64,000 nt of DNA from assembly GCF_001458355.1 (NCBI RefSeq), contig NZ_CYSA01000026.1:62001-126000 (forward strand), written 5' to 3'. The translations under genes and the position numbers were made by a program. The notes below the pieces were generated by a model that made no database searches, was not told where the DNA came from, and saw nothing but the letters and a program-made list of their open reading frames with translations. Each line of letters starts with the position of its first letter. Position 1 is the stretch's first letter. Source of the DNA: Thalassovita gelatinovora (GTDB lineage: Bacteria; Pseudomonadota; Alphaproteobacteria; Rhodobacterales; Rhodobacteraceae). This document shows positions 1-64,000 of this stretch, piece after piece.

Positions 1-161
1 TATGAAAAAAAGAATACGATTTTTCGATTGAAAATAGAGCATGGTAGAGGGAGGGGCGAGCACCGTTAGGTGCGAGGACACAATAATCACCGTATGTCCG
101 ACGACGCTTGATCTGCTACGCCCGATGTAGACAGTCCCGGAAAATTTTCAGCAAGAGGATG

Positions 162-767
162 TTATTTTTGGCCGATTTTTGGCTCCGTTCCGGCGCGCAG
201 CCGGGTGATATTGGTGCGGTGTGTCCAGAAGATAAGTATCGTCAGCACAGCCCCCAAAAGCATCGCGGTGCCTGCTCCCAGTACCAACATCCAGATCGTG
301 CAGAGTGCGGCAGCCACCAGCGCCGCGAAGGACGAAATTCGAGTGACCCGCGCGGTGACGGCCCATGTGGCACAGGAGGCAAGACCGACCGGCCAAGCCA
401 GAGCCAGCAGCAGGCCAAGGAACGTGGCGACCCCCTTGCCACCTTTGAATTTGAGCCAGACCGGGAAACAATGGCCGATAAAGGCGGCGAGCCCGGCAAG
501 TTGCGCCGCGTCTTCGGTGGCAAAAATGCGTGCCAGCCCCACGGCGGCGGCACCTTTGCCACCATCGAGCAGAAGCGTCAGCGCGGCGGCGGGTTTATTA
601 CCGGTGCGCAGCACATTGGTGGCCCCGATATTGCCAGACCCGATCTGGCGCAGATTGCCCAGACCCATCCCCTTGGCCAACAGCAGGCCAAACGGGATCG
701 AACCGAGCCCGTAGCCGATCAGCGCCCAGAGCAGCAGCAGCGATGCGGAGGAGGTCAGATCAGGCAT
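162..767 (-). CDS. plsY: Glycerol-3-phosphate acyltransferase PlsY
   Basis: Integral membrane enzyme that transfers an acyl group from acyl-phosphate to glycerol-3-phosphate, the first committed step of phospholipid synthesis with PlsX. The 201 residues match the usual PlsY length. The glycine-rich loops of the family are visible: GSIPFG near residue 22, GSGNIGATN near 43, and KGGKGVAT near 107, with hydrophobic segments between them. The ATG overlaps the stop of the upstream dihydroorotase-like gene by one base (TGATG), so translation is probably coupled. It is the last gene seen in this minus-strand pyrimidine/phospholipid cluster. Confidence 0.96.
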   Translation of the reverse strand: MPDLTSSASLLLLWALIGYGLGSIPFGLLLAKGMGLGNLRQIGSGNIGATNVLRTGNKPAAALTLLLDGGKGAAAVGLARIFATEDAAQLAGLAAFIGHCFPVWLKFKGGKGVATFLGLLLALAWPVGLASCATWAVTARVTRISSFAALVAAALCTIWMLVLGAGTAMLLGAVLTILIFWTHRTNITRLRAGTEPKIGQK

Positions 768-2047
768 CAGTTTCCCCCAAACACCGCAACGCCGCCAACA
801 TAGGTCGCCAACACCTTGCCCTGCATTCGCTGGCCGTCAAACGGTGTGTTCTTGGATTTCGAGTGCAGCGTGAACCGGTCCAGAATGAACGGCGCGTCTG
901 GGTCGAACAACACCAGATCGGCCGGGGCGCCATTGCCGAGCCGACCACCAGGCAGACCAAACCGTTTTGCCGGATTGAGCGCCATGGCGCGGAACAGTTG
1001 CGGCAGGGTCAGATCGCCGGAATGATACAGCCGCAACGCAGCGGGTAGCAGGGTTTCCAACCCGACCGCACCGCTGGCGGCTTCCTCATAGGGCAGCCGT
1101 TTGCTTTCTTCGTCTTGCGGGGTGTGAAAGGAACTGATGGTATCGATCAACCCGTGGCGCAGCGCCTCGACGATGGCGATCCGATCATCCTCGGAGCGCA
1201 GCGGTGGCTTGACCTTGAAGAAGGTGCGGTAATCGGCGACGTCGAATTCATTCAGCGTCAGGTGATGGATCGAGGTTCCGGCGGTGACATCCAGTCCGTT
1301 CTTCTTGGCCCGCTCCAGTGCGGGCAGGGCGCGGGCGGTGGTGATCTGGTCGAAATGATATTTCGCCCCGGTCATTTCCAGTAGCGCGATATCGCGGTCG
1401 ATCCCCATCCGTTCGGCCATCGGCGACACCGCCGGAAGCCCGCGTAGCGAGGCGAATTTGCCGCTGGTGACCGCCGCGCCTTCGGACAGGCCCGGATCCT
1501 GCGGATGGCCCATGACCAGGGCATTCAGGCTGCGGGCATAGCTGAGCGCACGCGACAGAACCTTGTTGTCGCTGATGACATGATCGCAATCGGTAAAGGC
1601 GACCGCCCCGGCATCGAGCAGGAAGCCGATTTCGGTCATTTCGCGGCCCTGGCGGCCCTTGGTCAGCGCCGCCATCGGCACCACGTTGACCGGTGCGACT
1701 TCGTTGGCGCGGCGGGTGACGAATTCCAATGTTTCGGGGCTGTCGATGGCCGGTGCGGTATCGGGGCGGGTGACCATCGTGGTGACGCCGCCAGCCGCCG
1801 CCGCCTGACCGGCGGATTTGAAGCTTTCCTTATGGCGTTCGCCCGGTTCGCAGACCTTGACCCCGATATCGACAATGCCGGGGGCAAGATATTTGCCGTG
1901 GCCGTCGATCACCTGAGCATCTTCGGGCACCGACAGTTCGGCACCATGACCGGCAATCACGCCATCTTTGACCAAAAGTGCTCCATGGGTCACGGCACCA
2001 GCTTCGGGGTCGATCAGGTGGACATCGGTGAAAAGCAACGTCGTCAT
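767..2047 (-). CDS. Dihydroorotase-like protein, probably non-catalytic (PyrX/pDHO type)
   Basis: Amidohydrolase-fold protein of 426 residues that aligns along its whole length with type I dihydroorotases. The catalytic signature is broken. The usual D-x-H-x-H zinc motif reads DIGVKV (residues 60-65, Gly62 and Lys64 in the His positions). The usual DHAPH loop reads FHTPQ (307-311), so the catalytic Asp is lost. The second zinc-His segment reads KYHFDQITT. In pseudomonads such inactive paralogues next to pyrB are structural partners of aspartate carbamoyltransferase. Here pyrB lies three genes upstream on the same strand, which suggests the same role. A real pyrC would then be elsewhere. The ATG is preceded by AAGGAAG. 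Automated annotation would probably call it pyrC. Confidence 0.88.
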   Translation of the reverse strand: MTTLLFTDVHLIDPEAGAVTHGALLVKDGVIAGHGAELSVPEDAQVIDGHGKYLAPGIVDIGVKVCEPGERHKESFKSAGQAAAAGGVTTMVTRPDTAPAIDSPETLEFVTRRANEVAPVNVVPMAALTKGRQGREMTEIGFLLDAGAVAFTDCDHVISDNKVLSRALSYARSLNALVMGHPQDPGLSEGAAVTSGKFASLRGLPAVSPMAERMGIDRDIALLEMTGAKYHFDQITTARALPALERAKKNGLDVTAGTSIHHLTLNEFDVADYRTFFKVKPPLRSEDDRIAIVEALRHGLIDTISSFHTPQDEESKRLPYEEAASGAVGLETLLPAALRLYHSGDLTLPQLFRAMALNPAKRFGLPGGRLGNGAPADLVLFDPDAPFILDRFTLHSKSKNTPFDGQRMQGKVLATYVGGVAVFGGN

Positions 2048-2219
2048 AGCAGGCTTCCTTGGGCAACAATGCGGCGGGTATAGCCGGAGTTGGGTAGAGA
2101 AGGGAGGGGGAGTGTGGTGTTGGCTTCGACCGAGGGACGCATGGGATGCCGCGCATCAAACCTTGGACGCCCCAGCCAGATCACCTCTTTTTCGGGGCCG
2201 GAGGGAATCTCCCAGCCGG

Positions 2220-2660
2220 TCAACTCCAGCCTCCGATCTGGGCGCGTTCAATCCGCGCGATAGTGTCGTCGCGGTTGGCCTGAAATTTCAACATATGCTT
2301 GTCGCCTGAATGGGTGATCAATTGTACCGCGCTGCCCAGCGTGCGGATATGTTTGATGTCGGTCAGCCGCAGATTGCGTCCCTGCGGCCCCAGCAGCCGG
2401 GTTTCGGTCATGTCCCAGCGGGCGTTCAATTCGTCCGAGGCCAGATAGAAGGCCCGCACCGCGATTGCGGCCAAACCGCCCACCGCGCCAGTCCATTCAT
2501 GCGGATTGCCGACGGCCCACAGGATGGTCATGCCCAGCGTCATTGCGCCTGCCGCCATCCAGGCGTGATCGCGCCAATAGGCCCCGCGGTCGGGAAGGAA
2601 GCTGTGAACGACGGTTTCGGCGGAATTCAGCGGTGTTGTCGGTGTCATCGTTGGGATCAT
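2220..2660 (-). CDS. Small membrane protein, unknown function (pyr cluster)
   Basis: 146 residues. Two hydrophobic segments lie around residues 34-50 and 58-72. After them comes a basic beta-rich tail (about 80-140) that resembles a bacterial PH-type membrane-anchor domain, although I cannot assign it with certainty. The ATG overlaps the stop of the upstream gene by four bases (ATGA), so the two are translationally coupled. It lies between pyrB and the pseudo-dihydroorotase, which suggests co-expression with pyrimidine synthesis, but no function can be read from the sequence. Confidence 0.8.
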   Translation of the reverse strand: MIPTMTPTTPLNSAETVVHSFLPDRGAYWRDHAWMAAGAMTLGMTILWAVGNPHEWTGAVGGLAAIAVRAFYLASDELNARWDMTETRLLGPQGRNLRLTDIKHIRTLGSAVQLITHSGDKHMLKFQANRDDTIARIERAQIGGWS

Positions 2661-3229
2661 CCGAACGTTCCTTTCAGGCCTGCGATTATGGCAGCAATGG
2701 CCAGAGCGACGAACAATATTGCCCCCCAGAACCAGCGCGGCAGCGTCGGGGTCGCGGCCGGATCAACCGTCATTTGGGCGCCCGTGCCAACGGCGGCCCG
2801 GCTGCGCAGCGGGGTGAATTCCAATTCGGGTGGTTCCTCGTCCCAAGCCCCGATCAGGCTGACATGCGCGGCTGGGGCCAGCGTGACATGCTGATCGTGA
2901 AAGGCGCGTGAAAAGAGAATCATCACTGTGCCCTGAAATGCGTCGATCCGGGCGCGGTCATGGTCCAGTGCGGCTTCGGGCAATCCGTTGGCCTTGACCA
3001 GATAGTTGAACAGACCGAACCCCGACAGATCCTCGGTATGAAAGATTTCGATCCGGGTGGCATCCACCGCCTTGACCCCCAACAGGTCGGCCAACCGTCC
3101 CGCCGCCAAACCCGGTTCGGCAGCTTGCAGGATCTTCTGCAATCGTTCCCGTTCCGCCCGGTCCACGTCCAAGGAAAAAAGCCGCAACCCCTTGCCTTCA
3201 TCGGGCCGGACCTGCAGCGGGTCGATCAC
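2657..3229 (-). CDS. Conserved hypothetical protein with C-terminal membrane anchor (pyr cluster)
   Basis: 190 residues. A soluble, acidic N-terminal part of about 160 residues is followed by one hydrophobic helix at about 164-186, giving a tail-anchored layout with the bulk in the cytoplasm. The GTG start overlaps the pyrB stop (GTGA) and the stop overlaps the next ATG. The three genes pyrB, this one and the 146-residue protein therefore form a tightly coupled unit. I do not recognise the family. It may help tether or regulate the carbamoyltransferase, but that is inference from position only. Confidence 0.82.
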
Positions 3230-4182
3230 GCCATCACCTCTTTCCCGGCCCGCGCGTCGCGCAGGTTACGCGCCAGCAGATCCATCGCCGCCATCCGCAC
3301 CGCCACGCCCATTTCAACCTGTTCCTGGATCACCGACCGGTTGATATCGTCGGCGATGGTGCCATCGATTTCCACGCCACGATTCATCGGCCCGGGGTGC
3401 ATCACGATCGCGTCGGGCTTCGCCACCGCCAGCTTTTCGGCATCCAGCCCGTAGCGATGGTAATATTCGCGTTCGGACGGGATGAAACCGCCATCCATCC
3501 GTTCCTTCTGAAGCCGCAGCATCATCACTACGTCCACGTCTTTCAGCCCTTCTTCCATGTCGTGGTAAACCTCGACCCCGAACTGGTCGATCTGGGCAGG
3601 CATCAAGGTGGGCGGGCCGACCAGCCGCACCCGGTTTTCCATCTTGCCCAGCAGGATCAGGTTCGACCGCGCCACGCGCGAATGGGCGATGTCACCGCAG
3701 ATTGCGATGTTCAACCGGTGCAACCGCCCCTTGGCCCGGCGGATCGTCAGCGCGTCCAGCAACGCCTGGGTGGGGTGTTCGTGCCGCCCGTCGCCCGCGT
3801 TCAGCACGGCGCAGTTGACCTTCTGCGCCAGCAGGTCCACCGCGCCAGAATGCGGGTGCCGCACCACCAGCAGATCGGGGTGCATCGCGTTCAGCGTCAG
3901 CGCGGTATCGATCAGCGTTTCACCTTTCTTGATCGAACTGGCCTGCATTGCCATGTTCATCACATCCGCGCCCAACCGCATACCGGCCAGTTCGAAACTG
4001 GCTTGGGTACGGGTTGAATTTTCGAAAAACATGTTGATCTGGGTCAGTCCGGCCAATGCGTCGGATCGCTTCACCTCGCGTCGGTTCAAAGCGACATATT
4101 GATCGGCCAGATCCATCACTGCGGTGATTTCCGACGGGTGCAAGGGTTCGATCCCCAGAAGATGCTTCTGCGTGAATGTCAT
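3226..4182 (-). CDS. pyrB: Aspartate carbamoyltransferase catalytic chain
   Basis: Catalyses carbamoyl phosphate plus aspartate to carbamoyl aspartate, the committed step of pyrimidine synthesis. 318 residues. The carbamoyl-phosphate loop [12 protein letters not shown], the HPTQALLD segment, [11 protein letters not shown] and HPGPMNRG are all intact. The reading frame stays open a further 60 codons upstream, but the ATG at 4182 has GGAGG five bases ahead and gives the family's normal N-terminus, so it is chosen. No pyrI regulatory chain is nearby. A pseudo-dihydroorotase downstream suggests the pseudomonad-like dodecameric class of enzyme. Confidence 0.97.
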
Positions 4183-4247
4183 CGATCCCTCCATGGCGGC
4201 ATTGCCCCGCTTATAAAAAACCGCCTCTTTCCCCGCAAGCCTTTGCG

Positions 4248-4336
4248 TTTCATCTTGGTGCAAATACTCTGGGGGTGAATGGGGGGATGAATGCGTACGG
4301 CGCACGCAGGGGGGCAGCGCCCCCTTTCCCCCGCCC
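4248..4336. repeat. Decayed copy of a dispersed palindromic element
   Basis: Holds TTTCATC, then CAAATACTC (4261-4269), and about 40 bases on a G6/C5 hairpin (GGGGGCAGCGCCCC, 4310-4323). The same blocks, in similar order, make up the better copies at 25170-25243 and 48850-48923. It fills the gap between the divergent pyrB and uracil-DNA glycosylase genes. Confidence 0.55.
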
Positions 4337-4360
4337 GCCGCAGGCGATAGCTTGGCGGCC

Positions 4361-5146
4361 ATGGAATCGGCATTGGATTTTTACACCGCCAAAGCGCTGC
4401 TGGAATGGCAGGTCGAGCTGGGCGCGGACGAAGCGCTGGGCGAAGCGCCGGTGAATCGCTATGCGCTCGATGCCGAACGGTCAAAACCCAAGGCGCAGGC
4501 CAAGTCAGCTTCTGCGGCTGCGCCTAAGCCGGCGGAAATCGATCCGGTTCAATCCGCCCAGACGGCTGCGAACGCGGCGCAGGATCTGGCCGAGCTGCGC
4601 GCCGCATTGCAGGATTTCGATCAATGTGACCTCAAGCGAGGGGCGAAACGGTTGGTGTTCAGCGATGGCAATCCGGCGGCGCGGGTGATGATCATCGGTG
4701 AAGCACCGGGGCGCGACGAAGATCGCATCGGACAACCCTTTGTCGGTGCTGCGGGGCAGTTGCTGGACCGGATGCTGACCGCGATCGGGCTGGATCGCAA
4801 ATCGGATCAACCCGAAAGCGCCGTCTACATTACCAATGTGCTACCTTGGCGACCGCCGCAGAATCGCGATCCGAAACCGGATGAAATCGCCATGCTGTTG
4901 CCGTTTCTGGCCCGTCATGTGGCGTTGGCTGATCCCGATATCTTGATCCTGATGGGCAATATCAGTTGTCAGGCCGGTTTGGGAAAACGTGGCATCACCC
5001 GGCTGCGCGGGGGCTGGGCCGAAGCCTTTGGCAAGCCCGCCTTGCCGATGTTTCATCCCGCCTATCTATTGCGCACCCCGCAGGCCAAGCGCGAAGCCTG
5101 GGCCGATCTGCTACAGCTGCGGTCCCGGCTGGACGGTGCCGAGTGA
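4361..5146 (+). CDS. Uracil-DNA glycosylase, family 4-like, without iron-sulfur cysteines
   Basis: Base-excision repair enzyme that removes uracil from DNA. Motif [18 protein letters not shown] (113-129), the NRDP segment near 168 and the catalytic HPAYLLR motif (232-238) place it in the family 4/5 group. Family 4 enzymes carry four cysteines for a 4Fe-4S cluster. This protein has only two, Cys89 and Cys203, and only Cys89 falls at a ligand position. The usual KCRPP reads PWRPP (Trp163). A low-complexity Ala/Lys-rich linker spans about residues 40-75. An in-frame TTG lies nine bases upstream, but the ATG at 4361 is preferred. The stop overlaps the next GTG. Confidence 0.92.
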
Positions 5147-5766
5147 TTGTCGACCCGCTGACCCTGCTGGCCTTCGTTCCCGCCGCGTTGGCTTTGAACC
5201 TGACGCCGGGGGCGGATATGCTGTTCTGTCTGGGGCAGGGATTGCGGTCTGGACCCAAATCAGCCGTTGCCGCCAGCGCGGGCATTTCCGCCGGGGCGTT
5301 CGTTCATACCGGTGCTGCCGGTCTGGGGCTGGGCGCGCTGATCGCGGCGCTGCCTTGGGCGTTCGATGCAATCCGCTGGCTTGGTGTGGCTTATTTGCTT
5401 TGGCTGGCGCTGCAGGCACTGCGCGGCGGGGCGCATAGCGAAAATTTGGTTTCCATCCAGCCGGCGCAGGCGTTTCGCGACGGTCTGATGGTGAACCTGA
5501 CCAACCCCAAGGTGATCCTGTTCGTGCTGGCCTTCGTGCCGCAATTCGTTAGCCCCGAAAAGGGAGACGTTCTGGCGCAGTTTCTGATCTTTGGTGCGGT
5601 GCTATCCTTGGGTGGGTTCCTCATCAACGCGGTGGTGGGGGTGTTTGCTGGCGGCGTTGGGCGTCAATTGACCGGCAGCCCGGTCTTTGCCCGTTGGCTG
5701 GGACGGGTCAGCGCCGGGATTTTTACCGCTCTGGCGCTGCGTCTAGCGCTGCTGCAAAAAGGATAA
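5143..5766 (+). CDS. LysE/RhtB family amino-acid exporter
   Basis: Inner-membrane exporter of 207 residues with about six hydrophobic segments. The N-terminal [10 protein letters not shown] motif and the [18 protein letters not shown] motif near residue 120 are hallmarks of the LysE/RhtB superfamily, which exports lysine, threonine, homoserine or other small amino acids. The substrate cannot be told. The start is a GTG that overlaps the glycosylase stop (GTGA), so translation is coupled. The frame is open far upstream, but that part is a shadow of the glycosylase gene. Confidence 0.9.
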
Positions 5767-5770
5767 GCGC

Positions 5771-6313
5771 ATGTCTCGCATTGATGAAAACAAAGACTTC
5801 ATCCCGGTTCGGATCGCGGTCTTGACCGTGTCGGACAGCCGCGGCCTGGCCGAGGACCGCTCCGGCGACACACTGGTTGGGCGGATCGAGGGGGCGGGCC
5901 ATATCGTCGCCGACCGCAAGATCATCCGCGATGAGCGGGTAGAGATCGCCGACCAACTGCGCACATGGATTGCCGACAGGGACGTCGATGTGATCATTTC
6001 GACTGGCGGCACCGGCTTGACCGGGCGCGATGTGACGGTCGAGGCGCATCGCGACGTCTATGAAAAGGAAATCGAAGCCTTCAGCACCGTTTTCACCATC
6101 GTCTCGATGAAAAAGATCGGCACCAGCGCGGTGCAAAGTCGCGCCACTGGCGGTGTGGCTGGGGGCACCTATTTGTTCGCCCTGCCGGGCAGCACCGGGG
6201 CCTGCAAGGATGCTTGGGATGAAATTTTAAGCTATCAGCTGGATTACCGCCATCTGCCCTGCAATTTCGTCGAAATTTTTCCGCGACTGGAAGAACATAA
6301 GCGACGGAAATAA
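5771..6313 (+). CDS. moaB: Molybdenum cofactor biosynthesis protein B
   Basis: 180 residues of the MoaB/MogA fold, which adenylylates molybdopterin before molybdate insertion. The signature ISTGGTGLTGRDVT (about 76-89) and the GGTYLFALPGSTGACKDAW segment near 137 are intact. It begins four bases after the LysE exporter stop, so the two are probably co-transcribed, an arrangement I recall from other Rhodobacterales. Confidence 0.95.
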   Translation: MSRIDENKDFIPVRIAVLTVSDSRGLAEDRSGDTLVGRIEGAGHIVADRKIIRDERVEIADQLRTWIADRDVDVIISTGGTGLTGRDVTVEAHRDVYEKEIEAFSTVFTIVSMKKIGTSAVQSRATGGVAGGTYLFALPGSTGACKDAWDEILSYQLDYRHLPCNFVEIFPRLEEHKRRK

Positions 6314-6412
6314 CAATTCGCGGCGTAAGATGCTTAATGTCTTGGTTTTGCTGCCCGACCGGCTAGGTTGTGCGGCGATAGGTCGATTGGGCCTTTGTGC
6401 AAGGAACTGAAG

Positions 6413-7870
6413 ATGCGATTTTTGCGTCAAAGCATGACCGGGTTGTTCTTGTTTGCCATCACGCTGGGCCTGGTGCTTTTTGCCGGATCGATGGTCCGCG
6501 ATGCGATTGATGAACGGTTGACGCGTGACGCGCGCAAACCGCAGGTGCGCGAACGCGTATTCAGTGTCGCGGTGGTTATTGCAAACCCGCAAACCGTGGC
6601 CCCGGTGTTACAGGCGTTCGGCCAGATCGAAAGCCGCCGGTCGCTGCAAATCCGGTCCGCAGTGCCGGGCACCGTGATCGAACTGGCTGAAAATTTCGAA
6701 GAAGGCGGCGCAGTGACCGATGGTCAGATCCTTCTCAGGATTGATCCCGCAGATGCCGATGCGGCGCTGCAACGGGCCGGCGCCGATCTGCTGGATGCCG
6801 AGGCCGAAATCCGCGATGCCGAACGCGGTCTGCAATTGGCCCAAGACGAATTGACGGCGGCGCGCGAACAGGCCGATCTGCGGCAGCGCGCCTTTGAACG
6901 GCAAAAGGGGCTGGCCGAACGTGGTGTTGTCACCGAAACGGCGGTGGAAACTGCCGAACTGGCGGCGTCTTCGGCGCGGCAGGCCGTGGTCACCAGACGG
7001 CAGGCGCTGGCGCAGGCCGAAGCCCGGATCGACAAGGCGAAAACGTCGCTGGAACGGGCACGGATTGCCCGGGACGAAGCCCAGCGGCTGCGCAATGATA
7101 CCGAAGTACGGGCGGAATTTTCCGGTACTCTCAGCGATGTGTCGGCGGTGGCTGGCGGGTTGGTCGGCAGTAACGAAAAACTGGCTGACCTGATCGATGG
7201 CAATGCGCTTGAGGTGGTTTTTCGCGTCTCAACCAGCCAATATGCCCGATTGCTGGACCCTCAGGGCGCTTTGCTGCCTGCCCCGGTACGAGTGACGCTG
7301 GATGTCAGCGGCATCGATCTGAGCAGCAGTGGCACCCTGAGCCGTGCCAGTGCGGCAGTGGGTGAAGGTCAGACCGGACGTTTGGTCTTTGCCTCGCTGG
7401 ACACGCCGCGCGGCATGAAACCGGGCGATTTCGTCACCGTCGCGGTCGAAGAACCCCAATTGCAAAATGTGGTGCGGTTGCCGTCCAAGGCATTGGCCGC
7501 CGACAGCACCGTTCTGGTTCTGGGCGAAGGCGACCGGTTGGAAACGTTGCCAGTCACGTTGTTGCGGCGACAGGGCGACGATATTCTGATCCGCGCTCAG
7601 GGGGTGGCTGGTCGGTCCGTGGTCGCTGAACGCACACCGCTTCTGGGGGCCGGCATCAAGGTGCGGCCGCTGCAACCCGAAGCGACCAACCAAATTGCCG
7701 AACCCGAAATGGTCGACTTGAACCCCGAAAAACGTGCCCGGCTGGTGGCCTTTGTCGAAGCCAATAAGTTCATGCCCGACGATGTGAAGACCCGCATCCT
7801 GACCGCGCTGCAGGAACCGCAGGTTCCGGCGCAGATGGTGCAGCGGCTCGAATCCCGGATGGGGGGCTAA
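6413..7870 (+). CDS. RND efflux periplasmic adaptor (membrane fusion protein)
   Basis: 485 residues. An N-terminal signal/anchor helix at about 8-27 is followed by the lipoyl half-motif (GTVIELAENFEEGGAVTDG), a long alpha-helical hairpin rich in Ala, Glu, Arg and Gln (about 110-230), and beta-barrel and membrane-proximal domains. It links the inner-membrane pump encoded just downstream to an outer-membrane channel. The ATG at 6413 has AAGGAAC in front and gives a normal leader. A TTG 45 bases upstream is possible but poorer. No TolC-like gene is present in the window. Confidence 0.93.
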   Translation: MRFLRQSMTGLFLFAITLGLVLFAGSMVRDAIDERLTRDARKPQVRERVFSVAVVIANPQTVAPVLQAFGQIESRRSLQIRSAVPGTVIELAENFEEGGAVTDGQILLRIDPADADAALQRAGADLLDAEAEIRDAERGLQLAQDELTAAREQADLRQRAFERQKGLAERGVVTETAVETAELAASSARQAVVTRRQALAQAEARIDKAKTSLERARIARDEAQRLRNDTEVRAEFSGTLSDVSAVAGGLVGSNEKLADLIDGNALEVVFRVSTSQYARLLDPQGALLPAPVRVTLDVSGIDLSSSGTLSRASAAVGEGQTGRLVFASLDTPRGMKPGDFVTVAVEEPQLQNVVRLPSKALAADSTVLVLGEGDRLETLPVTLLRRQGDDILIRAQGVAGRSVVAERTPLLGAGIKVRPLQPEATNQIAEPEMVDLNPEKRARLVAFVEANKFMPDDVKTRILTALQEPQVPAQMVQRLESRMGG

Positions 7871-7873
7871 CCG

Positions 7874-10800
7874 GTGGCGCGCGCAATCCCGCAGGCGGCG
7901 GGCGGCATCCTGTCTTATTTCACCCGTCACCGTACCGCGGCCAACCTGTTGCTGGTGGTCTTGTTGGTTTTGGGCATGGCGGCGGTGCCCCGGATGCGGG
8001 CGCAGTTCTTTCCTGATGTGGTGGTCGACAATGTCTCGATTTCGGTGGTATGGGACGGCGCCGGGGCGGAAGATGTCGATACCGCCATCGTGCAATTGCT
8101 GGAACCGGCGCTGCTGACCATCGAAGGGATCGAAAGCAGCGAAAGTTCCAGCCGCGAAGGCCGCGCCAACATATCGTTGAGTTTCGAACCGGGCTGGGAC
8201 ATGGGCCGGGCAGCCGATGATGTACAAGCGGCGGTGGACGCGATCACCACGCTGCCCGAAGACGCAGAGGACCCCAAGGTTACCCGCGGTGTCTGGCGCG
8301 ACCGGGTCACAGATGTGGTGATCACCGGCCCGGTGGAGCCGCGCCAATTGGGGCTTTTTGCCGATGAATTCGTTGCCCGGCTGTTCAGCGTCGGGGTGAC
8401 ACGAACCACAGTTCGCGGCGTTGCTGCCTCTGAAACATTGGTGGAAATCCCGTCGGTCAACCTGATCGCACATGACATCACCATTCAACAAATTGCCGCG
8501 GCCATCGCCGAAGAAGTGGCTGCCGATCCGGCGGGCGACGTGACCGGGGCCAATGCCCGCGTCCGCACCGGCGTCGAAAAACGCAGCCCGGCTCAGATCG
8601 CGGCGATCGTGCTGCGTTCGAACGTAGACGGGTCGACATTGACCGTAGGCGATGTCGCACGGGTCGAAATACTGGGCTCGGATCGCAGTCGCAGCTATTT
8701 TGTCGGCGAAAATCCCGGCGTTTCGGTGCGGGTTGACCGCTCCGCCGTTGGCGACGCGATCAAGATCCAGCATCAGGTGGAAAACATCGCCGAAGAAATG
8801 CAGGCGACCCTGCCCGAAGGCGTCAGCATCGACCTGATCCGCACCCGCGCCGAAGCGATCAGTGGACGGCTGAATATCCTGCTCGAAAACGGGTTGATGG
8901 GGCTCGGTCTGGTGGTGGCGCTGCTGTTCTTGTTCCTCAATGCCAGAACCGCCTTCTGGGTCGCGGCGGGGATTCCGGTGTCGATGCTGACGGCGATTTC
9001 GTTGATGTATATGTTCGGCCTGACCTTGAACATGATCAGCCTGTTTGCCCTGATCATCACGCTGGGCATCGTGGTGGATGATGCCATCGTGGTGGGGGAA
9101 CATGCCGATGCGCGGCTGCGCAAATATGGCGAAGGCCCGTTGGGGGCCGCTGAAAACGCTGCCCGTAAAATGGCGATGCCGGTGTTTTCTGCCACTTTGA
9201 CCACGATCATCGCGTTTTTCGGGCTGGTTGCGATTGGCGGCCGGTTCGGTGATCTGATCGGGGATATCCCGTTTACCGTGATCGCGGTGCTGCTGGCGTC
9301 ACTGGTCGAATGTTTCCTGATCCTGCCGAACCACATGTCCCATGCCTTGGCACATCAACACAAGGACCACTGGTATGATTGGCCGTCGCGGATGGTCAAT
9401 CGTGGGTTTCGCTGGCTGCGCGATCACCTGTTCCGGCGTCTGACCGCGCTGATCGTTCGGGCCCGGTACCCGGTTCTGGCCGGGACATTTTTGATCCTGT
9501 CCAGTCAGATTGCGCTGTTTGTCAGCGGCGATGTCACGTGGCGGTTTTTCAACGCTCCTGAACGAAGTTCGGTCACGGGAAATTTTGCCATGTTGCCGGG
9601 TGCGTCCCGCGACGACACGCTGGTGATGATGCGAGAAATGCAGCGCGCAGTGAGCGATGTTGGCGCCCAATACGAAGAAAAATACGGCCGCAACCCGGTC
9701 GATTATGTCGTCGCCGAAGTCGGCGGTAATTCCGGCCGGCCGCTGCCGGGGGCGGATACCAAGGATGCCGATCTGCTGGGCGGGATCGCGATCGAACTGA
9801 TCGACGCGGATTTGCGCCCCGAATATTCCAGCTTTGCCTTCGTGGCCGATTTGCAAGACGCGGTGCGCCAGCATCCGCTGGCCGAAGTTGTCAGCTTCCG
9901 CGGCTGGCGTTCGGGCCCCGGCGGCGATGCATTGGATGTGCAATTCTACGGGGCCGATGCGGCGGTGCTCAAGCGCGCCAGCGAAGCCTTGCAAACTGCG
10001 CTGGTGCGCTACCCGGAAGTGTCGGCGGTCGAAGACAACCTGTCCTACGACAAGGAAGAACTGATCCTCGACTTGACCCCGCAAGGTCAGGCGCTGGGCT
10101 TTACCATCGACGCGTTGGGTCGGGTGTTGCGCCACCGTTTGAACGGGCTGGAGGCCGCGACCTATCCCGATGGGCCGCGCAGTGCCACCATTCAGGTCGA
10201 ATTGCCCGCTGATGAATTGACCGCAGATTTCCTTGACCGGATGCAATTGCGCAGCAGCAGCGGCGTTTATGTGCCATTGTCCGACATCGTGACGGTGGTT
10301 TCGCGCAGTGGCTTTTCCACAGTGCGGCGGGAAAACGGTATCCGGTTGATTTCCGTCACAGGTGACATTTCCGAAGACGATCCGGTCCGCGCGGCCGAAA
10401 TCACAACGTCTCTGGAAAATGATATCCTGCCAGAGATCGCCAGCAACTTGCAGGTGGAATGGCGGCTGTCGGGCCTGTCTGAACAAGAAGACACGTTTTT
10501 GCAAGAGGCACAGTCCGGTCTGGTCCTGTGCCTGACCGGAATCTATCTGGTGCTGGCTTGGGTGTTTGCCAGCTGGACCCGGCCCTTGGTGGTGATGGCG
10601 ATCATCCCCTTCGGGTTGGTCGGGGCGATTTGGGGCCATTACATTTGGGATGTACCGCTGTCGATGTTCTCTGTCGTCGGGCTGTTGGGGATGATCGGCA
10701 TCATCATCAACGATTCCATCGTTCTGGTCACGACGATCGACGAATACGCCGAAGATCGCGGCCTGATCCCGTCGATCATAGACGGCACTGCAGATCGTCT

Positions 10801-11272
10801 GCGCCCGGTGATCCTAACCACTATGACAACGGTTTTGGGGCTGGCTCCGCTGCTCTACGAAACGTCGCAGCAGGCACAGTTCCTGCGTCCGACTGTGATC
10901 ACGCTGGTCTATGGTCTGGGCTTTGGCATGGTGCTGGTGCTGTTGGTGGTACCGGCATTGATGGCGGCGCAAAGCGATGTGCGCCGACAAGTCACCGCGC
11001 TGCGTCATGCGGTGCGGGTTGCCGGGCTGCGGCTGCCGGTCATCGCGGCGGCGGCGGGGGTGCTGGCTTGGCTCGGGCTGAGCCTGGCCTGGCCGATCTG
11101 GCAGGGCGCTCTGCATCCGGTTCTGATGCGGATAGTTCCGGCGCTAGAAGGCGTGTCCCCGGTCACGGCCGGTCTGGGGCTGTTCCTGGCTGGTGCGGTG
11201 CTGCTGGTGCTGATGGTCTACACGGTTTCCGCCTTGGTGCTGGCCCTGCGGCTGCGCCGCGCCCGAAGCTGA
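7874..11272 (+). CDS. RND family efflux permease
   Basis: Proton-driven inner-membrane pump of the AcrB/MexB superfamily, 1132 residues. It has the first membrane helix near residue 20, a large periplasmic loop, a cluster of helices containing the GIVVDDAIVVGE motif (about 395-406), a second periplasmic loop, and a second helix cluster with GMIGIIINDSIVLV. The normal family length is about 1020-1050. The extra C-terminal 80-90 residues add two more hydrophobic segments (about 1053-1072 and 1097-1125). The GTG start is three bases after the adaptor stop. The substrate is unknown. Confidence 0.94.
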   Translation: MARAIPQAAGGILSYFTRHRTAANLLLVVLLVLGMAAVPRMRAQFFPDVVVDNVSISVVWDGAGAEDVDTAIVQLLEPALLTIEGIESSESSSREGRANISLSFEPGWDMGRAADDVQAAVDAITTLPEDAEDPKVTRGVWRDRVTDVVITGPVEPRQLGLFADEFVARLFSVGVTRTTVRGVAASETLVEIPSVNLIAHDITIQQIAAAIAEEVAADPAGDVTGANARVRTGVEKRSPAQIAAIVLRSNVDGSTLTVGDVARVEILGSDRSRSYFVGENPGVSVRVDRSAVGDAIKIQHQVENIAEEMQATLPEGVSIDLIRTRAEAISGRLNILLENGLMGLGLVVALLFLFLNARTAFWVAAGIPVSMLTAISLMYMFGLTLNMISLFALIITLGIVVDDAIVVGEHADARLRKYGEGPLGAAENAARKMAMPVFSATLTTIIAFFGLVAIGGRFGDLIGDIPFTVIAVLLASLVECFLILPNHMSHALAHQHKDHWYDWPSRMVNRGFRWLRDHLFRRLTALIVRARYPVLAGTFLILSSQIALFVSGDVTWRFFNAPERSSVTGNFAMLPGASRDDTLVMMREMQRAVSDVGAQYEEKYGRNPVDYVVAEVGGNSGRPLPGADTKDADLLGGIAIELIDADLRPEYSSFAFVADLQDAVRQHPLAEVVSFRGWRSGPGGDALDVQFYGADAAVLKRASEALQTALVRYPEVSAVEDNLSYDKEELILDLTPQGQALGFTIDALGRVLRHRLNGLEAATYPDGPRSATIQVELPADELTADFLDRMQLRSSSGVYVPLSDIVTVVSRSGFSTVRRENGIRLISVTGDISEDDPVRAAEITTSLENDILPEIASNLQVEWRLSGLSEQEDTFLQEAQSGLVLCLTGIYLVLAWVFASWTRPLVVMAIIPFGLVGAIWGHYIWDVPLSMFSVVGLLGMIGIIINDSIVLVTTIDEYAEDRGLIPSIIDGTADRLRPVILTTMTTVLGLAPLLYETSQQAQFLRPTVITLVYGLGFGMVLVLLVVPALMAAQSDVRRQVTALRHAVRVAGLRLPVIAAAAGVLAWLGLSLAWPIWQGALHPVLMRIVPALEGVSPVTAGLGLFLAGAVLLVLMVYTVSALVLALRLRRARS

Positions 11273-11286
11273 TCAAGGCGATGGGA

Positions 11287-12108
11287 TCAGGGTGCCGGGC
11301 AGCCCTGAATGTCCACCGCTTTATCGCTGCCCAGCACGGTGATGCGAATCCCCGACCGGTCCAGCGCAAAGCCACCGCCTTCGACATGCATCATTTCGGT
11401 CTGAACATGCAGCGTATCGCCTCGGCGTTCGGTTTCGGCCTCGGCCACCCAGACTTCGGGATTGGCGGTTTCCACCACTGCATATTCTGTACTACCGGTT
11501 GAGGGCAGCACGAAATCGGCGCTCAGCGACAGCCCATCAGGGGTCACCGAGACTGAGCAGGTGATCCGCCCTAGCCCGGCGTCGTGACCGGCAATCGGGC
11601 GATCGGCCAGCGCGGCGCTGATCTGCGGATCGCGCTGGCCCGATCCGGGGGGTAGGGCGGCATCAAAGGCCAATTCGGCCGGCACACAGATATCCTTGCA
11701 GATTCCGATCTGAATCCGCCCGTGCAGATCGATCGGTGCACCCGGGCTTTCGGGGGTCAGGATCACCGGCAGAATGACACCATCGTGATAGCCAACCGAC
11801 CGCATTCCATCTTGCGAAAATACATCAGGCGTCGGCCATTGCGGTGCCATCGCTGTCAAATTGCGCGATCCGTCCAGTGCGATCAGGGGTGGGATGCCGG
11901 TATCGCCTGGTGCCCGCCAATAGGTTTTCCAGCCCGGCGGCAGCGTGATATGCAACCCGACAACCCGGGTGCCGTCGGCACGGTCCCATCCGGGCAATAC
12001 CTCCAGCTGCGCCATCGTGGTCAATGAGTCCTCGGCAAGCGCCGGCCGGGCAACCGGCAGGGACAACGCCGCCAGCGCGGCAAGACTGTGTAGAAAATGT
12101 CTGATCAT
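11287..12108 (-). CDS. DsbD N-terminal-domain protein (periplasmic thiol-disulfide protein)
   Basis: 273 residues with a cleavable signal peptide (about 1-25, ending ARPALA). The rest resembles the immunoglobulin-like N-terminal domain of DsbD/ScsB-type disulfide reductases, with the redox pair in CKDICVPAEL (about 142-151). It has no membrane domain and no thioredoxin domain, so it would need an integral electron donor such as CcdA or ScsB. Two further cysteines (about 187 and 268) could form a structural disulfide. It converges with the RND gene. Assignment as a DsbD-domain protein is firm; the partner is unknown. Confidence 0.85.
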   Translation of the reverse strand: MIRHFLHSLAALAALSLPVARPALAEDSLTTMAQLEVLPGWDRADGTRVVGLHITLPPGWKTYWRAPGDTGIPPLIALDGSRNLTAMAPQWPTPDVFSQDGMRSVGYHDGVILPVILTPESPGAPIDLHGRIQIGICKDICVPAELAFDAALPPGSGQRDPQISAALADRPIAGHDAGLGRITCSVSVTPDGLSLSADFVLPSTGSTEYAVVETANPEVWVAEAETERRGDTLHVQTEMMHVEGGGFALDRSGIRITVLGSDKAVDIQGCPAP

Positions 12109-12260
12109 TCTTCACACATGGGTCAAAATGCCGGTTTTGCCAACTCACTTTCCGGCGAGTATGGGGTGATCCGTTCTAAGATGCGTTTTTTATCAACGAA
12201 CTGCTGGACCGCGCCCTGGGCAGTACCTATCTTTAGAGAATAAGCATTCCGGAACATGAC

Positions 12261-12815
12261 ATGGATTTGACGGGACAATTATTGATCGCAATGCCCGGCA
12301 TGGGCGATCCGCGCTTCGACCGTGCCGTGGTCTTGATCTGCGCCTATTCCGAAGAAGGGGCGATGGGGTTGATCGTCAACAAGCCGACCGAGGAAGTCGC
12401 ATTGAAGGACATGCTGGAGCAGTTGTCGATCGACAGCGGCAGCAGCACCCCGGACATCGGTGTCCATTTCGGCGGGCCGGTCGAAACCGGCCGTGGCTTC
12501 GTGCTGCACAGTCTCGACTATGTTTCTTCGCTCAACACACTGCGGGTGGATAACACCTATGGACTGACCGCGACGCTGGATGTGCTGGAGGAACTGGCAC
12601 AGGGGCGCGGACCGGAAAACGTTCTGCTGGCTCTGGGCTATGCGGGTTGGGGGCCGGGGCAGCTGGAAAGCGAAATCGCGCAGAATGGCTGGCTCACTTG
12701 CGCGGCCACCAGCGACTTGATCTTTGGCACTGCGGATCAGGCGAAATGGGACGCGGCCTTGCACAGTCTTGGCGTCGACGCGCTATTGCTTTCGGCCGAC
12801 GCAGGCCGGGCCTGA
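12261..12815 (+). CDS. YqgE/AlgH family protein
   Basis: 184 residues of the UPF0301 (YqgE/AlgH) family. The family start [20 protein letters not shown], the GLIVNKPT block near residue 38 and the [15 protein letters not shown] block (about 72-86) are intact. The biochemical role is unsettled; in Pseudomonas AlgH was linked to alginate regulation. It stands alone, with 150 bases of non-coding DNA upstream and about 230 downstream in which I see no further gene. Confidence 0.95.
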
Positions 12816-13043
12816 TTTGATTGCGTGCAAAGGGGCAGGCACAGGTTTGTCCCGTCTTTGACCTCCGTCTCGGATTGCCTGTGACGGGCGTATAGTTTAT
12901 TGAAGTAATTGTTATATTTCAGCCTGTTACTCGTGTATATCTAGAGTAATCATCCTGATTTTGGTGCATTCTCCATTTCGAGATCTGCGAAGTTTTCATG
13001 GTCCATTGGAACGCGCGACCGCGCGGCAAGCGCAGCGCAACGG

Positions 13044-13304
13044 CTACCCGCCTACGCTAAGCGAAGTGTCCTTTGCCAGTTGCAGGGCTTCAAGCCTATC
13101 CAACTCGCTCAGGGCGCTTGAGGGCTCACCGGTGAGGGCCAAGGCACGGTCGTATGCGCGGCGGACAGATCGTGGCCTCCAAGGCAAGGCTGCATGGGCC
13201 AGCCAAGCGCGTAGAACGGGCGGCAACTGGTCAAACTCGTGCATGGGATTTTCCTGCCGTCGCCGTTTTGAGAGCCTTGTCCTGCCAAGATTTCTTCCGG
13301 TCAC
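13044..13304 (-). CDS. DUF6525 family protein
   Basis: 86 residues, basic N-terminus (RTRLSKRRRQ) followed by a compact helical segment FDQLPPVLRAWLAHAALPW that I recall from DUF6525 proteins of Rhodobacterales. The function is unknown. The GTG start overlaps the stop of the DUF1826 gene (GTGA), so it is the coupled last gene of the zinc-GTPase operon. An internal ATG at 13244 with AGGAAA ahead of it is an alternative start, but it would drop the conserved basic stretch. Confidence 0.75.
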   Translation of the reverse strand: MTGRNLGRTRLSKRRRQENPMHEFDQLPPVLRAWLAHAALPWRPRSVRRAYDRALALTGEPSSALSELDRLEALQLAKDTSLSVGG

Positions 13305-13936
13305 GCGGTATCCTCCGCGTCAAAAACCGGGTCGAGAACCAAGACCAAGCGGGTTTCTCCCGTGCCGGCAATAGGCGGTGAACGGTGCAGAAGTCCTGCG
13401 GCGGGGGCCTCTGGCCAGAGTGTTCCACGCAGGATCATGGGCGCGCCCGTGGCAACGCGGAACACCCGTTTCGGAGGCGCCCCATCAATCGAGGTGCCAT
13501 ATTGCGTTCCGGCACCGCGGTAGGTGCAGATCAACCGCGCCATTACGGCGTCGATATGGAACTTCGAGCAGGCATTCGTGCTCACCCGGTCCAGGCGCAG
13601 GCGCAAATAGGGCGCATGCATCAGGGTTGCAAATCGCGTAGCAAGCCCGGCGATATCGGCCTCAAGCCAAAGGCGTTCTTCGCCCTCCGCCATTCCAGCG
13701 ATATCACACAGGTGGCGAACGGCCTCTGGAACCGCGTCCGGGCGCAGGACCACGCGCGCGGAGGGCAGATGCGCCGGGTCGAGCGCATCGATCCAAGCCT
13801 GAAAGCCGGGCATCGGCTGGCGGTGCCAGATGGCCGCAGCACAAGCCGGTTTGCGGATGATAGTAAAACCGTCGGAGGTGTCCACGATGTCAACGCCGAC
13901 AGCTGCATTTTTGATCTCGGTTTGCAGTGCGCTCAT
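13301..13936 (-). CDS. DUF1826 domain protein, zinc-operon associated
   Basis: 211 residues. It has the DUF1826 pattern, including the [19 protein letters not shown] segment (about 124-142) with a conserved His-Asp pair, and a C-terminal [11 protein letters not shown] block. The family often sits beside COG0523 GTPases, and the present order (GTPase, GTPase, DUF1826, DUF6525, all with 4-8 base overlaps) fits that. The function is unknown; a role in zinc delivery or in replacing a zinc-dependent step under starvation is inference from context. Confidence 0.85.
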
Positions 13937-15147
13937 GCCGCATCCTCTGCGCGTCGCCAGCCCGGGAACGGGTCAGGAAGATCTACCGGCAGTGCGTTCG
14001 GACCATCGCCGGCGGCCTCGGGCAGCAAACAAGCATCCAGCCGCGCCTTTAGCTCGGGCCAATCTATGCCTGACCCGATAAACACGATTTCTTGTCGGCG
14101 ATCCCCCCAAGGTTCCATCCAATGTTGCGAGAGATAGGTGCGAACGCCGTCATGGTCCGGCCAGCGTTCTTCCGGAACCGAGGCCCACCACGTGCCCATC
14201 GGTGCCACCGACGACAACGCGCCCGCCAAGGAATACTCCGCAACCCAACTGGGTCGCGTGGCGATCCAGAAATGCCCTTTTGCGCGGATCACACCCGGAA
14301 GGTCACCGTTCAAGAGAGTGTGGATGCGTTCTGGCACAAAGGGCCGCCGGGCACGGTAGACATAGCTTGTGACTCCATATTCCTCGGTCTCTGGCACATG
14401 GTCTGCGAAGCCATAGAGTTCCTTGGCCCACATTGGATGTTCATGCGCCTTGTCGAAATCGAACATCCCGGTATTCAGGATCGCTTCGGCGGGAACATCG
14501 GAGTGATTTGTTTCTATGATCTTGGCATCGGCATTCAGGCTCCGGATGATCTTGCGGGCGGCATCGGTGCGCTCGGGCCCCGCATCTGCGACCTTGTTCA
14601 GGATCACCACATCGGCGAACTCGATCTGATCGGTCAGAAGATGCACCAGCGTGCGTTCATCTTCCTCGCCCATGGTTTCGCCGCGGTCGTGCAGGAAGTC
14701 ATGGCTGGCATAGTCGTGCAGAAGGTTTACCGCATCGACGACTGTCACCATCGTATCGATCCGCGCGACGTCAGACAGGCTTTCGCCAGATTCGTCACGG
14801 AAATCGAATGTGGCGGCGACCGGAAGCGGCTCGGAGATGCCCGTGGACTCGATCAGTAGATAATCGAAGCGGCCCTCTTTCGCGAGACGACGCACTTCGA
14901 TCAAAAGATCGTCACGCAAGGTGCAGCAAATGCAGCCGTTCGACATCTCCACCAGCGTTTCATCGGTTCGGCTGAGCTCGGTTTCGGCGCGCACCAGATC
15001 CGCGTCGATATTCACCTCGGACATATCGTTGACGATGACGGCCACACGTCGCCCTTCACGGTTGTTGAGTACCCGGTTCAGAAGCGTCGTTTTGCCAGCG
15101 CCGAGAAAGCCTGACAGAACAGTGACGGGAAGTCGGATATCATTCAT
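13933..15147 (-). CDS. zigA: COG0523 zinc metallochaperone GTPase, ZigA type
   Basis: 404 residues. The N-terminal P-loop GTPase domain has [12 protein letters not shown] and the family's metal-binding CICC motif ([15 protein letters not shown]). The NKxD-type motif reads ILNKVAD. A C-terminal CobW_C domain holds the HFWIATRP block. ZigA enzymes hydrolyse GTP and are thought to pass zinc to client proteins in starvation. The ATG at 15147 has GAGGA ahead and overlaps the upstream gene by eight bases, so a TTG start 15 bases upstream is rejected. It belongs to the putative Zur-controlled operon. Confidence 0.9.
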
Positions 15148-16246
15148 TATTTTGGTCCTCAAAGTCGTAGGTCTGGGGTGTGGGTTGCCCTGCGCGCAGC
15201 ACGTCGAAACTGCGCTGTAGCTCGGGTCGGGTCAGATCGCGGCCGATCACCACGATGCGGGAACTGCGATCTTCGCTGCTCCAGGTTCTGATTGGCACGG
15301 GCGGGTCGAAAATGTGCTGGACGCCGTGGAACACGAAGGGCGTGTCAAACCCTTCAAGGAAAACGATGCCTTTGACACGTAGGATGTCCGGCCCTTTCAG
15401 CGCGATCAATGTATCGAGCCAGAGATCGAACGCGGCGTCCTGCAGTGGGTGATCAAGCACGATGGAAACCGACGAGATCCGCGAATCGTGTGACGTGAAG
15501 CCCGGTGTTTCCAAGGGCTTGGGAACGATGCCTGAAAGATTGGCGAATGGATCCGGCGTTGTCCATGCGATGACGTCCTGCGGTGTTGCAGACCTGCGGA
15601 GTCCACTCAAACCCCAAAGCCGATCTGCGGCGTCGTTTGCAACGCTCTGCCGAAGAATCGGGGCAGTTTGGTTCAAGCCGCGGAGACGATGGGTGAGGTC
15701 TTCGACTGCCGTGCCGTCCACCAGGTCGGTTTTGCTGAGCAGGATGAGATCAGCCATCGCCACTTGTGATACCGATTCGAACTGGGCATCCAGCGTCGTG
15801 GGGCCGTTGACGGCATCGACGACTGTCACCACGCCGTCCATCCGGGTGTTTCGGGCCAATAGGCGATCGACCAGGAGCGTTTGCAGGATCGGTCCGGGGT
15901 CAGCCATGCCGGTGGTTTCGATGACCACACGGTCGAAGTGCAGCGTTCCGGCTTGACGCTGTGCAAGCAGGTCGGCGAAGGTCTGCGACAAGTCCCCGCG
16001 GACCGAGCAGCACAGACAGCCTGACTGCATCAGTACAACCTCATCCTCCACCGTTTCGATCAGGTCATGATCAAGCCCGGCTTCGCCAAATTCGTTCACG
16101 ATCACAGCGATCCGTCCCGCAGAAAAATCCGCGAGAATCCGGTTCAATAAAGTGGTCTTGCCAGCCCCTAGGAACCCGGTGAGCAGGGTCACAGGGGTGC
16201 GCGGGTCCGGGTCATGTGCTGTGGTGAAAGGCGTCGTGGGAACCAT
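15140..16246 (-). CDS. COG0523 (CobW-like) GTPase
   Basis: 368 residues. It has [15 protein letters not shown] (Walker A), the metal motif [21 protein letters not shown] (switch II region) and LLSKTDLVD (base specificity), then a C-terminal CobW_C-type domain. It is a second, distinct paralogue of the downstream ZigA-type GTPase. It is the first gene of a four-gene minus-strand operon and has a Zur-like operator about 45-60 bases upstream of its ATG. A role as zinc chaperone or insertase is inferred from family and context. Confidence 0.9.
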
Positions 16247-16285
16247 GAATAGTTATGTTTTGCAATGTGATATCATATTATATTG

Positions 16286-16303
16286 GGCAAATGATATGCC
16301 AAG
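16286..16303. promoter_or_regulatory. Candidate Zur operator of the GTPase operon
   Basis: The imperfect palindrome GGCAAATGATATGCC (16286-16300). The block AAATGATATGCCAAG (16289-16303) matches 13 of 15 bases with AAATAACATGCCAAG, which occurs twice in the znuA-zur gap. A second, AT-rich palindrome around TGATATCA (16264-16279) lies just beside it. Position and similarity support binding by the Zur encoded 1.3 kb away. Confidence 0.65.
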
Positions 16304-16379
16304 CTGTCCAGATATGGCATAGCTCGGACAGAAGACGGCCAGCACACGCGACACAGGCGACGCATACTGACCGGTTCGG

Positions 16380-16520
16380 ATCGGTCAGGCCGTCCCGTCG
16401 AGGTGATCGGCCAGCGCCCGGATCGCGTCGAGCAAACCCTTGTGGCGCTCTGATCCCGCTACATGCGCCTCTGCGAACCGGCCGGCACCGTCTTGGCGCC
16501 AGCCGGTTCATCGGGGTCGA
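16380..16520 (-). other. Hairpin and possible gene remnant downstream of znuA
   Basis: Directly after the znuA stop is an inverted repeat, GAACCGGC (16475-16482) with GCCGGTTC (16502-16509), which could end the znuA transcript although no T-run follows. The same stretch is open in one minus-strand frame for 38 codons, ending ALADHLDGTA at about 16390, without a credible start. It reads like a protein C-terminus and may be the scar of a lost gene. Confidence 0.35.
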
Positions 16521-17501
16521 TTACAGGCAATCGGCCAGAGTTGCCGCGATATTGCGGATGAGTTGCGGATAGAGCGCCGATCCGGGTTCAAGATCGATCC
16601 CAAGCGGATCGATCACACCGGTTTTCGCCTCGGTACCGTCCAGCACCGTGGCCACCAAGTCAGGGTTGAACTGCGGCTCTGCCAGCACACAATCGATGCC
16701 TTCGTCGCGGACCCGCTTCTGGATCTCGGCGATCCGCGCCGGGCTTGGATCCTGCGCATCGCTGAGCGAGATGGCACCCGACGCCGGGAAATCGAAATCC
16801 GCCTCGAAATACTGGAAAGCATCATGGAAGACGATAAAGCTTCCACCTCGCACCGGATCCAAGGTCGCGTTCACTTCGGATTTCAGTCCTTTCAACTCTT
16901 CGCGCCCGGCTGCTGCGTTGGCGAAATAGGTGCCGGCATTGTCTGGATCGGCGGAGGACAGTTCCGCCGCGATCAGGTTGAGCCAAGTCGCCGCGTTTTC
17001 AGAAGATAGCCAAGCATGGGCGTCGTATTTTCCATTGGCGTGATCATGCTCGTCTTCGTGCGCATGTTCGCCCTCGGCATGATCTTCGTGGTCGTGTTCC
17101 TCCTCGCCGGGCTCTTCATCGTGCCCATGGGAGTGCTTTTCGAACAGAGCGTTCTGGCGGGAATCGAGCAGTTTGGTTTCGTCCGCCTCCAAAAGCGTGA
17201 GGACACCACTATCCTCGGCCAGCGTTTCCACGGCGCCTTCCATCCAAGGGGCGAGACGCGCCCCCGTCCAGACCACAACATCCGCGTCCTGCAACGCCCC
17301 TGCCTCGGATGGGCGCAAGCTGTATTCATGGGGGGACGCGCCGGGAGGCAGGATCAAATCAGGCGTGCCGACCCCCTCCATGACGCGGGCCACCAGGGAA
17401 TGCACCGGCGCGATATCGGCGACCACATTCGGTACTTCGGCCATCGCCGTCCCCCCCATCAGCGCGGCGACGGCAGAGAGTGAAGCGAGTATTCTGGACA
17501 T
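16521..17501 (-). CDS. znuA: Zinc ABC transporter, periplasmic binding protein
   Basis: 326 residues. A signal peptide ends near residue 21 (TAMA). The cluster A-1 binding fold follows, with metal-binding histidines at about 34 (PVHSLVA), a His/Asp/Glu-rich flexible loop (about 124-161, many HDH and HEH units), and later DAHAW and FHDAF blocks. It captures zinc and passes it to ZnuB/ZnuC, encoded on the other side of the divergent promoter. The ATG has AAGGAAC upstream. Two Zur-like boxes lie 44-84 bases ahead of it. Confidence 0.96.
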   Translation of the reverse strand: MSRILASLSAVAALMGGTAMAEVPNVVADIAPVHSLVARVMEGVGTPDLILPPGASPHEYSLRPSEAGALQDADVVVWTGARLAPWMEGAVETLAEDSGVLTLLEADETKLLDSRQNALFEKHSHGHDEEPGEEEHDHEDHAEGEHAHEDEHDHANGKYDAHAWLSSENAATWLNLIAAELSSADPDNAGTYFANAAAGREELKGLKSEVNATLDPVRGGSFIVFHDAFQYFEADFDFPASGAISLSDAQDPSPARIAEIQKRVRDEGIDCVLAEPQFNPDLVATVLDGTEAKTGVIDPLGIDLEPGSALYPQLIRNIAATLADCL

Positions 17502-17544
17502 TGCACGTTCCTTGTGATTTTATTACATAATGAACCGTATATGG

Positions 17545-17592
17545 GATATGAAATAACATGCCAAGAGGGGTTATGAAATAACATGCCAAGAG
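17545..17592. promoter_or_regulatory. Tandem Zur operators, 25-bp direct repeat
   Basis: Two boxes, GATATGAAATAACATG (17545-17560) and GTTATGAAATAACATG (17570-17585), each with the dyad GTTAT/ATAAC or close to it. They belong to a direct repeat whose 21 identical bases run 17547-17567 and 17572-17592, exactly 25 bases apart. They lie between the divergent znuA and zur genes, where a Zur repressor would control both directions. The second box reaches into the first possible zur ATG. Confidence 0.8.
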
Positions 17593-17603
17593 AGTTGCAA
17601 GGC

Positions 17604-18101
17604 ATGTCAGCCGGACATGCCCCCCTGATCGGATTCGAAAAGCACGACCATAAGGCCTGCGTCACTCAGGCTCTGGTTGCGGCGGAAGCTCGCTGTGCTG
17701 CCGAAGGGCTGCGCTTGACGCCTGTCCGACGAAAGGTCTTGGAACTGTTATTGCAAAAACACCGTGCGCTTGGTGCCTATGCCATTCTCGACCTGTTGCG
17801 GGACGCCGGCTTCGGCTCGCAACCGCCAGTTGCCTATCGCGCCCTCGATTTCCTCGCGGAACACCGATTCGTCCACAAGATCGAGCGTTTGAACGCCTTT
17901 GTTGCCTGTACCCACCCCGATGAAACCCATTCTCCTGCCTTCATGATTTGTCGCCTTTGCGATGCGGTGGCCGAAACAAAATCATCGCCTGCCAAAGGTG
18001 CGCTTGGGGCTGCGGCACGAGCCGCAGGATTTCAAATTGAAAAGACGGTCGTGGAAGCCGAAGGGATCTGTCCATCCTGTGCGGATAAGGCCAACACATG
18101 A
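17604..18101 (+). CDS. zur: Zinc uptake regulator, Fur family
   Basis: 165 residues with a winged-helix N-terminal domain (LTPVRRKVLELLLQ, YRALDFL) and a dimerisation domain carrying two CxxC zinc sites (CRLC near 116 and CPSC near 157). In the zinc-bound form it represses the znu and GTPase genes. An ATG at 17583 is in frame, but it overlaps the second Zur box. The ATG at 17604 is more likely because the operator then lies in the promoter. The stop overlaps znuC (ATGA), so zur-znuC-znuB form one autoregulated operon. Confidence 0.93.
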   Translation: MSAGHAPLIGFEKHDHKACVTQALVAAEARCAAEGLRLTPVRRKVLELLLQKHRALGAYAILDLLRDAGFGSQPPVAYRALDFLAEHRFVHKIERLNAFVACTHPDETHSPAFMICRLCDAVAETKSSPAKGALGAAARAAGFQIEKTVVEAEGICPSCADKANT

Positions 18102-18841
18102 ATCTGATCACAGTCAAGAATTTGAGCATCGCTTATGGCGGTAACACCGTCCTGCGCGACGTGTCTCTGGCTTTGGAGCCAGGAGAGATCGTGACTATTG
18201 TCGGACCCAACGGGTCCGGCAAGTCGAGCCTTTTGCGGGCCATCATCGGCGCAATCAAACCTGTCAGCGGAGAGATTTTCCTCAAGCCCGGCCTGAAGAT
18301 CGGGTATGTGCCGCAGCGGTTGCATGTTGACCCGACGCTTCCGATCACCGTGGAACGGTTCATGCGGTTGACGGATCGCGTCTCGCAGGCGGATTGCCAG
18401 TCGGCGCTGGAGGCGGCAGCTGTGCCAGACCTGCTGAAACGACAGATGTCGCAGCTTTCCGGAGGGCAGTTTCAGCGTGTCATGTTGGCCCGGGCCTTGA
18501 TAAACCAACCCGATGTTCTGCTTCTGGATGAGGCGACACAAGGGCTCGATCAGCCTGGTTCGGCCTCGTTTTATCAGCAAATCGAAGCGGTGCGCCGCGA
18601 CACCGGCTGTGCCGTCTTGATGATCAGCCACGAACTGCACGTCGTGATGAGCGCGTCCGACCGGGTGATTTGCCTGAATGGTCACGTCTGTTGCGAAGGG
18701 GTACCTGCCGTGGTCGCCTCTGCGCCGGAATACCGCGCACTTTTCGGGACGGGCACGGGGGGGGCCTTGGCGCTCTATCGCCATGACCATAATCACGATC
18801 ACGATCTTGACCATTCGCAAAGCCACAAGGTGGAAGACTAA
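18098..18841 (+). CDS. znuC: Zinc ABC transporter, ATP-binding protein
   Basis: 247 residues. Walker A is GPNGSGKSS (about 36-44), the signature LSGGQFQRVMLAR (about 120-132), Walker B VLLLDEATQGLD and the H-loop SHELH near 173. The C-terminus is a His/Asp-rich tail (about 228-244), common in ZnuC, which may sense or buffer zinc. The ATG overlaps the zur stop. The stop overlaps the znuB ATG by one base. Confidence 0.96.
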   Translation: MNLITVKNLSIAYGGNTVLRDVSLALEPGEIVTIVGPNGSGKSSLLRAIIGAIKPVSGEIFLKPGLKIGYVPQRLHVDPTLPITVERFMRLTDRVSQADCQSALEAAAVPDLLKRQMSQLSGGQFQRVMLARALINQPDVLLLDEATQGLDQPGSASFYQQIEAVRRDTGCAVLMISHELHVVMSASDRVICLNGHVCCEGVPAVVASAPEYRALFGTGTGGALALYRHDHNHDHDLDHSQSHKVED

Positions 18842-19638
18842 TGCTTGACGATTTTATGACCCGGGCCACGCTTGCCGGGGTCGGTGTGGCCTTTGCTGCG
18901 GCCCCGCTAGGATGCTTCGTGGTTTGGCGGCGGATGGCTTTTTTCGGGGACGCCACGGCACATGCGGCCATTCTCGGCGTTGCTCTGTCTCTTGCGCTGA
19001 ACATTTCGGTGTTTGCGGGTGCGATGGCCGTTGCGCTGATCATGGCGCTGGTGGTGACGTTTCTTGCCGGACGCGGATATGCGATGGATACGCTCTTGGG
19101 TGTACTTTCCCATTCCGCCCTTGCCTTCGGGCTGGTTGCGGTCTCGTTCCTATCGGGGATTCGGATCGATCTGATGGCGTATCTTTTCGGCGACATCCTT
19201 GCCGTTTCGCGGTCCGATCTGATCGTGATCTGGGGGGGCGCGGCTCTGGTGGTGGCGCTGGTCGTCTGGCGGTGGGCGGCGCTCTTGACCTCGACGTTGA
19301 GCGAGGAACTGGCTTATGCGAGCGGCCTTGATCCGAAGCGTGAACAACTGATCCTGACGGTGTCATTGGCCATCACGGTCGCTGTCGCGATCAAGGTGGT
19401 TGGCGTGCTTTTGATCGCGGCCATGTTGATCATACCCGCTGCCGCCGCGCGCGGTTTTGCTCGTACACCAGAGGCGATGGCGGTCATCGCTACGGCAATC
19501 GGAACCATCTCTGCTGTTGCCGGGTTGCAAGGGGCCTATCTGCTTGACACCCCGGCGGGGCCTTCGATCGTTTGTGTCGCGGCAATACTCTTTGCCGGTC
19601 TGAATCTTATCGGCTGGCGGAACCGGAAAGGCACCTAA
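18841..19638 (+). CDS. znuB: Zinc ABC transporter, permease
   Basis: 265 residues, about eight hydrophobic segments, ABC-3 permease family (manganese/zinc type). WRRMAFFGDATAHAAILG (about 24-41) is the family motif that contacts the ATPase. It is the last gene of zur-znuC-znuB and is followed by 41 bases before the convergent oxyR. Confidence 0.95.
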   Translation: MLDDFMTRATLAGVGVAFAAAPLGCFVVWRRMAFFGDATAHAAILGVALSLALNISVFAGAMAVALIMALVVTFLAGRGYAMDTLLGVLSHSALAFGLVAVSFLSGIRIDLMAYLFGDILAVSRSDLIVIWGGAALVVALVVWRWAALLTSTLSEELAYASGLDPKREQLILTVSLAITVAVAIKVVGVLLIAAMLIIPAAAARGFARTPEAMAVIATAIGTISAVAGLQGAYLLDTPAGPSIVCVAAILFAGLNLIGWRNRKGT

Positions 19639-19679
19639 ATTCGCGACGAAGGGATGCCGCTTCAAGCGCTTGGCGGATG

Positions 19680-20603
19680 TCAGCGGGAACCTGTGGAACA
19701 TCCGCCTTGTTCGCGCATTAATCCCTCAGTCCCCTTGCGCTGCAACAGGGTGCCGAGCTTTCTGAAAAGTTCTGCGCGGGCGGAACCTGGACGCCAGGCA
19801 AGAACCACGCGACGGGGACAGGCGTCTGGCAACGGGGTCAGTTGCACCTGCGCGGTTCCCACCACGCCCGCCGCCACCGCAAGGTTCGGCAACAGGGTGA
19901 TCCCCAGCCCTTCGGACACCATGGCGATCAAGGTGGTCAGGCTGGTCGCAGCAAAGCTGTCTTCGGCGGTAAAGATGCGTCCCGGATAGGCGTTCAGCGC
20001 GTGGCGTTGGAGGCAATGCCCCTTCTCAAGCAGCATGAGCTGCCCGCTTTGCGTCAGAGATTCTGCCCCATGCGGGGTGGGCCAGTCAGAAGGAGAGGCC
20101 AGTTGGTAGCCGTCTTCGAACAGCGGCAGGATCTCCAACGGGCCGGTCTCAAATGGCAGTGCGATCAGGATAAGATCAAGACGACCTGCCGTGAGTCCCT
20201 CGATCAGGCTCTCGGTCATCTCTTCGCGCAAGTAGACGCGCAACTCTGGAAAGGCGTTTCTGATCGCGGGCAGGGCAGGGGGTAGCAGATAAGGTCCGAT
20301 CGTCGGGATCGAGCCAAGTTTCAGATCGCCTTCGGCCGGGTTTCGGTGCGCCTGTGCAAGAGTTTCGATCTCGCCCGCGTCCAGCAACAGACGCCGGGCG
20401 CGGGTGGTGATCTCTTCGCCCAAGGGGGTCAGCAGGACGCTGCGCCGGGTCCGCTCGATCAACTGGACGCCCAAACGGTCCTCCAGTTCCTTGATCCCGG
20501 CGCTGAGCGTTGGTTGCGTGACAAAGCAGGTTTCCGCCGCGCGCGAGAAGTTTAGCGTCTCGGCGACGGCGGTCAGGAAGCGCAATTGGCGAAGGGTTAT
20601 CAT
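19680..20603 (-). CDS. oxyR: LysR-type peroxide sensor, OxyR-like, with one redox cysteine
   Basis: 307 residues. The N-terminal helix-turn-helix holds NFSRAAETCFVTQPTLSAGI and the effector domain starts near 92. The sensing block reads EKGHCLQRHALNAY. Cys197 matches the peroxidatic Cys199 of E. coli OxyR, but the partner position (Cys208) is Tyr206, so the usual intramolecular disulfide cannot form. Other cysteines are Cys26 and Cys262. It is divergent from a peroxiredoxin gene with an OxyR-type site between them. Glutamate codons here are 13 GAG to 12 GAA by my count, against 4 to 36 in the core gene for ETF-ubiquinone oxidoreductase in this window. Confidence 0.9.
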   Translation of the reverse strand: MITLRQLRFLTAVAETLNFSRAAETCFVTQPTLSAGIKELEDRLGVQLIERTRRSVLLTPLGEEITTRARRLLLDAGEIETLAQAHRNPAEGDLKLGSIPTIGPYLLPPALPAIRNAFPELRVYLREEMTESLIEGLTAGRLDLILIALPFETGPLEILPLFEDGYQLASPSDWPTPHGAESLTQSGQLMLLEKGHCLQRHALNAYPGRIFTAEDSFAATSLTTLIAMVSEGLGITLLPNLAVAAGVVGTAQVQLTPLPDACPRRVVLAWRPGSARAELFRKLGTLLQRKGTEGLMREQGGCSTGSR

Positions 20604-20605
20604 TG

Positions 20606-20642
20606 ATAGATTTTCTCTATAATTTTGAAAGTTATATTCAAT
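20606..20642. promoter_or_regulatory. OxyR binding site
   Basis: Four tetrads spaced exactly seven bases apart: ATAG (20606-20609), CTAT (20617-20620), AAAG (20628-20631) and CAAT (20639-20642). The E. coli consensus is ATAG-N7-CTAT-N7-ATAG-N7-CTAT, so the first two are perfect and the last two miss one base each. The site begins three bases upstream of the oxyR ATG (autoregulation) and 67 bases before the peroxiredoxin ATG. Confidence 0.85.
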
Positions 20643-20708
20643 TTCACCTATAACTGTCCAGCCGCTATCTCTGTGTCATCGAAACGCTGACAAGAAGGAC
20701 AGCACACC

Positions 20709-21353
20709 ATGACCGACCAAGTACAAACCCCCGGCGCCCGCTTGAACGAGCCCGCTCCTGCCTTTGATGCCCCCACCACTCACGGCCGCAAAACGCTGGA
20801 AGACTACCGCGGCAAGTGGTTGGTCCTGTTCTCGCACCCGGCGGATTTCACCCCGGTTTGCACCACGGAATTCATCGCCTTCGCCAAGAAACAGGATGAC
20901 TTTGCCGCCCGCAACACCGCGCTGTTGGGCCTGTCCATCGACAGCCATTACAGTCACATCGCGTGGATGCTGAACATCAAGGAAAAGTTCGGCGTTGAGA
21001 TCGGTTTTCCAATCATCGCGGATCTGAACATGGCGGTGGCCCAGGCCTATGGCATGATCCAGCCGGGCGCCTCGGACACGGCGGCGGTGCGCGCCACCTT
21101 CCTCATCGACCCCGAGGGTGTGCTGCGGGCGATGGTCTATTACCCGATGAATGCGGGCCGGTCCGTCGATGAGATATACCGCTTGGTGGTCGCGCTGCAG
21201 ACCGCTGACGAGAACCAATGTGCGATGCCCGAGAACTGGACCCCCGGCGATCCCGTCATCGTGCCGACACCGGCAACACCCGAAGCCGCGATGGCGCGGG
21301 CCGGCGAAGGATACGACACCGTCGATTGGTATTTCTCGACGCGGATGCTGTGA
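20709..21353 (+). CDS. Peroxiredoxin, 1-Cys (Prx6) type
   Basis: Reduces hydrogen peroxide and organic hydroperoxides. 214 residues. The peroxidatic site is PADFTPVCTTEF (Cys at about 47), followed by the longer Prx6-type C-terminal half with SHIAWMLNIKEKFG. One more cysteine at about 168 (NQCAMPENW) is in the usual Prx6 place and is not a standard resolving residue. AAGGACAG precedes the ATG. It is divergent from oxyR with an OxyR site in the gap, so peroxide induction is likely. Confidence 0.95.
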   Translation: MTDQVQTPGARLNEPAPAFDAPTTHGRKTLEDYRGKWLVLFSHPADFTPVCTTEFIAFAKKQDDFAARNTALLGLSIDSHYSHIAWMLNIKEKFGVEIGFPIIADLNMAVAQAYGMIQPGASDTAAVRATFLIDPEGVLRAMVYYPMNAGRSVDEIYRLVVALQTADENQCAMPENWTPGDPVIVPTPATPEAAMARAGEGYDTVDWYFSTRML

Positions 21354-21361
21354 CGCTGTTT

Positions 21362-21388
21362 GGCGGGCCCTGCGCGGCCCGCCGTCTT
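21362..21388 (+). terminator. Hairpin between peroxiredoxin and dps
   Basis: GGCGGGCC (21362-21369) pairs with GGCCCGCC (21376-21383) over a six-base loop and is followed by GTCTTT. It is a strong stem with a short T-rich tail, probably a terminator or an attenuator that lowers dps read-through. Confidence 0.65.
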
Positions 21389-21414
21389 TCCCATTTATTT
21401 CAGGAGATAGATCA

Positions 21415-21858
21415 ATGAAATCCACCCCCCAAGCCAACATCGACGCCCTCAATACTGTGTTGAGCCAGACCTTTCGCCTCTATGTGCAAACCCACGGCTA
21501 TCACTGGAATGTTGAAGGCCATAATTTCCGCCAACTGCACGAAGTGTTCGAGGCGCAGTACCAGAACCTCTGGGGTGCATTGGACGAGATCGCCGAGCGT
21601 CTCCGCATTCAGGGTACTTATGCTCCGGGCACGGTGGCCGACTTGATGAGCAAGGCAGGCCCCGAAGATGCGCCTGCGCAATCCGCCGAAGAGATGGTCG
21701 CGAAACTCATCGCCGGGCACGACGCGCTCGCCGATACCTTGCGCGGTGCCATCACAACTGCCGGTGAAGCAGGTGACGAAGTGTCTGTCGGCCTTTTGAC
21801 CGATCGGCTGGAATGGCACGAAAAGGAACTGTGGATGATGAAGGCTGGCACCCGCTGA
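21415..21858 (+). CDS. dps: Dps-family ferritin-like DNA-protection protein
   Basis: 147 residues forming a four-helix bundle. The ferroxidase residues typical of Dps are present: HGYHWNVEGHNFRQLHEVFE (about 27-46) carries the His, His and Asp/Glu ligands shared between subunits. It stores iron and consumes peroxide as a dodecamer. The open frame runs upstream through the gap, but the ATG at 21415 has AGGAG ten bases ahead and matches the family start. It lies in the oxidative-stress block after the peroxiredoxin. Confidence 0.94.
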   Translation: MKSTPQANIDALNTVLSQTFRLYVQTHGYHWNVEGHNFRQLHEVFEAQYQNLWGALDEIAERLRIQGTYAPGTVADLMSKAGPEDAPAQSAEEMVAKLIAGHDALADTLRGAITTAGEAGDEVSVGLLTDRLEWHEKELWMMKAGTR

Positions 21859-21921
21859 GCCATCTTGGCCAAGCGCAGAGGCTTGGCCAACGCAGAGATC
21901 AAACGAAACGGAGAAACCGCA

Positions 21922-22791
21922 ATGACCAATCCCATCGTCAAAGGCTTCTGGGATGAACCGACCGGAAGCTGGCAATATGTTTTTCACGACCCGGACACAA
22001 TGAAAGGGGCGATCGTCGATCCGGTGCTTGATTTCGATCCTCTGGCTGGCGCGACCTCGACCGCGAATGCCGAGCGCCTTTTGGAATATGTGCGCGAAAC
22101 AGGGGTCGAACTGGTCAGGATTCTCGATACCCATCCCCATGCTGATCACTTCTCTGCCGCGCAGTGGCTCAAGGCGCAGACTGGTGCGCCAACCGCCATC
22201 GGGGAAAAAGTGACCGGTGTTCAAAAGCTGTGGCAGGGCATCTACAACCTGCCACACGATTTCCCGACTGACGGGCGCCAATGGGACAATCTATTTGCGG
22301 ATGGCGACAGTTTTCTGGTGGGTAACGTGCCGGTGGTGGTGATGTTTTCGCCGGGGCATACGCTGGCCTCGATCACCTATGTTGCGGGTGATGCGGCCTT
22401 TGTGCATGACACCTTGATGATGCCAGACAGCGGCAGCTCGCGGGCCGATTTCCCCGGGGGCGATTCTGCGGCTCTTTACGACAGCATTTCGTCAATCCTC
22501 AGCCTGCCGGAGGAGACGCGGATCTTTGTGGGGCACGATTATGCCCCGAACCGCGCGGCGCAATGCGAGGCCACGGTGGCCGAACACCGCGCGGCGAACA
22601 TCCATTGGAAGAATGCTCCGTCTTCGGCCGAGTACCGTGCCCTGCGCGATGCCCGCGATGCGACCCTTCCGCTGCCCAAGCTGATGCTGGCCGCCTTGCA
22701 GGTCAACATCCGTGGCGGCCGTCTGCCGGACGTGGAAAATAACGGCCGGTCCTATTTGAAGCTGCCGCTAAACTATTTCGACAGCCGATGA
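21922..22791 (+). CDS. MBL-fold metallo-hydrolase, ETHE1/Blh-like
   Basis: 289 residues. The metal motif is THPHADH (about 70-76), later His ligands are in FSPGHT and FVGHDY, and the fold and spacing resemble persulfide dioxygenases and the Blh protein of BigR operons. If it is a sulfur dioxygenase it would oxidise glutathione persulfide. It may equally be a generic hydrolase. GGAG lies eight bases before the ATG. It follows dps closely in a redox-stress context. No BigR-type regulator or rhodanese is adjacent. Confidence 0.82.
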   Translation: MTNPIVKGFWDEPTGSWQYVFHDPDTMKGAIVDPVLDFDPLAGATSTANAERLLEYVRETGVELVRILDTHPHADHFSAAQWLKAQTGAPTAIGEKVTGVQKLWQGIYNLPHDFPTDGRQWDNLFADGDSFLVGNVPVVVMFSPGHTLASITYVAGDAAFVHDTLMMPDSGSSRADFPGGDSAALYDSISSILSLPEETRIFVGHDYAPNRAAQCEATVAEHRAANIHWKNAPSSAEYRALRDARDATLPLPKLMLAALQVNIRGGRLPDVENNGRSYLKLPLNYFDSR

Positions 22792-22809
22792 TCCTTGGCG
22801 GTGAAAATG

Positions 22810-23577
22810 CTAGCGCTGGTGCCGCCATTCAGTGGGTGTCATCCCGCTTTGGCGGCGAAAGGCCGCGACAAAAGCCGAGGTGCTCGAATACCCCAGAAAC
22901 GCGGCTAGGTCCGTGCTCTTACGGCCCATCTGAAGCCCTTCCAGTGCCAACACGAAACGCATCCGGTCGCGCCAACTGCGCCAGTTCATCCCTGTTTCGT
23001 TCTGAAAAAGACGGCTGAGAGTCCGTTCACTGGAACCCGCACGCACGGCCAGCTGGGGGAGGCTGTTTGCGTCTCGGGGGTGCGCAAGAAGGTGGGACAT
23101 GACATTGGCGAGTCGAGGATCACCGCTGCCGGGCAGATGCAGGTCGGGTCGATCAAGACGAGCGATTTCATCCAGCGCCACCCAACCTAGGCGGCGTCGC
23201 TCTGCGGTTGAGATCGACTCGGAGGGCCTCAGGCGGCGCGCGATGCCGCGCATCAATGGTGTTGCCCGCAGCACGGTAGGCTGGTCGGGCAAGGCAAGTC
23301 GGGCAGAGAAACGTGGGTGCAGCAGGAAGGTCTGGAATTCAATCCCATGGGCCACCTCGACTTGAGGGGCCGTCCCTGAGGGGATCCAGATGCCGAAACG
23401 ATCCGGTATAAACCAACGGTCTTCGCCGACTTCCACCCGCATCAGACCTTCATAGCAGAACATCACTTGGGCCCGATCCCCGCCTTGGGCGGCCAGCTTG
23501 GCTCCTTTTTCAAGAGCGCCGGACCAAGTCGCCACGGGCAACCCCCCGTTTGGCGGAAAATCGATATGATCTGTCAT
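22810..23577 (-). CDS. AraC-family transcriptional regulator
   Basis: 255 residues. A cupin-like N-terminal sensor (about 1-130) is followed by a C-terminal double helix-turn-helix, with AGSSERTLSRLFQNETGMNW (about 175-194) and the second motif FLGYSSTSAFVAAFRRQSGMTP (split at about 222-243). It is divergent from the SLC13 permease and is a likely regulator of it. The gap of 66 bases holds TGTTATTTCA (23583-23592), the exact complement of the core of the Zur-like boxes. Confidence 0.9.
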   Translation of the reverse strand: MTDHIDFPPNGGLPVATWSGALEKGAKLAAQGGDRAQVMFCYEGLMRVEVGEDRWFIPDRFGIWIPSGTAPQVEVAHGIEFQTFLLHPRFSARLALPDQPTVLRATPLMRGIARRLRPSESISTAERRRLGWVALDEIARLDRPDLHLPGSGDPRLANVMSHLLAHPRDANSLPQLAVRAGSSERTLSRLFQNETGMNWRSWRDRMRFVLALEGLQMGRKSTDLAAFLGYSSTSAFVAAFRRQSGMTPTEWRHQR

Positions 23578-23643
23578 ATAGTTGTTATTTCACATTTCGG
23601 TCCAGCAGGATAGGTCGCAGGGAACAGAAGCGGAAGGATTGTC

Positions 23644-25017
23644 ATGCGTCGTCTTAAAGAAATCATTGTTGTCGGAGCATTGATGCTCGCCGCATGGAGC
23701 GCCTTCAGTCTGCCCGCAGGAATGACATCCGATCAGGCGCTGACCTTTGGCATCATGCTGATCACCCTGTCACTTTGGGGAACAGGGCTGGTGCCGGGCT
23801 ACGTGGCATCAACCTTTTTGTTCACGGCGCTGATCCTTGCCGGGCTGGCGGCACCACAAGAGGTCTTTTCCAGTTTCTCGTCCTCCGCGATCTGGTTGGT
23901 GGTCACGGGCTTTGTTATCGGTGCAGCGATCACTCATTCGGGGCTGGGGGGCAGGCTGGGCGCGATGGCTCGGCCACACTTGTCGAAAAGCTACGCGACG
24001 CTGATCGCCGGATTGATGCTGATTGGAATGGTGCTTGGTTTTGTGATGCCCTCGTCTCTTGGCCGGGCGGCGGTGCTGGTGCCGGTGGGTATGGCGCTGG
24101 CCGATGTGCTGGGGCTGGGAAAGGGATCGACGGGGCGGACCGGCGTGGCGGTGATCATCGCGATCGGGACCAACATGCCCAGTTTCGCAATTCTGCCGTC
24201 AAACATTCCCAATGTCATCCTGTCGGGCGTGGCAGAGCAATCCTTTGATGCGCATTTCAGCTACGCTGAATACCTGCTGCTGCATTACCCGGTTCTCGGG
24301 CTGTTGAAATCTGCGATCATCGTCGCCCTTGTACTGGGATTCTTTCCCGCACGCGTTGCGACGGGAAACGCGATACCGACGCAGACGACCGGCTCAGGCC
24401 GCCGTCAAATGGCTCTGCTGGCAATTCTTCTGGTCACGCTGGGTTTCTGGTCCACGGACCAGATCCACGGGATCAATGCTGCCTGGATCGGTTTGGGGAC
24501 CTCTTTGGTGCTTATGGTGCCGCAACTTGGTTTCGTGCCGCCGCCGATGTTCAAGTCCTCGGTGGATTTCTCGATGTTGCTTTTCGTGGCCGGGGCGCTG
24601 ACCCTTGGAACTGTGGTCAATACCAGCGGGCTGGGCGAAATCATCGCGGGGAAGGTCTTGTCCGCGCTCCCGTTCCAGCCGGGGAATGACTTCTTGAACT
24701 TCATCTCGCTGTCGCTTTTGGGAACAGGCACTTCGATCTTTACCACGATGGCGGGGGTGCCCGCTGTGCTGACACCGCTTGCGCCGAACCTCGCCGAGAC
24801 GACTGGCTTTTCCCTGAACGCCGTGCTGATGATGCAGGTCATCGGGTTTTCAACCGTTATCTTTCCCTATCAGGTAGGACCACTGATTGTGGCAATGGGA
24901 CTCGCCGGGGAAAGCACGCGACCGTTGCTGAAGGTCACGCTTGCGCTTTTCGTGATCACCTTTCTCGTTCTTCTGCCTCTGGATTTTCTATGGTGGAAGC
25001 TACTGGGTGTAATTTGA
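23644..25017 (+). CDS. SLC13-family permease (DASS type)
   Basis: 457 residues with about twelve hydrophobic segments. The repeat-end blocks expected for divalent anion:sodium symporters are visible: GFVIGAAITHSGLG, TNMPSFAILPSNIPN (first substrate loop) and GVPAVLTPLAPNLAE (second). Likely substrates are dicarboxylates, sulfate or a related anion; the sequence does not say which. It lies beside a divergent AraC regulator at the right end of the stretch with atypical codon use. Confidence 0.87.
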   Translation: MRRLKEIIVVGALMLAAWSAFSLPAGMTSDQALTFGIMLITLSLWGTGLVPGYVASTFLFTALILAGLAAPQEVFSSFSSSAIWLVVTGFVIGAAITHSGLGGRLGAMARPHLSKSYATLIAGLMLIGMVLGFVMPSSLGRAAVLVPVGMALADVLGLGKGSTGRTGVAVIIAIGTNMPSFAILPSNIPNVILSGVAEQSFDAHFSYAEYLLLHYPVLGLLKSAIIVALVLGFFPARVATGNAIPTQTTGSGRRQMALLAILLVTLGFWSTDQIHGINAAWIGLGTSLVLMVPQLGFVPPPMFKSSVDFSMLLFVAGALTLGTVVNTSGLGEIIAGKVLSALPFQPGNDFLNFISLSLLGTGTSIFTTMAGVPAVLTPLAPNLAETTGFSLNAVLMMQVIGFSTVIFPYQVGPLIVAMGLAGESTRPLLKVTLALFVITFLVLLPLDFLWWKLLGVI

Positions 25018-25272
25018 ACTTCCGCAGTGAAATGGCATTCAATATTCCCTTGCGATGTGATCCCCGAAAACGGAACAGCAATAGCCTAAAGTTTTCCGCA
25101 ACGAACCCCGGCAGGAACGGGTTTGGAATTGCGCTGGGCTTGGTGATACGACGAACTTAGCCTCTGGCCGGAGTATTTTGGGAACAATGAAATCCCGTCC
25201 ACTGTTCCTGAAATACTCCTAGGGGTTGGGGCTGGCCCTCAATCGCGCGTCAGTGCCAGGTATCCTTGCAGA
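25018..25272. other. Intergenic stretch with repeat, no gene seen
   Basis: 255 bases between the convergent SLC13 and threonylcarbamoyl-AMP synthase genes. I see no coding potential on either strand. It holds the 50-nt palindromic element at 25170-25219 and its GC-rich flank. Confidence 0.7.
25170..25219 (-). repeat. 50-nt dispersed palindromic element, copy A
   Basis: GGAGTATTT (25170-25178) and AAATACTCC (25211-25219) enclose GGAACA/TGTTCC (25181-25186, 25203-25208). As RNA it folds into a 17-pair stem with two G-U pairs. Read on the minus strand it matches the copy at 48874-48923 at 41 of 50 positions with no gap. On the same strand both copies are preceded by a GGGCCAGCCCC block. Confidence 0.85.
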
Positions 25273-26220
25273 TCAGCGCGGCGCGGCGGCGCGGCGCAAT
25301 CGGTCATTGATGGCCCGACCCAGCCCGGTATCGGGGATCGGCGATATCGCGATGCCGTCGGGATCAAGCGCATCGAGCGCATGCAGGTGGCCGAACAGAT
25401 TTGCCGCCGCTTCGGTCAGATCACCGGTTGCCGAAAGATTCAGGGCACAATCAACCGCGCCGAAGCCAAGTAGGATCTCGCCATCTCTTGGCGCGGTCAC
25501 GTTCAGACGGACCTTTGCACCCGGCGCGTAATGCGAATTCAGCTGACCTGGGGCGCTGATCGGTGCGCCTTGTGCCGGGGACGCCAGTGGCTGACCCAGC
25601 ACTGCTTCAATCTGTTCGCCCGCGACTCCGCCGGGGCGCAGCAATGTCGGCTCCGCGGTAAGCCCGACGATGGTCGATTCCACCCCGACCGGACAGGCCC
25701 CGCCATTGAGCACCGCTTCGATCTTGCCCGACAGCCCGTCCAGCACATGACGCGCTTTTGTCGGGCTGATCCGGCCCGAAGGATTGGCCGAAGGGGCTGC
25801 GACCGGGCCGCCGAATCGTTGCAACAGGCTTCGCGCCAGCGGATGGGCGGGCACCCGCACTGCCAGGCTTGGCAGGCCGGCGGTCACCAGCGGCGAAAGC
25901 CCGGCGTCTGGTTTCAGTGGCAGCACCAGGGTCAGCGGGCCGGGCCAGAATGCATCTGCCAGTTTTTGGGCCATGTCCGACCAGACAACGTAACGTTGCG
26001 CAGTTTCGGCATCTGCTAGATGTACGATCAGCGGGTTGAAGCGCGGTCGCCCCTTGGCGGCGAAGATTCGCGCCACGGCCATGTCATTGCGCGCATCCGC
26101 CGCCAAGCCGTAAACCGTTTCGGTGGGCATCGCGACAAGCCCTCCTGCGGAAAGGATTTCTGCTGCGCGGGACAATCCGGCAAGGTCATCGCCAAGCAGT
26201 TCGGTTCGGACAGTATTCAT
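25273..26220 (-). CDS. L-threonylcarbamoyladenylate synthase (Sua5 type)
   Basis: Makes threonylcarbamoyl-AMP for the t6A37 modification of ANN-decoding tRNAs. 315 residues, so the long Sua5 form. The YrdC domain (about 1-200) has PTETVYGLAADARN near 31, KGRPRFNPLIVHL near 53 and APSANPSGRISPT near 137. The C-terminal Sua5 domain is about 220-315. The frame runs 46 codons further upstream without a good start. The ATG at 26220 gives the family N-terminus, though its ribosome site is weak. Confidence 0.94.
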   Translation of the reverse strand: MNTVRTELLGDDLAGLSRAAEILSAGGLVAMPTETVYGLAADARNDMAVARIFAAKGRPRFNPLIVHLADAETAQRYVVWSDMAQKLADAFWPGPLTLVLPLKPDAGLSPLVTAGLPSLAVRVPAHPLARSLLQRFGGPVAAPSANPSGRISPTKARHVLDGLSGKIEAVLNGGACPVGVESTIVGLTAEPTLLRPGGVAGEQIEAVLGQPLASPAQGAPISAPGQLNSHYAPGAKVRLNVTAPRDGEILLGFGAVDCALNLSATGDLTEAAANLFGHLHALDALDPDGIAISPIPDTGLGRAINDRLRRAAAPR

Positions 26221-26340
26221 GGCCAATGACGCGGCGTTCCAATTGAGGTGAGCGTGCGGTTCACTACTTTGCACGGGCAAGATTAATTGAATACAGGCAC
26301 CGCGACCGGAAGCCAAGCCGCATGCCAGGAGGAGACAATA

Positions 26341-28035
26341 ATGACCTATCGTGCCCAAGTTGAGGATATCCGTTTCATCTTTGACAATGTTGCCGCCCTG
26401 GATCAGCTGCGCGGCACTGAAAAATTTGCCGAAGCCAGCGCGGATCTGACCGATGCGGTTCTCGAAGGGATGGGCAAGCTTTGCGAAGAAGTGATCTATC
26501 CGACGCTGCGCAATGGCGACCTGACCCCGGCGGTTCTGGAGAATGGCGTGGTACGAACCTCGCCCGGATTCAAGGCGGCCTTCGAGGCGATCGCCGAGGG
26601 TGGTTGGGTCGCGGTGTCGGGACCCGAGGCTTATGGTGGAATGGGGCTGCCGCTGTCACTGACCACGGCCTTCAACGAAATGATGTCATCAGCGAACATG
26701 GCGCTGGGCCTGTGCCCGTTGCTGACGCAAGGCCAGTGCGAAGCGCTGGAACATCACGGCAGCGAAGAGATCAAAGCACTGTATCTGCCCAAGCTGATCA
26801 GTGGTGAATGGACCGGCACGATGAACCTGACCGAGCCGGGGGCCGGGTCGGATGTGGGCGCATTGAAATCCAAGGCCGAACCGAATGGCGACGGTACCTA
26901 TGCGATCAGCGGACAGAAGATATTCATCACCTGGGGCGACCATGATTTCGGTGGCAACGTCTGCCATCTGGTGCTGGCGCGTCTGCCCGATGGTGTCGCG
27001 GGCACCAAGGGGATCAGCCTGTTCATGGTGCCGAAATACATCCCCGACGCCGACGGCAACCCCGGCGTGGCAAATGATCTCAAAGTGGTCAGCCTGGAAC
27101 ACAAGATGGGCATCCATGGCAGCCCGACCGCTGTGATGCAGTTCGATGGCGCCAAGGGCTGGCTGGTCGGAGAACCGCATAACGGCATGGCAGCGATGTT
27201 CACCATGATGAACAACGCCCGTCTGGGCGTCGGTTCACAAGGCGTCGGCATCGCCGAGGCCGCCTACCAGCAGGCGCTCGACTACGCCAAGGAACGTCAG
27301 CAATTCGGGCCCATCGTCAATCATGCCGATGTGCGGCGGATGCTGTTATCGATGAAGGCAGACACATTCGCGGCGCGCTCCATCGTGATGTCTTGCGCGA
27401 TTGCCCTGGACATGGCTGCGGCCACCGGGACAGCCGAGTGGCGGGCGCGGGCGGCATTCCTGACCCCGATTGCCAAGGCCTTTGCCACCGATACCGGCAT
27501 CGATGTCGCCGAACAGGGCGTTCAGGTGCATGGCGGCATGGGATTCATCGAAGAAACCGGTGCGGCACAATTCAGCCGCGATGTGCGGATCACCGCTATC
27601 TATGAGGGCACCAACGGCATTCAGGCGATGGACTTGGTCGGTCGCAAGATGATGGACGGGGGCGAGGCAGCCAATGTTCTGATCGACGAAATCGAAGCCC
27701 ATGCGGAAACAGCCCGCTGCACCATGCCGGAACTGGCCGAACCGGTCTGGCAGGCTTGCGAAAGCCTGCGTGAAGCGGTCGAATGGCTGGTGACACAGTC
27801 CGACATGAACACCCGGTTCGCCGGGTCGGTGCCCTTCACTCGCGCCTTTGCCCGGGTTCTGGGCGGTCATTATCATCTGAAAGCGGCGATGGCCGAAGGC
27901 GGCGAAGGGGCGCGGTCAAAATTGGCGCGCTACTATATCCGCCGGTTGCTGCCAGAGCATGAATCGCTGCTGACATATGCGATGGCCGGGGCGGATGATC
28001 TTTACGCCTTTAGTCTGGACGAGTTGGAGGCATGA
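26341..28035 (+). CDS. Acyl-CoA dehydrogenase, DmdC-like
   Basis: Flavoprotein of 564 residues. The N-terminal extension, the central MNLTEPGAGSDVGAL block (about 160-174), the VQVHGGMGFIEE block and the catalytic-Glu segment YEGTNGIQAMDL (about 421-432), followed by an extra C-terminal domain, match the long acyl-CoA dehydrogenases that include DmdC (methylmercaptopropionyl-CoA dehydrogenase). Roseobacters carry several paralogues, so the substrate is open. AGGAGGAG precedes the ATG at 26341. The stop overlaps the next gene (ATGA). Confidence 0.92.
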   Translation: MTYRAQVEDIRFIFDNVAALDQLRGTEKFAEASADLTDAVLEGMGKLCEEVIYPTLRNGDLTPAVLENGVVRTSPGFKAAFEAIAEGGWVAVSGPEAYGGMGLPLSLTTAFNEMMSSANMALGLCPLLTQGQCEALEHHGSEEIKALYLPKLISGEWTGTMNLTEPGAGSDVGALKSKAEPNGDGTYAISGQKIFITWGDHDFGGNVCHLVLARLPDGVAGTKGISLFMVPKYIPDADGNPGVANDLKVVSLEHKMGIHGSPTAVMQFDGAKGWLVGEPHNGMAAMFTMMNNARLGVGSQGVGIAEAAYQQALDYAKERQQFGPIVNHADVRRMLLSMKADTFAARSIVMSCAIALDMAAATGTAEWRARAAFLTPIAKAFATDTGIDVAEQGVQVHGGMGFIEETGAAQFSRDVRITAIYEGTNGIQAMDLVGRKMMDGGEAANVLIDEIEAHAETARCTMPELAEPVWQACESLREAVEWLVTQSDMNTRFAGSVPFTRAFARVLGGHYHLKAAMAEGGEGARSKLARYYIRRLLPEHESLLTYAMAGADDLYAFSLDELEA

Positions 28036-29075
28036 GCCGCGATACCGTCGGTATACGGTATCCTTGGGCAGAGGCCCCCGAAAATGGCACGGCGATAGAA
28101 GTGGCAGAGGGCATCCTGTGGATCAGGATGCCTTTGCCGATGACGCTGAACCATGTGAATATCTATGCGCTGGACGAGGGCGATAGCTGGACCCTGATCG
28201 ATTGCGGTGTGTATTCGAAAACATCATTGGCGCTTTGGGAACCCTTGCTGGCCGGGGCAATGGGCGGCAAACCGGTCGGGCGGGTTATCCTGACCCATCA
28301 TCATCCCGACCATGTCGGTATGGCGGGGTGGTTCAAGGCCCGCTATGGCGCGGAAATCGCCGCTACCCGAACGGCGTTCTTGATGACCCGGATGCTGATC
28401 CTTGACGAACAGACCGAAGCCACGCCGGAATCCGTCGCATTCTGGAAAAGTGCCGGGATGGATCCTGACGTACTGGAAAAGCGGCGGCAGGAACGGCCGT
28501 TCAATTTTTCTGACATCTGTCATCCGCTGCCGGTCGGCTATAGCCGGATTCAGCAAGGTGATGTGGTCCGCGCCGGTGGCCGCGATTGGGATATTCATAT
28601 CGGCCATGGCCACGCGCCAGAACATCTGACGATGTGGAGTCGCGATGACGACCTGGTGCTGTCGGGCGATCAGATTCTGCCATCGATCAGCCCTAATATC
28701 GGGGTACATCCGACCGAACCCGACGCCGATCCTTTGGGCGAATGGATGGAAAGCTGCGAACGATTGCAGCTTCTGGTGAATCAAGATCAATTGGTGCTTG
28801 GCGGTCACAAGCTGCCCTTTACCGGCGCACCGACGCGGATGCGTCAATTGCTGGACAATCATCATGGTGCCTTGCGGCGGTTGCGCGATCATTTGCAGGA
28901 CCCGCGCACTGCGGCCGAATGTTTCCCGCCGCTGTTCAAGCGGCGAATTGACGGTGGCACCTATGGCCTGGCACTGGTCGAAGCGGTTGCGCATCTCAAT
29001 CATCTGCATCAGACAGGAGAAGTCGCGCGTGAACGGCGCGAAGACGATGCTTGGCTGTGGCGGATGAAAGATTGA
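28032..29075 (+). CDS. MBL-fold metallo-hydrolase
   Basis: 347 residues. The metal motif is THHHPDHVGM (about 88-97); further His/Asp ligands are in GHGHAPEH (about 193-200) and LSGDQILP, and GGHKLPF near 255. It has a C-terminal helical extension of about 80 residues, as in the long hydrolases often placed with fatty-acid oxidation genes. It is coupled to the acyl-CoA dehydrogenase by a four-base overlap, so a thioesterase or lactonase role in the same route is plausible but unproven. Confidence 0.88.
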   Translation: MSRDTVGIRYPWAEAPENGTAIEVAEGILWIRMPLPMTLNHVNIYALDEGDSWTLIDCGVYSKTSLALWEPLLAGAMGGKPVGRVILTHHHPDHVGMAGWFKARYGAEIAATRTAFLMTRMLILDEQTEATPESVAFWKSAGMDPDVLEKRRQERPFNFSDICHPLPVGYSRIQQGDVVRAGGRDWDIHIGHGHAPEHLTMWSRDDDLVLSGDQILPSISPNIGVHPTEPDADPLGEWMESCERLQLLVNQDQLVLGGHKLPFTGAPTRMRQLLDNHHGALRRLRDHLQDPRTAAECFPPLFKRRIDGGTYGLALVEAVAHLNHLHQTGEVARERREDDAWLWRMKD

Positions 29076-29078
29076 GCA

Positions 29079-29534
29079 ATGGAAACTAAGATTTCGACGA
29101 CGGCAGAGGCCCAGGAAATGTCCGCTTTGCCGCGACGACATGAAGTCCACGCCGATCCCGAAGCGCCTTGCAACACCGCCGTGCCTGTCGAAGTCACCGA
29201 CACCCCGCTGGAAGAAAAAAGCCCAGCACAATGGGCCTATGAGCGGTTGATCCTCTATATCCAGAATTTCGAAGAAACATTGGATAACGAACATGAAATA
29301 GCCATGGGGTTCGCTGGTGGCGACGCCGGGGTGCTGCGGATCGAAGGTTTAGGCTTTTTCGACCCCGATATCGTCACGTTTTATGGTAGCGATGAATACG
29401 GTCTGAAAACTCAGCTGATTCAGCATGTCAGTCAGCTTAGCGTGATTCTGCAGGCGCTGCCGAAAGAACCCGAACAGGTCGAGCCAAAGCGGATCGGCTT
29501 CCGCTTGGCTGCCGATCTGGCAAAAAAGGGATAA
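29079..29534 (+). CDS. DUF6173 family protein
   Basis: 151 residues. A disordered N-terminal 45 residues precede a compact domain with AQWAYERLILYIQNFEETLDN and a beta-rich section around GLGFFDPDIVTFYG. I recall this pattern from DUF6173 proteins of Rhodobacterales. The function is unknown. It begins three bases after the hydrolase stop, so it is in the same transcript. Confidence 0.75.
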   Translation: METKISTTAEAQEMSALPRRHEVHADPEAPCNTAVPVEVTDTPLEEKSPAQWAYERLILYIQNFEETLDNEHEIAMGFAGGDAGVLRIEGLGFFDPDIVTFYGSDEYGLKTQLIQHVSQLSVILQALPKEPEQVEPKRIGFRLAADLAKKG

Positions 29535-29623
29535 TCCGGCCCCTCCGATTGTTTTGCCGTGGTGACAGGGATGGAAAAATCCGTTAATCAAGCCGAAAAC
29601 AGATACTGTGAAGGAATGTGAAA

Positions 29624-29758
29624 ATGGCTGAACACAAGCATGGTGAAATGGACGCTCACGTTCAGGAAGAAACCTTTGCGGGTTTCGTGACTTTCGTCAA
29701 ATGGTCGGTCGTTGCCATCATTGCCATTCTGATCTTCATGGCGCTGGTCAACAGCTAA
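29624..29758 (+). CDS. aa3-type cytochrome c oxidase subunit IV
   Basis: A 44-residue single-pass membrane protein. The N-terminus MAEHKHGEMDAHVQEETF and the FVKWSVVAIIAILIFMALV helix (about 25-43) match the small subunit IV of alphaproteobacterial aa3 oxidases, which packs on the core subunits and is not catalytic. AAGGA lies eight bases ahead of the ATG. It stands apart from the genes for the core oxidase subunits, which are not in the window. Confidence 0.9.
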   Translation: MAEHKHGEMDAHVQEETFAGFVTFVKWSVVAIIAILIFMALVNS

Positions 29759-29759
29759 T

Positions 29760-29780
29760 ACCCGGTTCCTGGAACCGGGT
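29760..29780. terminator. Hairpin after oxidase subunit IV
   Basis: ACCCGGTT (29760-29767) pairs with AACCGGGT (29773-29780) around a five-base CCTGG loop, two bases after the stop codon. No T-run follows, so it is a weak terminator or a 3' stabiliser. Confidence 0.45.
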
Positions 29781-29800
29781 GCGATGATCAGGGGGTCATA

Positions 29801-30424
29801 ATGCGTGGATTTATCCTGGCGCTTTGCGCCGTGACCGCTACGGCGGGTTGTGTCGTAAAGAAAGATCCTCCGATTGCCGACGACGTGTTGGCCAAATCGA
29901 TCTATCGCCACGACGGCCCACCGGCATTGACCCTTTATACGATGGTCAACAACAGCAATGGTTCGGGTGCGCATTCATCGCTGATGATCAACGGTAGCCA
30001 GCGGGTGATCTTCGATCCCGCCGGTTCGTTTCGCAAGCACGGCATCGTGGCTCGCAATGACGTGGTTTATAATGTCACGCCCCAATTGCAGGATGTCTAT
30101 GCACGGTTCCATGCCCGCAAGACATTTCATGTTGTTGTGCAGCGGATGGAGGTTTCGCCCGAAACTGCGGAGAAGGCGTTGCAGTTGGCGATGAGCTATG
30201 GCGAAGTTCCCGATGCGATGTGTTCACAAAGCACCTCGACGATCCTGTCGCAGTTGCCAGAACTGAACATCAAGCCGACATATTATCCCAATAACCTGTC
30301 CGAACAATTCAGTCAGGTTCCCACGGTCAGCACGCAGCAGCTTTACGAATATGACGACGAAGACCGGTTCAAGGCGTTTGAAACCTATGATCCCGAACGC
30401 GTTAAACAGCAGAACAATTCGTAA
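29801..30424 (+). CDS. Conserved lipoprotein, unknown function
   Basis: 207 residues. A short lipoprotein signal peptide with lipobox ATAGC places the modified cysteine at about 17. The mature part has a HSSLMINGSQRVIFDPAGSF block (about 59-78) that recalls papain-like or permuted NlpC/P60-type lipoproteins. A His at 59 and Cys at about 140 (DAMCSQSTSTIL) could be a catalytic pair, but I cannot align the full site. It would be anchored in the cell envelope. Confidence 0.8.
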   Translation: MRGFILALCAVTATAGCVVKKDPPIADDVLAKSIYRHDGPPALTLYTMVNNSNGSGAHSSLMINGSQRVIFDPAGSFRKHGIVARNDVVYNVTPQLQDVYARFHARKTFHVVVQRMEVSPETAEKALQLAMSYGEVPDAMCSQSTSTILSQLPELNIKPTYYPNNLSEQFSQVPTVSTQQLYEYDDEDRFKAFETYDPERVKQQNNS

Positions 30425-30427
30425 CCG

Positions 30428-30763
30428 CTATCCCAGCAGATAGAGCAGGGTATAAAGACTGGCCGCGCCGGAACCGATGGCGGCCAGCACATTTTTAGTG
30501 ACATATCCGACACCCAGCGTCACCAGCGCGGCAACCAGCCGGGGCAGGTCGAAATCGCCACCCGTGCCGGTCGGCCAGATCACCAAAGGCGCGACCAGCC
30601 CGGGCAACACCGCCACAGCCGTGTATCGCAAGTGCCGCAGCAGCCATTCCGGCATTACCCGGTCGCCGATCAGGCCGGTGAAGACAAAACGCAATCCAAA
30701 ACTGCCAAGCCCGAGAAGGATGATCACCGTCCAAAGCGTGGTCCTGTCGATCCCTTCCATCAT
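30428..30763 (-). CDS. azlD: AzlD-type branched-chain amino-acid exporter subunit
   Basis: 111 residues with three to four hydrophobic helices, AzlD family. It works with AzlC as a two-subunit exporter of branched-chain amino acids or related compounds. The start ATGATG overlaps the azlC stop, which indicates coupled translation. It ends three bases beyond the convergent lipoprotein gene. Confidence 0.9.
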   Translation of the reverse strand: MMEGIDRTTLWTVIILLGLGSFGLRFVFTGLIGDRVMPEWLLRHLRYTAVAVLPGLVAPLVIWPTGTGGDFDLPRLVAALVTLGVGYVTKNVLAAIGSGAASLYTLLYLLG

Positions 30764-31476
30764 GCGTCTCCGTTCCGACGATCCTGCCACAGTTCGACCT
30801 GTGCCCCGATCATCATCGCGCCAAGACCGGCAACCAGAACCCCAAGGTTATAAGGAAAGAAGCTGAACGCCAGTGACAGCACGACCGAAGCCAGCGCGGC
30901 CGCCCGGTGGGCCGGGGTCCGCAACGCTGGGGCGATGATGGCAAGGAAGGTGATCGGGATGGCGAAATCCAGCGCCAGTCCCGATGGCATCGACGAACCG
31001 ATCAGCGATCCCAACAGGGTGAACCCATACCACATCGGGCAAATTGGCGTGACGGTCCCCATGAAATAGGCGGTCTTATCGGCCACGCTCCAGCTTGGGT
31101 TTTCTTCATAGGCCACGATCGAACAGGCATAGCTTTGATCGACGGTAAAATAGGCGATCACCGCCCGTTTCCATAGCGGGGCCGCCCCGATATGTGGCGT
31201 TAACGAAGCCGAATACATCGCCATGCGCAGATTGACCGCAAGCGCCGAAGCCAGAACGATCGCTGTCGGTGCGTGTTCCGACATCAGTTGCAGGGCGGTG
31301 AACTGGGCCGCCCCAGCGATCACCACAACGGAAAAGGTCAGCGTTTCGAACACGCTCAACCCGGCTTCGGTGGCGACAACACCAAACAGCAGACCGAAGG
31401 GAGCGATGACAAGCAAGAAGGGCAGGCCATCGCGGAAACCTTGCCAATACGGCGAACGGGACTGAGAAGACGTCAT
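30760..31476 (-). CDS. azlC: AzlC-type branched-chain amino-acid exporter subunit
   Basis: 238 residues, about seven hydrophobic segments. The family blocks GFRDGLPFLLVIAPFGLLFG (about 12-31), GAAQFTAL and NLRMAMYSASL (about 81-91) are intact. The frame opens 20 codons upstream, but the ATG at 31476 (MTSSQ) is the natural start; no strong ribosome site is seen. It forms an operon with azlD. Confidence 0.93.
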   Translation of the reverse strand: MTSSQSRSPYWQGFRDGLPFLLVIAPFGLLFGVVATEAGLSVFETLTFSVVVIAGAAQFTALQLMSEHAPTAIVLASALAVNLRMAMYSASLTPHIGAAPLWKRAVIAYFTVDQSYACSIVAYEENPSWSVADKTAYFMGTVTPICPMWYGFTLLGSLIGSSMPSGLALDFAIPITFLAIIAPALRTPAHRAAALASVVLSLAFSFFPYNLGVLVAGLGAMMIGAQVELWQDRRNGDA

Positions 31477-31571
31477 GGATATAACACTTAATATGTAAAG
31501 AACGTCAGTCCTATCGGCGACTGGTCTAGGATGCAAACGGCAGAGCGCATTTTTTGACGCTCAGTCTAAAA

Positions 31572-32594
31572 TCAGTCAAAAATTCCGGCAACCCGGCCCA
31601 GCAACATAAAAGCACGGGCGGTGCGGGTTTCGGACATTTCGGATATTTCAGTATCCGATGCGGCCTGTTCGAAATCTTGGAACATCTTGTCAAAGCGGCG
31701 CAGAAAATGATGCGCTGCGTCGCGGAAGATCGGATCTTGTTTCATCCGTCCCGCCGTCAGGGCCAGTGAACTGCGGTCGTGGATGCCGCCGATCTTGGCA
31801 ATGGTGCGGCCGCGTTCTCCCGCCGCGAACCGGCGCCAGATTTCGGGCCGGGCCAGATCGGCGCGCATATCGTCCATATAGATGCCGTCTTGGCTGAGCA
31901 GGGTCAGAACATCCTGGCTGGCTTGGATCAACTGCGCCGCCTGACGATCCTTCAAGGCCTTGCGCAGCGCGGCGAAGCCTTCTTCATCCTCGGCGGTTTC
32001 AGGGAAATTCATCGCCCGTAGGAAATCCGCCCGCGACAGCGGCGGGCCGATTTCTTCGGCGGGGGTGCCCAATGGCAGCGGGGCCTGGTTGTCGGTGCCT
32101 TCGGGTACCGTCGGCTGCACCGTCGGGCGGATCGTCCCCGAGGCACGATCGCGGCTGCTGGTGAAGGTCGCCAAGGCGGTTTCGGTTTTCCGCTGTGCAT
32201 CGGCAATTTCGTCCAGTTTGCGGGTGACGGCGGGTTCGTTGGCCAGATCGCGGCCCTGCGACTGTGCCACATATGCCTGTCGAATGGCATCAATCGCGGC
32301 TTGCAGCCGGGCGCTTTCTTCGCGCATCACTCGGCTGGACCTTGCCGCCGTCGCGCCGACCCAGATCATCGCCACCGGTAAAAAGATCACCAGAAGCGTC
32401 ATCAGGAACCGTAAGCCGTCAGGCCCTTCGACTTCCACCGGGGTTTCGAGCGTCATGAAGAACCAGCCCGATACAACCATCCAGACACCGCTGAGCAGGA
32501 TCGCGACAAGTTCGATTGTCGTGACCTTTGCCCGGCTGGGCTTGTCATATAGACCCAACGGCGTGATCGGGCGGCCGTTTTGCTTGTCAGCCAT
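31572..32594 (-). CDS. Hypothetical membrane protein, unknown function
   Basis: 340 residues. Two membrane helices (about 29-49 and 63-82) are followed by a long cytoplasmic part: a helical, coiled-coil-like stretch (about 90-145), a Pro/Thr-rich linker (about 150-185), and a mainly helical C-terminal domain. I do not recognise a named domain. A GTG nine bases upstream (32603) with GGGG ahead of it is an equally possible start. It is followed by 95 bases free of genes before azlC. Confidence 0.78.
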   Translation of the reverse strand: MADKQNGRPITPLGLYDKPSRAKVTTIELVAILLSGVWMVVSGWFFMTLETPVEVEGPDGLRFLMTLLVIFLPVAMIWVGATAARSSRVMREESARLQAAIDAIRQAYVAQSQGRDLANEPAVTRKLDEIADAQRKTETALATFTSSRDRASGTIRPTVQPTVPEGTDNQAPLPLGTPAEEIGPPLSRADFLRAMNFPETAEDEEGFAALRKALKDRQAAQLIQASQDVLTLLSQDGIYMDDMRADLARPEIWRRFAAGERGRTIAKIGGIHDRSSLALTAGRMKQDPIFRDAAHHFLRRFDKMFQDFEQAASDTEISEMSETRTARAFMLLGRVAGIFD

Positions 32595-32624
32595 GTCTGG
32601 CACTCGCTACCCCTGAAATCAGGA

Positions 32625-33095
32625 TCAAATGAATTCTATCTTCAAAACTTCGTAGGAACGTTCCCCACCGGGGGTGCGCACTTCGACGCTGTCGCCTTCT
32701 TCCTTGCCTATCAGGGCGCGCGCAATGGGCGATTTGATGTTCAGCAGACCTTTTTCGATATTGGCTTCGTATTCGCCAACGATCTGCCAGACCTTTTCTT
32801 CGTCGGTGTCTTCATCAACCAAGGTGACGGTCGCGCCGAATTTGATCGCACCTTTAAGCGATTTGGGGTCGATCACCTCGGCCAGCGAAATCACGCCCTC
32901 CAATTCCTTGATCCGACCTTCGATAAAGCTCTGCTTTTCGCGGGCGGAATGATATTCGGCATTTTCCGACAGATCGCCCAGTTCTCGCGCTTCGGCGATT
33001 GCCTGAATGATGGCCGGTCGTTCGACCGATTTCAGGTGCTTCAATTCCACCTCGAGCGCAGCAAAACCCGCGCGGGTCATCGGTAACTTTTCCAT
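32625..33095 (-). CDS. greA: Transcription elongation factor GreA
   Basis: 156 residues. The N-terminal coiled coil ends in the acidic tip [11 protein letters not shown] (about 41-51), which reaches into the RNA polymerase secondary channel and stimulates cleavage of backtracked RNA. The C-terminal FKBP-like domain runs about 80-156. The ATG at 33095 has AAAGGG ahead; the 14 codons upstream are not part of the family. Confidence 0.97.
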
Positions 33096-33252
33096 GGGGC
33101 CCTTTCCATGACGGAGCGGCGGGCGCGGAACGCCCACCGTTGATGTTTTTTAGTTCGTGTCGAATTACCTGAACCAATGCATGGGCATAATGCAAGGGGG
33201 TGGCGAAGGTAGCGGTGCGAAATATCGCCAAATATTCCGGTGGGGCAGATCG

Positions 33253-33636
33253 TTACGCATAGCTGACCACCTCGAATTCGATCCCGTCGCCATCGACAAA
33301 ATAGAACCGTCGCCCCGGTTCGTAATCGGCATGGTTGATCGGGGTGAACCCGGCCGCCTTTACCCGCGCCTCGGTCGCGTCGAGGTCATCGACCACCACG
33401 CCGAGGTGATTCATCCCGCCGATCGTGCGGTACCGCGACCTGGTCGCCTTTTGCGGTGCGACCGGTGGGGCATAGACCGCGACATAGCTGTCATCCGATC
33501 CGACATGGATGGCATAGCCATCATCTATTGCGCCACCCTGCCATCGGATGTGCCAGCCGAAGACATCGCACAGCCATTTTGCCGTGGCTTCGGGATTGGT
33601 GACGGTGAAATTGGCATGTTCAAGATGCGTAGTCAT
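33253..33636 (-). CDS. VOC-fold (glyoxalase/dioxygenase superfamily) protein
   Basis: 127 residues, two beta-alpha-beta-beta-beta modules of the vicinal oxygen chelate fold. Potential metal ligands are His5 (HLEHANF), His at about 75 (MNHLGVVVDD) and Glu at about 121 (GIEFEVV). The enzyme class cannot be told apart from glyoxalase I or a resistance protein on sequence alone. A SoxR-type promoter lies directly upstream on this strand, so it is probably induced by redox-cycling agents. Confidence 0.88.
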   Translation of the reverse strand: MTTHLEHANFTVTNPEATAKWLCDVFGWHIRWQGGAIDDGYAIHVGSDDSYVAVYAPPVAPQKATRSRYRTIGGMNHLGVVVDDLDATEARVKAAGFTPINHADYEPGRRFYFVDGDGIEFEVVSYA

Positions 33637-33672
33637 TGGGAAACCTTAGCTGTTGATTTTCAAGATGGATTC

Positions 33673-33703
33673 AAGCTAATGTCTAAACCTAACTTTAGGT
33701 CAA
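33673..33703 (-). promoter_or_regulatory. SoxR-type promoter of the VOC gene
   Basis: Minus-strand -35 TTGACC (33703-33698) and -10 TAGCTT (33678-33673) are separated by 19 bases, the over-long spacer used by MerR-family activators. The dyad ACCTAACTTTAGGT (33687-33700) lies in the spacer. It is also 14 bases from the soxR TTG start, so soxR may be regulated from the same site. Confidence 0.75.
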
Positions 33704-33713
33704 GGAGTTAGAA

Positions 33714-34232
33714 TTGACTAAAAACAACAGCTTGCGTCCAAAGATCGGATTGCCCATCGGGGCATTGGCGGAGCGAACTGGGTTGGCAGTGTCGGCAATT
33801 CGCTACTACGAATCGCAGGGGTTGATTTCCGCCTGGCGCAATGCGGGCGGTCAGCGCCGGTTCGAGCGTGCCGATATTCGGCGGCTGTCTTTTGTCATGA
33901 TTGCGCAGAAATTTGATTTCTCCATCGCCGAAATCCGCGATGTGCTGAAGGGGCTGCCCGACGGGCGCGCCCCCACGCCTGCCGATTGGAGGCGCATTTC
34001 AAAACAGTTCCGGCAGGCGCTGGATCAGCGCATCGCGACGCTGGAAAAACTGCGCGACAATCTTGATGGCTGCATCGGGTGTGGCTGCCTGTCTTTACCC
34101 AAATGCGCTTTGTACAACGATCATGATCGCGCCCGAAGCAAAGGGCAGGGGCCGCGTTATTTGCTGGGCGACAGCCCTGAAGTCGTCGATAATGACCGTG
34201 ATCGCGCGGATTTAACGCCTCGTCGCGATTGA
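33714..34232 (+). CDS. soxR: Redox-sensitive activator SoxR
   Basis: 172 residues, MerR family. The winged helix has PIGALAERTGLAVSAIRYYE (about 13-32), followed by a dimerisation helix and the 2Fe-2S site CIGCGCLSLPKC (about 120-131), which has the C-x2-C-x-C-x5-C spacing of SoxR. Oxidation of the cluster turns on transcription. The TTG start has AGGAG seven bases upstream, and no better start exists. The only visible target is the divergent VOC gene; no soxS is needed in alphaproteobacteria. Confidence 0.95.
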   Translation: MTKNNSLRPKIGLPIGALAERTGLAVSAIRYYESQGLISAWRNAGGQRRFERADIRRLSFVMIAQKFDFSIAEIRDVLKGLPDGRAPTPADWRRISKQFRQALDQRIATLEKLRDNLDGCIGCGCLSLPKCALYNDHDRARSKGQGPRYLLGDSPEVVDNDRDRADLTPRRD

Positions 34233-34302
34233 CGGACAATGCTGCAGCGCGGTAATCACGTCTGAAATTTAATTACGCGCCGGATCCAGAGGAGGGCCAC
34301 CC

Positions 34303-35949
34303 ATGTCGGAAACCGAACGGGAAGCGATGGAATATGACGTAGTGATCGTCGGCGCAGGCCCGGCGGGCCTGTCAGCAGCGATCCGGTTGAAGCAGTTGGA
34401 TGCCGATTTGAACGTCGTCGTTCTGGAAAAAGGCTCTGAAGTCGGGGCGCATATCCTGTCCGGTGCGGTTCTGGACCCTTGCGGTCTTGATGCGCTGATC
34501 CCCGACTGGAAAGAAAAGGGCGCACCGCTGAACGTGCCGGTGAAAGAAGACAACTTTTACATGCTGGGCGAAGCTGGCGGGGTGCGAGTACCGAATTTCC
34601 CGATGCCACCGTTGATGAACAATCACGGGAATTACATCGTGTCGATGGCGAATGTTTGCCGCTGGATGGCTGAACAAGCCGAAGAACTGGGCGTGGAAAT
34701 CTTCCCGGGCATGGCCTGTTCAGAACTGGTTTATGGCGACAAGGGGACGATCAAGGGCGTCGTTGCCGGAGAATTCGGTAAAAACCCCGATGGCACCCAA
34801 GGACCGGGATACGAACCGGGGATGGAACTGCATGGTAAATACGTGTTCCTGTCCGAAGGTGTGCGCGGCAGTTTGGCCAAGGAAGTGATCGAGCGCTACG
34901 GGCTGTCCGATGGCAAGGAACCACAGAAATTCGGCCTCGGGATGAAGGAAATCTGGGAAATCGACCCGGCCAAGCACCGGGAAGGCACCGTGACCCACAC
35001 CATGGGCTGGCCGCTGGGCAGCAATGCCGGGGGCGGATCGTTCATCTATCATCTAGAAAACAATCAGGTCTATGTCGGTTTCGTGGTGCATCTGAATTAC
35101 AAAAACCCGCACCTGTACCCCTACATGGAATTCCAGCGCTTCAAGCATCACCCGATGGTGGCCGAACTGCTGAAGGGCGGCAAGCGCGTCGCCTATGGTG
35201 CGCGGGCGCTTTCTGAAGGCGGATACCAGTCGATGCCGCAGATGGTGGCCCCCGGCGTGGCGCTGCTGGGCTGTTCGGTCGGCATGGTCAACGTGCCGCG
35301 GATTAAGGGCAACCACAACGCCATGCTGTCGGGCAAGGTCGCTGCCGAAGCCGCCTATAGGGCGATCCAGACCGGCCGATCGGGCGACGAGCTGCATGAT
35401 TATGAAGAAGAGGTCCGCAAGGGCGCGATCGGCAAGGATCTGAAAAAGGTCCGTAACGTCAAACCTCTGTGGTCGAAATTCGGCCTGACGGCTTCCTTGG
35501 CGCTTGGCGGGTTCGACATGTGGACCAACACGCTGGGATTCTCGCTGCTTGGCACGCTTAAACACGGCAAAACCGATGCGGCGGCGACCGAACCGGCTTC
35601 GGTGCACAAACCGATCGATTATCCCAAACCGGATGGCACGCTGAGCTTCGATCGGCTGACCAATGTCAGTTTTTCCTTCACCAACCACGAGGAAAGCCAG
35701 CCCTGCCATTTGCAGCTAAAAGACCCGATGGTGCCGATTTCCAACAATCTGCCGATGTATGACGAACCGGCGCAGCGCTATTGCCCGGCAGGGGTTTATG
35801 AAGTGGTCGAAAAGGACGGCAAGCAGGAATTCGTGATCAATTTCCAAAACTGCGTCCACTGCAAGACCTGCGATATCAAGGATCCGGCCCAGAACATCAA
35901 CTGGACCACGCCGCAGGGCGGTGACGGGCCGAATTACCCGAATATGTGA
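34303..35949 (+). CDS. Electron-transfer flavoprotein-ubiquinone oxidoreductase
   Basis: 548 residues. The FAD dinucleotide motif VVIVGAGPAGLSAAIRL (about 12-28), the ubiquinone-binding middle part and the C-terminal 4Fe-4S domain, with cysteines in RYCPAGVYEV, NCVHCKTCD (about 520-528), are intact. It takes electrons from ETF, reduced by acyl-CoA dehydrogenases such as the one at 26.3 kb, and passes them to ubiquinone at the inner membrane. Glutamate codons: 36 GAA to 4 GAG by hand count. Usually named etfD or etfQO. Confidence 0.97.
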   Translation: MSETEREAMEYDVVIVGAGPAGLSAAIRLKQLDADLNVVVLEKGSEVGAHILSGAVLDPCGLDALIPDWKEKGAPLNVPVKEDNFYMLGEAGGVRVPNFPMPPLMNNHGNYIVSMANVCRWMAEQAEELGVEIFPGMACSELVYGDKGTIKGVVAGEFGKNPDGTQGPGYEPGMELHGKYVFLSEGVRGSLAKEVIERYGLSDGKEPQKFGLGMKEIWEIDPAKHREGTVTHTMGWPLGSNAGGGSFIYHLENNQVYVGFVVHLNYKNPHLYPYMEFQRFKHHPMVAELLKGGKRVAYGARALSEGGYQSMPQMVAPGVALLGCSVGMVNVPRIKGNHNAMLSGKVAAEAAYRAIQTGRSGDELHDYEEEVRKGAIGKDLKKVRNVKPLWSKFGLTASLALGGFDMWTNTLGFSLLGTLKHGKTDAAATEPASVHKPIDYPKPDGTLSFDRLTNVSFSFTNHEESQPCHLQLKDPMVPISNNLPMYDEPAQRYCPAGVYEVVEKDGKQEFVINFQNCVHCKTCDIKDPAQNINWTTPQGGDGPNYPNM

Positions 35950-35967
35950 TCCTTATCGAAAAGACCG

Positions 35968-35996
35968 AAAAAGGGCGCCGCTGGGCGCCCTTTTTG
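35968..35996 (+). terminator. Rho-independent terminator
   Basis: AAAAAGGGCGCC (35968-35979) pairs with GGCGCCCTTTTT (35984-35995) over a four-base loop, with the T-run inside the 3' arm. It lies 19 bases after the oxidoreductase stop. The remaining 247 bases up to 36243 show no gene or clear motif. Confidence 0.92.
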
Positions 35997-36243
35997 TTTG
36001 ATGGCAGTTCTGCCCATGCAGAGAGATAAGTGCCGTTGACTGATGTCGGGCCGAATTGCCAAACGTGTGCGCGACCCGGGTGAAGAAACGTACACGCGGC
36101 CGGTCGGCACAACTTACGACCTTCTGGCCTGACATTTCGGTGATTCCCCGCCGGGGCGCGGGGTTTCCTGCCCATCTTGATTGCCTTTGCCGCTCGGCGC
36201 GTTAGTCTGTTTTTGAACGGATCAATAATCGCGGACCAAGGGT

Positions 36244-37962
36244 ATGATGAAAAACTGGGTGACAAGTGCTGTTCTGACGATTGCCATCGGGGTCAGCGGG
36301 GTGTCACCGGTGCAGGCGCAGGGGCTTGCCGGGTCCTATCTGGCGGCTCGACAGGCCGGGATGACTGCCGATTACAAAACTGCGGCGGAATATTACGCCC
36401 GCGCTTTGGCCCGCGATCCGTCGAATCCGGCGCTTCTGGAATCGGCGGCGCAGGCGCAATTGTCGCTGGGGCGGCTGGACCGCGCCATCCCGATGGCCCG
36501 TCAGTTGGAAGAATTCGGACCAGACAGTCAGATCGCGCAGATGATCCTGATGGCCGACGATGCAGAACATGAACGGTTCGACAAGCTGGATGCCCGCAGC
36601 AATCAGGAACGCAGCGTTGGTCCCTTGGTCGACGGCTTGGTTCAGGCTTGGGCGAAGATGGGCCAAGGCCAGGTTTCGGCGGCGCTGAAAATCTATGATG
36701 ACGTTGCAGAAAAACGCGGCTTGCAGGGATTTGCCCTTTATCATAAAGCGCTGGCGTTGGCCTCGGTTGGTGATTTCGAATCCGCCGAAGCGATTTTTTC
36801 AGAAAATGTCGGCACGACAATGCAAGTGACCCGGCGCGGTGCCATCGCGCATGTAGAAATGCTTAGCCAACTGGATCGCGGCGCAGATGCGGCGCAGATG
36901 ATTGTCGGTCTGTTCGGCCCTGATCTGGACCCGGTGCTACGCGACATGCATGCCGTGTTGGACAAGGGCGAAAGCCTGCCCTTTACCATGGTCAGATCGC
37001 CCAAAGAAGGTGTGGCCGAAGTGTTCTATTCGGTCGCCGCAGCGCTGAGTACTGAAGCCGGGCAGGATTATACGCTGCTTTATTCCCGTGTTGCGGAATA
37101 TCTGCGTCCCGATCATACCGATGCGATCCTGCTGAGCGCGGGGCTGCTGGAAGATCTGCAACGCTATGATCTGGCTGTGGACGCCTATAAGAAAGTCAGC
37201 CGTGACAACCCCGCCTTTCATGCCGCCGAACTGGGCCGCGCCGAGGCGCTGCGCAAATCCGGCCGTGTCGACGCCGCGGTCGAAGTTTTGGAACAACTGG
37301 CCAAAAGTCACGGCGATCAGGCCATCGTGAATGTCACGCTGGGCGATCTGATGCGGCAGCTTGATCGTTTCGAAGACGCGGTTGCGGCCTATGATGCCGC
37401 ACTTGCGCTGCATGAAGGCACCGATCCAAGCCAGTGGTTTATCTATTATGCCCGCGCGATCTGCTATGAGCGGCTGAACGAATGGGATCGTGCGGAAAAG
37501 GATTTTCGCACCGCGCTGGACCTGAACCCCGAACATCCGCAGGTGCTGAATTACCTCGGCTATTCGATGGTCGAACAGCAGGTCAAACTGGACGAGGCGC
37601 TCGACATGATCGAACGCGCCGTCGCGGCGCGGCCCGACAGCGGCTATATCGTTGATTCGCTGGGCTGGGTGCTGTTCCGGCTGGGTCGCTATGACGAAGC
37701 AGTGCCGCATATGGAACGTGCCGCCGAACTGATGCCGGTCGATCCGGTGGTGAACGATCATCTGGGCGATGTTCTTTGGGCGGTCGGGCGCAAGCGCGAG
37801 GCGGAATTTCAATGGCGCCGGGCGCTGTCTTTCGTCGATTATGAAGATGCCGCGGGTGAAGTCGATCCCGACCGTATCCGCCAGAAGCTCGAAATCGGTC
37901 TGGACGCGGTGTTGATCGCTGAAGGGGCGCCGCCGCTGAAGGTGGCCAATGGCGAGCACTGA
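36244..37962 (+). CDS. Tetratricopeptide-repeat protein, exported
   Basis: 572 residues. A signal peptide (about 1-25, ending VQAQ) is followed by many TPR-type helix pairs. Clear units are at about 38-72 (TAAEYYARALARDPSNPALL), 305-340, 375-410, and 430-540. It is probably a periplasmic or outer-membrane-associated scaffold. No catalytic motif is seen. The stop lies 14 bases inside the ispE gene, so the two are coupled, although no functional link to isoprenoid synthesis is known. Confidence 0.88.
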   Translation: MMKNWVTSAVLTIAIGVSGVSPVQAQGLAGSYLAARQAGMTADYKTAAEYYARALARDPSNPALLESAAQAQLSLGRLDRAIPMARQLEEFGPDSQIAQMILMADDAEHERFDKLDARSNQERSVGPLVDGLVQAWAKMGQGQVSAALKIYDDVAEKRGLQGFALYHKALALASVGDFESAEAIFSENVGTTMQVTRRGAIAHVEMLSQLDRGADAAQMIVGLFGPDLDPVLRDMHAVLDKGESLPFTMVRSPKEGVAEVFYSVAAALSTEAGQDYTLLYSRVAEYLRPDHTDAILLSAGLLEDLQRYDLAVDAYKKVSRDNPAFHAAELGRAEALRKSGRVDAAVEVLEQLAKSHGDQAIVNVTLGDLMRQLDRFEDAVAAYDAALALHEGTDPSQWFIYYARAICYERLNEWDRAEKDFRTALDLNPEHPQVLNYLGYSMVEQQVKLDEALDMIERAVAARPDSGYIVDSLGWVLFRLGRYDEAVPHMERAAELMPVDPVVNDHLGDVLWAVGRKREAEFQWRRALSFVDYEDAAGEVDPDRIRQKLEIGLDAVLIAEGAPPLKVANGEH

Positions 37963-38767
37963 GACCTTTGCCTCGGCAAAGGTAAACCTGACCTTGCATG
38001 TCACCGGCCAACGGGCAGATGGCTATCATTTGCTCGATTCGCTGGTGATGTTCGCCGATTGTGGTGACCGGATTACCCTGCGCCTGTCGGAAACTGCGAC
38101 GCTGACCGTGTCTGGCCCCAAAGCGTCGGGGGTGCCAACCGGCCCGGAAAACCTTGTCTTGCGGGCGGCAGGGTTGATGCGCGTCGGTGCGGAAATCGGG
38201 TTGGAAAAACACTTGCCCGCAGCGGCGGGGATCGGTGGCGGGTCATCAGATGCGGCTGCCGTTTTGTTGGCAATCCGTGATCTGACCGGGCGCATCATAC
38301 CCGAACAGGGGCTGTCGTTGGGGGCTGATATTCCGGTTTGCCTGATTGGTCAGGCGGCGATTATGCGCGGGATCGGTGAAGACGTGACGGTCTTGGAAAA
38401 CATGCCTACTCTGCATGCCGTGTTGATCAATCCCGGCGTGCCAGTGCCAACCGGGGCGGTTTTCCAAGGATTGTCGCGTAAGGACAATCCACCGATGGAA
38501 CCGCTGCCACCAGCGCTGAATTTCGAAACGCTGATCGGTTGGCTGGGGCAACAGCGCAATGATCTGCAAGGCCCGGCCATCGTGGCGCAGCCCGCCATTG
38601 GCGATGTGCTGCGGTCGATTGCCGCCACCGCAGGGTGCAGATTGGCGCGGATGTCGGGGTCAGGGGCGACCTGTTTTGGTCTCTACGAAACCGCTGACGC
38701 CGCGACAAAAGCAGCGACCGTATTGCAACGCCCCGATTGGTGGGTGCAGCCTGTGCGGCTCAATTGA
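37949..38767 (+). CDS. ispE: 4-diphosphocytidyl-2-C-methyl-D-erythritol kinase
   Basis: GHMP kinase of the MEP isoprenoid pathway, 272 residues. The N-terminal AKVNLTLHVTGQRADGYHLLD (split at about 10-30) and the phosphate-binding loop PAAAGIGGGSSDAAA (about 90-104) are intact; the C-terminal SGSGATCFGLY motif is near 237. It overlaps the TPR gene by 14 bases upstream, and its last eight bases overlap the end of the convergent polyprenyl synthase gene. Confidence 0.95.
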   Translation: MASTETFASAKVNLTLHVTGQRADGYHLLDSLVMFADCGDRITLRLSETATLTVSGPKASGVPTGPENLVLRAAGLMRVGAEIGLEKHLPAAAGIGGGSSDAAAVLLAIRDLTGRIIPEQGLSLGADIPVCLIGQAAIMRGIGEDVTVLENMPTLHAVLINPGVPVPTGAVFQGLSRKDNPPMEPLPPALNFETLIGWLGQQRNDLQGPAIVAQPAIGDVLRSIAATAGCRLARMSGSGATCFGLYETADAATKAATVLQRPDWWVQPVRLN

Positions 38768-39761
38768 TCCGCGCGACCACGTAATCGGCCAGATCGATCA
38801 GCAATTGACGTAAACTGTGATCGGGCAATTGTGACATTGATTGCTTAGCCTTGTCGGCCCAGAACAGCGCGTCCTGACGGGTGTCTTGCAACGCGTCATG
38901 CTTATTCAGCAGCACCAGGGCATGTTCCAGATCGCCGTCTTCCTGACGACCCTTTTCAATGGTTCGGGTCCAGAACGCGCGTTCCTCGGTATCTGCCTTG
39001 GCCACCGCCTTGATTACCGGCAGGGTCAGTTTCCGTTCGCGGAAATCATCGCCGACATTCTTGCCGGTGGCTTTGCTGTCGCCCTGATAATCCAGCAGGT
39101 CATCAACGATCTGGAACGCAATGCCCAAGGCATCGCCATAATCGTACAGCGCGCTGATCTCGGATTCGTGCGCTTCGGCAATCACACCACCAACCTGCGT
39201 GGCGGCCGAAAACAGCGCCGCCGTCTTGCCGCGCACGACCTGAAGGTAAATCGCTTCGTCCGTGCGCAGATCCTGCGCCGCCGTCAGTTGCAGAACCTCA
39301 CCTTCGGCAATCGTAGCCGAAGCATTTGACAGAATGTCGAGAACCCGCAGATTGCCCGGTTCCACCATCAACTGAAATGCGCGGGCAAATAAATAATCGC
39401 CGACCAGAACGCTGGATTTATTGTCCCACAGCAGATTGGCGGTGGGACGGCCACGGCGTTGCCCGCTTTCGTCCACCACATCGTCATGCAGCAGGGTGGC
39501 GGTATGGATGAATTCCACCGTCGCGGCCAGATGCACGTCGAACGGTCCTTGATACCCGCATAGCTCAGCCGCAGCCAAGGTCAGCATCGGGCGCAGACGT
39601 TTGCCACCGGCATCGACCAGATGCGCCGTCACTTCTGGAATGCGCGGGGCGTGTTTAGATGCCATCCGGTCATGTATCAGGGTGTTCACAGCCTGCATTT
39701 TGGCTTCAAGATGCGTGGCCAGAAGCTCATGCGGTTTGCTGGATGCTTGATGTAAGTTCAT
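38760..39761 (-). CDS. Long-chain polyprenyl diphosphate synthase
   Basis: 333 residues, trans-prenyltransferase. The first Asp-rich motif is LLHDDVVDES (about 90-99) and the second is QIVDDLLDYQ (about 211-220), with GGKRLRPML near 51. It probably makes the octa- to decaprenyl side chain of ubiquinone, as IspB-type enzymes do. GAGG lies five bases before the ATG at 39761; an ATG at 39776 is also in frame but lacks such a site. It converges with ispE. Confidence 0.94.
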   Translation of the reverse strand: MNLHQASSKPHELLATHLEAKMQAVNTLIHDRMASKHAPRIPEVTAHLVDAGGKRLRPMLTLAAAELCGYQGPFDVHLAATVEFIHTATLLHDDVVDESGQRRGRPTANLLWDNKSSVLVGDYLFARAFQLMVEPGNLRVLDILSNASATIAEGEVLQLTAAQDLRTDEAIYLQVVRGKTAALFSAATQVGGVIAEAHESEISALYDYGDALGIAFQIVDDLLDYQGDSKATGKNVGDDFRERKLTLPVIKAVAKADTEERAFWTRTIEKGRQEDGDLEHALVLLNKHDALQDTRQDALFWADKAKQSMSQLPDHSLRQLLIDLADYVVARIN

Positions 39762-39814
39762 CACAACCTCATACATGGCTCGACAAATCTGCCGCTATGC
39801 CCATATTCCCCATT

Positions 39815-40030
39815 ATGAAACAGCTTCTGCGCACCACCGATCCGACGTCGATCGCTTTCGCCAAGGCTCTGCTTCAGGGCGAGGGTATAGACTGGTTTGA
39901 AATGGACGTAAACATGAGCGTTCTCGAAGGTAGTATTGGCATTTTGCCGCGCCGGTTGATGGTGCGGGACGAAGATCTGACAACCGGTCAGCGTATTTTA
40001 CGCGACAATGGGATCGCTTTGGATGGATGA
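39815..40030 (+). CDS. DUF2007 family protein
   Basis: 71 residues. The pattern LRTTDPTSIAFAKALLQGEGI (split) with the downstream DRRLMV-like RRLMVRDEDL matches DUF2007, a small PII-like fold of unknown role. An ATG 18 bases upstream (39797) is possible. The stop overlaps the methyltransferase start by eight bases. Confidence 0.85.
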   Translation: MKQLLRTTDPTSIAFAKALLQGEGIDWFEMDVNMSVLEGSIGILPRRLMVRDEDLTTGQRILRDNGIALDG

Positions 40031-40775
40031 TCTGACCCAGTCCCAATTTTTGGGGGGACGGGTCACGGCGTGGCAGCCCGCACGGGGATACCGCGCCGGG
40101 GTCGATCCGGTGCTGTTGGCCGCAGCGGTTCCGGGCACACCGGGGCAAACTGCGCTGGAACTGGGCTGTGGGGTTGGGGTGGCGTCGTTGTGCCTGTTGG
40201 CGCGAGTGCCGGACATGCGGATCACAGGGCTGGAAATCCAACCTTCATATGCTGCGCTCGCACGTCGCAATGCGGCCGAGTCTGGGGCCGCGTTGGAGGT
40301 GGTCGAGGCCGATCTGGCCCAATTGCCCGCCCATTTGCGCGACCGACAATTTGACCATGTGTTTGCCAACCCGCCCTATTTTTTGCGCGACGCCTCGGTG
40401 TCGGCGGCGGACCCTGGGCGCGACATCGCTTTGGGCGGTGAAACGCCGCTGGCCGATTGGGTCGAAACCGCCGCCAGACGGGTCAGGCCCAAGGGCTATG
40501 TCAGCTTTATTCAGCGGGTCGAACGGTTGCCGGAACTTCTGAGGGCGATGCAGGCGCGGCTGGGCAGTTTGCAAGTTTTACCATTGATGCCGCGCCGGGG
40601 CCGCGAATCGCAATTGTTCCTGATCCGGGGTCGAAAGGGGGGGCGGGCCGCCTTTCGTTTGCATGCGGGCATCCGAATGCATGAAGGGGATACCCATACC
40701 CGCGATCAGGAAAGCTATACTTCTGATATTCGCGCTGTGCTGCGAGATGGGGCAGCTTTGCCATTTCCCAAGTGA
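40023..40775 (+). CDS. TrmN6-like tRNA1(Val) adenine-N6 methyltransferase
   Basis: 250 residues, Rossmann methyltransferase. The SAM site is LELGCGVGVASL (about 46-57), the acidic loop is TGLEIQ, and the catalytic motif is NPPYF (about 118-122), which is typical of adenine-N6 enzymes. The N-terminal FLGGRVTAWQPARGYRAGVDP is family-specific. It probably modifies A37 of tRNA-Val, but other RNA targets are possible. Confidence 0.9.
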   Translation: MDDLTQSQFLGGRVTAWQPARGYRAGVDPVLLAAAVPGTPGQTALELGCGVGVASLCLLARVPDMRITGLEIQPSYAALARRNAAESGAALEVVEADLAQLPAHLRDRQFDHVFANPPYFLRDASVSAADPGRDIALGGETPLADWVETAARRVRPKGYVSFIQRVERLPELLRAMQARLGSLQVLPLMPRRGRESQLFLIRGRKGGRAAFRLHAGIRMHEGDTHTRDQESYTSDIRAVLRDGAALPFPK

Positions 40776-40884
40776 TTTGGCCGCGTCGGGTGGCATATTT
40801 CCGCTTCTCGCTGCGCTGCGGCGTGACAGGGCGAAAAAGTTGTGGTGGACTTGTCATATTACTTTCACAGAGAGGAGACTGCCC

Positions 40885-41058
40885 ATGCCCTTGAGTTCGC
40901 ATATCGAAGAGCTGAAGAAGAAACACCTCACCCTCTCGCAACAGGTCGAAGACGCGCAGCGTGCGCCGGGAATGCCTGATGCGGAAATCTCTGCGATGAA
41001 GAAACAGAAACTGCGACTTAAGGAAGAAATCGAACGGCTGACCTCGGAATTGGTCTGA
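40885..41058 (+). CDS. YdcH (DUF465) family small protein
   Basis: 57 residues, almost wholly helical with a heptad pattern (HIEELKKKHLTLSQQVEDAQ). The function is unknown. GAGGAG precedes the ATG. Its TGA and the TGA of the convergent EamA gene abut as the palindrome TGATCA, leaving no gap between the two genes. Confidence 0.9.
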   Translation: MPLSSHIEELKKKHLTLSQQVEDAQRAPGMPDAEISAMKKQKLRLKEEIERLTSELV

Positions 41059-41922
41059 TCAATTCGACAGGCTGGCGCGCGCAGCCAAGGCTGCGCCGCC
41101 GGTGATAAGCAAAGCCGCCAGTCCCAGAGACCAACTCGGGACGGCGACGCCAAAGGCCACTAGCACTAGGGTCGACAACAAAGGTGCCGCATAAGACGAA
41201 ACGCCCAGCAACTGAATGTCGCCGCGTTTCACCCCGATATCCCAGACATAAAACGCCAAACCGACCGGCCCCAGTCCCAAGGCCAGCGCCGCCCCCCAGC
41301 CGATTGCACCGCTGGGCCAGACGGTGGTTTCCAGTGCCAAGTGCAATCCCGCCGACAGGATTGCGGTTGCGATGCAGAACACCGCAACGGATTCGGTGGG
41401 GGCAGTACCGACGCGGCGCGACAAGACCGAATAGCCCGACCAGGTCAATGCGCAGCCCAAAGCCAGCAGATAGCCGGGCAGCGCGGCAGAATCGAAACCT
41501 GCCTCTCCGCCGCCGATGATCAGCGCTGCCCCCAGAAATCCTAATACCCCACCCAGAAAATGTCCCGTCTTCAGCTTTTCGCCGGGCAGAAGCCCGGAAA
41601 ACAGCACGATCAGCAGTGGCCAAAGATAGGCAATCAGCCCAGCCTGTGCCGGTGGGGCCAGACGCAACGCGCTGAAATACAGCGCGTGATAGCCAAACAG
41701 CCCCAGCGTGCCAAAAACGTAAACTTTGAGCGGAACCGTTTTCAGCCGGTGCAGGCTGCCGTTGGCAATCGTCCAGATCAGCCCCAGCGTCCCCCCGACG
41801 GTAAAACAGATTGCATTCAGCAATAGCGGCGGGGTCGGCGCGGTGCCGACGGTAAACAGTGCCAGCAATGCCCAAAGCAGCACGGCAATGAACCCGATGG
41901 CGGTGGCTCGTTTGCTTGTCAT
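41059..41922 (-). CDS. EamA/DMT-family transporter
   Basis: 287 residues with ten hydrophobic segments in two EamA repeats (about 8-135 and 150-283). It is an inner-membrane drug/metabolite exporter of unknown substrate. The ATG overlaps the stop of the LysR gene by four bases, so both come from one transcript. Confidence 0.9.
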   Translation of the reverse strand: MTSKRATAIGFIAVLLWALLALFTVGTAPTPPLLLNAICFTVGGTLGLIWTIANGSLHRLKTVPLKVYVFGTLGLFGYHALYFSALRLAPPAQAGLIAYLWPLLIVLFSGLLPGEKLKTGHFLGGVLGFLGAALIIGGGEAGFDSAALPGYLLALGCALTWSGYSVLSRRVGTAPTESVAVFCIATAILSAGLHLALETTVWPSGAIGWGAALALGLGPVGLAFYVWDIGVKRGDIQLLGVSSYAAPLLSTLVLVAFGVAVPSWSLGLAALLITGGAALAARASLSN

Positions 41923-42866
41923 GCTTGGGGGATATCCTCGACCGGAATGATTTCGAACTGGTCGGATATATGTGCGGTTTTTTCGATCTCGGCAAGAAAC
42001 CAGTCACGGAAGGCGGCGATCTGCGGCCGGGTTTCAGCCCCGGGTAGGCAAACAAAACGAAACCGAGCACGGGTTTCGATCGCCACCTTGAACGGAGCGA
42101 CCAGACGGCCCTCCAACAGGTCCTTGATGATCATCGGGCGGCGCCCCAGTGCAACACCGGCCCCCGTCGCCGCCGCGTCGACGGCGTGATCGGCATTGGA
42201 AAAATGGGCGCCGCGGCTGGGGCTGTGATCGATGCCAACCGCCCGGAACCAGGTCGGCCAATCGCAGGGCGGGGACAGGAACGCGATCGAATCGTCGAAA
42301 ATGAGAGGCGCCTGTTTCAGGCTTTCCGGTGTGGGATATTTTTGCGCCAGTTCCGGCGTCATCACCGGGGTCATCCATTCCTTGCGCACCGGCACCGAAT
42401 AGAGCCCGTCATCCGCGCCATAGCCAAAGCGGATGGCGACATCGACCGCGTCCCGTTCCAGATCGACCATGCGCAGCGACGCGGCCAACCGCAATTCGAT
42501 GTCCGGATGGGCACGGGCGAAATCATAAAGCCGCGGCGCCAGCCATTTCGCCGTCATTGCCGGGCCAGCAGTGACCGTCAGGGCCGTATGATCCTGTAAC
42601 CGCTTGGTGGCGCGCCAGGCGGCGGTCAGGGCCTGAAATCCGTCAGATGCACCGGGGGCAAGCGTCTTTCCCGCTTCGGTCAGCGCCACCGCCCGGTTCA
42701 AGCGGAGGAACAGCGGCGCACCAAGATGCTGTTCCAGCGATTTGATCTGAAATGACAGTGCCGCAGGAGTCACATGCAATTCCTCGGCCGCCTTGGCAAA
42801 GGACATGTGCCGCGCGGCAGAATCAAACGCACGCAAAGCGGTCAAAGGGGGGAGGCGATCCGGCAT
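41919..42866 (-). CDS. LysR-type regulator, GcvA-like
   Basis: 315 residues. The N-terminal PPLTALRAFDSAARHMSFAK start and the HVTPAALSFQIKSLEQHLG recognition helix (about 31-49) are characteristic of GcvA-type regulators. The effector domain is about 92-300. It probably controls itself and the EamA exporter downstream, and perhaps the divergent small gene. A dyad operator lies just upstream of the ATG. Confidence 0.92.
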   Translation of the reverse strand: MPDRLPPLTALRAFDSAARHMSFAKAAEELHVTPAALSFQIKSLEQHLGAPLFLRLNRAVALTEAGKTLAPGASDGFQALTAAWRATKRLQDHTALTVTAGPAMTAKWLAPRLYDFARAHPDIELRLAASLRMVDLERDAVDVAIRFGYGADDGLYSVPVRKEWMTPVMTPELAQKYPTPESLKQAPLIFDDSIAFLSPPCDWPTWFRAVGIDHSPSRGAHFSNADHAVDAAATGAGVALGRRPMIIKDLLEGRLVAPFKVAIETRARFRFVCLPGAETRPQIAAFRDWFLAEIEKTAHISDQFEIIPVEDIPQA

Positions 42867-42868
42867 AT

Positions 42869-42889
42869 CAGTTAAGTACAGCTTAACTG
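42869..42889. promoter_or_regulatory. Candidate LysR operator
   Basis: Perfect dyad CAGTTAAG (42869-42876) and CTTAACTG (42882-42889) with a five-base centre, two bases upstream of the LysR ATG. The half-sites TTAAG/CTTAA fit the T-N11-A plan of LysR operators and would allow autorepression. Confidence 0.6.
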
Positions 42890-42974
42890 TAGGTGTGAAA
42901 AGTCTCGTTTGTCAGCTTTGTTCATAAGGTGCAGGTTAAAGGCACATCAAAAACTCTTATCCAAAGAGGCCGCC

Positions 42975-43127
42975 ATGATTGAAATCGCTCAAAACACCCG
43001 TATCGAAACCGCTTTTGCCGCTGCCCATGCCGAACGCGCCAAGGCGTTTGGCGCTGTGTTCGGCTGGCTGTTCGCCCGTCCTCCGGTTCCGCTGGCCGCA
43101 AATGGCCTTACGGAACCGTGCCGCTGA
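42975..43127 (+). CDS. Small basic protein, unknown function
   Basis: 50 residues with an Ala-rich helical centre (AFAAAHAERAKAFGAVFGWLF). AGAGG precedes the ATG by six bases. It is divergent from the LysR gene across the dyad operator and is followed by a strong terminator, which argues that it is a real transcribed gene. No family is recognised; the FGAVFGWLF end is weakly like DUF1127 proteins. Confidence 0.6.
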   Translation: MIEIAQNTRIETAFAAAHAERAKAFGAVFGWLFARPPVPLAANGLTEPCR

Positions 43128-43151
43128 TCCCTGTCGATCTTACGGCACGAA

Positions 43152-43183
43152 AAGGGCCGGTCCTTTGACCGGCCCTTGGTTTT
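43152..43183. terminator. Bidirectional terminator
   Basis: AAGGGCCGGTC (43152-43162) pairs with GACCGGCCCTT (43167-43177) over a four-base CTTT loop. TTGGTTTTT follows on the plus strand and CCCTTTTCG on the minus strand, so it can end both the 50-residue gene and phaB. Confidence 0.92.
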
Positions 43184-43200
43184 TATAAGTTTGGCGCGTG

Positions 43201-43923
43201 TCAGACGAAGAACTGTCCGCCATTGGCCGAAATGGTCGATCCGTTGATGAAGCCAGCATCATCCGAGGCCAGGAAAACCACGCAACGTGCGATTTCTTCG
43301 GGTTCGCCAAGACGGCCGGTCGGGATCTGAGCGATGATCGAATCGCGCACTTTTTCCGGTACTGCCATCACCATTTCTGTGGCGATATAGCCGGGGCAGA
43401 TCGCGTTGGCGGTGATGCCCGCGCGGGCACCTTCCTGCGCCAGCGATTTCACGATGCCCAGATCGCCGGCCTTGGTGGCGGCATAGTTGGCCTGTGCGAA
43501 TTGACCCTTCTGGCCGTTAATCGAGGAAATCACGATCACGCGGCCGAATTTGCGTTCCCGCATGCCGGGCCAGATCGGGTGTACGGTGTTGAATACGCCG
43601 GTCAGGTTGGTGTCGATCACCTCGGACCACTGTTGCGGGGTCATCTTGTGGAACGGCGCGTCGCGGGTAATCCCAGCATTGGCGACGACCACGTCGATCG
43701 GGCCCAGATCGGCTTCAACCTTGGCAATGCCCGCCGTCGATTCGTCGTAATCGGCCACGTTCCACTTATAGGTCTTGATGCCGGTTTCTGCGGTAAATGC
43801 GGCGGCGGCCTCATCGTTGCCGGCGTAAGTTGCGGCAACGTCATATCCTTCGGCTTTCAGCGCTTTGGAAATAGCTGCGCCGATGCCGCGTGATCCGCCG
43901 GTGACGAGTGCGATTCTAGCCAT
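43201..43923 (-). CDS. phaB: Acetoacetyl-CoA reductase
   Basis: NADPH-dependent reduction of acetoacetyl-CoA to (R)-3-hydroxybutyryl-CoA for polyhydroxybutyrate synthesis. 240 residues, short-chain dehydrogenase. The cofactor motif is TGGSRGIGAAI (about 8-18), NAGITRD is near 87, and the catalytic Ser-Tyr-Lys is in ISSINGQKGQFAQANYAATK (S at about 138, YAATK near 151). GGAGG lies seven bases before the ATG. It follows phaA on the same strand after a terminator, so it probably has its own promoter. Confidence 0.96.
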   Translation of the reverse strand: MARIALVTGGSRGIGAAISKALKAEGYDVAATYAGNDEAAAAFTAETGIKTYKWNVADYDESTAGIAKVEADLGPIDVVVANAGITRDAPFHKMTPQQWSEVIDTNLTGVFNTVHPIWPGMRERKFGRVIVISSINGQKGQFAQANYAATKAGDLGIVKSLAQEGARAGITANAICPGYIATEMVMAVPEKVRDSIIAQIPTGRLGEPEEIARCVVFLASDDAGFINGSTISANGGQFFV

Positions 43924-44052
43924 GGGTGTCCTCCAGTCTGGCAATGCGTGTTGGTAACACTGTTACTTTGAAGTTGATGTTTTCGCAATAATATTACGTC
44001 ATGAAATCTGATCTTTCGGAAGTTTTTTTGCAGTTGCGGCATTGTGCTCACG

Positions 44053-44079
44053 AAAAAGGGGCACCGGATGGTGCCCCTT
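44053..44079 (-). terminator. phaA terminator
   Basis: On the minus strand AAGGGGCACC and GGTGCCCCTT (44079-44070 and 44065-44056) form a ten-pair stem with a four-base loop, followed by a T-run (complement of 44053-44057). It lies about 30 bases beyond the phaA stop. Confidence 0.9.
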
Positions 44080-44108
44080 GATATGTCGTTCTGTCTGGCA
44101 TCGTCCTC

Positions 44109-45284
44109 TTATGGACGTTCCAAGCACATGGCCACGCCCATGCCGCCGCCGATACAAAGCGTCGCCAAGCCCTTTTTCGCCTCGCGCCGCTTCATTTCGA
44201 ACAGCAGCGTGTTGAGGATCCGACAGCCCGAAGCGCCGATCGGGTGGCCGATGGCGATGGCGCCACCGTTCACGTTGACGATCGACGGATCCCATCCCAT
44301 GTCCTTATTCACGGCCAATGCCTGTGCGGCGAAGGCTTCGTTGGCTTCGACCAGATCCAGATCGCCCGCGGACCAACCGGCCTTGTCCAGCGCTTTGCGC
44401 GAGGCAAAGATCGGACCGACGCCCATGATCGACGGGTCGACCCCGGCGGTGGCATAGGATGCAATCCGCGCCAGCGGTTCCAGACCGCGCTTTTCGGCTT
44501 CGTCTGCGCTCATCAACAGAACGGCGGCGGCACCGTCATTCAGGCCAGATGCGTTCGCGGCGGTGACCGACCCGTCCTTGGTGAAGGCGGGGCGCAGTTT
44601 TTGCATCGCTTCGATGGTGGCACCGTGGCGGATGTATTCATCCTTATTGACCACGATCTCGCCCTTGCGAGTCTTGATGGTGAAGGTGATCACTTCGTCG
44701 TCGAACTTGCCCGCATTCTGGGCCGCTTCGGCCTTGTTTTGCGATGCAACGGCGAATTCGTCCTGCATGTCGCGGCTGATCTGCCATTGTTCGGCGACGT
44801 TTTCCGCCGTCTGGCCCATGTGATACCCGTTGAAAGCATCCCACAATCCGTCGCGGATCATCGAATCGATGTATTTCATATCGCCCATTTTCACCCCGGC
44901 GCGCAGATGCGCGACATGCGGGCTCAGCGACATGCTTTCCTGGCCACCTGCGGCGACGATGCTGGCATCACCCAACTGGACGTGCTGTGCGCCCAAGGCG
45001 ACGGCGCGCAGGCCCGAACCGCAGACCTGATTGATGCCCCAAGCTGCGCTTTCAATCGGCAGACCGGCATTGATATGGGCTTGGCGGGCGGGGTTCTGAC
45101 CCTGACCCGCGGTCAGGACCTGACCAAGGATCGTTTCGGACACGTCCGATTTGTCGATGCCCGCACGGGCGACAATGGCTTCCAAAACAGCAGAGCCCAG
45201 ATCATGGGCGGGTGTATTTGCAAAAGAGCCTGTGAACGAACCGACAGCCGTCCGAGCTGCGGAAACGATTACAACATTGGTCAT
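44109..45284 (-). CDS. phaA: Acetyl-CoA C-acetyltransferase (beta-ketothiolase)
   Basis: Condenses two acetyl-CoA to acetoacetyl-CoA. 391 residues. The nucleophile is in [14 protein letters not shown] (Cys at about 88), with [17 protein letters not shown] (about 341-357) and [13 protein letters not shown] (Cys at about 377) completing the active site. GGAGG precedes the ATG at 45284; the 29 codons before it are not part of the family. Upstream of phaB on the same strand, forming the phaA-phaB pair of the storage-polymer route. Confidence 0.96.
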
Positions 45285-45428
45285 AGTATCCTCCACCAAT
45301 TTCAGGATCGAGGAGCCTCGGGGCCGAGCGGTTGTCGCGGGCCCATGACTCCTCGCCTTCTGCATCGTCATAGTTTATTCGCCGCGTTGCGGCAACCGCG
45401 CGAAAGCACCCATGGTAGGAATTGGCGC

Positions 45429-46265
45429 TCATCCCGCCTTTATTTGATCCTGACGCCAGTTCATATTGATCCGCGGGACGCCGAACAGATGACCCTGTAG
45501 GCAATCGATTCCGTGATCAGACAGCCACGCCGCTTCGTCGCGGGTTTCGATGCCGCAGGCCACGGTCAGCATGTCGAAATGCTGCGCGATCATTTGCAGC
45601 GCCGCGATTAGAACCTGATTGTCGGGGTCGCGATGGATCGCGCGGCAGAAATCGCCGTTGATTTTCAGGATGTCGAATCCGAATTCGCGCAGATAGCTGA
45701 GCGAGGTGATCCCGGCCCCGAAATCATCCAGCGCAAAGGCGACATTCTTGCGCCGGACATGATCCATGAACGGGGTTACCAATTCCGGAACCATCATTGC
45801 CGAGGCTTCGCTGATTTCCAGGATCAACCGTTCCCCGACCGTTGGGTCACGGGTCAGCCCGCGGTCCAGAGTTTCCATCCAGCGCGGATATCCGGCCGAA
45901 CGGAGCGACATGTTGACCGACAGGCGGATATGCGGGTGATCGGCCAGAATATGCAGACCCTGTTCCAGCGCGACGCAATCGATCATCCGACCGACTTCGG
46001 TGTCTTCGACATGATCCATGAAATCGCGGGCCGGAATGACCCTTTCGGTGTCGTCGAATATCCGCATCAACCCTTCGTAGAAGGCGACCCGACTGGGATC
46101 GCCCGCTTCGACCACCGGCTGAAACGCCAGCGCCGCTTCGTTATGGTGCAAAGCATTCCTGACCATTTCCAAAACGTTCCGATCCCGCTGAAACACGGCA
46201 TAGGACAGGGCGCTGTCCTGTCCGTCAGGAATATCAGCCATTTTCCCGAATTTTCTGTCCGCCAT
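45429..46265 (-). CDS. EAL-domain protein with altered catalytic motifs
   Basis: 278 residues, nearly all one EAL (cyclic-di-GMP phosphodiesterase) domain with a 30-residue lead. Present: Glu64 in EGL (usually EAL), Asn118 in VNMS, Glu150 in LEIS, Asp180-Asp181 in DDFGAG, Lys201, and Gln257. Altered: KID reads KIN (Asn203), and AEGVE reads ACGIE (Cys237). Some metal ligands may be weakened, so it may bind rather than degrade cyclic-di-GMP. GGGGG precedes the ATG at 46265; a GTG six bases earlier is also open. It has no sensor domain. Confidence 0.88.
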   Translation of the reverse strand: MADRKFGKMADIPDGQDSALSYAVFQRDRNVLEMVRNALHHNEAALAFQPVVEAGDPSRVAFYEGLMRIFDDTERVIPARDFMDHVEDTEVGRMIDCVALEQGLHILADHPHIRLSVNMSLRSAGYPRWMETLDRGLTRDPTVGERLILEISEASAMMVPELVTPFMDHVRRKNVAFALDDFGAGITSLSYLREFGFDILKINGDFCRAIHRDPDNQVLIAALQMIAQHFDMLTVACGIETRDEAAWLSDHGIDCLQGHLFGVPRINMNWRQDQIKAG

Positions 46266-46413
46266 AGTCACCCCCTTTGATGTTCGGCAGGGGCAGGGTG
46301 TGGCAAAGGTTCTAATGGTGCCTTAAAATTAAAATTTGAACGTTTTTCAGGTTTAAGTTTCGTTTGATTGTGCCCGGCGTTGCCATCCGGTACGGATCGC
46401 AACGCCGGGATGG

Positions 46414-46977
46414 TCACCTATCGCTCGCGATCAGCGCTTCGATCAGCGCTCGTGCCTCGGCACCGTTCCAATCCGCATCCCCCATCAAGCGACCGATTTC
46501 GCGCCCCTCAGGATCAAGCAACACCGAAACCGGCAGCCCCATTACGGCCATGCTGCGCGCCAGCATCTGTTTGGGGTCGCGGTGCAATGGCAGGTTTTCA
46601 ACCCCGGCATCGGCAAAGAATTTTTTCATGGCTGGCGGCGGATTGTGACCGGTGGCGATGGTGACGACGTCGAAACGATCGCCGCCATAGCTGGCCTGCA
46701 GCGCGTCCAGCATCGGCATTTCGGCCCGGCAGGGTGCGCACCATGTCGCCCAGAAATTCACCAGCACATATTTGCCACCAAAGTCCTGCAACCGCGCCTC
46801 TTCGCCGGTTTCAGACAAAAAAACTACATCCGGCAATGGTTTTGGCGCGCTGTGGAAATTCATCTTCTTCATATCGCCCTGACGCAGTGCGGCCAGCGCG
46901 GCAGCATCCGCCGCCAGTGCGCCATTTGCACCAAGCAGAAAGGCCGTATAAAGGATCAGTGAAACAAATTTGCGCAT
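46414..46977 (-). CDS. TlpA-like thioredoxin, exported
   Basis: 187 residues. A signal peptide or anchor (about 1-22, ending ALA) is followed by a thioredoxin fold with the active site [14 protein letters not shown] (Cys at about 79 and 82) and the cis-Pro loop GLPVSVLLD near 147. It reduces disulfides in the periplasm, for example during cytochrome c maturation. GGGAGG lies four bases ahead of the ATG. It is divergent from argH, with a gap of only 21 bases. Confidence 0.92.
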
Positions 46978-46998
46978 ATAACCTCCCAAGGGGCAGAC

Positions 46999-48390
46999 AT
47001 GAGTGACACTTCCTCGAACCAGATGTGGGGCGGCCGCTTTGCCGCCGGTCCAGACGCGATCATGGAGGCGATCAACGCCTCCATCGGGTACGACCAGCGC
47101 ATGGCAGCGCAGGATATCGCGGGTTCAAGGGCCCATGCCGCCATGCTGGCTGCGACGGGCATCATAACTGATAGCGATGCCGACACCATTCGGGAAGGGC
47201 TGCTCACGGTCTTGTCAGAGATCGAGACCGGCAGATTCGAATTTTCCACCGCGCTGGAAGACATTCACATGAATGTCGAAGCCCGGCTGAAACAGATCAT
47301 TGGCGAACCGGCCGGCCGGTTGCACACCGCGCGGTCGCGCAACGATCAGGTCGCGACCGATTTCAAACTTTGGGTGCGCGATCAGATCGACGCCGCCATT
47401 GACGGGATCAAGGCGCTGATCACCGCGCTGATCGGTCAGGCCGAAATTGGCAGCGACTGGGTGATGCCTGGTTTCACCCATTTGCAGACCGCGCAGCCGG
47501 TGACCTGGGGCCATCACATGATGGCCTATGTGGAAATGCTGGGCCGTGACCTGTCGCGGTTTCAGGACGCCCGCAAACGAATGAACGAATGCCCGCTGGG
47601 CGCAGCAGCGCTGGCCGGAACGTCGTTTCCAATCGACCGCCATATGACCGCCGCCGCCTTGGGGTTCGACCGGCCCAGTGCCAATTCGCTGGACGCGGTG
47701 GCGGATCGCGATTTCGCGTTGGATTTCCTGTCCTGCGCCTCGATCTGCGCCATGCACCTGTCGCGCTTCGCCGAAGAATTGGTGATCTGGTCCTCGGCTC
47801 AGTTCCGCTTCGTCACCATGTCGGACAAATGGTCGACCGGGTCCTCGATCATGCCGCAGAAACGAAACCCCGACGCGGCCGAGCTGCTGCGCGCCAAGAT
47901 CGGCCGGATCTTTGGCGCCAACGTGGCGCTGATGACGGTGATGAAAGGGCTGCCCTTGGCTTATTCCAAGGACATGCAGGAAGACAAGGAACAGGTGTTT
48001 GACGCCGCCGACAGCCTGATGCTGGCGCTGGCCGCGATGACCGGCATGGTTAGTGACATGACCGGCAACCGCGACGCGCTGGCCGCCGCCGCCGGATCGG
48101 GTTTTTCCACCGCCACCGACCTTGCCGATTGGCTGGTCCGCGAATTGAATATGCCGTTCCGCGATGCCCATCACGTCACCGGGTCTCTTGTGGCTTTGGC
48201 CGAATCCAAAGGATGTGATTTGCCGGACCTGACGCTTGCCGATATGAAATCGGTACATGGCCCGATCACCGAGGCCGTTTTCGATGTGCTGGGGGTGGAT
48301 AAATCCGTCGCGTCGCGCATGTCCTATGGCGGCACCGCGCCGGCTCAGGTTGTGACGCAGATCGAACGCTGGAAAAAGGTGCTGGAATGA
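46999..48390 (+). CDS. argH: Argininosuccinate lyase
   Basis: Last step of arginine synthesis: argininosuccinate to arginine and fumarate. 463 residues. The signature [19 protein letters not shown] (about 280-298) with its catalytic Ser, [14 protein letters not shown] (about 108-121) and the [16 protein letters not shown] block near 158 are intact. The stop overlaps the small lipoprotein gene by four bases (ATGA). Confidence 0.97.
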
Positions 48391-48527
48391 AACCTGTCCT
48401 GATCGTGCTTGCGCTTTTGGCGCTGACCGGTTGCGGGGCCGATGGTGAACCCACCGCGCCCGCGCCGAAATCGTCCCAATCTGGTATCACGATCAGCGGC
48501 GAAGCCACGATTGGCGTCGTGTTCTGA
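48387..48527 (+). CDS. Small lipoprotein, LptM-like candidate
   Basis: 46 residues. A lipoprotein signal peptide with lipobox LTGC places the lipidated cysteine at about 16, followed by [13 protein letters not shown]. LptM proteins of other proteobacteria start LxGCGxKGxL and lie near lysA, and they help mature the LptD barrel. The position between argH and lysA and the GCG-x-x-G start fit, but the match is short. It overlaps both neighbours (ATGA and TGATG), so it is translated with them. Confidence 0.75.
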
Positions 48528-48841
48528 TGTCGCTGCTACGGGTGGCCTATCTGGCTCTGGCGGTCTGGGGGGCGGTACATCCGCTGGCGCTGCGGCTGCC
48601 TTGGTTGCAGCAAAACGGATTTGATTTGACCGCAATGATCGCCGCCTGGCAGGCCAATGGTGCGGTGGCGGGGTTGTTTTGGGATCTGACCATCACGGCC
48701 ATCGCCTTGACCCTGTGGATCCTGGCCGAGGTCGCGATGCGCCGCAACTGGTTGGCGCTGCTGGCGATCCCCGCGACCTTTCTGATCGGGGTCGGCTGCG
48801 GTTTGCCGCTTTACCTGTTCCTACGCACCCGCCCGGTGTGA
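48527..48841 (+). CDS. DUF2834 family membrane protein
   Basis: 104 residues with three hydrophobic helices. The pattern of PWLQQNGFDLTAMIAAWQAN followed by FWDL and the GCGLPLYLFLR end matches DUF2834, a family of unknown function. It overlaps the previous stop by one base and is the last gene of the argH transcript. Confidence 0.82.
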   Translation: MSLLRVAYLALAVWGAVHPLALRLPWLQQNGFDLTAMIAAWQANGAVAGLFWDLTITAIALTLWILAEVAMRRNWLALLAIPATFLIGVGCGLPLYLFLRTRPV

Positions 48842-48849
48842 AAAGCCGG

Positions 48850-48923
48850 TTGGGGGCCAGCCCCCAAACCCCCGGAGTATTGCAGGAACAGTGATAGGGC
48901 TTTCATCGTTCTTCAAATACTCC
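48850..48923 (+). repeat. 50-nt dispersed palindromic element, copy B, with GC-rich flank
   Basis: The core (48874-48923) starts GGAGTATT and ends AAATACTCC and is 50 bases, the same length as the copy at 25170-25219. An upstream hairpin (TGGGGG, CCAG, CCCCCA at 48851-48866) precedes CCCCC. It sits after the argH transcript and before lysA. The stem is imperfect compared with copy A. Confidence 0.85.
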
Positions 48924-49068
48924 CGTGCGGAGCGCAAATCCCGAGCCGGAGGCCCTTGGCGGGAGAGGAGATAGGCATGTGCGCGCCGCAGGCGTGCCCG
49001 TTTTGATCAATTGAAATGCCGCGCGGCTCTGGCTATGAGGCATGGAACGCAAGCGAAGGGCGCAAGAC

Positions 49069-50334
49069 ATGGATCATTTCCTGTATAAAGACGGGGCGCT
49101 CTGCGCCGAAAATGTGCCGGTGGCCGAGATTGCCGCCCAGGTCGGCACGCCGTTTTATTGTTATTCCACCGCCACGCTGCTGCGTCATTTCCGGCTGTTC
49201 GACGAAGCGCTGGCAGGGATCGACCATGTGGTTTGCTATGCGATGAAGGCGGCCAGCAATCAGGCGATTCTGACCACTTTGGCGCAGGCGGGCGCGGGGA
49301 TGGACGTGGTTTCGGGCGGCGAATATGCCCGCGCAATCGCCGCCGGCGTGCCGGGTGAAAAAATCGTGTTTTCCGGCGTTGGCAAGACCCGCGAGGAAAT
49401 GCGTGCCGCACTGGCGGGGGGGATTCGCCAGTTCAATCTGGAATCCGAACCCGAAATGGAAGTTCTTAACGAGGTCGCCACCGCGATGGGTGTGGTTGCG
49501 CCGGTGACGGTGCGGGTCAATCCGGATGTCGATGCCAAGACTCATGCCAAGATCGCTACCGGCAAGAGCGAAAACAAATTCGGCATTCCTATCGCGCGGG
49601 CGCGCGCGGTCTATGCCCATGCCGCACGTCTGCCGGGGCTGAAAGTGGTCGGTATCGATGTTCATATTGGCAGCCAATTGACCGATCTTGAACCGTTTCG
49701 GCAAGCCTATCGCAAAGTGGCCGACCTGACCCGGGCCTTGCGCACCGATGGCCATGTCATTGACCGGCTTGATCTGGGCGGCGGTTTGGGCATTCCTTAC
49801 ACCCGTTCGAACGAAGCACCGCCGCTGCCCGCCGAATACGGCGCGATGATCCGCGAAGAACTGGGCGATCTGGGCTGCGAGATCGAGATCGAACCGGGGC
49901 GGTTGATCGCGGGTAATGCCGGGATCATGGTGTCAAAGGTGATCTACATGAAATCCGGCGAAGGCCGCGATTTCCTGATCTTGGATGGGGCGATGAACGA
50001 TCTGGTGCGCCCAGCGATGTACGAAGCACATCACGATATCATTCCAGTGATTGAACCGGATGCCGGGGTCGAACAACGCCCCTATGACATCGTCGGCCCG
50101 GTCTGCGAATCCGGTGATACTTTCGCCAAACAGCGAATGATGCCGCCGCTGGTGGCGGGCGATCTGGTCGCTTTCCGGTCGGCCGGGGCCTATGGCGCGG
50201 TGATGGCCAGCGAATACAATACCCGGCCATTGGTCCCCGAAGTTCTGGTGCATGAAGATCAATTTGCGGTTATTCGTGCACGTCCGACCTTTGACGAAAT
50301 GATAAATCGGGATACCATTCCGGCATGGCTGTAG
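49069..50334 (+). CDS. lysA: Diaminopimelate decarboxylase
   Basis: PLP enzyme, meso-diaminopimelate to lysine. 421 residues. The PLP lysine is in CYAMKAASN (about 53-61), the phosphate-binding GGGLG near 236 and the second active-site block QRMMPP near 354 (with a Cys-Glu-Ser, CESGDTF) are intact. An ATG 27 bases upstream is in frame, but 49069 matches the family start. The TIGR02302 gene follows by 33 bases. Confidence 0.96.
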   Translation: MDHFLYKDGALCAENVPVAEIAAQVGTPFYCYSTATLLRHFRLFDEALAGIDHVVCYAMKAASNQAILTTLAQAGAGMDVVSGGEYARAIAAGVPGEKIVFSGVGKTREEMRAALAGGIRQFNLESEPEMEVLNEVATAMGVVAPVTVRVNPDVDAKTHAKIATGKSENKFGIPIARARAVYAHAARLPGLKVVGIDVHIGSQLTDLEPFRQAYRKVADLTRALRTDGHVIDRLDLGGGLGIPYTRSNEAPPLPAEYGAMIREELGDLGCEIEIEPGRLIAGNAGIMVSKVIYMKSGEGRDFLILDGAMNDLVRPAMYEAHHDIIPVIEPDAGVEQRPYDIVGPVCESGDTFAKQRMMPPLVAGDLVAFRSAGAYGAVMASEYNTRPLVPEVLVHEDQFAVIRARPTFDEMINRDTIPAWL

Positions 50335-50367
50335 CGCGATCCCCGTGCATGGCCGTTGGGATAAGGT

Positions 50368-52920
50368 ATGACGACACCCGAACGCGCGTTTGAAACCACG
50401 ATCCGCTGGCCGCTGCGACTGACCTGGGCAGGGTTGATCGCCGAACGTGCGACCCATGCCTTCTGGCCATTGTGGAGCGTCGCGATGGTCTGTCTGGCCC
50501 TGCCGATGCTGGGGCTGCATCAGTCGATGGCGGTGGAACTGGTCTGGACGGCAGTGATCGTGACTGCGGTGGCACTGATCCTGACCGGCGGATACGGGCT
50601 GCGGGCCTTCCACTGGCCACGGCGCGCCGAGGCGATGGCGCGGCTGGATGCCACCCTGGCCGGCCGACCGTTGCAAGCGGTTCACGATGCGCAGGCCATC
50701 GGCAACGATGACCCCGCGTCTCGGGCGCTGTGGCAGGCCCACCAAGCGCGGATGGCGGCGCGGTTGAGCGAAGCTCGCGCGGTGCCGCCCGATCTCAAAG
50801 TGTCACGGAGAGATCCTTTTGCCCTGCGCTATGTCGCCCTGATGGGGATTGCGGTCGGGATATTCTTCGGATCGCTGGACCGGATGGGGGGCGTGCCTGT
50901 GCTTGGCCCAGACGGTGCGGCGCTGGCGGCGGGACCGTCCTGGGAAGGCTGGATAGAACCACCGGGCTATACCGGGTTGCCGGTGCTTTATCTGCCGGAT
51001 CAAACCGATGATGAGCTGGGCATTCCGCAGGGTAGCCGCATCATCTTGCGGTTTTACGGCGAAATTGGTCGTTTGACCCTTGCCGAAACCGTATCCGGAC
51101 GCAGCAGCGAAGTGCCGCCTGCATCGGACCCGGAACAGCAATTCACCGTCGCTCAGGAGGGGCGGCTGGAAATCAACGGTGCTGGCGGTCGATCTTGGGA
51201 TGTCGCGCTGGTGCCAGATGCCGCGCCCAGCGTCGCCCTGACCGGTCCGTCCGAGACATCATTCGACGGGCGGATGAGCCTGCCCTACCGGGCCGAGGAC
51301 GATTATGGGGTGGTTTCCGGTCAAGCGCATATCGATCTGGACATTGCCGCGCTCGACCGTCGTTTTGGGTTGGCTCTCGACCCCGAACCGCGCGCTTTGA
51401 TCGAACGGGATCTGACGCTGCCGATCACCGGCAGCCGGGCGGATTTCACCGAAAACCTGATCGACGATTTTTCCCAACATCCATGGGCCAACCTGCCGGT
51501 AAGCATCCGTCTGCAAGTGACCGATGCCGCCGGGCAGACCGGTTTGGCACCGCCGGTCACGATGGCTTTGCCGGGGCGGCGGTTTTTCGATCCGCTGGCT
51601 GCGGCCGTCATCGAACAGCGCCGCGATCTCATGTGGAACCGTGACAATGCCACACGGGTGGCGCAGGTGCTGCGCGCGGTGTCGTGGAAACCCGAAGACC
51701 GGTTGTTCCGCTCCGAAGCGACCTATCTGCAATTCCGGGTGATCCTGCGGCGGCTGGAAGGTTTTGCTAATGCCGGGATCAGCGCCCAGCAGCGCGATGA
51801 GATCGCGCAGGCGTTGTGGGATTTGGCGGTGCAACTGGAAGACGGTGATATCGACGATGCGCGCGAACGCATGCAGCAGGCTCAGGAACGGTTGAACGAA
51901 GCGATGAAACGCGGCGCTAGCGAAAGCGAAATCGCCGAACTGATGCAGGAATTGCGCGACGCGACACAAGATTACATGCGGCAATTGTCGCGTCAGGCAC
52001 AGCAGCAACAGAGCGAAGACTTTGACAGCGCCGAGAACCAACAATCGATGCAGATGGATATGAATGATCTGCAACGGATGATGGACCGGATTCAAGAATT
52101 GATGGAACAGGGCCGGATGGCCGAAGCTCAGCAGGCGCTGGAAGAACTGCAGCAACTGATGGAAAACATGCGGGTGACCCAGGGTGGCGAAGGGCAACCT
52201 TCCCCCGGGCAGCAGGCGATGGACAATCTGGCTGAAACCCTGCGCGATCAGCAGGGCCTGTCGGATCAGGCTTTCCGTGATCTGCAAGAACAGTTCAATC
52301 CCGGTGTCAATCAGGGCCAGTCGCAGAATAATCAGGGCCGCAGCGGCGGCGAAGGTCAGGGGCAATCCCATGACGGTCAGGGTGGAGAAGGCAATGGTCA
52401 GCAAGGCGAAACCGGTCAGCCTGGCGAACAGAGTCTGGCCGAGCGGCAGAATAATTTGCGCAACGAACTGAATCGCCAGCGCGGCAATCTGCCAGGCGAA
52501 GACACGCAGGCGGGGCAAGCCGCGCGTGATGCTTTGGAACAGGCCGACCGCGCCATGCGCGGGGCCGAAGAGGCGCTGCGTCAGGACGATCTGGCCGGCG
52601 CGATCGACCAACAGGCCGAAGCGATGAACGCCCTGCGCGAAGGGATCCGCAATCTGGGCGAAGCTATGGCCGAAGCCGAACAGGAACGTCAGGGCGGACA
52701 AGGCCAGGCACAGGGCAATGCCCGGTCGGCAGAACGCGATCCACTGGGGCGCAGCCCGGGATCGGGCGGGGCGCTGGGCGGCGATCAGAACCTGCTTCAG
52801 GGTGAAGATGTTTATCGCCGGGCCCGCGAATTGCTGGATGAAATCCGCCGCCGGTCGGGCGAAGGGGTCAGATCGCGCGAAGAACTGGACTATCTCAAGC
52901 GGCTGCTGGAGAGATTCTGA
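50368..52920 (+). CDS. TIGR02302 (DUF4175) family protein
   Basis: 850 residues. Two to three N-terminal hydrophobic helices (about 20-75, 155-175) are followed by a beta-rich external part (about 190-400). A long Gln/Glu/Arg-rich helical region (about 480-800) then holds many QQ, EQG and Gly-Gln-Gly repeats and is low in complexity. It is a family of alphaproteobacteria with unknown role. The last 26 bases overlap the end of the convergent histidine kinase gene. Confidence 0.92.
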   Translation: MTTPERAFETTIRWPLRLTWAGLIAERATHAFWPLWSVAMVCLALPMLGLHQSMAVELVWTAVIVTAVALILTGGYGLRAFHWPRRAEAMARLDATLAGRPLQAVHDAQAIGNDDPASRALWQAHQARMAARLSEARAVPPDLKVSRRDPFALRYVALMGIAVGIFFGSLDRMGGVPVLGPDGAALAAGPSWEGWIEPPGYTGLPVLYLPDQTDDELGIPQGSRIILRFYGEIGRLTLAETVSGRSSEVPPASDPEQQFTVAQEGRLEINGAGGRSWDVALVPDAAPSVALTGPSETSFDGRMSLPYRAEDDYGVVSGQAHIDLDIAALDRRFGLALDPEPRALIERDLTLPITGSRADFTENLIDDFSQHPWANLPVSIRLQVTDAAGQTGLAPPVTMALPGRRFFDPLAAAVIEQRRDLMWNRDNATRVAQVLRAVSWKPEDRLFRSEATYLQFRVILRRLEGFANAGISAQQRDEIAQALWDLAVQLEDGDIDDARERMQQAQERLNEAMKRGASESEIAELMQELRDATQDYMRQLSRQAQQQQSEDFDSAENQQSMQMDMNDLQRMMDRIQELMEQGRMAEAQQALEELQQLMENMRVTQGGEGQPSPGQQAMDNLAETLRDQQGLSDQAFRDLQEQFNPGVNQGQSQNNQGRSGGEGQGQSHDGQGGEGNGQQGETGQPGEQSLAERQNNLRNELNRQRGNLPGEDTQAGQAARDALEQADRAMRGAEEALRQDDLAGAIDQQAEAMNALREGIRNLGEAMAEAEQERQGGQGQAQGNARSAERDPLGRSPGSGGALGGDQNLLQGEDVYRRARELLDEIRRRSGEGVRSREELDYLKRLLERF

Positions 52921-54205
52921 GCTGTTCGGCGATCGGCAGATCAATCCAAAGCTCGCAACCGGGGATGTGTGGCCTGCCAATGCCGATTCGGCCCCCCATC
53001 GCCTTTACATAGGCACCTGCAATTGCCATCCCCATCCGACTGTCCGACCCAGTGTTGAAGTTAAGATCAAGCGGTTCGTCGAAAAGGAACAAGCTTTCGC
53101 GTTGGCCAAGCGGTACGGTCGGACCGTCATCGGTGACAGAAATGCGCATGATTTTGTTGCCCGGTGCCAGTTCAATCTTGATCTGGCCACCTTTTGTCGT
53201 GTTGCCAATGGCGCGGTCGACCAGATGGAACAGGGTTTCGGTCAACATGGCGGGATCAGCATGGATGCGGAAGCCCTCGGCTTCGATGATCTTCAGCTTG
53301 AGATCTTTCAGCGCAATGTCGTCTTGTAATCTTTCAATGGCCTGCCCGACATGGTGGATCGGATTGACGACCTGCGGCACGGCGTGCACCGATCCGGACA
53401 ACAAGCGGGTAAAGGCCGTGGTGCGTTCGGTTTGTGACAGGATGTCCAATCCGGCGCTGCAGATTGCTTCGGCGATGCGCCGGATTTCGGGGGGCGCATC
53501 GGGGTGGCTCTGCAACAGGTCCGAAGCCCCGATAACCGCATTCAGCGGTGTGCGGATTTCGTGACTCATCGAAGATAAAAAGGCGGTTTTTGCACGGCCC
53601 GCTTTCTTCTCGGCGCGCAAGGCCTTGCGTAGCGCCAGATCGTAACTTTGTGCGATCCAGTTGTAGAGGGCGAAATCCACAACCACGAAAATCACCGTGT
53701 AGGCGGCATAAACATAGCGATACGCGACCGCCTGATCCTGATCGATCTCGATATAGGCCAGATTTCCAAAATTGGTTAACTGCAAAACCATCCAGCAGAT
53801 CATTGGCAGTGTGGTAAAGATCAGCACTAAAATCCGGTTGTCGCGCCAGGACAAGATCAGGAAAGGTAAGCCGACATACAAATAGAGATGATACCAGTAA
53901 TTGCTGTCGGGATGGATGGTGAAACTGCCCAGAAAGGTGCCGATATTAAGCATGCTGAGCACGATCACCCGCGCGCTCAGGTGCCGTGCGCGGCGATGTA
54001 GAAAAACTCCGGTCACAGCACCGGCGAAAACAAGGAGGCTGCCAATCGCCGTCGTATAGGCACCGGAAATGAGTAGAATCAGCGCTTCTATAAAGGAAAT
54101 GACTGCAACAGTGACTGCAATGTTGAACGCCGCCCGAATTTGGCGCCGGTTCTTGGATGGCTGCGGATAGAACCGACCCATCCCGCTGTCCCAACGCTTG
54201 AACAT
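52895..54205 (-). CDS. Histidine-kinase-like protein with damaged ATP site
   Basis: 436 residues. A membrane region of about six helices (about 25-190) precedes the HisKA domain, with SHEIRTPLN and phospho-acceptor His215. The catalytic domain lacks key residues: Asn331 of the N-box is Arg331 (HLVDRAIGN), the G1 box reads DDGPTV instead of DxGxG, and the G2 box reads DSRMGMA. It aligns without gap to the neighbouring kinase to residue 331 at least. ATP binding is doubtful, so it may act as a dimer partner or phosphatase. The ATG at 54205 matches the paralogue's start. Confidence 0.85.
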   Translation of the reverse strand: MFKRWDSGMGRFYPQPSKNRRQIRAAFNIAVTVAVISFIEALILLISGAYTTAIGSLLVFAGAVTGVFLHRRARHLSARVIVLSMLNIGTFLGSFTIHPDSNYWYHLYLYVGLPFLILSWRDNRILVLIFTTLPMICWMVLQLTNFGNLAYIEIDQDQAVAYRYVYAAYTVIFVVVDFALYNWIAQSYDLALRKALRAEKKAGRAKTAFLSSMSHEIRTPLNAVIGASDLLQSHPDAPPEIRRIAEAICSAGLDILSQTERTTAFTRLLSGSVHAVPQVVNPIHHVGQAIERLQDDIALKDLKLKIIEAEGFRIHADPAMLTETLFHLVDRAIGNTTKGGQIKIELAPGNKIMRISVTDDGPTVPLGQRESLFLFDEPLDLNFNTGSDSRMGMAIAGAYVKAMGGRIGIGRPHIPGCELWIDLPIAEQLRISPAAA

Positions 54206-54382
54206 TTCTTGTCTTCTGTCTGTCTTCGTCAGCATCGCGTTACATCGAACTCTGGCATCGTGGGGTGTGGTTGGTTGACTTTGTACAGCCAACGAACGTC
54301 ACATTGGTGTTCTTTTTCAAGAAACTGTCGGTATCAGGCGCAACCAAAGCGGTGGCTGCTTCATTCCCTTGCGAAACAAGCA

Positions 54383-55672
54383 TCACCTGTCGGCCAGCGG
54401 CAGTTCCACCCACACATGGGTGCCGCCATCGGTGCAACTGCTGATGCCGATATCGCCCGACATCGCAGTGATATAGGCTTTGGCGATGGTCAGGCCGACC
54501 CCGCTCCCCGATTCCGTTCCCAGCGACTGTTCCAGACGTTCGAAGGGTAAAAACACCTGTTGGCGCTTGTTCTTGGGGATGCCAGAGCCGTTATCCTTGA
54601 TCGAAATGCGCAGCATGTGATCAAGGCCTTGGGTCACAACGATCCGAATCTTACCCTTTTCCGGCGAATATTTCGCCGCGTTGTCAATCAGATGTGTCAG
54701 AGCTTCTGACAACATCCGCACATCAGTCAAAACCAGATCGGAACATGTCCGCGTGATTTCAACGTCAATATTTTTCGACTGTATCAAGGGGTTGATCTGG
54801 TCGAGAATCGAAGTGATCAGTTCCATAGGATCTTCGGGTCGAAGCGTGGCATTGACCGGCCCACTGGTGACGCGTGTATAGGACATGCTTTTTTCCATCA
54901 GGGACAGAATGTCCTGTCCTGCATGGCCTACATAATCCGCTAGCCTGAGGATGTCCGCAGAGGCTTGGGGATGTTTGCGTAACAGTTCGGCACCACCAAC
55001 AATGGCGTTCAACGGGGTTTGCAATTCGTGATTCATGGACGACAGAAATGCGGTCTTGGCACGACCAGATTTCTTCTCTGCACTAAGAGATTGGCGCAAT
55101 GCTGTGGAATAGCTGTGCGTCACGAAATCGAAATACCAGAATTCCAATGCAATGAAGAAAAACACCAGAAAGGAATGCCAATAAGAAAAGCTCTTGGATA
55201 TTTCTACATCGATTTCAACATAGGCACCGTTGCCAAAATTCGTAAAGATCAGGATGTTCCAAAGGATCAGCGGCAGGATCGACAGGGCCATCACGATTAT
55301 CGGGTTTTCGCGCCAGGAAAAGACGATGAAAGGAAGTCCGACGAAAGCCAGCATTATCAGTGAAGCATTGCCGACGGGATCTTCGAAATAGCACGACACA
55401 AACAGCAACAGGTTGGAATTCAGCAGCATCAGTATCCGTGCGCTGTTATGGTGACCGATACGGTGCAACAGCGCCGATACGGCAAGCCCTGTAAAGCCAC
55501 CCGCCGATAGTGCGGTCGAAACCGGTGCGTTCAAAATCGCGTTGCTGACAACCGAATAAATGGAGAGGAAGATCAGGATCACCAGGACAGAATAAGACAT
55601 CCTGACCTGCCGCTCGAATCGAGTCGGAGCAGGAAAGAAGCCGTATCCGCCGAAGTTGAATCGCTGGAACAC
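54383..55672 (-). CDS. Sensor histidine kinase
   Basis: 429 residues. The start MFQRFNFGGYGFFPAP resembles that of the adjacent paralogue. About six membrane helices (about 28-190) are followed by HisKA with NHELQTPLN (His215), the intact N-box HLIDNAAKYSP (Asn331), G1 DNGSG and G2 GSGVGLTIA. No PAS or HAMP domain and no response regulator gene are near. Probably autophosphorylates and acts through a partner encoded elsewhere. It lies upstream of the degenerate paralogue on the same strand, with 177 bases between. Confidence 0.92.
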   Translation of the reverse strand: MFQRFNFGGYGFFPAPTRFERQVRMSYSVLVILIFLSIYSVVSNAILNAPVSTALSAGGFTGLAVSALLHRIGHHNSARILMLLNSNLLLFVSCYFEDPVGNASLIMLAFVGLPFIVFSWRENPIIVMALSILPLILWNILIFTNFGNGAYVEIDVEISKSFSYWHSFLVFFFIALEFWYFDFVTHSYSTALRQSLSAEKKSGRAKTAFLSSMNHELQTPLNAIVGGAELLRKHPQASADILRLADYVGHAGQDILSLMEKSMSYTRVTSGPVNATLRPEDPMELITSILDQINPLIQSKNIDVEITRTCSDLVLTDVRMLSEALTHLIDNAAKYSPEKGKIRIVVTQGLDHMLRISIKDNGSGIPKNKRQQVFLPFERLEQSLGTESGSGVGLTIAKAYITAMSGDIGISSCTDGGTHVWVELPLADR

Positions 55673-55827
55673 CGCTTTTCACCCCTGGTCACAAGTACCC
55701 AAAAGCCTGTCACACTATCCCCGGAGCCTGGTGAAGGGGCCGGAAAGGCGTCCAAGCCTACACAAATTCATGGCCGTGATATCATGGCCCGACGCAAGGA
55801 AATGCTAATACATACCAAAGGGTTATA

Positions 55828-55853
55828 AAACAAGCCCCGGGAGAACCCGGGGC
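55828..55853 (-). terminator. leuA terminator
   Basis: On the minus strand GCCCCGGG (55853-55846) and CCCGGGGC (55841-55834) form an eight-pair stem with a four-base loop, followed by TTGTTTT. It lies 26 bases beyond the leuA stop. Confidence 0.9.
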
Positions 55854-55879
55854 CGCCTTATGGATACGTCGTTATTGGA

Positions 55880-57457
55880 TCAATGGACGTCTTTGTAGTT
55901 GATTTCCTTGCGGTCACCACCAGGGGATGTCTTTTCACGGCGGACAATCAATCTGTTCAAAGCATGTATATAGGCCTTCACGCTTGCGACAACCGTGTCC
56001 GTATCGGCTGATTGGCCGGTCGCGATTCGACCATCTTCTTCGATTCGAACCGAAACAGTGGCTTGCGCATCAGTGCCCTCGGTGACCGCATGGACTTGAT
56101 ACAGCTGCAGTTTCGCCTTGTGGGGATACAGCATCTTGACCGCGTTGAAGGCGGCATCGACCGGGCCATCGCCGGTGGCGTCGATAGTCTTTTCTTCGCC
56201 GTTGACGGTCATCGTCAGTTCGGCTTCCTGCGGGCCTTCGGTGCCGCAAACGACGCGCAGCCGTTTCAGTTGCAACGCGTCCGCGCCACCTTGCACGACT
56301 TCGTCCTGCACCAATGCGATCAGGTCATCGTCAAAGACTTCTTTCTTTCGATCAGCCAGTTCCTTGAAGCGCACGAAGATGTCGTTCAACTGATTGGCGG
56401 CCAGATCGAAGCCAAGCTCGTTCATCTTGGCGCGCAGCGCCGCGCGGCCGGAATGTTTGCCCAGCGGCAGCGACGTGCCCGCGATGCCGACATCTTCGGG
56501 ACGCATGATTTCGAACGTTTCCGAATTCTTCAGCATACCGTCCTGATGGATGCCGGATTCGTGGGCAAAGGCGTTTTTGCCGACGATCGCCTTGTTGAAC
56601 TGTACCGGGAACCCCGACACGGTCGCGACCCGGCGCGAAATGTGCATGATCTTGGTGGTATCGATCCGAGTCTGGTAGGGCATGATGTCGTTGCGCACCT
56701 TCAGTGCCATCACCACTTCTTCCAAGGCGGTATTACCGGCCCGTTCGCCAAGCCCATTGACAGTGCATTCGATCTGCCGCGCACCCGCTTCGACTGCGGC
56801 CAGCGCGTTGGCCGTCGCCATGCCAAGGTCATTATGGCAATGGGTGGCGAAAATCACGTCTTCGGCACCGGGCACTTTTTCGATCAGCATCCGGATCAAG
56901 TCGGCGCTTTCGCGCGGGGCAGTATAGCCCACCGTGTCAGGAATGTTGATCGTGGTGGCCCCGGCCTTGATCGCGATTTCGATCACCCGGCACAGGTAAT
57001 CGTGTTCGGTGCGTGTTGCGTCCATCGGGGACCATTGCACGTCGCCGCACAGGTTGCGCGCATGGGTGACCGTGTCGTGGATTTTCTCGGCCATTTCATC
57101 CATCGACAGATCGGGAATGGCCCGGTGCAGTGGCGAGGTACCGATGAAGGTGTGAATGCGTGGCTTGGCGGCGTGTTTCACGGCTTCCCAGCAGCGGTCG
57201 ATATCCTTGAAATTGGCACGTGCCAGCCCGCAGATCGTGGAATTCTTTGACCGCTCGGAAATCTGTTTTACCGCTTCGAAATCGCCTTCGGACGCGATCG
57301 GGAAACCGGCTTCGATAATATCGACGCCCATTTCATCCAGCAGTTCGGCGATTTCCAGCTTTTCATCATGGGTCATGGTCGCGCCGGGGCTTTGTTCGCC
57401 ATCGCGCAGGGTCGTGTCAAAGATCAAGACGTGGTCTTGCTTGGTCATATCGGTCAT
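55880..57457 (-). CDS. leuA: 2-isopropylmalate synthase
   Basis: First committed enzyme of leucine synthesis. 525 residues. The TIM-barrel domain starts DTTLRDGEQSPGATM (about 14-28); metal-binding His pairs lie in THCHNDLGMA (about 204-213). The C-terminal allosteric domain (about 395-510) binds leucine. Expression is probably controlled by the leucine-rich leader peptide 80 bases upstream (57540-57629). AAAGAG precedes the ATG by six bases; a second in-frame ATG is nine bases on. Confidence 0.97.
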   Translation of the reverse strand: MTDMTKQDHVLIFDTTLRDGEQSPGATMTHDEKLEIAELLDEMGVDIIEAGFPIASEGDFEAVKQISERSKNSTICGLARANFKDIDRCWEAVKHAAKPRIHTFIGTSPLHRAIPDLSMDEMAEKIHDTVTHARNLCGDVQWSPMDATRTEHDYLCRVIEIAIKAGATTINIPDTVGYTAPRESADLIRMLIEKVPGAEDVIFATHCHNDLGMATANALAAVEAGARQIECTVNGLGERAGNTALEEVVMALKVRNDIMPYQTRIDTTKIMHISRRVATVSGFPVQFNKAIVGKNAFAHESGIHQDGMLKNSETFEIMRPEDVGIAGTSLPLGKHSGRAALRAKMNELGFDLAANQLNDIFVRFKELADRKKEVFDDDLIALVQDEVVQGGADALQLKRLRVVCGTEGPQEAELTMTVNGEEKTIDATGDGPVDAAFNAVKMLYPHKAKLQLYQVHAVTEGTDAQATVSVRIEEDGRIATGQSADTDTVVASVKAYIHALNRLIVRREKTSPGGDRKEINYKDVH

Positions 57458-57491
57458 GTCGGGTCTCTTTATCTAATCTTGCTAAAGCCTG

Positions 57492-57546
57492 GGCGCGAAT
57501 GGGCACATCCTCTGAGCGGTCGCGCCGGGATCGGCACGCTCAGAGG
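57492..57546 (-). promoter_or_regulatory. Mutually exclusive hairpins of the leuA leader
   Basis: CCTCTGAGCG (57509-57518) and CGCTCAGAGG (57537-57546) form a perfect ten-pair stem that takes in the leader-peptide stop. GGCGCGA (57492-57498) and TCGCGCC (57520-57526) form a second stem whose loop contains one arm of the first, so both cannot form at once. A third pairing links TTGCTAAAGCC (57479-57489) with GGCTTAGCAA (57548-57557), next to the leucine codons. No long T-run follows, so attenuation might act on translation. Confidence 0.65.
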
Positions 57547-57629
57547 CGGCTTAGCAATAGCAGGGCAGCAATCGACAACGCGCCGTCAATGCGGCGTGGT
57601 GTGGTCGAATTATGGCCCTTGATCATCAT
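57540..57629 (-). CDS. leuA leader peptide
   Basis: A 29-codon open frame on the minus strand, starting with two ATG codons (57629-57624) and ending ALLLLSRL-stop. Four consecutive leucine codons, CTG CTA TTG CTA (57563-57552), and a fifth two codons before the stop, are what a leucine attenuator needs. It lies 82 bases ahead of the leuA ATG and overlaps a hairpin. No strong ribosome site is seen before the first ATG, which is the main doubt. Confidence 0.78.
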   Translation of the reverse strand: MMIKGHNSTTPRRIDGALSIAALLLLSRL

Positions 57630-57743
57630 GGGTTTGATTTATACCCGCTGGGTGGTGAAAGAAAACCCTCAATCGATAGATTTTGTATTCCGCCATAATC
57701 AAACGGATCGATCAGGGGCTTAGGTGTCTTTCCGTTGGCTTGA

Positions 57744-57770
57744 TTAAAAACCGCCCCGTTAGGGGCGGTT
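57744..57770 (-). terminator. Terminator of the cold-shock gene
   Basis: On the minus strand AACCGCCCC and GGGGCGGTT (57770-57762 and 57757-57749) form a nine-pair stem with a four-base loop, and the 3' arm runs into a TTTTT tract. It lies about 30 bases after the cold-shock stop. Confidence 0.92.
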
Positions 57771-57798
57771 CATCGTCCGAACCGCTGCGGCAGAGGGT

Positions 57799-58005
57799 TC
57801 AAAGCAGGCTCAGGTCCACCGCGCTTTCGCGACCGTCGCGGCCCGATTGCAGGTCGTAGCTGACTTTCTGATCGTCGGCCAAGCCGGTCAGGCCGGACCG
57901 TTCGACGGCGGAAATATGGACAAAAATGTCTTTGCCGCCATCATCGGGGGCGATGAAGCCATAGCCTTTGGTGGTGTTGAACCATTTAACGGTGCCAGTG
58001 GGCAT
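57799..58005 (-). CDS. Cold-shock-domain protein
   Basis: 68 residues, one OB-fold. RNP1 is KGYGFIAPD (about 13-21) and RNP2 is DIFVHIS (about 26-32). It binds single-stranded RNA or DNA and may melt RNA structure. Small csp paralogues are common, so no number is given. A standard terminator follows. The upstream gap to trxC (229 bases) holds no other gene I can see. Confidence 0.95.
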   Translation of the reverse strand: MPTGTVKWFNTTKGYGFIAPDDGGKDIFVHISAVERSGLTGLADDQKVSYDLQSGRDGRESAVDLSLL

Positions 58006-58234
58006 GCGGTGTCTCCTTTGATATTGCTGCCCGCGGAAGTGCGGCAGCCCGGCTCGTCAGTCCAAGATCGATAAACTGAGCCGTCAAAGGGCCGTGGTCG
58101 ATAGAGAGTAACGTCGCACAGAAAATATGGGCGCAGGATTGAGTCATGGCAAGAGTGATCTTGAGGCGTGGTCTTGTCGTTTCACTTGCGGCTCATTACA
58201 TTCAATAATTAATATATGATTAAAGGAGGCCGTG

Positions 58235-58666
58235 ATGGCACCGAAGAAAATCACCTGTCTCGATTGCGGTCAGGTCAACCGCGTTCCCGAAGACAAGCTG
58301 ACCGCAGCGCCGAAATGCGGCACCTGCGGTGCCAAGCTGATGTCCAACAAGGCGGTCGAGATCGATTTTGACACCCTACAAAAGGCTGCGCGCAACGATG
58401 ATCTGCCCTTGGTGGTCGATTTCTGGGCCCCTTGGTGCGGTCCTTGCCGGATGATGGCGCCGGAATTTTCCAAAGCGGCCGGGGAATTGAACGGTCAGGC
58501 GCGGCTGGTCAAGCTGAACACCGAAGATCACCCCAAGGCCGGAGCAGTCTATAATATTCGCGGTATCCCGACCATGGCGGCCTTTGCCAACGGTCGTGAA
58601 AAGGCGCGACAATCCGGGGCAATCCCGGCCCCGGCCATCGTCGATTGGGTCAAAGCGGCGGTTTGA
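58235..58666 (+). CDS. trxC: Thioredoxin 2
   Basis: 143 residues. The N-terminal zinc finger CLDCGQVNR and CGTCGAK (four Cys at about 8, 11, 28, 31) is the mark of TrxC. The thioredoxin domain has FWAPWCGPCRMM (about 67-78). It reduces disulfides in the cytoplasm, and the zinc site tunes the response to oxidative stress. AAAGGAGG precedes the ATG by five bases; a GTG three bases earlier is in frame. Confidence 0.95.
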   Translation: MAPKKITCLDCGQVNRVPEDKLTAAPKCGTCGAKLMSNKAVEIDFDTLQKAARNDDLPLVVDFWAPWCGPCRMMAPEFSKAAGELNGQARLVKLNTEDHPKAGAVYNIRGIPTMAAFANGREKARQSGAIPAPAIVDWVKAAV

Positions 58667-58692
58667 TTTGAACGGTTTGCCTTTCGGCTTCG

Positions 58693-59013
58693 TCAATTGA
58701 AACTGTAGGCAACCTCATACATGACCGGCTCGAAGCTTTTACACAGTTCGGCAATCTTGCGATTTCGGCTGCGCATCTCCTTGGTGCGCAGCATCGCCTG
58801 AAAATCCTCGCGCTTGCGCCATTGCGAATAGCTGGCGATCCGGGTCTGTGCATCATTCACATGCAGACCCGCAGCGATGAACCCCGGTTGCTTCGAGATG
58901 AAGCTGTCATAGGCATCGGTCAAGGCTTCAAGCAAATCCTGACAGGTGCCCGGCGTCATTTCAAAGGTGGTGAGAACCGTCTGAAAATCATTGTTTTGCG
59001 AAATCTTGGGCAT
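58693..59013 (-). CDS. Antibiotic biosynthesis monooxygenase (ABM) family protein
   Basis: 106 residues, ferredoxin-like fold. TTFEMTPGTCQDLLEALTDA, then KQPGFIAAGLHVNDA and YSQWRKREDFQAML, are typical of the quinol- or haem-related ABM proteins. The substrate is unknown. GGGAGGAAG precedes the ATG. It converges with trxC, 26 bases away. Confidence 0.87.
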   Translation of the reverse strand: MPKISQNNDFQTVLTTFEMTPGTCQDLLEALTDAYDSFISKQPGFIAAGLHVNDAQTRIASYSQWRKREDFQAMLRTKEMRSRNRKIAELCKSFEPVMYEVAYSFN

Positions 59014-59128
59014 GTTTCTTCCTCCCGCTGATGGTTCAGCCTAGCACCGGGGCGGGAAAATCCAAAAGCGTGAAATCGTTAATTCGCTCTTTACCAAAAT
59101 CCGTCAGGATTTTGCGGGGAGAAGAACG

Positions 59129-59779
59129 ATGCGTAAAATCCTCTTGGCAATCTGTATTTGGCTTGTCCCGGCCACCGCTCCGGCGGGAGCATGGCTGCGC
59201 GACAAGGGGACGGGGTTCTTTTCAACCAGCGCTTATCTGATCGATCCCAATTCAGGCGGCAATCATTATGCCGGGATCTATATGGAATATGGGGTGGCGG
59301 CGCGCCTGACTTTGGGGCTTGATCTGGGACGGGGGGTGTCGGGCAACGGCAAAACCATTGGTTTTCTGAAATTACCCATCGGATCATTGATGGGACCGCA
59401 TCATATCGTATTGGATCTGGGGTTCGGGGAAATTGCCGGAAATCCGACCTTCCGCCCCGGATTATCCTATGGCCGCGGCTTTTCCGGCCGCTTGGGCGAC
59501 GGGTGGGTTTCGCTTGAAACCGCGATCGAATTGAACCTGCGCGATAAAACCTCCGATTACAAAGCGGACCTGACCATCGGATTGAACCGGGATGACCGCC
59601 ATAAATTGATGCTGCAATTCCAAAGCGGCAAAGCGGTGGGAGATCCCCCATTTTTGCGAATGGTCCCCTCGGTGACACGCTCCATCGGCAAGGACTGGCT
59701 GTTGGAGCTGGGCGTCACCCAAGAAGTGATCGGTGGCAATGCAAGTGGGCTGAAAATTAGTTTATGGCGGTATTTCTAG
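59129..59779 (+). CDS. Exported beta-rich protein, possible outer-membrane barrel
   Basis: 216 residues. A signal peptide (about 1-19) is followed by alternating beta strands such as GVAARLTLGLDLGRG, HIVLDLGFGEIAG and KLMLQFQSG. The C-terminus SLWRYF ends in Phe, as beta-barrel outer-membrane proteins do. The function is unknown. It stands between divergent and convergent neighbours without an operon partner. Confidence 0.75.
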   Translation: MRKILLAICIWLVPATAPAGAWLRDKGTGFFSTSAYLIDPNSGGNHYAGIYMEYGVAARLTLGLDLGRGVSGNGKTIGFLKLPIGSLMGPHHIVLDLGFGEIAGNPTFRPGLSYGRGFSGRLGDGWVSLETAIELNLRDKTSDYKADLTIGLNRDDRHKLMLQFQSGKAVGDPPFLRMVPSVTRSIGKDWLLELGVTQEVIGGNASGLKISLWRYF

Positions 59780-59871
59780 GTTTTGGCAGGGCAGGGACGC
59801 TGCGGCCAAAGCGTGCGGGGCCGTCCCTTGCGGCCCTTGCCCTTCAATCGTCATCGCCCTAGCGTTCCACC

Positions 59872-60354
59872 ATGCCTGATCTGATCCGCCCAACCGATAA
59901 CGAAGCCCGCCAACTGGCACGCGGCCTGCTGGATAGAGCCCGATATGGTGCGCTCGGCGTGATAGATCCCGGAAGCGATCACCCACTGGTCAGTCGCGTC
60001 GCGGTGGGGACTTCGCCGCAGGGACGACCGATTAGTCTGATTTCGGATTTGGCGCATCACACCCGTGCGCTGCAACACAATCCCGCCTGTTCGCTTTTGG
60101 TGGGCGAACCGGGGGATAAAGGCGACCCGCTGACCCATCCGCGTCTGACAATACAGGCACAGGCGCGTTTCTTGCGCCACGGTGCCCCCGGACATGCGGA
60201 AATGGCCACGCATTATTTGCGCGACCATCCCAAGGCAAAGCTCTATATTGGCTTTGCCGATTTTTCATTTGTCTTGTTCGATGTGTCCGGGGCATTTCTC
60301 AATGGCGGATTCGGAAGGGCCTTTACCCTGACGCCCGACGATTTGCGCCTTTAA
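59872..60354 (+). CDS. HugZ-type pyridoxamine 5'-phosphate oxidase-like protein
   Basis: 160 residues, split-barrel FMN-binding fold. RPTDNEARQLARGLLDRARYG at the N-terminus and TSPQGRPISLISDLAHHTRAL (split at about 45-65) are the family blocks. HugZ proteins are linked to haem use or to flavin reactions; the role here is open. It ends two bases before the stop of the convergent beta-helix gene. Confidence 0.88.
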   Translation: MPDLIRPTDNEARQLARGLLDRARYGALGVIDPGSDHPLVSRVAVGTSPQGRPISLISDLAHHTRALQHNPACSLLVGEPGDKGDPLTHPRLTIQAQARFLRHGAPGHAEMATHYLRDHPKAKLYIGFADFSFVLFDVSGAFLNGGFGRAFTLTPDDLRL

Positions 60355-60356
60355 GC

Positions 60357-62645
60357 TCAATCATTGTCCATGCGAACGGTGACTGCGACACTGCCTTGAA
60401 CTGGTTGCGACCAAAACAGTTGTATCTGGTCCCGATCAGCCCCCTGTTCCACAGCAATATAAGGCATGTCAAAGATGGCGACATTCGCGGTGTTCTTGAT
60501 CTTGGACCGCGCCACCAGACTTTCAACATTCTGGGCGTAACCGCCAAAAGGGAGCGGGCCACCGCAATCTACGGTCCAGATGCTGGCCCCGGTATTCTGT
60601 TCGAATTGCAAAACCACGGGATTGGAGCTGCCTTGACTGATGGCGTTGAACATATTGCCCTGCATGGTGATGTTGCGCATGCGGCTGTAATCCAGATCGG
60701 AATAGGTGGTATCGACATATTCAACCCGGTCCAACGTGCCATGGATTGCGCGGAAAATATTGCCGGTGATGTTCAATCCGCTGATGAAATGGCCGTTCCC
60801 ATGCGGTTTGACCACGATGAAGCGGAACCACGGTGCTGATCCGATGGATTGGAAGATATTGTTCGTGATGTTCAGCGCGCTGAAGGAAAATTCATTGCTG
60901 AATTCCGGTTCATGGTCATGTTCATTGGTCCATTCGATCGAACAATTGTCGACATAATTGCCGTTGATCGTGGCGCGGTTATGCGGGCTGGTCAGGACCA
61001 GCCCAGCCGTGCGTACGCCTTCGTCCTCATCGTCCCCCTGAAACCAGTGATTGCCGGTGATGATCGAACTGGTCCCGCCAAGAACCGCGAAATGGCGGAA
61101 CTGGGTGATCCGGTTGTTGCGCAGCTTGACGTCATTGGCATTGGCATTCAACGCGATCGACACCCGGTCCTGAACCCGCATCCCGGTTTCGTTCGACAGG
61201 AACTGACAGCGGTCGATCAGCATCCCCTGACAGCCTTCACCGATCGAGCTGATGCCCCGGTTCCTGGGCGCGGTAAAGAAGCAGTCCCTGACTTGGAAAA
61301 TCAATCCGACAGGGGCCAACAAGATGCCGCTGGCCCGCCCGTTGCACAGGAATTCGATATCCGACATCGAAAACTTGGAAAGCTTCTGAAAACCACTGAA
61401 ATCCAGCAGGTATTTGTAGCGGGTGAAGGTATAGGTCTGGGTCCCCACCGCATCGAAGATCGGCATCGACAGGATGATTTGCTGCGTCGCGACGTTCTTG
61501 TCGCGGACATAAACTTCGCGCCCGACCCCATTGCCGGTAATCAGCGCACCGATGGGAATATTGGCGACATTGGCGACATTGCTCAACCGCAAGGGGTCGG
61601 AGGTTGAATAACTGGCGGTCGAGGTGAAGACCTCGGTGTCCCAATCGCTGGCGTCCTCGCAATAGAACTGTCCGTTGCGGATGTGGCGCCGCTGGGCGAA
61701 TTCGGTGCGGTTGGGCACCGCTGCCTGCATGTCGATCGGCCCGGTGACGCTGATCCTGAGCCCGCCCATATCCAGCGATTCATGATCGGAATTGTTCAGC
61801 AGCGATTGAAACGCCTTGCGGAAGGCCTGCATTTCGTCGCCGAACGCATCCACATAGGTGGGCAGGTCGAATGCTTTGGTCAGCGACAGGATCGCTGTGT
61901 CGGGCATCAGCAACCTGCCTTCGAACTGTACCGGGGCGGACAGCGTCACGCTGGATCCCAGATAATAGGTGCCCGACGACACCAGAATCCGACGACCGTT
62001 GGCGGCCTCATTGGCAGCCTCAAAGGCGGCACTGTCATCGGTGGCACCATCACCCACCGCGCCGTAATCGCGGACATCGACCCAGTTCATCAGGTCACGG
62101 TGAAACACATCGGTGATATCTTCGATCTCGATATCATCGATCCTGACCACGCCGCCATTTGCCCCGGTCAAGTCCAACCCGAAATGACCAAAGATCGGCA
62201 CGTTGCCCCAAACCATATCGACCCCACCGCGATTGCCAGATCCGACAATCGCGCTGACCTCGACGACCTGACCGTAATCGGTCAGCGTCACGCTGGGTCC
62301 GACCTCGGTCAATCCGGCGACATGGGTTTCGCTGCCATCCCCGGCCCAACCGGCAATCCGCACCGAAGGCAGGCTGCCGCTGATCGCCTTTACCTTTGCG
62401 CGTATCCGCAAATAGCACCCCGGATAAAGCGGCGTTTGCCCCATATAGCGAAGCTTCTGTACCGAAACGGTTTTCTGCACTTCCAGGCAACCGGCGAAAT
62501 CGGCATCGGAGGGCACATATGCAGCATTTACCGCGCCATCATATGTATCCGACCCCGGTGTGCCGTCGCCGCTGGACCAGACATCCAGCCCGAATTCAAA
62601 GGCGGTGGGCATGAACACCACCCCGTCGGTAATCGCCTTGTTCAT
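60357..62645 (-). CDS. GH28-related parallel beta-helix protein, tailspike or GTA-spike type
   Basis: 762 residues. An N-terminal beta-sandwich part (about 1-190) precedes VDVRDYGAVGDGATDDSAAF (about 189-208), the start motif of the pectate-lyase-3 superfamily. A right-handed beta helix runs from there to about 640, with short Asn-rich turns (NITNNIF, NITGNIF). A C-terminal part ends the chain. The layout matches phage tailspikes and a Rhodobacterales family that I think includes head-spike proteins of gene transfer agents; that link is tentative. No phage or GTA structural gene is adjacent. AAAGGA precedes the ATG. Confidence 0.8.
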   Translation of the reverse strand: MNKAITDGVVFMPTAFEFGLDVWSSGDGTPGSDTYDGAVNAAYVPSDADFAGCLEVQKTVSVQKLRYMGQTPLYPGCYLRIRAKVKAISGSLPSVRIAGWAGDGSETHVAGLTEVGPSVTLTDYGQVVEVSAIVGSGNRGGVDMVWGNVPIFGHFGLDLTGANGGVVRIDDIEIEDITDVFHRDLMNWVDVRDYGAVGDGATDDSAAFEAANEAANGRRILVSSGTYYLGSSVTLSAPVQFEGRLLMPDTAILSLTKAFDLPTYVDAFGDEMQAFRKAFQSLLNNSDHESLDMGGLRISVTGPIDMQAAVPNRTEFAQRRHIRNGQFYCEDASDWDTEVFTSTASYSTSDPLRLSNVANVANIPIGALITGNGVGREVYVRDKNVATQQIILSMPIFDAVGTQTYTFTRYKYLLDFSGFQKLSKFSMSDIEFLCNGRASGILLAPVGLIFQVRDCFFTAPRNRGISSIGEGCQGMLIDRCQFLSNETGMRVQDRVSIALNANANDVKLRNNRITQFRHFAVLGGTSSIITGNHWFQGDDEDEGVRTAGLVLTSPHNRATINGNYVDNCSIEWTNEHDHEPEFSNEFSFSALNITNNIFQSIGSAPWFRFIVVKPHGNGHFISGLNITGNIFRAIHGTLDRVEYVDTTYSDLDYSRMRNITMQGNMFNAISQGSSNPVVLQFEQNTGASIWTVDCGGPLPFGGYAQNVESLVARSKIKNTANVAIFDMPYIAVEQGADRDQIQLFWSQPVQGSVAVTVRMDND

Positions 62646-62811
62646 CCTCTATCCTTTCCTCAGGCCCTCACGCGGTCGGGCGTTTTGCTGGGCATCCTTG
62701 CGTAATCCGGGTCAATCCCGGTCTGGAAAGGGGATAGCAAATGAAGCGTTAACGACTGCTGAGACCACCGTGACACCTATGTGATCTTGAATCGCAGGCC
62801 GGAACCAATAG

Positions 62812-63660
62812 ATGATGAAAAATGCCCGGAAAATCGATGCAAATACGATGACTTATCGTCTGACCCGCAAAGACAAGACGTTGCAATCCTCGCTTCGCCG
62901 GATCGCGCTGGAACAGATTGATGCGGGATTGCTGGACATGGGCGACCCGGCATTAGATCGCAAACAACTGGTTCACAACCTGCGCAAACGCTGCAAGAAA
63001 CTGCGCGGATTGATCTGGCTTGTGCATCATGGGTTCGCAGCCGCCCGCGACGAAGATTGCGCGATCCGTGATCTGGCGCGCCTGTTGGCCGATAGCCGTG
63101 ATCGCTCGGTCCTGTTGGACACCCATAGCAGCCTCGGTGGTGATGCGGTGTCATCGCAAGAATTACCACTGCCCGAAGGCGTGGAGGACGGTTTCCGGGC
63201 GCTGCGCGACCGGGCTGCCGGTTGGACGCTCAAGGGCAAGGACGCCGCTATTCTGACCATTGGCCTGACCGAAGTGGCGGAGCGGATGAATGCCGCTTTT
63301 GAACAGGCGATGAACAAAAACAGCGCGGAAAATCTGCATCACTGGCGCACATGGGCGAAATACCACTGGTATCATGCCCGGCTGATGCAATCGGCTTGGC
63401 CCGGTCCGATCCGGGCCCGCCGCTTTGAGGCGCAGGTGCTGGCCGAAGCGCTGGGTGATCATCATGATCTGGCTGTTTACCGCGATAGGCTGGCGCAGGG
63501 CCCGAATGGTGCGCCTGACAAACTTGAAGCCAAAGCGCGCAAAAGACAGCGTGCGCTGGAACGGCAAGCCTACGATTTGGGCCGCCGTTTCAAGGCCGAC
63601 AAACCCGGTGATCTGGCCAAGCGTTGGGTCAAATGGTGGAAGATCAGTCGCGCAGGCTAG
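62812..63660 (+). CDS. CHAD domain protein
   Basis: 282 residues, helical. HNLRKRCKKLRGLIWLVHHG (split at about 54-73) and HHWRTWAKYHWYHARLMQSA (about 178-197) carry the conserved histidines and basic residues of CHAD domains, which bind polyphosphate. No CYTH domain is fused. Its target here is unknown; polyphosphate granule binding is the general expectation. The 166 bases before it hold no other gene. Confidence 0.88.
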   Translation: MMKNARKIDANTMTYRLTRKDKTLQSSLRRIALEQIDAGLLDMGDPALDRKQLVHNLRKRCKKLRGLIWLVHHGFAAARDEDCAIRDLARLLADSRDRSVLLDTHSSLGGDAVSSQELPLPEGVEDGFRALRDRAAGWTLKGKDAAILTIGLTEVAERMNAAFEQAMNKNSAENLHHWRTWAKYHWYHARLMQSAWPGPIRARRFEAQVLAEALGDHHDLAVYRDRLAQGPNGAPDKLEAKARKRQRALERQAYDLGRRFKADKPGDLAKRWVKWWKISRAG

Positions 63661-63718
63661 GGCGAAGCGCGGTTGTTCCGTTCGAATGCCGGACCGACGT
63701 GACGGTCCGGCACTTTGG

Positions 63719-64000
63719 TCAGCCCTGCGCGCCTGCCAGCGCCCTGTCGATCAGCGCGATGGTTTCGTCGATGCCATAAAGCGCGATGAACCCGCCGAAA
63801 CGCGGGCCTTGGCTGGCCCCCAGCAGGACTTCATACAACGCCTTGAACCAATCGCGCATCGGGTCGAACCGTTCGCGACCCACGCTGAAGACCAGCCCCT
63901 GTAATTCCTCGGCATCCAGCCCGCCGTCCCAGACGGCCAGCTTGTCGCGCAGTTCTGTCAGCGCTTCGCGTTCAAGATCGGTCGGTGCGCGGAACACCTT
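63719..64000 (-). CDS. lysS: Lysyl-tRNA synthetase, class I, C-terminal part (partial)
   Basis: Partial: the gene runs off the right end of the window and only about 94 C-terminal residues are visible. LVFSVGRERFDPMRDWFKA and GASQGPRFGGFIALYG match the C-terminal anticodon-binding part of class I lysyl-tRNA synthetases (also called lysK), the form I expect in Rhodobacterales. The class assignment rests on this tail only, because the KMSKS and HIGH motifs lie outside. Confidence 0.85.
   Translation of the reverse strand, partial: KVFRAPTDLEREALTELRDKLAVWDGGLDAEELQGLVFSVGRERFDPMRDWFKALYEVLLGASQGPRFGGFIALYGIDETIALIDRALAGAQG

Follow-up and report, generated by a model that had tools for sequence, protein, structure and literature searches.

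A Leucine-Rich Leader, a Pseudoknot, and a Base Stem before leuA in Thalassovita gelatinovora and Its Family: A Candidate Control of Translation Initiation

The closest described system is the actinobacterial LEU element (Seliverstov, Putzer, Gelfand, Lyubetsky 2005; PMC1262725). It contains a leucine leader, a pseudoknot, and a base stem formed by the Leu codons with the leuA Shine-Dalgarno (SD) sequence. In Streptomyces, mutations of the leader codons departed from the prediction of classical attenuation, and for this reason the authors favoured a binding protein, according to the accessible text of that paper. The enterobacterial leu attenuator (leuL) likewise has a leucine-rich leader peptide, of 28–29 residues, before leuA (PMC6123439, accessible text). 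Within the Alphaproteobacteria, Sinorhizobium meliloti trpL is a leader peptide whose mRNA 5′ end is the AUG; it senses tryptophan and acts with a transcription terminator (PMC7298713 and PMC10117765, accessible parts). A description of a leucine leader of the present kind in Alphaproteobacteria was not found in the literature consulted; the survey of proteobacterial attenuators by Vitreschak et al. 2004 (FEMS Microbiol Lett) may include alphaproteobacterial leuA.

The window was the whole analysed stretch of 64,000 nucleotides of T. gelatinovora (contig NZ_CYSA01000026.1). The 2-isopropylmalate synthase gene leuA was located at 55880–57457 on the minus strand and scored above the NCBIfam cut-offs of NF002087, NF002086, and TIGR00973. 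Its likely SD, AAAGAGA, was read at 57464–57470 (minus strand); the anti-SD duplex picked AAGAGA. A leader ORF was read directly at 57540–57629 (minus strand), with ATGs at 57629 and 57626, 29 codons, and a TGA stop at 57542–57540; its product was MMIKGHNSTTPRRIDGALSIAALLLLSRL. The four successive Leu codons CTG CTA TTG CTA occupied 57552–57563, and a fifth, CTC, was read at 57545–57543 (both minus strand). The leader stop was 82 nt from the leuA ATG at 57457. The frame with its two starts, the run of four leucines, the leucine near the stop, and the distance to leuA had been reported in a preliminary description, and all were read as reported. A cold-shock-like gene, with NCBIfam matches below their cut-offs, lay upstream at 58005–57799 on the same strand as leuA, 169 nt from the leader.

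Three pairings were read in the RNA between the leader and leuA (all minus strand). The first, S1, consisted of ten perfect pairs between 57537–57546, the arm containing the leader stop codon, and 57509–57518. The second, S2, consisted of seven perfect pairs between 57520–57526 and 57492–57498. The S1 loop was 57536–57519; the S2 5′ arm was fully inside it, and the S2 3′ arm lay past the S1 3′ arm. The order of the arms was thus S1a, S2a, S1b, S2b, with pseudoknot loops of 10, 1, and 10 nt. The preliminary description had correctly placed the stop codon in a perfect ten-pair stem and had found the seven pairs of S2, but its statement that S2 cannot coexist with S1 was wrong. Since S1 and S2 have no base in common, they are the stems of an H-type pseudoknot, and mutually exclusive S1/S2 hairpins were ruled out. 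The third pairing, described earlier as joining leader codons to a segment before leuA, was also real. This base stem (BS) joined 57557–57548, covering the final two codons of the Leu run plus the ones that follow, to 57489–57479 with one bulge, and its 3′ arm terminated 22 nt ahead of the leuA AUG. S1 and S2 form an H-type pseudoknot, and BS closes over it. The RNA 57640–57440 folded at −66.8 kcal/mol (z −4.08), and none of 200 shuffles was equally low.

The family of the window was sampled with 219 genomes, about one per genus, and 215 of them gave a LeuA match at the cut-off. In genome G020, an interrupted leuA frame kept LeuA from reaching that cut-off: behind an intact element, leuA (L291, 435–2011) was split over two reading frames, by sequencing error or decay. 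Upstream regions were read for 147 loci, those with the best LeuA scores of the 215, leaving out three near contig ends. All of these best-scoring 147 had the element before leuA or before the gene leading into leuA. A fixed rule (at least three Leu in the last nine codons and a stem over the stop) was satisfied directly before leuA in 132 of the 147. As for the other 15, the element stood before a cupin-like gene preceding leuA in 13, before another ORF in L281, and directly before leuA in a weaker form in L283. Runs of at least four Leu codons before an upstream stop occurred in 84 of the 147 loci; the opposite strand had such a run in 1 of 147, and dinucleotide shuffles had one in 0 of 735. 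The leader ORF and the leucine run were thus kept in relatives, and the earlier reading was not refuted by this check.

The set for structure tests comprised 129 of the 132 loci, with at least 8 S1 pairs and at least 5 S2 pairs; L137, L138, and L147 were out. An alignment (A1) held 119 of the 129, ten with a gap above 105 nt being dropped, and a 58-position model (R1) was built from 60 of the 119. R1 matched its own genome (that of the window) once and matched 212 of the 219 family genomes. If the reading proposed below is true, leucine control of leuA would therefore extend over nearly the whole bacterial family. The genomes without an R1 match were G028, G033, G090, G113, G159, G192, and G221, of which G113, G159, and G221 also had no LeuA match. 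Among the 113 genomes listed in both match tables, the R1 match was 5′ of leuA on the same strand in all 113, at 36–219 nt in 107 and 398–458 nt in 6. A second R1 match in G151 was weak (30 bits).

Across the 129 genomes, the duplex energy of every segment was computed with its cognate partner and, for comparison, with the partners of other genomes; the values are not corrected for shared ancestry. BS paired with its own partner at −14.3 kcal/mol and with others' at −11.5 kcal/mol, a difference reached in 0 of 20000 permutations (n = 129). A repeat gave z −12.6, compared with −0.7 and −2.3 for other leader segments and +0.8 for a downstream segment used as controls. For S2, the loop of S1 was tested against the 30 nt that follow S1 and gave z −9.1 (control −0.9). 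The leucine segment gave z −6.8 with the same 30 nt, which in many genomes include part of the true BS partner. The z of −5.5 for S1 was inflated because the S1 3′ arm had been located by pairing beforehand. The alignment count is a fairer measure for S1: 99.5% of the cells paired among the 119 sequences, and both-side changes occurred in 4 of 10 pairs (10 cells in total). The stems therefore covaried, S1 modestly because it hardly varies, and this second check did not refute the earlier reading either.

A scan with 15-nt windows gave −12.6 for BS at −32 and −8.0 at −24, −7.7 for S2, and −5.1 for S1. Pairings in or beside the S1 loop reached −6.7, −6.1, and −4.8; a value of −4.5, without explanation, linked the beginning of the leader to the stretch that follows S1. 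Between −16 and +16 of the start codon, a strong leader partner was absent (top cell z −3.1), and on this weak signal a direct pairing of the leader with the SD or the AUG was rejected for leuA-direct genomes. A BS core of at least six pairs was present in 116 of 129 genomes, compared with 42 of 129 with shuffled partners (single mononucleotide shuffles). Relative to the AUG, the BS 3′ end had its median at −19 (interquartile range 4 nt). GCTAA stood before leuA in 41 of 71 genomes with CTTAGC leaders and in 2 of 58 with other leaders. GCAYC came after the loop in 7 of the 13 genomes with GGTGC loops and in 10 of the 116 with GGCGC loops (Fisher p 2e-4). Pseudoknot loops were 4–11 nt (L1), 0–6 nt (L2), and 4–12 nt (L3) in 125 of 129, and the strongly conserved letters of the pseudoknot were GAGCGTGCC and GGCGCG.

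A leucine-rich leader peptide of similar length before leuA would also fit the enterobacterial scheme, in which classical transcription attenuation acts through an intrinsic terminator. A pattern search of the window at 57400–57900 gave no terminator-like site. Among the 129 loci, 0 had a stem with 5 or more T in the next 7 positions and 2 had one with 4 or more, and the longest T-run was at most 3 in 117 of 129. The stem and T-run test did recover the terminator of the cold-shock-like (csp) gene. That strong terminator-like hairpin with T5, at 57746–57770 (minus strand), is 3′ of the cold-shock-like gene and sets it apart from the leader; it was picked up by the stem and T-run script and missed by the pattern search. 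An intrinsic terminator before leuA was ruled out by the window search and the 0 of 129, and the earlier remark that no long T-run precedes leuA held in the window and across these loci. No Rfam family reached its gathering score in the window; hits with E up to 10 in 57400–57800 were four unrelated families, and a search for a known RNA or peptide family for the leader element gave no match. The family element differs from the enterobacterial leu attenuator in having neither a terminator nor competing antiterminator hairpins nor an Rfam match. With the stem and T-run absent and S1 and S2 not competing, classical attenuation is very improbable. The architecture is of the LEU-element type and is not that of the enterobacterial transcription attenuator.

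A −10-like box, TATAAA, was found at 57638–57643 (minus strand), 8 nt 5′ of the leader ATG, and marks a probable leaderless start. In 100 of the 129 leaders, a box matching TATAAT at 5 or more of its 6 letters stood 6–9 nt before an in-frame ATG, at 7 or 8 nt in 87; the background was 165 of 2580 windows. When ATGs of all frames at this spacing from a box were counted, 100 of 100 were in the leucine frame, which marks the leader as a real gene. The position of the box suggests that the leader mRNA begins at the AUG and is leaderless, starting near 57629 in the window. This would resemble S. meliloti trpL (PMC7298713 and PMC10117765, in the parts accessible), from which the family leader differs in that its leaderless start is deduced from box position.

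The control region of the 129 leaders used CTA for 94 and CTT for 198 of 497 Leu codons, while the leuA coding sequences of the genomes with long loci used CTA for 3 and CTT for 80 of 1067. Rare Leu codons also occur in the leu leader of E. coli. The over-use of CTA and CTT in the control codons may reflect either BS pairing or rare-codon sensing; both are possible.

These features of the frame bear on the proposal that the pseudoknot binds a protein or a small molecule, the leader peptide being incidental. The compact pseudoknot with its strongly conserved letters would suit such a site, and a regulatory protein was the preference of the LEU element authors (PMC1262725, accessible text). An incidental peptide is hard to reconcile with a kept frame, a start fixed behind the −10 box in the leucine frame in 100 of 100 cases, and kept Leu codons with rare ones favoured. 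A ligand site is accordingly considered rather improbable.

A cupin-like small gene was located between the element and leuA in 16 distinct loci, namely 13 of the 147 and L015, L037, and L239 (the whole set being L239, L242, L278–L280, L282, L284–L290, L015, L037, and L120). One of the proteins was tested and was Cupin_2; the others had the same HRPR motif. The gene stands under the leader and may have a role in leucine metabolism or its control. The cupin-first loci represent a natural REARRANGEMENT: in 13 of 16, a pairing of 7 nt or more joined the Leu codons and the next codon to the cupin SD and ended 5–11 nt before the cupin start; L278, L120, and L288 failed this rule. The codon after the Leu run covaried with the bases before the cupin SD (AGC:GCT, ATC:GAT, ACC:GGT, and ACT:AGT). 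The rule was also passed by 108 of 240 combinations with partners taken from the other genomes, so the fit was partly a general likeness of Leu codons to the anti-SD. BS thus mostly accompanies the start of whichever gene is first, a behaviour that initiation control would predict; L218 was an exception.

The preliminary description had seen here the logic of ribosome-mediated attenuation, with control possibly acting on the leuA start. The leucine leader, the lack of a terminator, and a probable target at the next gene's start, indicated by comparison of genomes, agreed with it; the proposed switching between S1 and S2 did not. The pairing most likely to be switched is BS, that of the Leu codons with the segment before the SD. 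The proposed reading, given a probability of about 0.55 on the basis of sequence comparison, is that the leader is a cis-acting element that tunes translation initiation of leuA, or of the operon's first gene, to leucine supply. Transcription would start at or next to the leader AUG, as the box position indicates, and ribosomes would load on the leaderless mRNA. As the compared genomes show, the Leu codons near the end of the frame form the 5′ strand of BS and its 3′ strand lies at or just before the next gene's SD, with the pseudoknot, whose first stem holds the leader stop, between the two strands. With ample leucine, ribosomes would finish the leader and leave, BS would close over the pseudoknot, and the next gene would be poorly initiated. 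With charged tRNA-Leu short, a stalled ribosome would cover the 5′ strand, block BS, and leave the ribosome-binding region free.

A nested fold model, calculated without the pseudoknot, was used for the openness of the pre-SD segment and SD. Over the loci (n = 124), it rose from 0.495 to about 0.62 on stalling, and was the same with a ribosome at the stop. In the window, openness of the two together rose from 0.64 to 0.70–0.82; that of the SD itself went from 0.73 to 0.43–0.45 at three of four stall positions and to 0.70 at the other. Thermodynamic support for masking in this model is modest, and in the window poor. Other points that weigh against the initiation reading are that BS mostly ends short of the SD in leuA-direct genomes, that a strong partner is absent at −16 to +16, that 108 of 240 non-cognate combinations also fit in the cupin loci, and that leader codon mutations in the LEU element departed from classical attenuation (PMC1262725, accessible text).

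This weak masking would agree with the main rival, in which the same sensor has another output, Rho-dependent termination or RNase cleavage between the leader and leuA, and initiation is not the target. The leader, pseudoknot, and BS would serve such an output equally, and the absent intrinsic terminator agrees with it. Termination would need neither the fixed distance from BS to the first gene's start nor BS on the cupin SD, and this output is regarded as unlikely, though the least so of the rivals. A positive bridge, in which the folded element brings a ribosome from the leader stop close to the leuA start for a restart, would make use of the looping out, by BS and the pseudoknot, of most of the RNA that separates these points. 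It predicts more leuA with more leucine, opposite to the need of the pathway, and a ribosome at the stop codon would itself break S1 and BS; it is thus improbable, more so than a ligand site. Tuning of initiation by BS remains the preferred reading. Simple genetics on the element could show whether stalled ribosomes are able to work by occupying the strand that closes off the start of the next gene.

In wider samples, R1 matched 44 of 289 genomes of a class sample at E 0.01 and 36 of 299 of a phylum sample, all 36 in the same class. Of 30 fetched loci (class matches and the match in the window's own genome), 29 contained LeuA and one ended at a contig edge. In other families of the class (L056–L082 and L243–L267), leuA was also preceded by related leucine leaders, again with a stem over the stop. 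The non-family leaders often ended in a Leu-rich stretch, (R/C)P, and the stop, with a stem over the stop. Pairing tests covered 39 of 42 loci, in which some start codons were badly chosen (e.g., L056, L062, L243, and L249). S1 gave z −11.9, inflated for the same reason as in the family. BS gave z −3.7 and −4.6 and could not be told apart from a control segment, at −4.2; the best GC-corrected cell was −3.0 (n = 37). In these loci S2 and the pseudoknot were unsupported (z −1.2), and a −10 box with a start 6–9 nt later was found in only 1 of 42, in a frame that hits a stop.

The family element and the LEU element share a leucine leader before leuA, a pseudoknot, and the lack of a terminator, a likeness drawn from the description in the accessible text (PMC1262725). 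The pseudoknot fold of the LEU element is present here, with disjoint S1 and S2 in the required order and the S2 signal given above. Its base stem on the SD has a counterpart in the 13 of 16 cupin-first loci; in leuA-direct genomes BS adjoins the SD, overlaps it in 15 of 116, and mostly ends short of it, also in the window. The LEU element belongs to another phylum, Actinobacteria, and the comparison is of architecture, not of sequence. Unlike the LEU element as far as its description was accessible (PMC1262725), the family element has its stop in the first pseudoknot stem, has a BS mostly ending before the SD in leuA-direct genomes, and is seemingly leaderless.

A more general switch may be put forward tentatively, at somewhat less than even odds. 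In it, the sensing codons (CUY CUU/CUA, resembling the anti-SD) would themselves be the closing strand, and a stall on them would free the next gene. This design would occur in Actinobacteria and Alphaproteobacteria, by descent or convergence, and the family version would be portable with the first gene and fed by leaderless initiation. Such a switch would reopen the question of the actinobacterial LEU element, whose mechanism was left unsettled by its authors in the text accessible (PMC1262725). In the family element, the codons, the stop, the pseudoknot, and the target start can be traced through natural rearrangements, e.g., the cupin-first operons.

Some minor features of the leaders and loci were also observed. 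His-Ile was present among residues 4–10 in 73 of 124 leaders; its His was residue 6 in 70, and the codons were CATATC in 65; a pairing partner for this part of the leader was not found in the 15-nt window scan. The equivalent in the window was His-Asn at residues 6–7 (57614–57609, minus strand). In L215, a 32-codon frame followed BS and overlapped the leuA start by ATGA. In L230, BS was 192 nt from leuA, and the frame after it, which begins TTG CAT ACG ATC AAT CTG, resembled the cupin start; it is read, from this resemblance, as a probable decayed cupin gene.
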